Source: Candidatus Pelagibacterales bacterium (GTDB lineage Bacteria; Pseudomonadota; Alphaproteobacteria; TMED109). Taken from it: 35,010 bases of DNA. The notes under the pieces are model-generated. The model was not told the DNA's origin and did no database searches. It worked only from the letters and a program-made list of their open reading frames with translations. The translations under genes and the position numbers were made by a program. Of this stretch, positions 1-35,010 are shown in pieces. The DNA lies in NCBI GenBank assembly GCA_002732015.1, contig PCCU01000043.1:1-35010 (forward strand). Reading direction: 5' to 3'. Position 1 is the first letter of the stretch; each line of letters starts with the position of its first letter.

Positions 1-1612
1 GATCTATTGCAGGGTTTGTTACCTGAGCAAAATTTTGTTTGAAGTAATTAAATAAAAGTTTATTTTGTCTAGATAAAACTGCAATGGGGGTATCAGTTCC
101 CATCGAACCAGTAGCCTCTGCTGTATTTGCCACCATAGGTTTAATTAAAAATTTAATATCCTCTTCAGTATACCCGAAAAGATTTTGTTTAATTTTGATA
201 TTTTTATCTTTTTCTAATTGAAAGTTTTTTGATGAAACTTCTTCCTTTAAGGTGACTATATTTTCTTTTATTATTTTACTATAATCCAATTTACCATACA
301 TTTGCTTTTTAAGGTCATTATCTTGAACAATCTTACCTTTCTCTAAGTCAACTAAAAGCATTTTTCCTGGCCTTAGTCTATCTTTTTTTATGATTAAATT
401 TTCTGCTACTCTTAAAACTCCCATTTCAGAAGACAAGACTATTCTGTCATCTGAAGTAATAAAATATCTTGCTGGTCTGAGGCCATTTCTATCTAAAGTT
501 GCTCCAATTTTTTTTCCGTCTGTAAAAGCTACTGCTGCTGGACCATCCCATGGCTCGCTAAACTGGGAGTAATATTTATAAAAGTTTTTTTTTCTCTTAT
601 TCATATTTGTAGCATTTTGCCATGCCTCTGGGATAAGAAGCATCATAGCATGCTCTATTGAATATCCACCTGCAGTTAAAAGTTCTAACGCATTATCAAA
701 ACAAGCAGAATCAGATTGCCCGAAAACAATTAAGGGCCAAATTTTTTTTAAATCCTTTCCTAAAACTTTACTTTCTAAAATTAATTTTCTAGCATTCATC
801 CAATTTACATTTCCTCTTACAGTATTTATTTCACCATTGTGGCAAATCATTCTAAAAGGTTGTGCTAAGTCCCAAGATGGAAAAGTATTAGTAGAAAATC
901 TTTGATGTATAAGAGAGAAATTACTAACATATGCCTTATTTCTAAGATCTAGAAAATACTTTCTGACTAAATTAGATAATAACATCCCCTTATAAGTAAC
1001 AATTTTATTAGAAAATGAGCTAATGTAAAAATTATTAAAAACCTTGTTGTTTTCAGATAATCTAGCAACTTCATTTGAAATTTGTTTACTCGCTATAAAA
1101 AGCTTTTTTTCTAGAATTGAAGAATTTGATTTTCCCTTTATCTTAACAAAAAATTGCTTTATTGCAGGTTCGCTTTTTTTCATTTCAACTGATAAAATAG
1201 AGCTTTTTACAGGAACATCTCTAACATGAAATAATTGTAATTTGTTTTCTTCTAAAAATTTACTTATAACCTGTCTTGATTTATCTTGTTCTTTTTTTGA
1301 GGTTGGAAGAAAGACCATACCCACACCGTAGTGCTTTTCTTTTGGTAAATCCTTAGAGATTTTTTTAAATTCATCTCTAAACAACTTATCTGGTAAGTTA
1401 GTAAGAATGCCTGCTCCATCACCTACGGTTTTATCTGCTCCAACCGCACCTCTATGCTCTAAGTTTTCTAGCATCTCTAGTCCATTTTGTACAATAGAGT
1501 GATTTTTTTTTCCTTTAATATTTGCAACAAACCCTATTCCACAAGCGTCATGCTCGTTAGCAGGGTCGTATAATCCTTGTTTTCCAGGCCTATGGGTTGT
1601 TACATTTTTCAT
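1..1612 (-). CDS. gltB: Glutamate synthase large subunit (N-terminal part; runs off left edge)
   Basis: My reverse-strand translation: MKNVTTHRPGKQGLYDPANEHDACGIGFVANIKGKKNHSIVQNGLEMLENLEHRGAVGADKTVGDGAGILTNLP...FRMICHNGEINTVRGNVNWMNAR...YYSQFSEPWDGPAAVAFTDGKKIGATLDRNGLRPARY. Class II glutamine amidotransferase with Cys after a short propeptide. Not in the ORF track because it has no stop inside the window. Confidence 0.96.
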   Translation of the reverse strand, partial: MKNVTTHRPGKQGLYDPANEHDACGIGFVANIKGKKNHSIVQNGLEMLENLEHRGAVGADKTVGDGAGILTNLPDKLFRDEFKKISKDLPKEKHYGVGMVFLPTSKKEQDKSRQVISKFLEENKLQLFHVRDVPVKSSILSVEMKKSEPAIKQFFVKIKGKSNSSILEKKLFIASKQISNEVARLSENNKVFNNFYISSFSNKIVTYKGMLLSNLVRKYFLDLRNKAYVSNFSLIHQRFSTNTFPSWDLAQPFRMICHNGEINTVRGNVNWMNARKLILESKVLGKDLKKIWPLIVFGQSDSACFDNALELLTAGGYSIEHAMMLLIPEAWQNATNMNKRKKNFYKYYSQFSEPWDGPAAVAFTDGKKIGATLDRNGLRPARYFITSDDRIVLSSEMGVLRVAENLIIKKDRLRPGKMLLVDLEKGKIVQDNDLKKQMYGKLDYSKIIKENIVTLKEEVSSKNFQLEKDKNIKIKQNLFGYTEEDIKFLIKPMVANTAEATGSMGTDTPIAVLSRQNKLLFNYFKQNFAQVTNPAID

Positions 1613-1796
1613 ATCATTTTTATTTATGTTTTATAAATTAGTGCTAAATCACAATAAAACCAGAACTAACGCGAAATCAGATTATAAGTTTAGGAAAAAA
1701 AAAAATCAATTTTAAATAATTGAATAAATGATTAAAAAACAGCCAACTTTCAAATTACAATTGGAATAAGATTAAATTTTAATCAATTAAATGCAG

Positions 1797-2198
1797 TTAC
1801 TTGCACGGCCATTTTTTACTTAATATTTGAGTTAATAAGCTTTGAGCACTATATTTTTGTATATTCCCTATAGAAGAAGCAACAGAAACATACTCTCTAA
1901 CTAATGAAACAGTCCTAATACCCTGTAGGTTTGCTGCTAATTGCTTATTAATATTTACATTTCTTTTTCTTTCTGCACACAAAGTAGACATTATCTTTCC
2001 TGTGGTTTCCATTATACCTTGACATTTCCCCATATTAAACAATAACTTTTGATCTGCTGGTGACTCGAATTTATTATCAATCCAACTTTTATAGTCACTG
2101 CAACTTTTTAGTAAATCATAGGCAGAGTATTCCTGAGAAAAACTAACCTTAGCATTGAATATTATTAAAAATATTATAATTAAATTTTTTTTTACCAC
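1797..2198 (-). CDS. Secreted Rap1a/Tai-like family protein (GTG start)
   Basis: N-terminal signal peptide, then DLLKSC...KCQGIMETTG...LCAERKRNVNINKQLAANL...AQSLLTQILSKKWPCK; Cys spacing and the terminal WPC resemble the Rap1a/Tai family. Confidence 0.55.
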   Translation of the reverse strand: MVKKNLIIIFLIIFNAKVSFSQEYSAYDLLKSCSDYKSWIDNKFESPADQKLLFNMGKCQGIMETTGKIMSTLCAERKRNVNINKQLAANLQGIRTVSLVREYVSVASSIGNIQKYSAQSLLTQILSKKWPCK

Positions 2199-2202
2199 AA
2201 AC

Positions 2203-2331
2203 TTATTTAAAATAATCTCTTAATCCTCCTATTAATAAAAACCAGTATAACCTGATTCTTGCAAAGAATCCTCTTTTCTTTTCTAAATTGCTTTTCTTTT
2301 CTAAACCGCATTTAGTTTTTATTTTTAACAT
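2203..2331 (-). CDS. Putative 42-aa small protein, not in the supplied ORF list
   Basis: ATG at 2331-2329 inside the yidD 3' end, stop at 2205-2203. MLKIKTKCGLEKKSNLEKKRGFFARIRLYWFLLIGGLRDYFK. Overlaps yidD by 20 nt and ends 4 nt before the next gene. Confidence 0.45.
   Translation of the reverse strand: MLKIKTKCGLEKKSNLEKKRGFFARIRLYWFLLIGGLRDYFK
2273..2305. repeat. Short tandem direct repeat CTTTTCTTTTCTAAA (18-bp period, two copies)
   Basis: 2273-2287 and 2291-2305; in the 42-aa ORF it encodes LEKKSN-LEKKRG. Confidence 0.85.
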
Positions 2332-2560
2332 CTTTTTCACAAACCATATCTATCCCACTTCCTCCCCAAGGATTACACCTTAATATCCTTTTTACAGCCA
2401 TTACAATACCCACTATCAATCCTTTCTTTTCAATTGCTTCTATAGCATAATTCGAACAAGTTGGATAAAACCTGCAATTGTTACCTAAATAGGGAGATAT
2501 TATTAGTTGATACAACCTAATAAAGTATTTTACTAATTTTTTAATATTTATTTTTTTCAT
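2312..2560 (-). CDS. yidD: Membrane protein insertion efficiency factor YidD
   Basis: YQLIISPYLGNNCRFYPTCSNYAIEAIEKKG...RILRCNPWGGSGIDMV signature. Confidence 0.97.
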   Translation of the reverse strand: MKKINIKKLVKYFIRLYQLIISPYLGNNCRFYPTCSNYAIEAIEKKGLIVGIVMAVKRILRCNPWGGSGIDMVCEKDVKNKN

Positions 2561-4481
2561 GTTTAATAAGATTAATAATTTTTTCTATTGAAGAAATTTC
2601 TATATCTTGACTGCCAAGTTTTCTCAATGCCACTGTGTTGCTTTCTACCTCTTTTTCTCCTATAACTAAAATTAAAGGAATTTTTGTACTACTATGCTCT
2701 CTTATTTTGTACCCTACTTTTTCATTTCGTAAATCTAATTTACAAGTTATTCCTTCTTTTAACAATCTATCTTTGAGATTTGATGCATATTCATCAAATT
2801 TATTATTTATAGTCACTATAGCAACATTTACAGGACTTAACCATAAGGGTAAACGTCCCGCATAATGTTCAATTAAAATACCTATAAACCTCTCTAAAGA
2901 ACCAAATAATGCTCGATGAATAAGCACAGGCACCATTTTTTCTCCAGCTTTATTTATGTAGTTGCAAGAAAGTCTTTCTGGTAAATTTAAATCAATTTGG
3001 ACTGTACCACACTGCCAGTCTCTTCCAATAGCATCTCGAAGTACAAACTCTAATTTTGGCCCATAAAATGCTCCCTCCCCTGGATTGATTGTGTAAGGTA
3101 TACCCAGATTATCAATTGTAGATAATAATGCTTTTTCAGACTTGTCCCAAACCTCATCACTACCTACTCTTTTTTCAGGTCTATCAGAATATTTTACAGC
3201 AATATCATTAAACCCGAAGTCTTTGTAAATAGAAATTATTAATTTACATACTACTTGACATTCTTTTTCTAATTGATCCTCTGTACAAAATATATGTGCA
3301 TCATCTTGTGTAAAAGCTCTAACTCTCATAAGCCCATGCAAAGCACCTGAAGGCTCGTAACGATGAACCTTTCCAAATTCAGATATTTTAAGTGGAAGAT
3401 CTCTATAACTTTTAATTCCTTGATTAAATACTTGAATTCCACCTGGACAATTCATTGGCTTTATTGCATAAGTCTTTTCTTCTTTAGTTGTTGTAGTAAA
3501 CATATTTTCTCCAAACTTTTCCCAATGCCCTGACTTCTCCCACAATGAACGATCCATTATATCAGGGGTGTTGATTTCTAAATACCCTGCTTCATTTTGT
3601 TTTTTTCTCATGTAATTCAGTAAAGTTTGAAATAATGTCCAACCATCAGGATGCCAAAAAACTGAACCTGGAGCTTCCTCTTGAAAATGATATAAGTTCA
3701 TTATACTACCCAAAAGGCGATGATCTCTTTTTTCTGCTTCTTTTAACATATTAAGATGGGTTTCTAAATCTTTCTGATTGTTCCATGCTGTTCCATATAT
3801 TCTTTGCAGCATTTCATTGTTAGAATCACCTTTCCAATATGCACCAGCTACTTTAGTCAATTTAAATGCTCCAATATGTTTTAGATTAGGCAAATGAGGT
3901 CCATAACATAAATCAAAGAAATCTGTATTGTCTTGACAATAAATTTGAAAATTGTCTTTCTGTTTAGACTCTTTAATAATTTCTATTTTATAAGTTTCAT
4001 CTTTATTAGAAAATAACTTCAAAGCTTCCTCTTTGCTTACATAGATTTTTTTGATTTTGTTTCCATCCAAAACTATTTTTTTCATTTCATTTTCAATTTT
4101 AGGAAGATCTTCATTCGATATAGTTTTTTCTAATAAAACATCATAATAGAAGCCATTTTCTATTGTCGGTCCTATTGCTAATTTTGATTTAGGATATAAA
4201 TTTTTAATTGCTTTTGCCAACACTTGCGCAGTTAGGGTATGTCTCATAATTTCTAAACCGCTTTCTGTGTCATTAGTAATTATTTCTACCTTTGAGTCAT
4301 TATTAATTTCATCAGATAAGTCTTTTAATTCTCCATTAACTTTTACAGCTACAGATTTTTTTTCTAAGGATTTAGATATATTTCCTGCAATCTCTATACC
4401 TCTAACCCCTTTGTTATATTTTAATTTTTTACCATCTGGAAAGGTAATTAAAATATTTTTTTTTTTGTCTTTATGTTCCAT
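2541..4481 (-). CDS. thrS: Threonyl-tRNA synthetase
   Basis: Full-length 646 aa with TGS domain, MNCPGGIQVF, HRYEPSGALHGLMRVRAFTQDDAHIFCT, HRALFGSLERFIGILIEHYAGRLPLWLSP. Confidence 0.98.
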   Translation of the reverse strand: MEHKDKKKNILITFPDGKKLKYNKGVRGIEIAGNISKSLEKKSVAVKVNGELKDLSDEINNDSKVEIITNDTESGLEIMRHTLTAQVLAKAIKNLYPKSKLAIGPTIENGFYYDVLLEKTISNEDLPKIENEMKKIVLDGNKIKKIYVSKEEALKLFSNKDETYKIEIIKESKQKDNFQIYCQDNTDFFDLCYGPHLPNLKHIGAFKLTKVAGAYWKGDSNNEMLQRIYGTAWNNQKDLETHLNMLKEAEKRDHRLLGSIMNLYHFQEEAPGSVFWHPDGWTLFQTLLNYMRKKQNEAGYLEINTPDIMDRSLWEKSGHWEKFGENMFTTTTKEEKTYAIKPMNCPGGIQVFNQGIKSYRDLPLKISEFGKVHRYEPSGALHGLMRVRAFTQDDAHIFCTEDQLEKECQVVCKLIISIYKDFGFNDIAVKYSDRPEKRVGSDEVWDKSEKALLSTIDNLGIPYTINPGEGAFYGPKLEFVLRDAIGRDWQCGTVQIDLNLPERLSCNYINKAGEKMVPVLIHRALFGSLERFIGILIEHYAGRLPLWLSPVNVAIVTINNKFDEYASNLKDRLLKEGITCKLDLRNEKVGYKIREHSSTKIPLILVIGEKEVESNTVALRKLGSQDIEISSIEKIINLIKHEKNKY

Positions 4482-4482
4482 T

Positions 4483-5883
4483 TTAATTCAACCATTTCCA
4501 TTTTACTCCTTTAGGGCCATCTTGTATTTCCACACCTAAATTAGTAAGTTGTTTTCTTAAGTCATCTGCTAAACTAAAATTTTTATTTTCTCTAGCTACA
4601 TTTCTTTTTTGTATTAAGGCTTCAATAATCTTCATATTTTCATCACTAGTATTTATTTTCTCATTAAACCATTCTTTTGGGCTATGTTTAAATATCCCTA
4701 AAATATTGCTAACTGTCATTAAAATTTTTTTAAGATTTTTTTTATTTTTATCTGTTTTGAAGTTTTCTTTATTTCTTATAATTTTATTCAAATATACAAA
4801 AGCATTAGAAATATTTAGATCGTCAAAAAAACATACCTCTAATTCTTTTGGTAATATTAGATCATACCTTTGAATTTTTATATCTTCTAATTTTCTTAAA
4901 ACTTCATAGAATTTATCTAAAATATTTTTTGATTGATTTATTAAACTCTCTGTCCAAACCAAAGGACTTCTGTAATGTGCACTTAAAAGAGCAAATCTTA
5001 TAACTTCTCCATTATAAACTTCTAAATAATCTTTTAAAAGAACTATATTCCCAAGTGATTTTGACATTTTTTTTTCATCTATTGTAACAAATCCATTATG
5101 CATCCAATATCTGGCATAACTACTAAAATCGTCTTTCTTATTTTGAAAGCAACAACTTTGGGCTATTTCGTTATCATGATGAGGAAACTTTAAATCTAAT
5201 CCTCCTCCATGTATATCAAATGGTGTTTTTAAAATATCAGACGCCATAGCAAAACACTCAGTATGCCATCCAGGCCTACCGAATCCCCATGGAGAGTTCC
5301 AGCCGGGCTCATTTTTTTTTGATGGTTTCCATAGCACAAAATCTTCTGGATTTATCTTATAACTCTCCACAGAAACTCTACTTCCAGCAATTTGTTTTTC
5401 TTTACTTCTTTTTGAAAGCATTCCATATTTTGGAAAAGAAGATACGGAAAATAGGATATGCCCGTCTTTATTATAAGCAAAACCTTGATTTTCTAAATGT
5501 TTTATCTTTTCTATCATACTATGCACATATTCTGTTGCTTTTGGTTGGAAATCAGGAACGTCAACATTTAGTTTTTTCATTTCAGAATTATATATTCTTA
5601 AATATGTTTCACTAATTTCTTCACATGTCTTTTTTTCTTCTAAACTTCTTTTTATTATTTTATCGTCTATATCGGTTATATTTGAAACATAGGTTACTTT
5701 GGGAAAAACATAGCGGAGTAATTTGACAATTGTATCAAAAACAACTGCCATTCTTGCATTTCCTATATGAGCATAATTATATACAGTAGGCCCACAGGCA
5801 TAAATTCTTATATTATTTTTATCTATTGGAATAAAGGTTTCTTTTTTGTTTGAAATAGAGTTATAAATTTTTAAATTATTCAT
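4483..5883 (-). CDS. cysS: Cysteinyl-tRNA synthetase
   Basis: YACGPTVYNYAHIGNAR, GRPGWHTECFAMA, GGGLDLKFPHHDNEIAQSCC, KKMSKSLGN. Confidence 0.98.
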   Translation of the reverse strand: MNNLKIYNSISNKKETFIPIDKNNIRIYACGPTVYNYAHIGNARMAVVFDTIVKLLRYVFPKVTYVSNITDIDDKIIKRSLEEKKTCEEISETYLRIYNSEMKKLNVDVPDFQPKATEYVHSMIEKIKHLENQGFAYNKDGHILFSVSSFPKYGMLSKRSKEKQIAGSRVSVESYKINPEDFVLWKPSKKNEPGWNSPWGFGRPGWHTECFAMASDILKTPFDIHGGGLDLKFPHHDNEIAQSCCFQNKKDDFSSYARYWMHNGFVTIDEKKMSKSLGNIVLLKDYLEVYNGEVIRFALLSAHYRSPLVWTESLINQSKNILDKFYEVLRKLEDIKIQRYDLILPKELEVCFFDDLNISNAFVYLNKIIRNKENFKTDKNKKNLKKILMTVSNILGIFKHSPKEWFNEKINTSDENMKIIEALIQKRNVARENKNFSLADDLRKQLTNLGVEIQDGPKGVKWKWLN

Positions 5884-6499
5884 ATTTTATTATATTTTTT
5901 TTTATTAGAAAGTTGAATAAATCAAATAATGGCATTCCTTGTATAGTAAATTGATCTCCTTTTACTTTGGAAAATAATAGGTACCCTTTAGATTCAAACT
6001 TATAAGAACCACAAGAGTGTATAGGATTATCAGAATCCACATAATTTATGATCTGTTGTTTATTTATTTTTCTCATTGTTAATTTAGCTCTGCTACAAAA
6101 TGAATGTATTATTTTTCCATTTATACAAATGCTACATCCGCTTATTTGTTCATGTTCATAACCAGCTAACATGCTTAATTGCAAAATTGCGTTTTTTTTA
6201 CTAAGAGGTTTATTTAAAATTTTTTTTCTAAATACGCAGATCTGATCTACTCCTATTACATAACAATTATAATTTTTGTTGCTTATTGTAATTGCTTTCG
6301 TTTGAGACAGTTTCTTGCTAATAAAAGTGTAAGGCTTATCTTTAAACTTTTTTTTTATATAACCTTCGTTAATATTTGATGATATAGTTTTAAAATCTAA
6401 TCCAGCATTTTTAAGTATACTCTTTCTAATAATTGAGCTGCTCGCCAAAATTAAAGGATGTTTAGTTTTTATAGAAAATTTTTTTTTTTTTTCTAACAA
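5876..6499 (-). CDS. maf: Maf family nucleotide pyrophosphatase
   Basis: LILASSSIIRKSILKNAGLDF, VIGVDQ, GDQFTIQGMPL. TTG start immediately followed by an A14 tract. Confidence 0.85.
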   Translation of the reverse strand: MLEKKKKFSIKTKHPLILASSSIIRKSILKNAGLDFKTISSNINEGYIKKKFKDKPYTFISKKLSQTKAITISNKNYNCYVIGVDQICVFRKKILNKPLSKKNAILQLSMLAGYEHEQISGCSICINGKIIHSFCSRAKLTMRKINKQQIINYVDSDNPIHSCGSYKFESKGYLLFSKVKGDQFTIQGMPLFDLFNFLIKKNIIKYE

Positions 6500-6511
6500 T
6501 ATTTTTTTATC

Positions 6512-7120
6512 TTACTTAGATATAAAGTTTAAAAACTCTGACCTTGTTCTAGCATCAGTTCTAAATACACCTAACATTCTACTAGTTACTGTAGAAGACT
6601 CAGACTTTTTTATACCTCTTGTAGTCATGCACTGATGTTGTGCATCAATAACAACCGCTACTCCTCTAGGCAATAGTGCATTTTGAATGCATGATGCAAC
6701 TTGCGCTGTCATTGTTTCTTGTGTTTGTAACCTCTTACCAAATACATCTATAACTCTAGCTAATTTACTTATACCTACTACTCTTTTATTTGGAATATAT
6801 GCTACATGAGCAATGCCTAAAATTGGAACCATATGATGCTCGCAATGAGACTCAACTTTTATATTTTTTACTATTACCATTTCATCATAACCTGCAACTT
6901 CTTCAAACGTTTTTGATAAAATTTCATGAGGGTCTTCAAAATAACCTGCAAAAAATTCTTTATAAGCTTTTATTACTCTTTTTGGCGTATCTAATAAACC
7001 CTCTCTTTCAGGGTCATCACCAGCCCAAGATATCAAAGTCTTTACAGCTTCCTTTGCTTCCTCTGCTGAAGGTTGTTTTTTAGTATTTTCTTTTTTATCA
7101 AGTATGTTACTTTGTTTCAT
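6512..7120 (-). CDS. folE: GTP cyclohydrolase I
   Basis: [56 protein letters not shown]. Confidence 0.98.
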
Positions 7121-7183
7121 ATTTACTTATTTATCACTTTTATTTGATAATTACAAATTTTCTACTAAATTTATTTATATAAA

Positions 7184-7681
7184 ATGAAAAATACTAATAA
7201 TAAAATAAAATTTTCTAGAAGAACTTCAGTATACGAAATTGAAGAAGGAATAAAACTTTGTCCAAAATTTAACAAAGAAAAGCTTCTGCCATGTATTACC
7301 GTTGAATACAAAACAAATCAAATTCTTATGTTTTCTTATATTAATAAATTAGCTTTTCAGAGATCCCTAGAAACAAAAAATGCACATTATTTTTCTAGAA
7401 GCAGACAAAGCATTTGGCTTAAAGGTGAAACTTCTGGAATGTATCACCACATAAAGAATATGTTTATTGACGATGACCAAGATTGTGTAATATTTGAGGT
7501 AAAATTGACTAAACCTAAAAAGGGAGGTAAAGAAGCATCCTGTCATGTAGGATATAAAAGTTGTTTTTACAGAAAAATTGAAACGAAAAATGGAAATGTT
7601 TCTCTAAAATTTACAGAGAAGAAAAAATCTTTCGATCCTAATATAGTCTACAAAGGAATTGCTAATCCTACAAAAATATAA
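7184..7681 (+). CDS. hisI: Phosphoribosyl-AMP cyclohydrolase
   Basis: AHYFSRSRQSIWLKGETSGMYHHIKNMFIDDDQDCVIFEV...ASCHVGYKSCFYRKI. Confidence 0.9.
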   Translation: MKNTNNKIKFSRRTSVYEIEEGIKLCPKFNKEKLLPCITVEYKTNQILMFSYINKLAFQRSLETKNAHYFSRSRQSIWLKGETSGMYHHIKNMFIDDDQDCVIFEVKLTKPKKGGKEASCHVGYKSCFYRKIETKNGNVSLKFTEKKKSFDPNIVYKGIANPTKI

Positions 7682-7758
7682 TTACTTTAAATATTGACAA
7701 AATAGTAAACTTAGTTAACTATAGTTTTTTGCAATAGTGTTTATAAGATAAACCAATA

Positions 7759-10236
7759 ATGAAATATTTAATTTTTTTAATCTTCTTTATTTACTCTTTA
7801 GCTATTTCAGAAGAAAAGCTCGGAACAGTAGAAGTAATAGGTATATCTCCTTTGCCAGGTATTTTAATTGAAAAAAATAAGCATCCAAGCTCCTCGCAAT
7901 CTATAAATCAAAATGAAATTAAAAAAAACCTATCTAAAACCTTAGCGGATATTATGAATGAAAATCTTTCAGGTGTAACTGTAAAAGATGTACAAAATGG
8001 AAGTTTTCAAAAAAACCTTGATTACAGAGGTTTTACTGCATCCCCTCTTTTGGGTGAGTCACAAGGCATCACAGTATATTTAGATGGGGTACGTATAAAT
8101 GAAAGTTTTGGAGATACCGTTCAATGGGAACTTATTCCAGAATATGCAATAAAAAAAGTTGATTTAATGAGTTCTAATCCTGCTTTTGGCCTTAATGCCT
8201 TAGGAGGATCAATTGCTTTAACAACAAAAAAGGGACTAGATTACAAAAATGAAGAACTTTATTTAAACAATACAGTAAGGGTTGGATCATATGCCTACCA
8301 CTCTGAAACCTTTGAATTTGGGACAGGAACCGAAGATACAGGACTTTACACTTCATTAGAAAAAGCAAGTGATGGAGGATGGAGAGACCATAGTAAAGGA
8401 AAAATTGCAAGATTTTTTAGTAACCTTGAACATGAAAAAGAAAATTATAATATTAATTTTTCTATTTTGGGAGGAGATACTGACTTAAATGGTAATGGAG
8501 TTACTCCTGTAGAACTATTACATGTTGATAGAGCATCTGTTTTTACCTGGCCTGATAATACTACTAATAAAGTATTGATGATGACGGGAACAGGAAATTA
8601 CTATACTGAAAATGACTCAATACTAACTGCAAATATTTATGTGAGAAGATTATTTAGAAATACTTTTAATGCTGATGAAGTAGATGCAGAGGAATGTGCA
8701 GAGGATGTAGCAGCTGATGCTAACGAACTTCAGAGTGATTATGGATTTGATGACTCTCCTTTATGTGGAGAAGATAATTCAACTGGAGATTACGGTGTTA
8801 TTTTGGACCAAAATGGAAATGCTATTGAATCAAATGATAACATTAGAAAGTATGGTTTATTAAATAAAACATTTACTACTACCACAACAATAGGTGGAGC
8901 CTTACAATATGATACCTTCAAGAATCTATATAACAGAGAAAACCAAATATCTATGGGTTTTTCTTATGACCAGGCAAAGTCTTATTACAGGTCAGGAGGA
9001 TTTTTAGGTATGCTAACTAACGAAAGAACTGTTGAACCCCTTTTTAATAGATTTGACCAACCTATTGAACTAGTAGCTGAACAGGAGCATACGGGAAATG
9101 GTGGTGATCCAGATGAAAAAGAAAGAGGAGACGTAGGGCCAGCAGAAGTTACTGGAAAATTAAATTTGTATGGAGCATATATTAGTAATACTTTTAAATA
9201 TGACGAACAAACTACCTTCTCTACATCTGCTAGAGCAAACATTGCATTTGTAGAACTTATAGATAATTTTAAAACAAATATTTATACTAGAACTGCATTT
9301 GTTAATGGTGACCATAGATATTTTAGATTTAACCCTTCAGTAGGTTTTGTTCGAGAGTTATCTGATAGCACTTCATTACTTGTAAATTATAGGGAAGCTA
9401 ATAGAGCACCATCTCCAGTAGAATTAGCATGTGCTGATCCTGGAGCTCCATGTAGACTTCCTAATGCATTCGTAGCTGATCCGCCTTTGGAACAAGTAAT
9501 AACTAGGGCAGTAGAAACAGGCTTGAGAGGTGTTTATAATATTAATAAATTTAACATTAATTGGAGCTCTATAGGATATTTGACAAAAAATTATGATGAT
9601 ATTATCTTTGTAAGTTCTGGTACAGGATTATCATCAGGCTACTTTAAAAACTTTGGAGAAACTCAAAGATTAGGATTAGATTTTAGCTTAAATGCTTCTC
9701 ATAAAAATAGAAAAAATTGGTTTAAGGGTTTCACATTAAATTACTCTTTCATGCAAGCTTCATTTCAGTCAGCACATACATTACCAGCAGCTAACCACCC
9801 TAACTCAACAAATGATGTAGAAGCAGGAGACATTATACCTGGAATGCCTAAACACAAGATTAATGCTAATTTTACATATGGTTTACAAGAAGACTTGAAT
9901 ATAACAGGCGGGCTTACTGGAGCTACTGGAGTTTTCTTGAGAGGAGACGAATCAAATCAATTAAATAAAACTTCTCCTTATGTTGTTTTCAACTTACAAT
10001 CAGAATACTCACCAAAAAAAAATATCAATTTTTTTGCAAGACTTGAAAATGTACTCAATAGTAAATACGAAACAATGGGAGTTTTAGGCGAAGCAGCTTC
10101 AGATGAAGTAAATGTACCTATAGCAGAGTTAGGAGATACAGGAAATGGCGATACTGCGGTAGGACCATTAGACCCAAACTTCTTGTCTCCTGGACAGCCA
10201 AGAAGCTTTTTTTTAGGCATTAATATTAGGTGGTGA
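7759..10236 (+). CDS. TonB-dependent outer membrane receptor (substrate unknown)
   Basis: Signal peptide, plug domain (DIMNENLSGVTVKDVQNGSFQKNLDYRGFTASPLLGESQGITVYLDGVRINESFGDTVQWELIPEYAI...NPAFGLNALGGSI), C-terminal beta-barrel (FFARLENVLNSKYETMG...SFFLGINIRW). Confidence 0.93.
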   Translation: MKYLIFLIFFIYSLAISEEKLGTVEVIGISPLPGILIEKNKHPSSSQSINQNEIKKNLSKTLADIMNENLSGVTVKDVQNGSFQKNLDYRGFTASPLLGESQGITVYLDGVRINESFGDTVQWELIPEYAIKKVDLMSSNPAFGLNALGGSIALTTKKGLDYKNEELYLNNTVRVGSYAYHSETFEFGTGTEDTGLYTSLEKASDGGWRDHSKGKIARFFSNLEHEKENYNINFSILGGDTDLNGNGVTPVELLHVDRASVFTWPDNTTNKVLMMTGTGNYYTENDSILTANIYVRRLFRNTFNADEVDAEECAEDVAADANELQSDYGFDDSPLCGEDNSTGDYGVILDQNGNAIESNDNIRKYGLLNKTFTTTTTIGGALQYDTFKNLYNRENQISMGFSYDQAKSYYRSGGFLGMLTNERTVEPLFNRFDQPIELVAEQEHTGNGGDPDEKERGDVGPAEVTGKLNLYGAYISNTFKYDEQTTFSTSARANIAFVELIDNFKTNIYTRTAFVNGDHRYFRFNPSVGFVRELSDSTSLLVNYREANRAPSPVELACADPGAPCRLPNAFVADPPLEQVITRAVETGLRGVYNINKFNINWSSIGYLTKNYDDIIFVSSGTGLSSGYFKNFGETQRLGLDFSLNASHKNRKNWFKGFTLNYSFMQASFQSAHTLPAANHPNSTNDVEAGDIIPGMPKHKINANFTYGLQEDLNITGGLTGATGVFLRGDESNQLNKTSPYVVFNLQSEYSPKKNINFFARLENVLNSKYETMGVLGEAASDEVNVPIAELGDTGNGDTAVGPLDPNFLSPGQPRSFFLGINIRW

Positions 10237-10251
10237 TTAAAATAATTTTTT

Positions 10252-11049
10252 GTGACAAAAAAAATTAAAACTATGATTTTTTATAGGGCTATATTAATTT
10301 TTCTTTTTCAAAAAAATAGTTTTTTTACTTCAGTTATTATTCATAGTGTACTTTTAATTTTCGTGATAAATTTTATTAGTTATAAACCTAATTTACCTTT
10401 ACAAAATAATAACTCAATATCTGTACAACTTTTCAATCAGAATAATAAAAATATAGAAGAAATAAATGATGCGAAAAAGTCTTTTACGCCAAAAAAAATA
10501 TTAAAACCTGAAATTACTTCAAAAGATTTAGATTCTATAAATGAAAAAAATAATAACAATATGAAACAATCTAAAAATTTAATTAAAAATGTAAAGAAAG
10601 CAGACAAGAAAAATAATTTTATTATAAAAGATAAGCAGTCAAGGAGAAAGAATATACCTGAAAGTCGAAGCTTTAATGATAATACAAACAAAGAACTTAG
10701 CGAAGAAACTAACAGCTTATTAGAACCAGCAGTAGAAGAGAATAATTATTTAGAGTTATTAGAAGATTACAAGAGTTACTTAAAAAATAAAATTCAGAAA
10801 GAGGCCTCCATATACTATCCAAAAATTTCTATAAGAAAGCGAGAAGAGGGTAATGTTGAAATAGTATTCTCCCTTGATAAGGAAGGAATAGTTAAAGAAG
10901 TTACTGTAGGAGATAATACTAATGCTTCAAAAAGAATAATAGACTCCTTGACTAAAGTATTAAAAAATAAGATTGTTAAATTTGAAAAAAACGAAATACT
11001 AAAAAAAACTAATACTTTTTCAATTATAATCGTATATAAATTAAAATAA
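10252..11049 (+). CDS. TonB-like energy transducer (GTG start)
   Basis: N-terminal TM helix, charged linker, C-terminal TonB domain: YPKISIRKREEGNVEIVFSLDKEGIVKEVTVGDNTNASKRIIDSLTKVLKN...FSIIIVYKLK. Confidence 0.8.
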   Translation: MTKKIKTMIFYRAILIFLFQKNSFFTSVIIHSVLLIFVINFISYKPNLPLQNNNSISVQLFNQNNKNIEEINDAKKSFTPKKILKPEITSKDLDSINEKNNNNMKQSKNLIKNVKKADKKNNFIIKDKQSRRKNIPESRSFNDNTNKELSEETNSLLEPAVEENNYLELLEDYKSYLKNKIQKEASIYYPKISIRKREEGNVEIVFSLDKEGIVKEVTVGDNTNASKRIIDSLTKVLKNKIVKFEKNEILKKTNTFSIIIVYKLK

Positions 11050-11459
11050 TGCTTAATGAAATAAAAAACCATGCAGATAACCTTAATCAGATTTTAGAAA
11101 TTGAAGGTGAAGAAGGACAATTTGAATATTTAATTGATTATGGGAAAAAAGCTAGTTGCTTTTTGGAAAGTGACAGAAATGAAAAAAATCTAATGTCTGG
11201 ATGCCTAGCAAAAGTGTGGCTAAAAAGCTATAGAAAAAATGAGAAAAATTACTTTGAAGGAGATAGTGACGCTTTAATTGTCAGAGGCCTAGTAAAAATA
11301 ATAGCAGAAGCTTTTTCGGGACTAAGCACTGAAGAAATTAAAAATGTTAGACACGATATAGTTAATCAATTAGGATTAGGACCAAGCTTGTCTGCTAGAC
11401 GACAAGTTGGAATGATGGCAATGATTGACCATATAAAAATAATTTCTAAGGCAAAATAA
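11049..11459 (+). CDS. sufE: SufE family cysteine desulfuration protein
   Basis: FEYLIDYGKKA, MSGCLAKVWL (acceptor Cys), GLSTEEI, LGLGPSLSARRQVGMMAM. Coupled to the upstream gene (TAATG). Confidence 0.92.
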   Translation: MLNEIKNHADNLNQILEIEGEEGQFEYLIDYGKKASCFLESDRNEKNLMSGCLAKVWLKSYRKNEKNYFEGDSDALIVRGLVKIIAEAFSGLSTEEIKNVRHDIVNQLGLGPSLSARRQVGMMAMIDHIKIISKAK

Positions 11460-11462
11460 TAA

Positions 11463-11753
11463 TTGCTTATATTTTTAAAAAAAATTTTTAAGACTAATTC
11501 AGTTTACCAGCTAATAATTGTCTTCTTAGTTTTTGCTATTAGTGGAAGCTTATCTGTATATGTCTCAGAACCAGTTCTAAACCTTTTAAATTATAAAGAA
11601 TATGTATCTAATAAAATAATTCAAATTTTTTTAAGACTACTTATTATTTTTCCAATTTATCAAATTATTTTGTTAGGAGTGGGGGCTATTTTTGGAGAGT
11701 TTCAATATTTTTGGAACTTTGAAAAAAGATTCTGGAAAAGATTTAAAAAATAG
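11463..11753 (+). CDS. DUF6787-like small membrane protein (TTG start)
   Basis: Two TM segments, ISGSLSVYVSEPVL... and GAIFGEFQYFWNFEKRFWKRFKK at the C-terminus; family match by recall. Confidence 0.6.
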   Translation: MLIFLKKIFKTNSVYQLIIVFLVFAISGSLSVYVSEPVLNLLNYKEYVSNKIIQIFLRLLIIFPIYQIILLGVGAIFGEFQYFWNFEKRFWKRFKK

Positions 11754-11789
11754 TTATTTTATTTTTTTAGATCTGATACTATTAAATTT

Positions 11790-11946
11790 ACATTTGGTGT
11801 TCTGTAAAAAGAAGTAAAAGGGAATATGGTTTAAATCCATAACTGTCTCCGCAACTGTAAATGGTGCAAAGTTTTTCTAAAGTCCACTGGAAAATTTCTG
11901 GGAAGGAAGAAAATACTAGCCGTAAGTCAGGAAACCTGCCAAATGT
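11790..11946 (+). promoter_or_regulatory. Cobalamin (AdoCbl) riboswitch aptamer
   Basis: Terminal stem ACATTTGG (11790-11797)/CCAAATGT (11939-11946), GGGAA..., CTGTCTCCGCAACTGTAAATGGTG, CCACTGG, GGGAAGG and B12 box GCCGTAAGTCAGGAAACCTGCC (11919-11940); upstream of a BtuB-like gene. Confidence 0.97.
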
Positions 11947-11990
11947 GGTCTAGCTTGCGTCGGAGGTTACGTTGAAAGCGCGATTTTATC

Positions 11991-12036
11991 GTTCATGACC
12001 TTATTTTTAAAAAACTGAAAGGAAAGGTTCATGAAT
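11991..12036 (+). promoter_or_regulatory. Putative start-codon-sequestering hairpin (riboswitch expression platform)
   Basis: GTTCATGACCTT (11991-12002) pairs with AAGGTTCATGAAT (12024-12036) with one bulged T; the stem contains the ATG at 12031 and the loop contains AAAGGA (likely SD). Confidence 0.65.
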
Positions 12037-13860
12037 TTTTCAAAAATTATTTTTTTCATAATTATTTTTTTAATAACAAAAAACGCAATGGTTCAAGATA
12101 AATTAGGAAGTATAGTAGTAACTCCTAATAGATCTCTAGTTGAATTAAATAAAGTAGGATCATCTGTATTAATGATTAATAAAAGACAAATTGAGAGTTC
12201 TGCTGCTACAACTACAAGTGGTGTGTTACAAGAATTTGGAGGATTTACTGTTTCTACTAAAGGAAATAAAGGAACTGATCCAAGTTATTTTAATAGAGGA
12301 TTATCAAGAAAATATATAAAAGTTTTAGTGGATGGTATGGATTTATCAGATATCACTTCAACTCAAGAAGAGCCAACATATATTGACAATTTGAATCTAA
12401 TTACCGTTGACAATATTGAAATTTTAAATGGATCGCAAGGGACTCTATATGGAGGAAACGCAATAGGAGGTGTAATAAGCATAAACTCCTCATTTCCTGA
12501 TAAATTTGGATTTAAAGAAACTAACTATTTAGAGGCAGGGTCATATGGTTCTATAAAAAACTCCAACTCCCTTAGTTATGCAAATGAAACATTGCAACTA
12601 GTTATTAATTTAGGGGGTGAGAGGTCGACTGGCTATAATAGTTTTATTGACACAGAATTAGCCCCAACAGAAAAAGATGGCTATTACTTGTATGGGTCAA
12701 ATTTTTTATCGAATTTTATACTTACAGATAATATAGAAGCTAACTTTAATGGAAGGTTTTATAAGCAACATAATCAATATGACAATAATTTTTCCTATCC
12801 TGGAGATAGTTCTTTATATTATAGAGATGATAAACTTTATGCCTTACTTTTTGACCTGACTTATTCTCAAAGAAATGTAAGTCATAAGATAACATTTCAA
12901 CCTACCTACACTACTAGAATAAATACAAGTGGAGCTAGCTACGAATATGATGGGAGAAAAAATAAATTAGAATATATAATTTCTAGTAATTTATTTGGGA
13001 TAAATTTTTTATCAGGCCTTGATTACCTTAAAAAAAGTGCTGATATGAATGGATTATTAGCTGACAAAGAAATTCATTCTATTTTTTCTGAATTTAGATT
13101 TAAACTATTAAATTCTACAAATGTTGATGCTTCTATTAGAAGAGAATACGACAGTCAGTATGATACTTTTGATACAGGAAGAATACAGTTTAATAATAAT
13201 ATATTTAAAAATGTTATTTTTAGAGGAAGTATTGGAACAGGATATAGAACGCCTACACCATACGAGCTATATAGTTCATATGGAAATACTAACTTGACTC
13301 CTGAGAAATCTATTACCTATGATTTAGGAAGTGAAATAAGCTTTAATCAAAATTCTAGTAAATTATATTTTGGTGCTTTTGAAACTAAAGTAGAAGATAT
13401 AATCAAGTATGCTGCTTCTAAATACAGACAATCAACAGCAAATCTTAAAACACATGGATCTGAAATAAGGTTTAAAACTGCAATTTATGATTTTTTTACT
13501 ACAAGTATGAATTACACAAAAACTCATGGAAAAGAAAATGATGGTGATAGCATAACTTTAGTTCCTAAAGATAAAATTGTATTTTCTTTGAACTATGAGC
13601 CAAGGAAAAATATAAATATTAATACATATTACTTATTTCAAAATAAATCTAAAGATACTAAATATAATGAATTGCCTGTTTATAGATCATTAAATTTGAA
13701 TGCAAGCTATTCATTTCAAAAACACGCAAAAGCTTTTTTAAAATTTGAGAATCTTTTAGATAGGGATAACATAGTAAATAGAGGCGGAGGAACGTCAGAA
13801 AATCTTGGATATAGAAGCCCTGGACTCTCTATGTATTTAGGAATAAAGTTTGAAAATTAG
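12031..13860 (+). CDS. btuB: BtuB-like TonB-dependent cobalamin receptor
   Basis: Plug and barrel: LGSIVVTPNRSLVELNKVGSSVLMINKRQIE, VLVDGMDLSD, VDNIEILNGSQGTLYGGNAIGGVISI, C-terminal YLGIKFEN; downstream of a B12 riboswitch. Confidence 0.85.
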   Translation: MNFSKIIFFIIIFLITKNAMVQDKLGSIVVTPNRSLVELNKVGSSVLMINKRQIESSAATTTSGVLQEFGGFTVSTKGNKGTDPSYFNRGLSRKYIKVLVDGMDLSDITSTQEEPTYIDNLNLITVDNIEILNGSQGTLYGGNAIGGVISINSSFPDKFGFKETNYLEAGSYGSIKNSNSLSYANETLQLVINLGGERSTGYNSFIDTELAPTEKDGYYLYGSNFLSNFILTDNIEANFNGRFYKQHNQYDNNFSYPGDSSLYYRDDKLYALLFDLTYSQRNVSHKITFQPTYTTRINTSGASYEYDGRKNKLEYIISSNLFGINFLSGLDYLKKSADMNGLLADKEIHSIFSEFRFKLLNSTNVDASIRREYDSQYDTFDTGRIQFNNNIFKNVIFRGSIGTGYRTPTPYELYSSYGNTNLTPEKSITYDLGSEISFNQNSSKLYFGAFETKVEDIIKYAASKYRQSTANLKTHGSEIRFKTAIYDFFTTSMNYTKTHGKENDGDSITLVPKDKIVFSLNYEPRKNININTYYLFQNKSKDTKYNELPVYRSLNLNASYSFQKHAKAFLKFENLLDRDNIVNRGGGTSENLGYRSPGLSMYLGIKFEN

Positions 13861-13880
13861 AATTAAAATTTAATAAAATT

Positions 13881-14411
13881 ATGATAAAATTAATTATGTC
13901 TAATACTTTAATAAGGAATTTCATAGTAATAAGCTTTATATCAATTCTTATCAGTAGGTTAATACCTCATCCTCCTAACTTCACTACAGCTATTGCTGTA
14001 GCATTTTATCTTCCTGCACTTTTTGGATTAAGATATGTATTTTTGACTCTAACCGCATTCATATTAAGTGACCTAGTGATAGGAATACATAATTTACTAT
14101 TTTTTACCTGGGGCAGCATTATATTTATAGGTTTCTTTTCAAAGTATTTTAAAAATTATTTTTTAAGACTTATAGGCGTTATGGGTAGTTGTTTGATATT
14201 TTTTATTATATCCAATTTTGGCGTTTGGTTTTTAAGCAATACTTACAGTAGTGATCTCTCTGGTCTTATAGCCTGTTATGTAATGGGATTACCTTTTTTA
14301 CAAAACAGTTTGTTTAGCAGTATAGCAATTGCAGTTTTTATTGAGTTTTTAATAACGATGAAGTCTTCTAAAATTTATATATCCAAAATTAATAAAAAGT
14401 TTTTATATTAA
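13881..14411 (+). CDS. DUF6580-type, ECF S-component-like membrane protein, candidate cobalamin uptake component
   Basis: SRLIPHPPNFTTAIAVAFYLPALFGLRY, LSDLVIGIHN, FFIISNFGVWFLSNTYSSDLSGLIACYVMGLPFLQNSLFSS; multi-TM; 20 bp downstream of btuB. Confidence 0.65.
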   Translation: MIKLIMSNTLIRNFIVISFISILISRLIPHPPNFTTAIAVAFYLPALFGLRYVFLTLTAFILSDLVIGIHNLLFFTWGSIIFIGFFSKYFKNYFLRLIGVMGSCLIFFIISNFGVWFLSNTYSSDLSGLIACYVMGLPFLQNSLFSSIAIAVFIEFLITMKSSKIYISKINKKFLY

Positions 14412-15877
14412 TTTTTTGTAACCCACTCTGGTAAAACCATTAGATTGTAATTAAAAATATGATTCAATATTATCAGGCTTACTGAAGTAACAATAAAAAC
14501 AGAAATGATATTGAGAGGTAATCCTGCTTTTATCATATTATTAATCTTTACTTTTCCACTCCCAAAAACTACAGCATTTGGTGGAGTAGCAATAGGGAGC
14601 ATAAATGCGCAGCTTGCTGCTATAGTGGTAGGTATTACGAAAACTAGAGGATTAACTTCAAGTCCTATTGCAAAGATAATCAATATAGGTGAGAAAGTTG
14701 CTACAGTTGCAGTATTAGAATTAAGTTCCGTTAAAAGTATGATTAAGGCCACAGCAATAAATATCAATAAATAAATATCTAATCCGTTTAAGTAATTAGA
14801 GAAAGAACCTATCCACTCAGCTAATCCTGAAACTTTGATTGCTCTCGAGAGGGCTATTCCGCCGCCTACTAAAAATAATACTCCCCAAGGAATCTTATTT
14901 GCAGTTTCCCAGCTACAGGCTCTTTTATTTGACCCGTAAGGAATTATAAATAAAAGCAATGCTCCTAATATACCTATTGATGTATCATTCAAGGTTAAAT
15001 TAAATTTATCGTTTAAAGTTTTTCTAAAAATCCATAGGGTAGCAGTCAAAAAAAATATGAACGCTACAACTTTTTCAGTAGCACTTGATTTTCCAATTTC
15101 TCTTTTCATTTTTATAAGAGTATTCTCTAAAGCATCTGATTTCTTAGAAGACACTTTAAATATTATTCTTGTCAGAAATAACCACACTATTGGTATTAAA
15201 ATAGTAACAACTGGAAGTCCTATAATAAGCCAGTCTATAAAACTTATTTTATAACCATAGGTATCACTAAGAATACTTGCTAACATTATATTTGTTGGAG
15301 TACCAATTAAAGTGGCAGTGCCTCCTATAGAAGCAGCGTAAGCAATTGATAATAATAAAGGTATTGCAAAATCCTTGTTATTTACATTATTTTGACTAGT
15401 AAAAAATGCTATAACAGAAGTTGCAATGGGTAGCATCATTATTGTTGACGCAGTATTACTTACCCACATACTTAAAGCGGCGGTAGTAAACATAAATCCA
15501 GCTATAATTTTACTCGGGCTTGTACCAGAAAAACTTAGAATTTTTAAGGCTATTCTTTTATGCAAACCACTGTCCTCCATAGCAGATGCTATTATGAAAC
15601 CTCCTAAAAACAAAAGAACAAGGGGATGTGCATAAGATGCTGCTACCACTTTTAAATCAAATAAACCTAGGAGAGGAAATAGTAAAAGTGGCACCAATCC
15701 TGTAGCATAAATAGGTATAGCTTCAGTTACCCACCAAATGGTCATCAGAATAGCTACGCCTGCAGTTAACCAAGAAATTTTATCTAAACCCTCTGGAGGT
15801 GAAGCTATATTAAAAAATAAAAAAACTATAATTCCAAGTATTAACCCTAATAATGAAATATTTTTTTTATCTAGCAA
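14408..15877 (-). CDS. SLC13/DASS family anion (dicarboxylate/sulfate-type) permease
   Basis: WWVTEAIPIYATGLVPLLLFPLLGL, SNTASTIMMLPIATSVI, IGGTATLIGTPTNIML, ELNSNTATVATFSPIL, SCAFMLPIATPPNAVVFGSG. Confidence 0.93.
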   Translation of the reverse strand: MLDKKNISLLGLILGIIVFLFFNIASPPEGLDKISWLTAGVAILMTIWWVTEAIPIYATGLVPLLLFPLLGLFDLKVVAASYAHPLVLLFLGGFIIASAMEDSGLHKRIALKILSFSGTSPSKIIAGFMFTTAALSMWVSNTASTIMMLPIATSVIAFFTSQNNVNNKDFAIPLLLSIAYAASIGGTATLIGTPTNIMLASILSDTYGYKISFIDWLIIGLPVVTILIPIVWLFLTRIIFKVSSKKSDALENTLIKMKREIGKSSATEKVVAFIFFLTATLWIFRKTLNDKFNLTLNDTSIGILGALLLFIIPYGSNKRACSWETANKIPWGVLFLVGGGIALSRAIKVSGLAEWIGSFSNYLNGLDIYLLIFIAVALIILLTELNSNTATVATFSPILIIFAIGLEVNPLVFVIPTTIAASCAFMLPIATPPNAVVFGSGKVKINNMIKAGLPLNIISVFIVTSVSLIILNHIFNYNLMVLPEWVTKN

Positions 15878-15888
15878 TTGTAATTAAA

Positions 15889-16968
15889 CTAATTATCTAA
15901 GTAGCCTAAAGATTTCCAAGTTTTGTAATTTTCTCTAAATGTTTGAAGAGAATTCCACGCTGCTTTAAAATCTTCATCTTTAGCACTTTCTTCCTCTACA
16001 ACTTCAAGCCAAGCTTTTTTTAATGTATCTAGAATTTCATCATTCCACTTATGAATTTTTACTCCCTTATTTTCTAATGATGCTAATGCTTCTATTTGTA
16101 TTGCCTCTCCTTCTGCTACTCCATGTCTCATATTATCTCCACACACACTTTCTATTTGTGCCTGTTGCATTTCAGAAAGATTATTCCATTTATCCATATT
16201 TACCATTAATTCAAATAAAGTCGATTGTTGATGCCAGCCAGGAAAATAATAATGCTTTGCTACCTGATAAAATCCAAGATTTAGATCAACTGCAGGCATT
16301 GAAAATTCTGTAGCATCGATAGTCCCTAATTCCAAAGCCGGGAAGATATCACCGCCAGCAATCAATTGTGTAGAAACTCCAATCTTTTCCATTACTTTAG
16401 CCCCAAGACCAAAAAAACGCATTTTCATTCCTTTCATATCTTCTAAAGATTTAATTTCTTTTCTAAACCAACCTGATGCCTCGGGTGCTATAACTCCACA
16501 AAAAATACCTTTGATATTATGCTTCTCATAAATTCTTTCAAATAATTCTTTCCCTCCTCCAAAGTATAACCAAGCCATATATTCACTAGCAGAAGGACCA
16601 AATGGAACGGCAGCGAATAATGGCAATGCAGGAACTTTTCCTGCCCAATATCCAGGAGTAGACCAGCCTGCGTCCACCGAACCTGATGAAACAGCATCAA
16701 ATACTTCTAATGCTGGAACTAACGCTCCAGGCTCAAAAAACTTAATTTGTATATTTTTACCTGATACCTTAGATATTTGATTTTGAAACCTTATTCCCAT
16801 TGTTCCTAATTGGGTTAAAGAACCGGGAAAAGTACTGGCCATTTTCCATCTCACCTTTTTACCTATCTCTTCTGATTGGCTTCCATCTAAAGATTTATTT
16901 TCCTTATCAGAACATGATATTAAAATTAACGACAATAAAAATATAAGAATTTTTGATAGCTTTAACAC
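15889..16968 (-). CDS. DctP/FcbT1-type TRAP substrate-binding protein, predicted lipoprotein (GTG start)
   Basis: Signal ending LILISC (lipobox), then WKMASTFPGSLTQLGTMGIRFQNQISKVSG...FFEPGALVPALEVFDAVSSGSVDAGWSTPGYWAGKVPALPLFAAVPFG...FFGLGAKVMEKIGVSTQLIAGGDIFPALELGTIDATEFS. Confidence 0.92.
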   Translation of the reverse strand: MLKLSKILIFLLSLILISCSDKENKSLDGSQSEEIGKKVRWKMASTFPGSLTQLGTMGIRFQNQISKVSGKNIQIKFFEPGALVPALEVFDAVSSGSVDAGWSTPGYWAGKVPALPLFAAVPFGPSASEYMAWLYFGGGKELFERIYEKHNIKGIFCGVIAPEASGWFRKEIKSLEDMKGMKMRFFGLGAKVMEKIGVSTQLIAGGDIFPALELGTIDATEFSMPAVDLNLGFYQVAKHYYFPGWHQQSTLFELMVNMDKWNNLSEMQQAQIESVCGDNMRHGVAEGEAIQIEALASLENKGVKIHKWNDEILDTLKKAWLEVVEEESAKDEDFKAAWNSLQTFRENYKTWKSLGYLDN

Positions 16969-17008
16969 TTCTCCCCCCTTTTCATATAAAATTAAATATT
17001 ATATTATA

Positions 17009-17473
17009 TTAAAGACCTTCGCCACTAAAATTTAAACTTTTCCAAGCTTCATAAGCTATTATAGAAGCTGCATTACTTAGGTTTAAGCTTCTGCTATTAT
17101 TTAGCATTGGTATTCTAAAAGTTTTATTTTTGTATTTCTCAATAAAGATCTTTGGCAAACCATCAATCTCTGAACCGAAAATAATTATTGAATTATTTGT
17201 AAATTTTGCATCAGTATATTTATTCTTACCAAATTTAGTTATGATTAATAAATCTTTAATATTTATTTTTTTAATATACAGTTCTAAGTCATCGAAAATT
17301 AAAGGTTTCGTATTAGAAAAATAATCTAACTTTGCTCTCCTTAAACTCTTATTATCTAAATTAAAACCTAATGGTTTTATTAAATGTAATTTAAAACCAG
17401 TATTACTGCATAACCTCATAATATTTCCTGTATTTGGTGGAATTTGAGGTTTATAAAGTACTAACGTAACCAT
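17009..17473 (-). CDS. trmL: tRNA (cytidine(34)-2'-O)-methyltransferase
   Basis: SPOUT family: LYKPQIPPNTGNIMRLCSNTGFKLHLIKPLGF, IIFGSEIDGLP, RIPMLNNSRSLNLSNAASIIAYEAW. Confidence 0.93.
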   Translation of the reverse strand: MVTLVLYKPQIPPNTGNIMRLCSNTGFKLHLIKPLGFNLDNKSLRRAKLDYFSNTKPLIFDDLELYIKKINIKDLLIITKFGKNKYTDAKFTNNSIIIFGSEIDGLPKIFIEKYKNKTFRIPMLNNSRSLNLSNAASIIAYEAWKSLNFSGEGL

Positions 17474-17533
17474 TTATTTAAATATATAAATAAAATTACT
17501 TTTAATAAAAATATTTTTAAGTAATATTGAATT

Positions 17534-18685
17534 ATGCCAATCATAAAAGATAATAAAAATTTATTTACCCTAGATAAGAATGATAGAGGAGCACAAAGAA
17601 AAATGGCAGCAATATTTGCTGCAGATGTTGTTGGATATAGTAAATTGATGGCACAAAATGAAAAATTAACTTTATTTAGGCTCAAAGAAACAAGAAAAAC
17701 TACTGACCCCATTATTCAACAGCTAGGAGGAAGAATTTTTTCTACAGCTGGTGATTCGATAATGGCAGAGTTTGCTAGTCCCGTTGACGCAGTTGAGGCA
17801 GCTATAGAGATACAAAATAAAATAACTAAAACATCCTCTGAAATCAACGACGGTATTATCATTGAATTTAGAATAGGTATTAATTTAGGTGATATAATGG
17901 TTCAAGATAATAACTTATACGGAGATAATGTTAATATCGCAGCTAGGTTAGAAGCCATATCTAAGCCAGGGGAAATATGTATTTCTGAGAAAGTTTATCA
18001 AGAAATTAAAAATAAAGTTGATATAAGTTTCAATTTTGGTGGAACTAAAAAACTAAAAAATATAAGTGAAAAAATAAATGTTTATTCATCAAATCTAACT
18101 ATCGTCGATAGTAGTAATTTAAAAAAAGGCTTGTTTAAAAAAAAGTTATTAATTAGTTCTTCATTATTAATTTTTTTAGTTATTTTAGCTTTTTTATCAT
18201 ATAAACATTTTTTCTCTGAAAAAATAAATTACAATCAAAGAACAGTTAGCACTTTGGATGATTTTAAAGCCTCAGAAGAAACTAAACCTGATGGGTCATT
18301 GGCTGAAGATAACGTGCTAAAGCTCTCTGTAATGAACTTTAAAAATCAGTCTAACATTTTTACTGAAGGCAACCTAAACTCACTGATGGACATCATAAAC
18401 TCAACACTTACAGAAAAAGATATATTAGCAACAGTAAATTCTCCTGAGGGCTCTGAAAACCTAAACCCTCCTGAAGTTATGTTAATAGCCACAGAAGCTA
18501 ATTCAGCATTTGTAATTAATGGATTAGTCTTTTCTGAAGGTCAAAAAAACTTTTTAACAATAAAAATATACGAGGCAAAAAGAGGTTCAATGATAGCTAG
18601 CAAAAAAATAAACTTAGATGTCTCTGATAATTATAATGAAGTCACAAAGTTCTTTAAATTATTCAAAAAGGATATAATAAAATAA
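17534..18685 (+). CDS. Class III adenylate/guanylate cyclase with TM helix and C-terminal TolB/FlgO-like domain
   Basis: [73 protein letters not shown] helix about residues 205-225; C-terminal [14 protein letters not shown].... Confidence 0.9.
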
Positions 18686-18694
18686 ATTTTTTTG

Positions 18695-18784
18695 TGGCGG
18701 AGAGAGAGGGATTCGAACCCTCGATACGATTTCTCGCATACACGCGTTCCAGGCGTGCGCCTTCAACCACTCGGCCACCTCTCC
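18695..18784 (-). tRNA. tRNA-Ser (anticodon GGA), CCA encoded
   Basis: Reverse strand GGAGAGGTGGCCGAGTGGTTGAAGGCGCACGCCTGGAACGCGTGTATGCGAGAAATCGTATCGAGGGTTCGAATCCCTCTCTCTCCGCCA: acceptor stem, anticodon stem CACGC/GCGTG with loop CTGGAAC, long variable arm, T arm. Confidence 0.98.
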
Positions 18785-18818
18785 TTTTAATTAAAAAAAA
18801 ATAATATATAATTTTTAT

Positions 18819-19106
18819 ATGTCTATAAAAGTAAAATTGCAAATTTATTTAATATTTTTAGCTTCTTTATTAATGCTTCTAAGCGTCGTTATACAAGATT
18901 TATCTTTGGGAAAAATATGGTTTTATTTGAATTCTAATAGTTTAGTAGGAATTCAATCATTTGCTGAAGAAATATCTGAGTCTTATAGATATGGGAGTTT
19001 TTTTTATGAACTAATAATTATGTTATTAAATGCAAACTTATTTTTTTTCAGTGGGATTTTTAGCATCATGATATCTTTAAGTTTGTTTATGTTCTTAGAC
19101 TCTTAA
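18819..19106 (+). CDS. Hypothetical small membrane protein
   Basis: 95-aa ORF with two hydrophobic segments; its 3' end overlaps convergent pheT by 12 nt. Confidence 0.5.
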   Translation: MSIKVKLQIYLIFLASLLMLLSVVIQDLSLGKIWFYLNSNSLVGIQSFAEEISESYRYGSFFYELIIMLLNANLFFFSGIFSIMISLSLFMFLDS

Positions 19107-21482
19107 TTCACCATTAACTTCTTTTTTTACTTTCAAAATAATATTGTGCATTATTTCATTAATTTCTTTAGCATTAAAAACTTTATCTTTCTGCAAAATT
19201 TCTACTTCTACTCCAACAGAAAACCTTTTATCATTATTTTCTATATTATTATATATATCAAATACCAACACTTCTCCAATAATATCATTGCTGGATTTAA
19301 TAGAATTTATTAAATCGCCTACTTTTACATTGTTAGGCAAAATAAAAGAGAAATCTTTTTTTAAGTTCAGAAATGGCGATGGGTTAAATTCTTTAGATTT
19401 TACTTTACTAGAAAAGTTCTTTAATAATGACTCAATTTCTAAAGTTCCTAAAACTGTTTGTTGTTTAATCTGAAACTTTTTCATTAGTTTAGGATGTAAT
19501 TCTCCTAAGCTTCCTATTTGTTCATTATTGATAATAATATCAGCCGATTTCCCAGGATGATAGTATTCACTTTTACTTCTTATGAAATCAATTTCTAGTT
19601 GTAATGAAAATATTTTGATAAGATCTAATATAATTGCCTTCATGTCAAAAAAATCATAAAATCTTCTATTGTAATACCAGTTTTTTTTTGTCTGATAACC
19701 GCTAAGAACTAATCCTATAAATTTTTCTTGTTTAGAATAATCAATTCCTCTAAAAATATCACCTATCTCAAACATAGCGAAAGCATCAAAACCTTTTGCA
19801 TAGTTTCTTGAAATAGAGTCCAATAAATTTGGATATAACGAGTTTCTCATTACACTTAATTCATTAGATATAGGATTAACTAAACGTAGGTCCTCTTTAT
19901 AGTCTGTATCAGGTATAATTTTTTTTGGAGAAATAAAAGTAAAAGATTTTATTTCGTCTAAACCAAGGTGTGCCAACTTTTCTCTCAAGTCTATCTCTAT
20001 ATTTTTAGAAAAAGGCATACTTTCCTTTGACATAAAGTCATTATTTAAAGAATTTTCATAGGGTATGTTGTCATAACCATCTAACCTCACAACTTCTTCC
20101 ACTATATCATTGGCATGAAATATATCATGCCTCCATGTTGGAGCTGTAATGGAAAAAAAAGATTTTTCTTTTTTTATCTCAAACCCTAATCTTTCTAAAT
20201 AATTAATTTGTAAATCAGTACTGATACTATATCCTGTAATAGTTTTAAAGGTATCTGTTTTATAATTGATTGAATGATTTTTTTCTAGAGAGTTTCCTGC
20301 AGAAATTGCTTGGCTATAACTGCCATGACAGAAATTTATTATCATTTCAGTAGCATAACTCAAGCCCTCTAACAAACCATTCTTATCAACACCTCTTTCA
20401 AATCTATATCTAGCATCAGTAATTATATTATGTCGTCTTCCGGTTTTTGAAATTAAATCTGGATCAAAATAGGCAACTTCAAGAAATACTTTTTTTGTAT
20501 TAGAATCAACACAACTATTTGCACTACCCATCACACCTGCTAGACTCACTATTTTTTTATCATCTGCTATAACAAGATCTTTGTCTGTTAAATTATAAGT
20601 TTTATTGTCTAACCCTATAAAGCTCTCTTCATTATTTGCTCTTCTTACTTTAAGATTTCCTTCAATTTTATCTAAATCAAAAACATGAAGCGGGCGTCCT
20701 AAATCAAATAATATATAATTTGTAATATCTACTAGCATAGAATTTGGATTAATACCTATTTGAATTAGTTTGTTTACAAAATTTACAGGACTCTTAGGGT
20801 TTTTTTCTATTTTAAACTCTCTACCGATAATCAAAGGACAATCTTTTTTATTTGATAAACTAGAAAGGTCCCAAACCATCTCACTTTTAAAACTATCTTT
20901 CTCATGAAAAACTTCTTTTTTTATTAATTGTTTTGATAATTTAGCTGCTAATTCTCTGGCAATACCTTTGACAGATGCGCAATCGCCTCTGTTGGGAGTA
21001 AGTCCTATTTCAAAGATATAATCTTTTTCAAAGTAACTACCATAACTTTTTCCAACTTCAAAGGTATCTCCTAAATCAATTATTCCTGCTGAGTTTTCAG
21101 ACAAGCAAAGCTCTTCCTCAGAGCAAAGCATTCCATCGCCTTCAACTCCTCTTATGCTTTTTTTCTCTAATTTAAACATTTTTCCTGGAATAAAAGTTCC
21201 ATTTGGAGCAAATACTGTTTTCATTCCTTCATATAAATTTCCTGCTCCACATACTACGTTGTAATTTTCTTTGCCCGATGTAACCTCACATAAACTTAAT
21301 CTATCTGCATTAGGATGCTTCTTAATGCTTTTTAACTCACAAACTAACATATCCATTAGGCTAGGGTTAATAGGTTGAAAATTTTCTACCTCTAATCCAA
21401 GGTCTGTTAAAATTTTGGCAATTTCAGCAGGATTATTATTAAGTTTGATATGTTCTTTTAGCCACGAAAGAGTAAACTTCAT
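19095..21482 (-). CDS. pheT: Phenylalanyl-tRNA synthetase beta subunit
   Basis: MKFTLSWLKEHIKLNNNPAEIAKILTDLGLEVE, VCGAGN, TPNRGDC, GRPLHVFDLDKIEG, APTWRHDIFHANDIVEEVVRLDGYDNIP. Confidence 0.98.
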   Translation of the reverse strand: MKFTLSWLKEHIKLNNNPAEIAKILTDLGLEVENFQPINPSLMDMLVCELKSIKKHPNADRLSLCEVTSGKENYNVVCGAGNLYEGMKTVFAPNGTFIPGKMFKLEKKSIRGVEGDGMLCSEEELCLSENSAGIIDLGDTFEVGKSYGSYFEKDYIFEIGLTPNRGDCASVKGIARELAAKLSKQLIKKEVFHEKDSFKSEMVWDLSSLSNKKDCPLIIGREFKIEKNPKSPVNFVNKLIQIGINPNSMLVDITNYILFDLGRPLHVFDLDKIEGNLKVRRANNEESFIGLDNKTYNLTDKDLVIADDKKIVSLAGVMGSANSCVDSNTKKVFLEVAYFDPDLISKTGRRHNIITDARYRFERGVDKNGLLEGLSYATEMIINFCHGSYSQAISAGNSLEKNHSINYKTDTFKTITGYSISTDLQINYLERLGFEIKKEKSFFSITAPTWRHDIFHANDIVEEVVRLDGYDNIPYENSLNNDFMSKESMPFSKNIEIDLREKLAHLGLDEIKSFTFISPKKIIPDTDYKEDLRLVNPISNELSVMRNSLYPNLLDSISRNYAKGFDAFAMFEIGDIFRGIDYSKQEKFIGLVLSGYQTKKNWYYNRRFYDFFDMKAIILDLIKIFSLQLEIDFIRSKSEYYHPGKSADIIINNEQIGSLGELHPKLMKKFQIKQQTVLGTLEIESLLKNFSSKVKSKEFNPSPFLNLKKDFSFILPNNVKVGDLINSIKSSNDIIGEVLVFDIYNNIENNDKRFSVGVEVEILQKDKVFNAKEINEIMHNIILKVKKEVNGELRV

Positions 21483-22552
21483 CTTAATCCTCTAATAATA
21501 TTTGGAAATCCATTGGGGTTGAAGCTATAATTTTTTAACCACTTTAAATCATTTTCATAAAACATTCTTAAATCATTTATACCATATTTTAACATAGCAA
21601 ATCTTTCTACTCCTAAACCAAAAGCAAATCCTCTGTATTTTTCAGCATCTATACCACAGTTTTCTAATACTTTTACATTAACCATCCCACAACCTAATAC
21701 TTCTAACCATTCTTCATCTTTACCTATTTCTAAAGTGTTATTTTTTTTAGAGCACCCTATGTCAACCTCTGCTGATGGTTCCGTAAATGGAAAATAAGAT
21801 GGTCTAAACCTAACCGGAATATTTTCAATCTGAAAGAATTTTTCTAGTAGTATCTTTATTACACTTTTAAGTTGCGCCATATTTGCATTTTTATCTACTA
21901 GTAATCCCTCAACTTGATGAAACATAGGCGAGTGAGTAGCATCATCATCACACCTGTATGTAGCTCCTGGAGCAATAATTTTAATCGGTAATTTCTTTTG
22001 TGACATTACTCTAATCTGTACAGGAGATGTATGGGTTCTTAGTAGCATATTCTTTTTATTTAAATAAAAAGTATCATGGTCTTGTCTTGCAGGATGATTT
22101 TCTGAAATATTTAAAGCAGTGAAATTATTATATTCATCTTCAATGTGAGGACCTTCTTTTACTTCAAAACCCATACTTGCTAATATACTGGTTATTTCAT
22201 CTAGTGTTTTGGTAATTGGATGGATACTTCCACTTTTTACAGGCCTTACAGGTAAAGAAATATCAATTTTTTCATTTATTAGCTTAGAGTTTAGCTCTAT
22301 ATCAAGAATTTCTTGTCTTTTATTTAAAAAATGATCCTCTATTTCTTTTTTAATTATATTTAAAGTTTTTCCAGCATTTGCTTTTTCACTTTTACTCAAT
22401 TCTTTTAGTGATTTTAATAAAATTGTAAATTTTCCGTTTTTTCCAATATAGTAAATTTTTAATTCATCTAACTTTTCTAATGGTAAATCAACAGCAAGAT
22501 CTTTAAAAACTAAAGATTTTAGTTCCTCTCCTTTTTTAATGATTTCTTCGAT
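21479..22552 (-). CDS. pheS: Phenylalanyl-tRNA synthetase alpha subunit; probable non-canonical ATC start at 22552 (ORF track starts at TTG 22399)
   Basis: Catalytic core: HPITKTLDEITSILASMGFEVKEGPHIEDEYNNFTALNISENHPARQDHDTFY...FRPSYFPFTEPSAEVDI...GFAFGLGVERFAMLKYGI. Extension with typical PheS N-domain: (M)EEIIKKGEELKSLVFKDLAVDLPLEKLDELKIYYIGKNGKFTILLKSLKELSKSEK; SD GAGGTG 5 nt before ATC. Confidence 0.9.
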   Translation of the reverse strand: MEEIIKKGEELKSLVFKDLAVDLPLEKLDELKIYYIGKNGKFTILLKSLKELSKSEKANAGKTLNIIKKEIEDHFLNKRQEILDIELNSKLINEKIDISLPVRPVKSGSIHPITKTLDEITSILASMGFEVKEGPHIEDEYNNFTALNISENHPARQDHDTFYLNKKNMLLRTHTSPVQIRVMSQKKLPIKIIAPGATYRCDDDATHSPMFHQVEGLLVDKNANMAQLKSVIKILLEKFFQIENIPVRFRPSYFPFTEPSAEVDIGCSKKNNTLEIGKDEEWLEVLGCGMVNVKVLENCGIDAEKYRGFAFGLGVERFAMLKYGINDLRMFYENDLKWLKNYSFNPNGFPNIIRGLR

Positions 22553-22575
22553 TTAAGCACCTCGAAATGTTAAAG

Positions 22576-22923
22576 TTAATTCTTTATTTTTTCCATTATG
22601 GCTTTAAATGCAGCAGGATCTTCATAAGCTATATTAGCTAAAACTTTCCTATCTAGTTGAAGGTTTTTTTTGTTAAGCTTTGAAATAAATACAGAATACT
22701 TCATGCCAAGCGCTCTACATGCTGCATTTATTCTGATAATCCAAAGTTTTCTGAGTTCTCTTTTTTTATTTTTTCTGTCTCTGTAGGCATATTGTCTATT
22801 TTTTTCAACCCTTTGCATAGCAGCTCTAAATGTATTTTTTTGTCTTCCTCTAGAACCTTTAGCTGCAGACAGTACTTTTTTATGTCTTGCGTGTTTAGTT
22901 ACACCTCGTTTTACTCTGGCCAT
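22576..22923 (-). CDS. rplT: 50S ribosomal protein L20
   Basis: [62 protein letters not shown]. Confidence 0.99.
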
Positions 22924-22937
22924 TTAATCCTACTTAA

Positions 22938-23135
22938 TTATGTTCTTAAAAAATTTCTTTTTATAATTTTCTCATCAGACTTTGCAAGTATAGTAGTTCC
23001 CCTAGCATTTCTAATAAATTTATTTGTTCTTTTAATCATACCATGTCTTTTTCCTGCTTGATTCATTTTAACCTTACCAGACCCGGTAAAAGAAAATCTT
23101 TTTTTTGCACCACTTTTGTTTTTAATTTTTGGCAT
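22938..23135 (-). CDS. rpmI: 50S ribosomal protein L35
   Basis: [36 protein letters not shown]. Confidence 0.98.
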
Positions 23136-23211
23136 ATCTATATTTTAAAATTACTAAATATATTTCTATTTACTTTTCTAATCAAGTTTTATTTGCATTT
23201 TAAAAGAACTT

Positions 23212-23748
23212 TTATTTTTTTTCTTCTGGAGTTAATATCATAACCGCTTGTCTTCCCTCTAGTTTAGGATCTAACTCAACCTTTGAAATATTCTTTGTTT
23301 CATCCTTAATTCGCTCCAACACCTTAATACCTAATTCCCTATGAGCCATCTCTCTTCCCCTATATCTAAGTGAAATTTTAACTTTATCCCCTGCACCTAA
23401 GAACTTTTTTATGCTTTTAATTTTTATGTTAAAATCATTTAAGTCAATATTTGGTCTAAACTTTAGTTCTTTTATATCTATAACTTTTTGCTTTTTTTTT
23501 GCTTTTGCAGCTTTTTTTTGGGCTTCAAATTTAAATTTTCCATGATCTAGTATTTTACAAACAGGAGGCTTTGCGTTTGGAGAAACTTCAACTAAGTCCA
23601 ATCCTATGTCTTCTGCCATATCTAGAGCTTTCTGTAGCTTAACAACACCAATCATCTTACCTTTGTTATCAATTAACCTTACTGGATCTATAAAAATTTC
23701 TTTGTTTATGCGCGGACCCGCATTGGTTGGAGAATTATTTCTTACTAT
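23212..23748 (-). CDS. infC: Translation initiation factor IF-3; probable non-canonical ATA start at 23748 (ORF track starts at internal ATG 23655)
   Basis: Core LDLVEVSPNAKPPVCKILDHGKFKFE...VKISLRYRGREMAHRELG; upstream in-frame (M)VRNNSPTNAGPRINKEIFIDPVRLIDNKGK is the IF3 N-domain; AGAAAGG 7 nt before ATA; in-frame TAG just upstream. Confidence 0.93.
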   Translation of the reverse strand: MVRNNSPTNAGPRINKEIFIDPVRLIDNKGKMIGVVKLQKALDMAEDIGLDLVEVSPNAKPPVCKILDHGKFKFEAQKKAAKAKKKQKVIDIKELKFRPNIDLNDFNIKIKSIKKFLGAGDKVKISLRYRGREMAHRELGIKVLERIKDETKNISKVELDPKLEGRQAVMILTPEEKK

Positions 23749-23811
23749 AACAATACCTTTCTATAATAAATCTACTTATAACCAAAATTAATTAATAATA
23801 CTATCTTTTTT

Positions 23812-24735
23812 TTAATCTATTAATTTTATTATATTCTCAGGTAAAATATCGTTTATATCATTTTTTTTAATAATAATAATATTTTTTCCTATCGGAGCAC
23901 ATAGTTTTGGGTTAGAGTCAGGTCCAAATAATACTATTTTTTTTGTAGAGTTTTTACTACATTGACATATTAAATGCATAGGACCTGTATCATTTCCTAC
24001 AACCCATTTAGACTTTCTAGCAATTTCTGCTAAATCTAAGTAAGAAGTCTTACCTATTAAATTTTTACACTTTATATCATTGTAGTTTTTTTCATTAAAA
24101 TATTTTTTTTCTGCATTTCCACCTATTATAATTGGAAATATTTTTTTTTGATTCAGTAGCTTTATCAGATTTACATAATTATGAATACTCCATCTTTTTT
24201 TAGGCCTATGAGCTGCTCCTCCAATAATTAGTAAAAATAAATTATTGGTAAGAGAAAATTTTTTTATGTTGCTTTTAAGAAAATTCCAGTTTACCGTAGC
24301 AAAAGATTTTATCCCAGCTAACCTTAATTGATCTTTGTGTCTTTGTATTGTATGCAATTTAGTTCTATTTGCATTTAAATGCGGGTGTGAACATTTTTTT
24401 GCTATCCCGCTCCATTTAAATTCAGAAATTATTGAAAAAAAATAAAAGTAAATATTTGTTCTTTTTGAAGTTTGTAAATCAAATACCCAATCAAACTTCT
24501 GTTTATAAAACCAAATACATAGTTTTATAAAACTAAAAACAAAAAATATCGATTTTCTATTATCAGCTTTAATGTAATCCACAAAAGGAAGATTTTTAAA
24601 CAAATCAATATACTGCGGTTCTGTTAAAATAGTAAAATTGCAATTTTTAAAATTCTTCTTAATAGAAAATAAGGGATACATTGATAATATAATATCACCA
24701 AGTGCACCATGCTTAATCACTAAAATTTTTTTCAT
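23812..24735 (-). CDS. Glycosyltransferase family 9 (heptosyltransferase-like)
   Basis: MKKILVIKHGALGDIILSMYPLFSIKKNF...VVGNDTGPMHLICQCSKNSTKKIVLFGP. Confidence 0.9.
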   Translation of the reverse strand: MKKILVIKHGALGDIILSMYPLFSIKKNFKNCNFTILTEPQYIDLFKNLPFVDYIKADNRKSIFFVFSFIKLCIWFYKQKFDWVFDLQTSKRTNIYFYFFSIISEFKWSGIAKKCSHPHLNANRTKLHTIQRHKDQLRLAGIKSFATVNWNFLKSNIKKFSLTNNLFLLIIGGAAHRPKKRWSIHNYVNLIKLLNQKKIFPIIIGGNAEKKYFNEKNYNDIKCKNLIGKTSYLDLAEIARKSKWVVGNDTGPMHLICQCSKNSTKKIVLFGPDSNPKLCAPIGKNIIIIKKNDINDILPENIIKLID

Positions 24736-25892
24736 TTATTTTTTAAAATTAAATTTTTATATAAATTGAGTGTCTGTTTACACATGTTAGATGTTAAATA
24801 TTTTTTGTTTACCATTTTTATACTTTCATTAGATATTTTTTTTCTCTCTTCTAAAGATAATGATAAAGACTTAACAATATTTCCTGCAAACTCTTTAATA
24901 TCATATGTAGGACTGAGTATTCCATTTTTATTATCGTTAATAAGCTCAACTGAACCACCATGATTAAATGCTAATACAGGCCTTCCCATTGCCTGAGCTT
25001 CTAAAATTGTTCTTCCAAATGCCTCAGGCTTTGTAGAGCAAGAAATTACTAAGTCGGCCAGCATCAAATAAGCAGGCAAATCTCTTGTTTGCTGCAAAAA
25101 TAAAACTTTATCTCGCAGACCTAATTTAAAAACTAACTTTTCAAGTTTTTTTTTGTATTTAAATCTTTTCTGAATATCACCTAAAATCACTAATTTTATG
25201 TTATGATCTTTAACCAATGACAAAGACCTGATGGCTATTTCATGACCTTTCCAATTAGTAAGTCTTCCAGGCATTAAAATAGTCTTTCTAAATTCATCAG
25301 TTTTAATTTTTTTTGCTGCAGAAATAATTCTTGCTGTGGTTACTTTGTCTGGAGAAAAAATTTTTTCATCAATACCTCTAGGAATAACATAAATATTATT
25401 AGATTTTTTATACTCTTTCTCAATATGCCACTTAATAAACTTTGAAATAGCAATTACATAATCACCTTTTAACATAACACTGTTATACTTTTTTTTAATA
25501 AAATTTTCAGTGCCATATGTGCCGTGAAAAGTAGTTATAAAAGGTGTTTTTGTAGATTTAGAAGCCCAGTATGATGACCATGCAGGTGCCCTTGACCTAG
25601 CATGAACTATATTGATATTGTATTGTTTAATAATTTTTATAAGTCTATTTTTATTTAGATAAATCAAATAAGGGTTTTTAGTTTCTACCGGTAAATGAAT
25701 TAAGGAGGCGTTATTTCTTAATACTTCTTGTTCTCTATACCCTCCAGATGAAACTATAATACTATTTCCTCCTTTTTTTTTTAAATAATTTGATACTTCT
25801 ACAGCGCCAGAGACCATACCTCCTGAATTTAAATGTGGGAGCACTTGCAAAAGGCGAATTTCTTTAGTATTAATTTTATTTATATAACTCAT
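24732..25892 (-). CDS. Glycosyltransferase family 4
   Basis: LLQVLPHLNSGGMVSGAVEVSNYL...MPGRLTNWKGHEIAIRSL...PEAFGRTILEAQAMGRPVLAFNHGG. Confidence 0.92.
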   Translation of the reverse strand: MSYINKINTKEIRLLQVLPHLNSGGMVSGAVEVSNYLKKKGGNSIIVSSGGYREQEVLRNNASLIHLPVETKNPYLIYLNKNRLIKIIKQYNINIVHARSRAPAWSSYWASKSTKTPFITTFHGTYGTENFIKKKYNSVMLKGDYVIAISKFIKWHIEKEYKKSNNIYVIPRGIDEKIFSPDKVTTARIISAAKKIKTDEFRKTILMPGRLTNWKGHEIAIRSLSLVKDHNIKLVILGDIQKRFKYKKKLEKLVFKLGLRDKVLFLQQTRDLPAYLMLADLVISCSTKPEAFGRTILEAQAMGRPVLAFNHGGSVELINDNKNGILSPTYDIKEFAGNIVKSLSLSLEERKKISNESIKMVNKKYLTSNMCKQTLNLYKNLILKNK

Positions 25893-25898
25893 TTAATA

Positions 25899-26649
25899 AT
25901 GACTTTTAAAAATAATATTTTAATAAAAAAAAATCAAATTAGCTACATTCTTAAAAAGAAAACTAAAAACGGCCTCAGAAAGTCTGTTGTTTTTTTATGT
26001 GGTTATAGGTCGGATAAAAGTGGCACTAAGGCAAATTTTATCGAAAAACTTAGAAAAAAATATGGTTTTGAATATCTAAGATTTGACTATTCAGGACATG
26101 GTGACTCATCAGGTGATATTGATAATTTATATCTCTCAGACTGGATAAACGAAAGTAAAGTATTAATAGAAAAAAAAACTAATTACCCTATTATTTTAAT
26201 AGGTTCCTCAATGGGTGGCTGGATAGCTTTTTACTTATCTTTAGTGACAAAAAAAAAAATTACTTGGAATTGTAGGAATATCTTCAGCTATAGACTTTAC
26301 TTCTAGGCTGCTAGAAAACCTAAGTACTTTAGAATATAAAAAGTATATAAATAATAAAGGAATAAAAATAAATTCAAATTACTCCAAAAAACCTTACTTT
26401 TTTTCTAATAAGTTTATAAATAACTCTAAAAAGTTTTTTTTGCTCAAAAAAAAAATAAAAATCAAGTGCAAAGTTACTTTACTTTATGGACTTAAGGATA
26501 TTTCTGTAACCCTAGATTCACAAATTCAACTTTTAAATATACTGAGCCACTCTGAAACTACTTTAATTATATCAAAAAATAGTGATCATAGAATGTCTTC
26601 CAATTATGATTTAAAAATTCTTAAAGATGCTTTATTATATATGTTATGA
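25899..26649 (+). CDS. Alpha/beta hydrolase, reading frame interrupted by one extra A in an A11 run (26249-26259)
   Basis: 5' part ends ...IILIGSSMGGWIAFYLSLVTKKK; shifting frame after the run gives LLGIVGISSAIDFTSRLLENLS...VTLLYGLKDISVTLDSQIQLLNILSHSETTLIISKNSDHRMSS...; nucleophile Ser (GSSMGG), Asp and His all preserved. Length 751 = 3x250+1. Confidence 0.8.
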
Positions 26650-27489
26650 GTTCTTAATTATATATTTTAGACCTTCCATATAAGATGGGAATAGAAAAGT
26701 GTAACGAAACTTTTTTTTAACTTTTTGACTACTTACTTTTTTATTAGCTTGCCAAAACTTTTTTTTTGGATCTGAGATATTTTTTTTTAGTTCTTCATAA
26801 TTTCTAAAATTATAAACTTTTACTTTTTTTAGCTTTATAATCCTTTCTATAAAATTTTTTCTAGTAGTTGGTAGCTCATCAACTAAGTTCCAACAACTAT
26901 TTTTGTTAGAGTCAAAAAGTATATTTACTATTAATCTTGAAATATCTAAAACGTGTATTCTCGAAAAAAAATGATCTTTTTTAACAATTATATCTTTAAA
27001 TATATCTTTATTTATATTTGGTCTACCTAATCCATAAATTCCTCCTAATCTTACTATATTTAAAACTAATGAGTTTTTTTTGCAAAAGGAAGTCCAAGAG
27101 TTTTCAGCCTTAATACGATTTTTATTAACCAAATTATTTTTTCCTTTAATAACTGAGTTTTCATGCACCCATTTTCCTTTGTGATCTCCATATACACCAG
27201 TAGAAGAAACATATAATATTGATCTGATATTAGAATCTTTAATAACTTTTTTATAATTAGAAAGAATTGGACATCTATTCTTATATGGAGGAGCTGTCAC
27301 TACTAAGTGTGTAGATTTGTTTATAGATTTTATTGTATTAGACCTTGGAAAGATAGATATATTCTCTAAACTACTTTGTTTATAATATTTAGTGTTGTTA
27401 GTTATACCAATACACTTTACACCATGAGAAGCAATTTCTTTTAATAAGAATGATGAGGTATATCCATACCCTAAGCTAGTTACTATCAT
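26644..27489 (-). CDS. YeeZ-like NAD-dependent epimerase/dehydratase family (SDR) protein
   Basis: SLGYGYTSSFLLKEIASHG...ILYVSSTGVYGDHKGKWVHENS...IVRLGGIYGLGR...RIHVLDISRLI. Confidence 0.82.
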   Translation of the reverse strand: MIVTSLGYGYTSSFLLKEIASHGVKCIGITNNTKYYKQSSLENISIFPRSNTIKSINKSTHLVVTAPPYKNRCPILSNYKKVIKDSNIRSILYVSSTGVYGDHKGKWVHENSVIKGKNNLVNKNRIKAENSWTSFCKKNSLVLNIVRLGGIYGLGRPNINKDIFKDIIVKKDHFFSRIHVLDISRLIVNILFDSNKNSCWNLVDELPTTRKNFIERIIKLKKVKVYNFRNYEELKKNISDPKKKFWQANKKVSSQKVKKKFRYTFLFPSYMEGLKYIIKNS

Positions 27490-28610
27490 TTTATATTTCC
27501 TTCATGCCACTCTTCTCTTACATCAAGATCTCTTTCTTTACTATATCTCAATTTTTTTTCTTCTTTAAATCTATCTGCACTTAACTGAAATAAAGCCCAA
27601 ACTGCCATTGCCCTTACCAAACTGCTATTATGTTCTAATTTATTAATAGCACAATCCACTAATGACTTATCCCCTGAGTTTCCTATAGCAATTAAAATAT
27701 TTCTTAAAAATCTATTATACCCTAGTCTCTTTAATGGAGTACCAGAAAACTTCTTTCTGAAACTTTCCTCGTCTAAGGAAACTAAGCTTTTAAGCGGTTG
27801 CAACACTAAATTATTATTTATATCTAGCTTTATATCAGAATGAGTCTTAGCAAACTTATTCCAAGGACAAACTGCTAAACAGTCATCACAACCAAAAATT
27901 CTATTTCCTATTAAAGATCTATATTTTCTTTTAATATGAGTCTTATGCTCTATAGTTAAATAAGAAATACATTTTCTTGCATCTAACTTGTACGGTGAAG
28001 TAAAGGCGTTAGTAGGACATGCTTCATTGCATGCATTACAAGTTCCACAATTATTTATTTTGTGTTTTTTAGATTGATTAAAATTATAATTGGTTAAAAT
28101 AATACCTAAAAATAGCCATGAACCATATTTTTTTGAAACTAGGTTAGTGTGTTTGCCAATCCATCCCATATTTGAAAGTTCAGCTAAAGGTTTTTCCATA
28201 ATGGGAGCAGTGTCTACAAATACCTTAACTTTAATATCTGAATTTCTGCATATAAACCTTCCTATATTTTTTAGTTTAGACTTAATAACTTTGTGATAAT
28301 CTTTTCTTCTAGCATATATAGATATATAACCTGTCTTTTTGTTTTTTAATTCTGAAAAAGGGCTATAATCAGGTCCATAGTTTAAACCAAACACCAAGGC
28401 ACTTTTTGCTTCTTCCCATATATTAGTAGGGTTTTCTCTAATTAAAGATTTTTCTTTAATCCAATTCATTTCTCCATAAAATTTATTTTTAATGAATTCT
28501 CTTAAATGTTTTGAGTAAATATTAAAATCACTAAAATTTGTTACTTTAATATCTTGAAAGCCTAAACTTTTAGAATATTTTTCTATTTTATCAAAAAAAG
28601 TATCTGTCAA
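27486..28610 (-). CDS. queG: Epoxyqueuosine reductase
   Basis: MNWIKEK, SALVFGLNYG, PLAELSNMGWIGKHTNLVSKKYGSWLFLG, NNCGTCNACNEACPTNAF, GCDDCLAVCPWNKFA plus HEAT-like C-terminus. Confidence 0.97.
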   Translation of the reverse strand: MTDTFFDKIEKYSKSLGFQDIKVTNFSDFNIYSKHLREFIKNKFYGEMNWIKEKSLIRENPTNIWEEAKSALVFGLNYGPDYSPFSELKNKKTGYISIYARRKDYHKVIKSKLKNIGRFICRNSDIKVKVFVDTAPIMEKPLAELSNMGWIGKHTNLVSKKYGSWLFLGIILTNYNFNQSKKHKINNCGTCNACNEACPTNAFTSPYKLDARKCISYLTIEHKTHIKRKYRSLIGNRIFGCDDCLAVCPWNKFAKTHSDIKLDINNNLVLQPLKSLVSLDEESFRKKFSGTPLKRLGYNRFLRNILIAIGNSGDKSLVDCAINKLEHNSSLVRAMAVWALFQLSADRFKEEKKLRYSKERDLDVREEWHEGNIK

Positions 28611-28611
28611 T

Positions 28612-29280
28612 TCAAAAATCCAGATCTTTGTAATGTGCAGAAGGAGTAATATTATAAATACTTTCTTCTAAAACTTCTCTAAATGAAGGTCTACTTTTTA
28701 TAACTGAATACCAATTTTTAAACTTTTCATAATTTTTCCAATTAATTTCACTCAAGTAATCTAAAGATGATATTGCTGCAGCTAGAACTATATCGGCAAC
28801 AGTGAAAATATCACCCGCCAAAAAACTTCTTCTTCCTAAAATCCAATCAAAATATTGCAAATGATTTTTTAAATTTTTTCTACCTGCATTTAATATAGAT
28901 GTAGACGGCGGACTATTGTCTTTAAGGCTATTAAAAACTCTCTCATCTAAAATATTTTCCATTACTTCTTTTTGAAGCTTTTTTCCAACCCACATACATA
29001 GTCTTCTAACTTCTAATTTTTCTATTGGATTATTTCCTAATAAAACTTTTCCTATTTTTTTTTCATCTAAATATTCAACTAAACATTCATATCCTATTAT
29101 ATTTATCCCATCATCATCTGTTACTGCAGGTAAATCTCCTGCAGGATTTATTTTTAAAAATTCAACTCTTCTTTTCCAAAAAGGTTCATTAACAATCTGA
29201 AAAGGTATATTTTTTTCTAACAGAATAATTCTCGCGGCTCTACAGTGAAAATTTAATGGCATATAATATAATTTATACAT
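28612..29280 (-). CDS. Glutathione S-transferase family protein
   Basis: MYKLYYMPLNFHCRAARIILLEKNIPFQIV...INPAGDLPAVTDDDG...RSFLAGDIFTVADIVLAAAISSLDYL. Confidence 0.88.
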   Translation of the reverse strand: MYKLYYMPLNFHCRAARIILLEKNIPFQIVNEPFWKRRVEFLKINPAGDLPAVTDDDGINIIGYECLVEYLDEKKIGKVLLGNNPIEKLEVRRLCMWVGKKLQKEVMENILDERVFNSLKDNSPPSTSILNAGRKNLKNHLQYFDWILGRRSFLAGDIFTVADIVLAAAISSLDYLSEINWKNYEKFKNWYSVIKSRPSFREVLEESIYNITPSAHYKDLDF

Positions 29281-29339
29281 AACTTTTAATTTAATAAAAA
29301 AAGATTTATTCTCAATATAATATTAATTATGCTTTAATA

Positions 29340-30125
29340 ATGCACAATTTTGAAGTTTTAGCTTATTCTCTAATTCAAGGTATCACAGAGTTTATTCCAG
29401 TTTCTAGTTCAGCACACCTCTATGTAATGGAGTTCTTTTTTGAATGGAAAGTAGAAGGTTTGATATATGCGCTTGCGGCTCACATGGGAACCTTACTAGC
29501 AGTTCTTTTTTTCGAAAAAAAAACTATTTATTTAATTCTCAATAAGTTCTTCATTAAAAAAAAAGTTGATAAAAAAGTTCTTCCTTTATTAATTTGTGTT
29601 TTCCCTGTTATTTTTATTGGCTTTTTGATAGTTATATTTTTTAAAAAATATTATATCTTTGGTATGACAACAATAGCTGTAACTTCTATTTTTGGTGGGT
29701 TATTACTAGACTTTTCCGATAAAAAAACACCCCATAAGAAAACTAATGACTCCCTTTCTTTAAAAAATGCCTTTTTAATAGGCCTTTTTCAAACTCTTTC
29801 TTTGCTACCTGGAATGAGCAGGTCAGGGACTGTTTTGACTGCTTCAAGATTCTTAGGGTATAGCAGGTCTTTTTCTATTGAATTGGCTTTATTGACAAGC
29901 ATACCGATAATTATGTTGGCATCTTGCTACGGAATATACAATATTTTAGTTTCCAGTGAACAAATAAGTTTTTATTTTTTTTATATAACTGCAATAACCT
30001 TTATTTTTGCATTTTTTTCTATAAAATTTTTAGTTAGGTGGACTAAGCATTTTTCTTTTAGGATTTTTGTAATTTATAGAGTAATTTTTGGCATCAGCAT
30101 AATATTATTAATAAATCTAACTTAA
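29340..30125 (+). CDS. uppP: Undecaprenyl-diphosphatase
   Basis: QGITEFIPVSSSAHLYVMEFFF, GLFQTLSLLPGMSRSGTVLTASRFLGYSRSFSIELALLTSIPIIM. Confidence 0.97.
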   Translation: MHNFEVLAYSLIQGITEFIPVSSSAHLYVMEFFFEWKVEGLIYALAAHMGTLLAVLFFEKKTIYLILNKFFIKKKVDKKVLPLLICVFPVIFIGFLIVIFFKKYYIFGMTTIAVTSIFGGLLLDFSDKKTPHKKTNDSLSLKNAFLIGLFQTLSLLPGMSRSGTVLTASRFLGYSRSFSIELALLTSIPIIMLASCYGIYNILVSSEQISFYFFYITAITFIFAFFSIKFLVRWTKHFSFRIFVIYRVIFGISIILLINLT

Positions 30126-31052
30126 GTGACCTCCATTTTTTTTCATAAAACTTAGTTGTTTTTTAATCATTTTTTTAAATGGCATTGGTAGATATTTTAG
30201 TGTTTGCCTATAATCATATTTTTTAGAAATAATATTATCTTTTTTAAGCATTTCTACTTGATCCCTAGTTATTAAAGGATCAGGTAAAATTTCTAATAAA
30301 GAGGCTAATCTTCTTGAAAGCCCAAAAGGCACCGTTATTAGTTTTCTATTTAATTCTAATTCTTTTAATATAATTTCTAGGATTTCTTTAAAGGAGAGTA
30401 TATCTTCACCTCCAATTTCTAAAATTTTTCCTTTAATATTATTTTCTAAAACATTTACTATTATGTTTGCAGCATCTTGAACCCATATAGGCTGAAATAG
30501 ATTATTTCCTCCTCCAATTAGTGGCAAAAAAGGAGAAAACCTTAAGGTTTTTGCAAATAAATTTATAAAATTATCCTCATCACCATATACAATTGAAGGT
30601 CTCAAAATACAGTGATTTTTGAAACCTTTAACTGCTACTTCACCTAAAAACTTAGTTCTAGAATATTCTGATTTTGAATTTTTTTCAGCTCCTATGGCTG
30701 ATACATGAATTAATTTTTTAACGTTCAATTTTTTACAAATTGAAACAATATTTTTTACTGCTAAGTTATGAACTTCCTCAAAGGAGTTATTTTTTTTGCT
30801 TACTAAAAGACCTATTAGGTTTATTATATAATTTGTTCCTTCTAACTCCGAATGTAATTTGCTAGAGTTTTTTATATCACAATTCACTAACTTATATTGG
30901 CCTGGTTTATAAATAGTAAAATTTTGTTTTGAAAGGGTAGCACTTCTAGAAATTATTTTAACGTAGTAACCTTTATTTAATAATATATTAACTATATACT
31001 TTCCTAAGAATCCATTTCCTCCCAAGACACTAATAAATTTATGTTCTGACAT
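30117..31052 (-). CDS. Complex I NDUFA9-subunit-like NAD(P)-binding protein
   Basis: ISVLGGNGFLGKYIVNILLNKGYYVKIISRS...LINLIGLLV...HVSAIGAEKNSKSEYSRTKFLGEVAVK...ILRPSIVYGDEDNFINLFA. Confidence 0.88.
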   Translation of the reverse strand: MSEHKFISVLGGNGFLGKYIVNILLNKGYYVKIISRSATLSKQNFTIYKPGQYKLVNCDIKNSSKLHSELEGTNYIINLIGLLVSKKNNSFEEVHNLAVKNIVSICKKLNVKKLIHVSAIGAEKNSKSEYSRTKFLGEVAVKGFKNHCILRPSIVYGDEDNFINLFAKTLRFSPFLPLIGGGNNLFQPIWVQDAANIIVNVLENNIKGKILEIGGEDILSFKEILEIILKELELNRKLITVPFGLSRRLASLLEILPDPLITRDQVEMLKKDNIISKKYDYRQTLKYLPMPFKKMIKKQLSFMKKNGGHLS

Positions 31053-31137
31053 AATAAATAAAACTTTTTTAAATTTGAAAAAAACATATTAACATATTAA
31101 ACTAATTTTTTTGAATTAATTTTGTCCTAATAATAAT

Positions 31138-31752
31138 ATGAATTACTTACATAAAGGCGACTTACCAGAAAACTTAAAATTTCCATCCGTTGTAGCTATT
31201 GATACAGAAACCATGGGTTTAAACTTTAGTAGAGATAAACTTTGTTTAGTACAAATAAGTTTTGGTGATAAGAACGCTCATTTAGTTCAAGTTGGTGGTG
31301 CACTAGGATATGGTGCTAAAAATCTCAAAAAGCTTCTTAAAAACAAAAATATTATTAAAATCTTTCATTATGCAAGATTTGATGTTGCTATGCTAAAAAA
31401 ATATCTAGGAGTTTTATGTAATTCAATTTATTGTACTAAAATTGCTTCTAAGCTGGCCAGAACCTATACTGATCGTCATGGTTTAAAAGAGTTATGTAAA
31501 GAGCTATTAAATGTTGAAATATCAAAACAACAACAGAGTAGCGATTGGGGAAACAGCGAATTATCAAAAAATCAAATTAATTATGCGGCTAATGATGTTT
31601 TATATTTACATGAAATTAAAGAAAAATTAGATAATATTCTTGAAAGAGAAAATCGAGTACAATTAGCTAAAGCGTTATTTAAATTCATTCCAACTAGAGT
31701 AACCTTGGACCTCTTGGGATGGCAAAATAGTGATATATTTTCGCATACATAG
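31138..31752 (+). CDS. rnd: Ribonuclease D-type 3'-5' exonuclease (short form)
   Basis: VAIDTETMGLNFSRDKLCLVQIS, KIFHYARFDVAML, CTKIASKLARTYTDRHGLKELCKELL, QSSDWGNSELSKNQINYAANDVLYLHEI. Confidence 0.93.
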   Translation: MNYLHKGDLPENLKFPSVVAIDTETMGLNFSRDKLCLVQISFGDKNAHLVQVGGALGYGAKNLKKLLKNKNIIKIFHYARFDVAMLKKYLGVLCNSIYCTKIASKLARTYTDRHGLKELCKELLNVEISKQQQSSDWGNSELSKNQINYAANDVLYLHEIKEKLDNILERENRVQLAKALFKFIPTRVTLDLLGWQNSDIFSHT

Positions 31753-31754
31753 TA

Positions 31755-32705
31755 ATGATTTTGAAATACGCTAAAAATATAATTAATGAAGAGTCAATTG
31801 CATTAAAAAAACTTTCTGAAAGTCTAAATAATAAATTTTTAGAAGCAGTAAAAATAATATCTACTATAAAAGGGAATACGATTATCACTGGTGTGGGGAA
31901 GTCTGGGTTTATAGCAAAAAAAATAGCTTCTACTATGACATCCACTGGAACTCCAGCTACTTTTATACATCCAACAGAGGCTAGTCACGGTGACCTTGGA
32001 TTAATACAAAAGAAAGATACTTTAATAATATTATCTAAATCTGGAAAATCAAAAGAGCTTTTTGATTTAAGCAATTATGCAAAACGTAAAAAAATACCTA
32101 TAATTTTTATAACTTGTAATAAAGATTGCAAACTTGCTGAAAATTCTTCCTGTACCATAATTTTACCAAACCTAGAAGAAGCTGGAGAAAATAAATTAGC
32201 CCCTACTACTTCTACAACTATGATGTTGGCCTTAGGTGATTCATTATCGTTATCAGTTTCAAAAAAGAAAAATTTTTCAATTAAAGAATTTGGGAAATTA
32301 CATCCAGGCGGAAACATTGGTGCTAAGTTTGTAAGAATAAAAGAAAGAATGCACAAAACATCAAAAATTCCTTTATCAAACAATAAGACAAATATGAAAG
32401 ACATAATACTTAAAATGTCTCAGAAGGGTTTTGGATGTGTTGGTATTATAAATAAAAATAAAAATTTAGTAGGGATTATAACTGATGGAGACTTAAGAAG
32501 AAATATGACAAATAGAATATTAGAAAAAAATGCAGAGGAAGTTATGATCAAAAATCCTAAAACTATTTTGAAAGATAAGTACTTAAGAGATGCTTTAGAA
32601 ATCTTTAACAAAGAAAAAATCACAGTTTTATTTGTTTTAGATAGATTATCTTCTAAAAATCCTATTGGTATAATTCATTTACATGACTGTCTATCAACAA
32701 ATTGA
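31755..32705 (+). CDS. kdsD: Arabinose-5-phosphate isomerase (KpsF/GutQ family; SIS plus CBS domains)
   Basis: ITGVGKSGFIAKKIASTMTSTGTPATFIHPTEASHGDLGLI, APTTSTTMMLALGDSLS, LHPGGNIGAK, GIITDGDLRR. Confidence 0.95.
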   Translation: MILKYAKNIINEESIALKKLSESLNNKFLEAVKIISTIKGNTIITGVGKSGFIAKKIASTMTSTGTPATFIHPTEASHGDLGLIQKKDTLIILSKSGKSKELFDLSNYAKRKKIPIIFITCNKDCKLAENSSCTIILPNLEEAGENKLAPTTSTTMMLALGDSLSLSVSKKKNFSIKEFGKLHPGGNIGAKFVRIKERMHKTSKIPLSNNKTNMKDIILKMSQKGFGCVGIINKNKNLVGIITDGDLRRNMTNRILEKNAEEVMIKNPKTILKDKYLRDALEIFNKEKITVLFVLDRLSSKNPIGIIHLHDCLSTN

Positions 32706-33319
32706 GTAAACTGTTGAAAAGCTACAATCCCAAGTCATTAAAAATAAAGATCTCATCAAGTCTTAAAGTAATAAAATTAATAATTCTAATTTTAATAATT
32801 ATTTTAATTATTATAATGATTTTTTTTTCTAGTTCAAAAAAAAATACATTCACTTTAAATGACCAAGTTTTTGAAGGAGAGTACGAAAATAATAAAAAAT
32901 TTATAAAAATTAATAAACTTAGACTTGTAGGATTTAATCAAGCAGGAACTCCTTATAGGCTTACCGCAGACTCTGCTATAAAAGAAACAAAAAGCATTGA
33001 TGAAATTATATTATATAATGTTAAAGCTGATATATCCTTAAATAATAATGATTGGTTATTTTTTAACACAGAAAAAGCAATCTATGAAATAAGTAAAAAA
33101 ACTTTATATTCAACTACTAAAATTCAAGGATTTTATGATGACGGAAGTAGTTTTTTCTCTCCTAGCATGAGATATAACTTTGATACTGGTATAGCAAAAA
33201 GTGAAGAAGGGATTGTAATGTTTGGTAAATGGGGTAATATTAAGTCGAATAAGTTTTCATTTAACTCTATAAAGGATATCTACAGATTTGAAGATAAAGC
33301 TGTTATGATTGTTAAATAA
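32702..33319 (+). CDS. lptC: LPS export ABC transporter periplasmic protein LptC (TTG start)
   Basis: Single N-terminal TM helix followed by an LptC-type beta-jellyroll; lies between kdsD and lptA. Confidence 0.85.
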   Translation: MSKLLKSYNPKSLKIKISSSLKVIKLIILILIIILIIIMIFFSSSKKNTFTLNDQVFEGEYENNKKFIKINKLRLVGFNQAGTPYRLTADSAIKETKSIDEIILYNVKADISLNNNDWLFFNTEKAIYEISKKTLYSTTKIQGFYDDGSSFFSPSMRYNFDTGIAKSEEGIVMFGKWGNIKSNKFSFNSIKDIYRFEDKAVMIVK

Positions 33320-33325
33320 GTAATA

Positions 33326-33796
33326 ATGAACAATATTATATCAAAAACTATATTATTTTACTTCTTAGTAGTTTTTAACCTAGTAAGTAAAAATAAAGAA
33401 ATAGAAATAACTGCCACTTCTATGGAATGGAAAAAAGAAGAAAGCATAGCAATTGCAACAGGAGATGCCAAAGCTATTCAAGGCACTACAATTTTATATG
33501 CTAATAAAATAATAGTTTTTTTTGACAAAGAAAAAGATTTTAATTCAATTAAAAAACTTGATGCTTCAGGAAATGTTAAGTTTATTAGAGAAAATCAAAT
33601 TGCTACTGGCAATAATGCCGTATACTTTGTTGAAAATGAAAAAATTTTTATTAAAGGTAATGTTACTTTGCAAAGAGAAGATAGTATGATGTTAGGAGAT
33701 GAATTGTCTATTGACTTAAAAACAAGCTCTAGCAAATTAACTAGTAAAAATAATGAAAAAGTAAGAGCAAAATACAACACAGATAGAGTGGATTAA
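33326..33796 (+). CDS. lptA: LptA/OstA-family LPS transport periplasmic protein
   Basis: ITATSMEWKKEESIAIATGDAKAIQGTTILYANKIIVFF...ASGNVKFIRENQIATGNNAVYFVENEKIFIKGNVTLQRED. Confidence 0.9.
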   Translation: MNNIISKTILFYFLVVFNLVSKNKEIEITATSMEWKKEESIAIATGDAKAIQGTTILYANKIIVFFDKEKDFNSIKKLDASGNVKFIRENQIATGNNAVYFVENEKIFIKGNVTLQREDSMMLGDELSIDLKTSSSKLTSKNNEKVRAKYNTDRVD

Positions 33797-34561
33797 TGTC
33801 AAAGACAAATAAAAAAAAACCAACAATTATCTATGAAAGTAAAGGTCTTGAAGTTTCAAACCTCGGAAAAAGGTACAAAAATAGACCTATACTTAGAGGA
33901 ATTAATTTACAGGTTAAAAAAGGTGAGATTGTGGGATTGCTAGGTCCTAATGGAGCAGGAAAAACTACTTGTTTTTATTCAATAATGGGGTTGATAAATC
34001 CTGATTATGGAAAAATAAAGTTTAATGGAGTTGATATTACCAACTACCCTGTACATTTGAGGGCAAAAATGGGCTTAGGTTATCTTCCCCAAGAAACCTC
34101 CATATTTAGAGGTATGAGCGTAGAGCAAAATATTGTTTCAGTTTTAGAAACAGTTGAAAAAGATAAAGAAAAAATAAAAACAATTTTAGAAGAAACACTC
34201 ATTGAATTTTCAGTTAGCCATTTGAGGAGAGTCCCTGCAATTACTCTATCTGGTGGTGAGCGAAGAAGAGTAGAAATAGCTAGAGCATTGGCCTCTCAGC
34301 CGTCTTTTATTTTATTAGATGAGCCACTAGCAGGTATAGATCCGATTGCTGTCTCTGAGATAAACGAGTTAGTTTTACAAATTAAACAAAAAAAAAGTTG
34401 GAATATTAATTACTGACCATAATGTTAGAGATACTTTAAAAGTAGTAGATACTGCCTTTATTATTCATGATGGAAAAATTTTAAAATCAGGAACTCCTAA
34501 GGAGATTGTAAATGACAGCAGTGTCAAACAAGTGTACTTAGGGAAAAAATTTAGAATTTAG
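33796..34561 (+). CDS. lptB: LPS export ABC transporter ATP-binding protein LptB, reading frame interrupted by one extra A in an A9 run (34388-34396)
   Basis: GLLGPNGAGKTTCFYSIMGL, YLPQETSIFRGMSVEQNI, LSGGERRRVEIARALASQPSFILLDEPLAGIDPIAV; after the frame change VGILITDHNVRDTLKVVDTAFIIHDGKILKSGTPKEIVNDSSVKQVYLGKKFRI*. Length 766 = 3x255+1. Confidence 0.93.
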
Positions 34562-34578
34562 AAATAAGGAGACTTGAT

Positions 34579-35010
34579 TTGGTAAAAAATTTTTTAGAAA
34601 TAAATTTTGATAATAAAAATACTGAATTAAAATTATTAATCAGCAAGAAGTCTTTTGCAGATACTTCCGAAAAAATTACTAAAGAGCTTTTAAAAAAAAT
34701 TGCAGAGATTTCTGAAAAAGAGTATGGGATTTCTTTCAAAGATTGTTACTCTAATTTGCTTAAGGTTTCTCAAAAAGATTTAATTATTATAGAAAATGGA
34801 ATACTATTAATTAATCAAACTTTTGAGAAAATCACAGATAACTTTTTAACTCTGCTTAGACTAGCTCAACCTATTTATTTAAAGAAAGAATTACTAGTTA
34901 AAACAGATATTATTTTTACAATATTAACACCAAAAAATATGAAAACGTCTAATAAGTTACAGCTACTTTCTAAAGTTTCTAGAATATTAAACCATAATAA
35001 TATTAAAAAA
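34579..35010 (+). CDS. PtsN-like (EIIA-Ntr-family) protein lacking the catalytic His; partial, TTG start
   Basis: My translation: MVKNFLEINFDNKNTELKLLISKKSFADTSEKITKELLKKIAEISEKEYGISFKDCYSNLLKVSQKDLIIIENGILLINQTFEKITDNFLTLLRLAQPIYLKKELLVKTDIIFTILTPKNMKTSNKLQLLSKVSRILNHNNIKK; GGAG 7 nt upstream of TTG; position downstream of lptB as in many alphaproteobacteria. Confidence 0.72.
   Translation, partial: MVKNFLEINFDNKNTELKLLISKKSFADTSEKITKELLKKIAEISEKEYGISFKDCYSNLLKVSQKDLIIIENGILLINQTFEKITDNFLTLLRLAQPIYLKKELLVKTDIIFTILTPKNMKTSNKLQLLSKVSRILNHNNIKK

Follow-up and report, generated by a model that had tools for sequence, protein, structure and literature searches.

Initiation factor 3 (IF3) discriminates against AUU, AUC and AUA start codons (together AUH), and its own gene, infC, uses this for feedback, a control demonstrated in E. 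coli. Outside infC, the GTC start of sigR in Streptomyces is repressed by IF3 (PMC5472188). In S. aureus, AUA and AUU starts with extended Shine-Dalgarno sequences (SDs) were mapped by ribosome profiling, with ccpN (AUA), cvfC1 (AUU) and citZ (AUA) as cases, and such starts reach about 10% of AUG efficiency in reporters (PMC13009471). The same paper also cites an AUU start for E. coli pcnB. Taken together, sigR and the S. aureus genes show that a start discriminated against by IF3 is a device not limited to infC.

The window analysed here is a whole contig of 35,010 nucleotides from genome G000, whose assembly totals 1.45 Mb across 78 contigs. Its pheS gene has a known kind of start in a new gene, and the AUH cases found along with it are unusually many. 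As in infC, which is autoregulated and starts with AUU, AUC or AUA, the pheS codon lies behind an SD, and the infC gene of this same operon also has an AUH start, AUA. The two differ in that the AUH start of infC is widespread, with control shown in E. coli, whereas that of pheS is limited to a single clade and its control by IF3 is predicted. With sigR, pheS shares being a non-infC gene with a non-canonical start that gene callers misannotate, but sigR has GTC and not AUH, and is backed by mutants and western blots. The S. aureus genes have both an AUH codon and a start-proximal extended SD, like the GAGGTG of pheS, while E. coli pcnB shares the AUH codon. These starts were mapped experimentally or are named in the literature, whereas that of pheS is deduced by comparison; a further difference is that pheS encodes an essential aminoacyl-tRNA synthetase subunit. 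A literature search that covered few subscription journals found no bacterial pheS described as starting with a codon other than AUG.

The pheS frame lies on the minus strand, where an in-frame TAA (22555-22553) is directly followed by the proposed start, ATC (22552-22550), and the coding sequence of 357 codons (21479-22552) runs to a TGA (21481-21479) overlapping the ATG of pheT (19095-21482, minus strand). The SD GAGGTG (22563-22558) sits 5 nt 5' of the ATC, with GAGG at 7 nt. No ATG, GTG or TTG is found before the TTG at 22399-22397, which is codon 52. The original prediction had given positions for the TAA, the ATC, the GAGGTG and the TTG, and these proved exact on re-reading. It had also noted that the listed open reading frame, beginning at this TTG, lacks the N-terminal region of PheS. 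This is borne out by the Pfam N-terminal domain PF02912, which covers residues 25-91 and so lies partly upstream of the TTG, meaning that the upstream sequence belongs to PheS. The catalytic domain PF01409 follows at residues 95-341; the protein thus has both the N-terminal and the class II catalytic domains of a PheRS alpha subunit, and its alignment with relatives runs from residue 1. As for RNA folding around the start, nothing unusual and no conserved structure was seen.

In the genome collection searched, the nearest relatives with names are labelled Candidatus Pelagibacterales bacterium SP81, at 75% identity in PheS, and Rhodospirillaceae AG-430-C17, AG-919-G06 and AG-896-G13. We found an AUH codon at the pheS start in nine species from three genera (g1, g4 and g7), a set that includes AG-430-C17, whose record carries no MAG label. 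The codon is ATC in three species (G000, G003 and G006) and ATA in six (G002, G015, G016, G018, G019 and G020). Both forms occur in the window's own genus (ATC in G003, ATA in G002), while five species of g7 have ATA and g4 has ATC. In the alignment of the start region the AT is invariant, the third base is C or A, and an SD similar to GAGG or GGAG is kept in 9/9 species, as GAGGTG, CGGAGTG, TGGAGAG or TTGGAGA. No canonical start in these species gives the conserved protein. The comparison with the closest genomes that the original prediction had proposed therefore finds ATC or ATA at this position and never ATG, and it lends strong support to ATC as the probable start. Wherever pheS was read in further genera of this family, it starts with ATG.

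In three g7 species, though in none of the remaining AUH species, an in-frame TTG occurs four codons before the ATA. This TTG falls within the SD, and none is evident for the TTG itself. Chance is an unlikely source of the AUH codon and SD seen together in 9/9 species, since in G000 an SD of at least 4 nt at a spacing of 4-9 precedes only 131 of 523 canonical genes. With only about one quarter of the canonical-start genes having such an SD, SD-led initiation seems to be a minority in this genome.

In terms of distribution, a scan of 129 pheS loci gave 13 with AUH, from the nine species (four are repeats of the same genomes). Of the remaining alphaproteobacterial loci examined, about 115 in number, nearly all start with a canonical codon, and the nine species are alone in having no usable one near the N-terminus, aside from locus L120, where an apparent frameshift separates an ATG from the pheS frame. 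Two more loci, L084 and L089, looked odd at first and have ATG and TTG, respectively. In a maximum-likelihood tree of 42 PheS rows, computed after dropping residues 1-4 from the proteins of this family, the nine AUH species form a single clade with 100/100 support, and one change is enough to explain them. The AUH start of pheS arose once, in one ancestor of an AT-rich alphaproteobacterial clade. Within this clade at least two changes between A and C took place at the third base, which is never G. The absence of G across nine species is suggestive, not decisive.

Three other ways of reading the start can be set against this comparison. The TTG at 22399, which no other canonical codon precedes in the frame, would give a truncated PheS. 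This codon reads TTA, CTC, CTT or TTT in relatives, it would cut PF02912, and the codons upstream of it are conserved as protein, which makes it a very improbable start. A canonical start in general fares no better, with G003 having no ATG, GTG or TTG in its first 110 codons, so that the N-domain would go. Alternatively, translation could begin at a GTG at 22560 and reach the PheS frame by a -1 shift at AAAAAAG; the window does have an open frame there (GTG CTT AAA ... TTA AAA AAG), and a shift at that point enters the PheS frame. In G002, however, this frame stops immediately (GTG TTT AAA TAG), and the site lacks a GTG in g7 and g4; we regard the frameshift as almost certainly wrong. The same low probability applies to an ATG misread by sequencing or assembly error; the assembly is fragmented into 78 contigs, but independent genomes give ATC or ATA at the same site.

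The gene order around pheS is infC-rpmI-rplT-pheS-pheT, all on the minus strand, with rpmI at 22938-23135 (read from the sequence) and rplT at 22576-22923. The infC gene (23212-23748), recognised by IF3 homology, starts at ATA (23748-23746) behind the SD AAAGG (23760-23756) at 7 nt, and both ATA and SD are conserved in relatives. The listed infC frame begins at an ATG at 23655, losing 31 residues. In most alphaproteobacterial samples viewed, infC has ATA or ATC behind an SD; its AUH start is seen class-wide and is older than the change in pheS. This, together with the apparent AUH starts of several unlinked genes in the genome, weakens the idea of a special operon logic between pheS and infC. 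The original prediction, which linked IF3-sensitive initiation of PheRS to the infC operon, is thus supported in part: such a link is possible, yet nothing requires pheS to be paired specially with infC, and linkage is not needed.

The initiation machinery looks ordinary. The initiator tRNA has an AGG/CCU and not a GGG/CCC stem and a CAU anticodon, with no difference between AUG and AUH genera. It was found in G001-G003, of the same genus as G000, whose own incomplete assembly yielded none. The IF3 of the window aligns normally with solved bacterial IF3. Ordinary IF3 and a CAU initiator tRNA (the latter from the same-genus genomes) are what is expected for IF3-regulated genes, and nothing in the genomes compared suggests that the AUH starts were caused by a change in either.

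Very probably, pheS starts at AUC or AUA with the ordinary initiator tRNA and an SD, and its initiation would be weak and IF3-sensitive as at infC. The initiator tRNA would pair with AUC at 22552 (AUC or AUA in the clade), the start-proximal SD would place the ribosome on this codon, and ribosomes terminating at rplT, whose stop lies 23 nt upstream, would perhaps help. The mismatch at the third base would make initiation weak and sensitive to the level of IF3. Control of PheRS through IF3 is biochemically likely, given that IF3 acts against AUH and that infC, in the same operon, starts with AUA. In an essential enzyme so much weaker a start would be surprising, unless it is offset by coupling or by a strong SD.

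We then looked for further AUH starts by comparing about 1.20 Mb of G000 with 1.14 Mb of the congeneric G002, a comparison used in place of a single-genome scan for missing starts, which was swamped by antisense frames. It gave 1033 reciprocal best pairs of open reading frames, or 708 after removal of shadow frames. In 35 pairs the alignment includes, for both genomes, at least 12 codons ahead of the first canonical one, and by inspection about 12 identifiable genes among them are hard to give a canonical start: trmB, fdhD, squalene/phytoene synthase, a glycosyltransferase, infC, pheS, a class I/II aminotransferase, parB, argC, and lptC-like, zapE-like and Tim44-like genes, most of them with a family assignment, but with the names lptC-like and zapE-like being guesses from sequence. 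A strict rule asked for AUH aligned in both genomes, an SD of at least 4 nt at a spacing of 4-9 in both, and no canonical codon within 12 codons. Six genes passed it (aminotransferase, squalene/phytoene synthase, glycosyltransferase, lptC-like, infC and pheS), plus the Tim44-like gene with CTG, while argC and parB fit by eye. This makes about 8 genes with a conserved AUH behind an SD in 708 pairs.

In both genomes the apparent start is ATT for the aminotransferase, argC and parB (G000 contigs C5, C9 and C24), and ATA for the lptC-like gene, the glycosyltransferase and squalene/phytoene synthase (G000 contigs C19, C27 and C34), all outside the window. Columns satisfying the strict rule occur inside genes at a rate of 0.4%, so a dozen genes with a few tens of columns apiece would yield one or two by chance, and the SD gives no independent evidence for these genes, since it is built into the rule. 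Each case other than pheS and infC is thus probable, not certain. A lipoprotein-like gene apparently without a start (G000, contig C24, 37566-38556) was left out of the count, since a homopolymer frameshift is its probable explanation.

These genes bear on why pheS has such a start. Either an IF3-responsive gene set or a lineage-wide tolerance of AUH is possible. Under the latter, changes from AUG to AUH behind an adequate SD would be tolerated in many genes, and pheS would still initiate at AUC or AUA, but through drift and without serving regulation. The dozen or so genes without a canonical start in both genomes, the conserved AUH and SD at several unlinked genes and the CTG of the Tim44-like gene all point this way, and they make drift a serious rival to regulation, with a probability we place somewhat short of even. 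On the other hand, pheS never went back to ATG in nine species despite its third-base changes, and IF3 and the initiator tRNA show nothing out of the ordinary. Translational coupling is a less likely account, and we hold it to be doubtful: ribosomes ending at rplT would reinitiate at the AUH 22-24 nt further on, and the identity of the codon would hardly matter. Every one of the nine AUH species does have an rplT-pheS gap of 22-24 nt, against a usual length of about 100 nt elsewhere, but short gaps also occur in several AUG lineages, the SD is conserved, and unlinked genes also appear to start with AUH. The most far-reaching option, that the clade has an IF3-tuned set of AUH genes (infC, pheS, argC, aminotransferase, squalene/phytoene synthase, parB and others), seems to us improbable. 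If true, shifts in IF3 or in free ribosomes would move amino-acid, charging and division genes jointly, without a transcription factor.

The preferred reading, an IF3-sensitive AUC or AUA start at pheS, would bring an essential aminoacyl-tRNA synthetase onto the short list of bacterial AUH-start genes. It also flags a lineage that may use such starts more often than model bacteria do, and genes of this kind are missed or truncated by standard gene callers. The clade offers a natural replicated system for asking if starts discriminated against by IF3 are selected regulation or tolerated drift.

Lastly, two minor observations concern the wider set of genomes. The longer rplT-pheS spacers of other alphaproteobacteria often carry terminator-like repeats. 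Genus g8 (L015-L021) is assigned by the classification tool to this same family, but its genomes measure 2.5-3.8 Mb, its loci are GC-rich, and in the tree its PheS lies well apart from the rest of the family (L001-L014).
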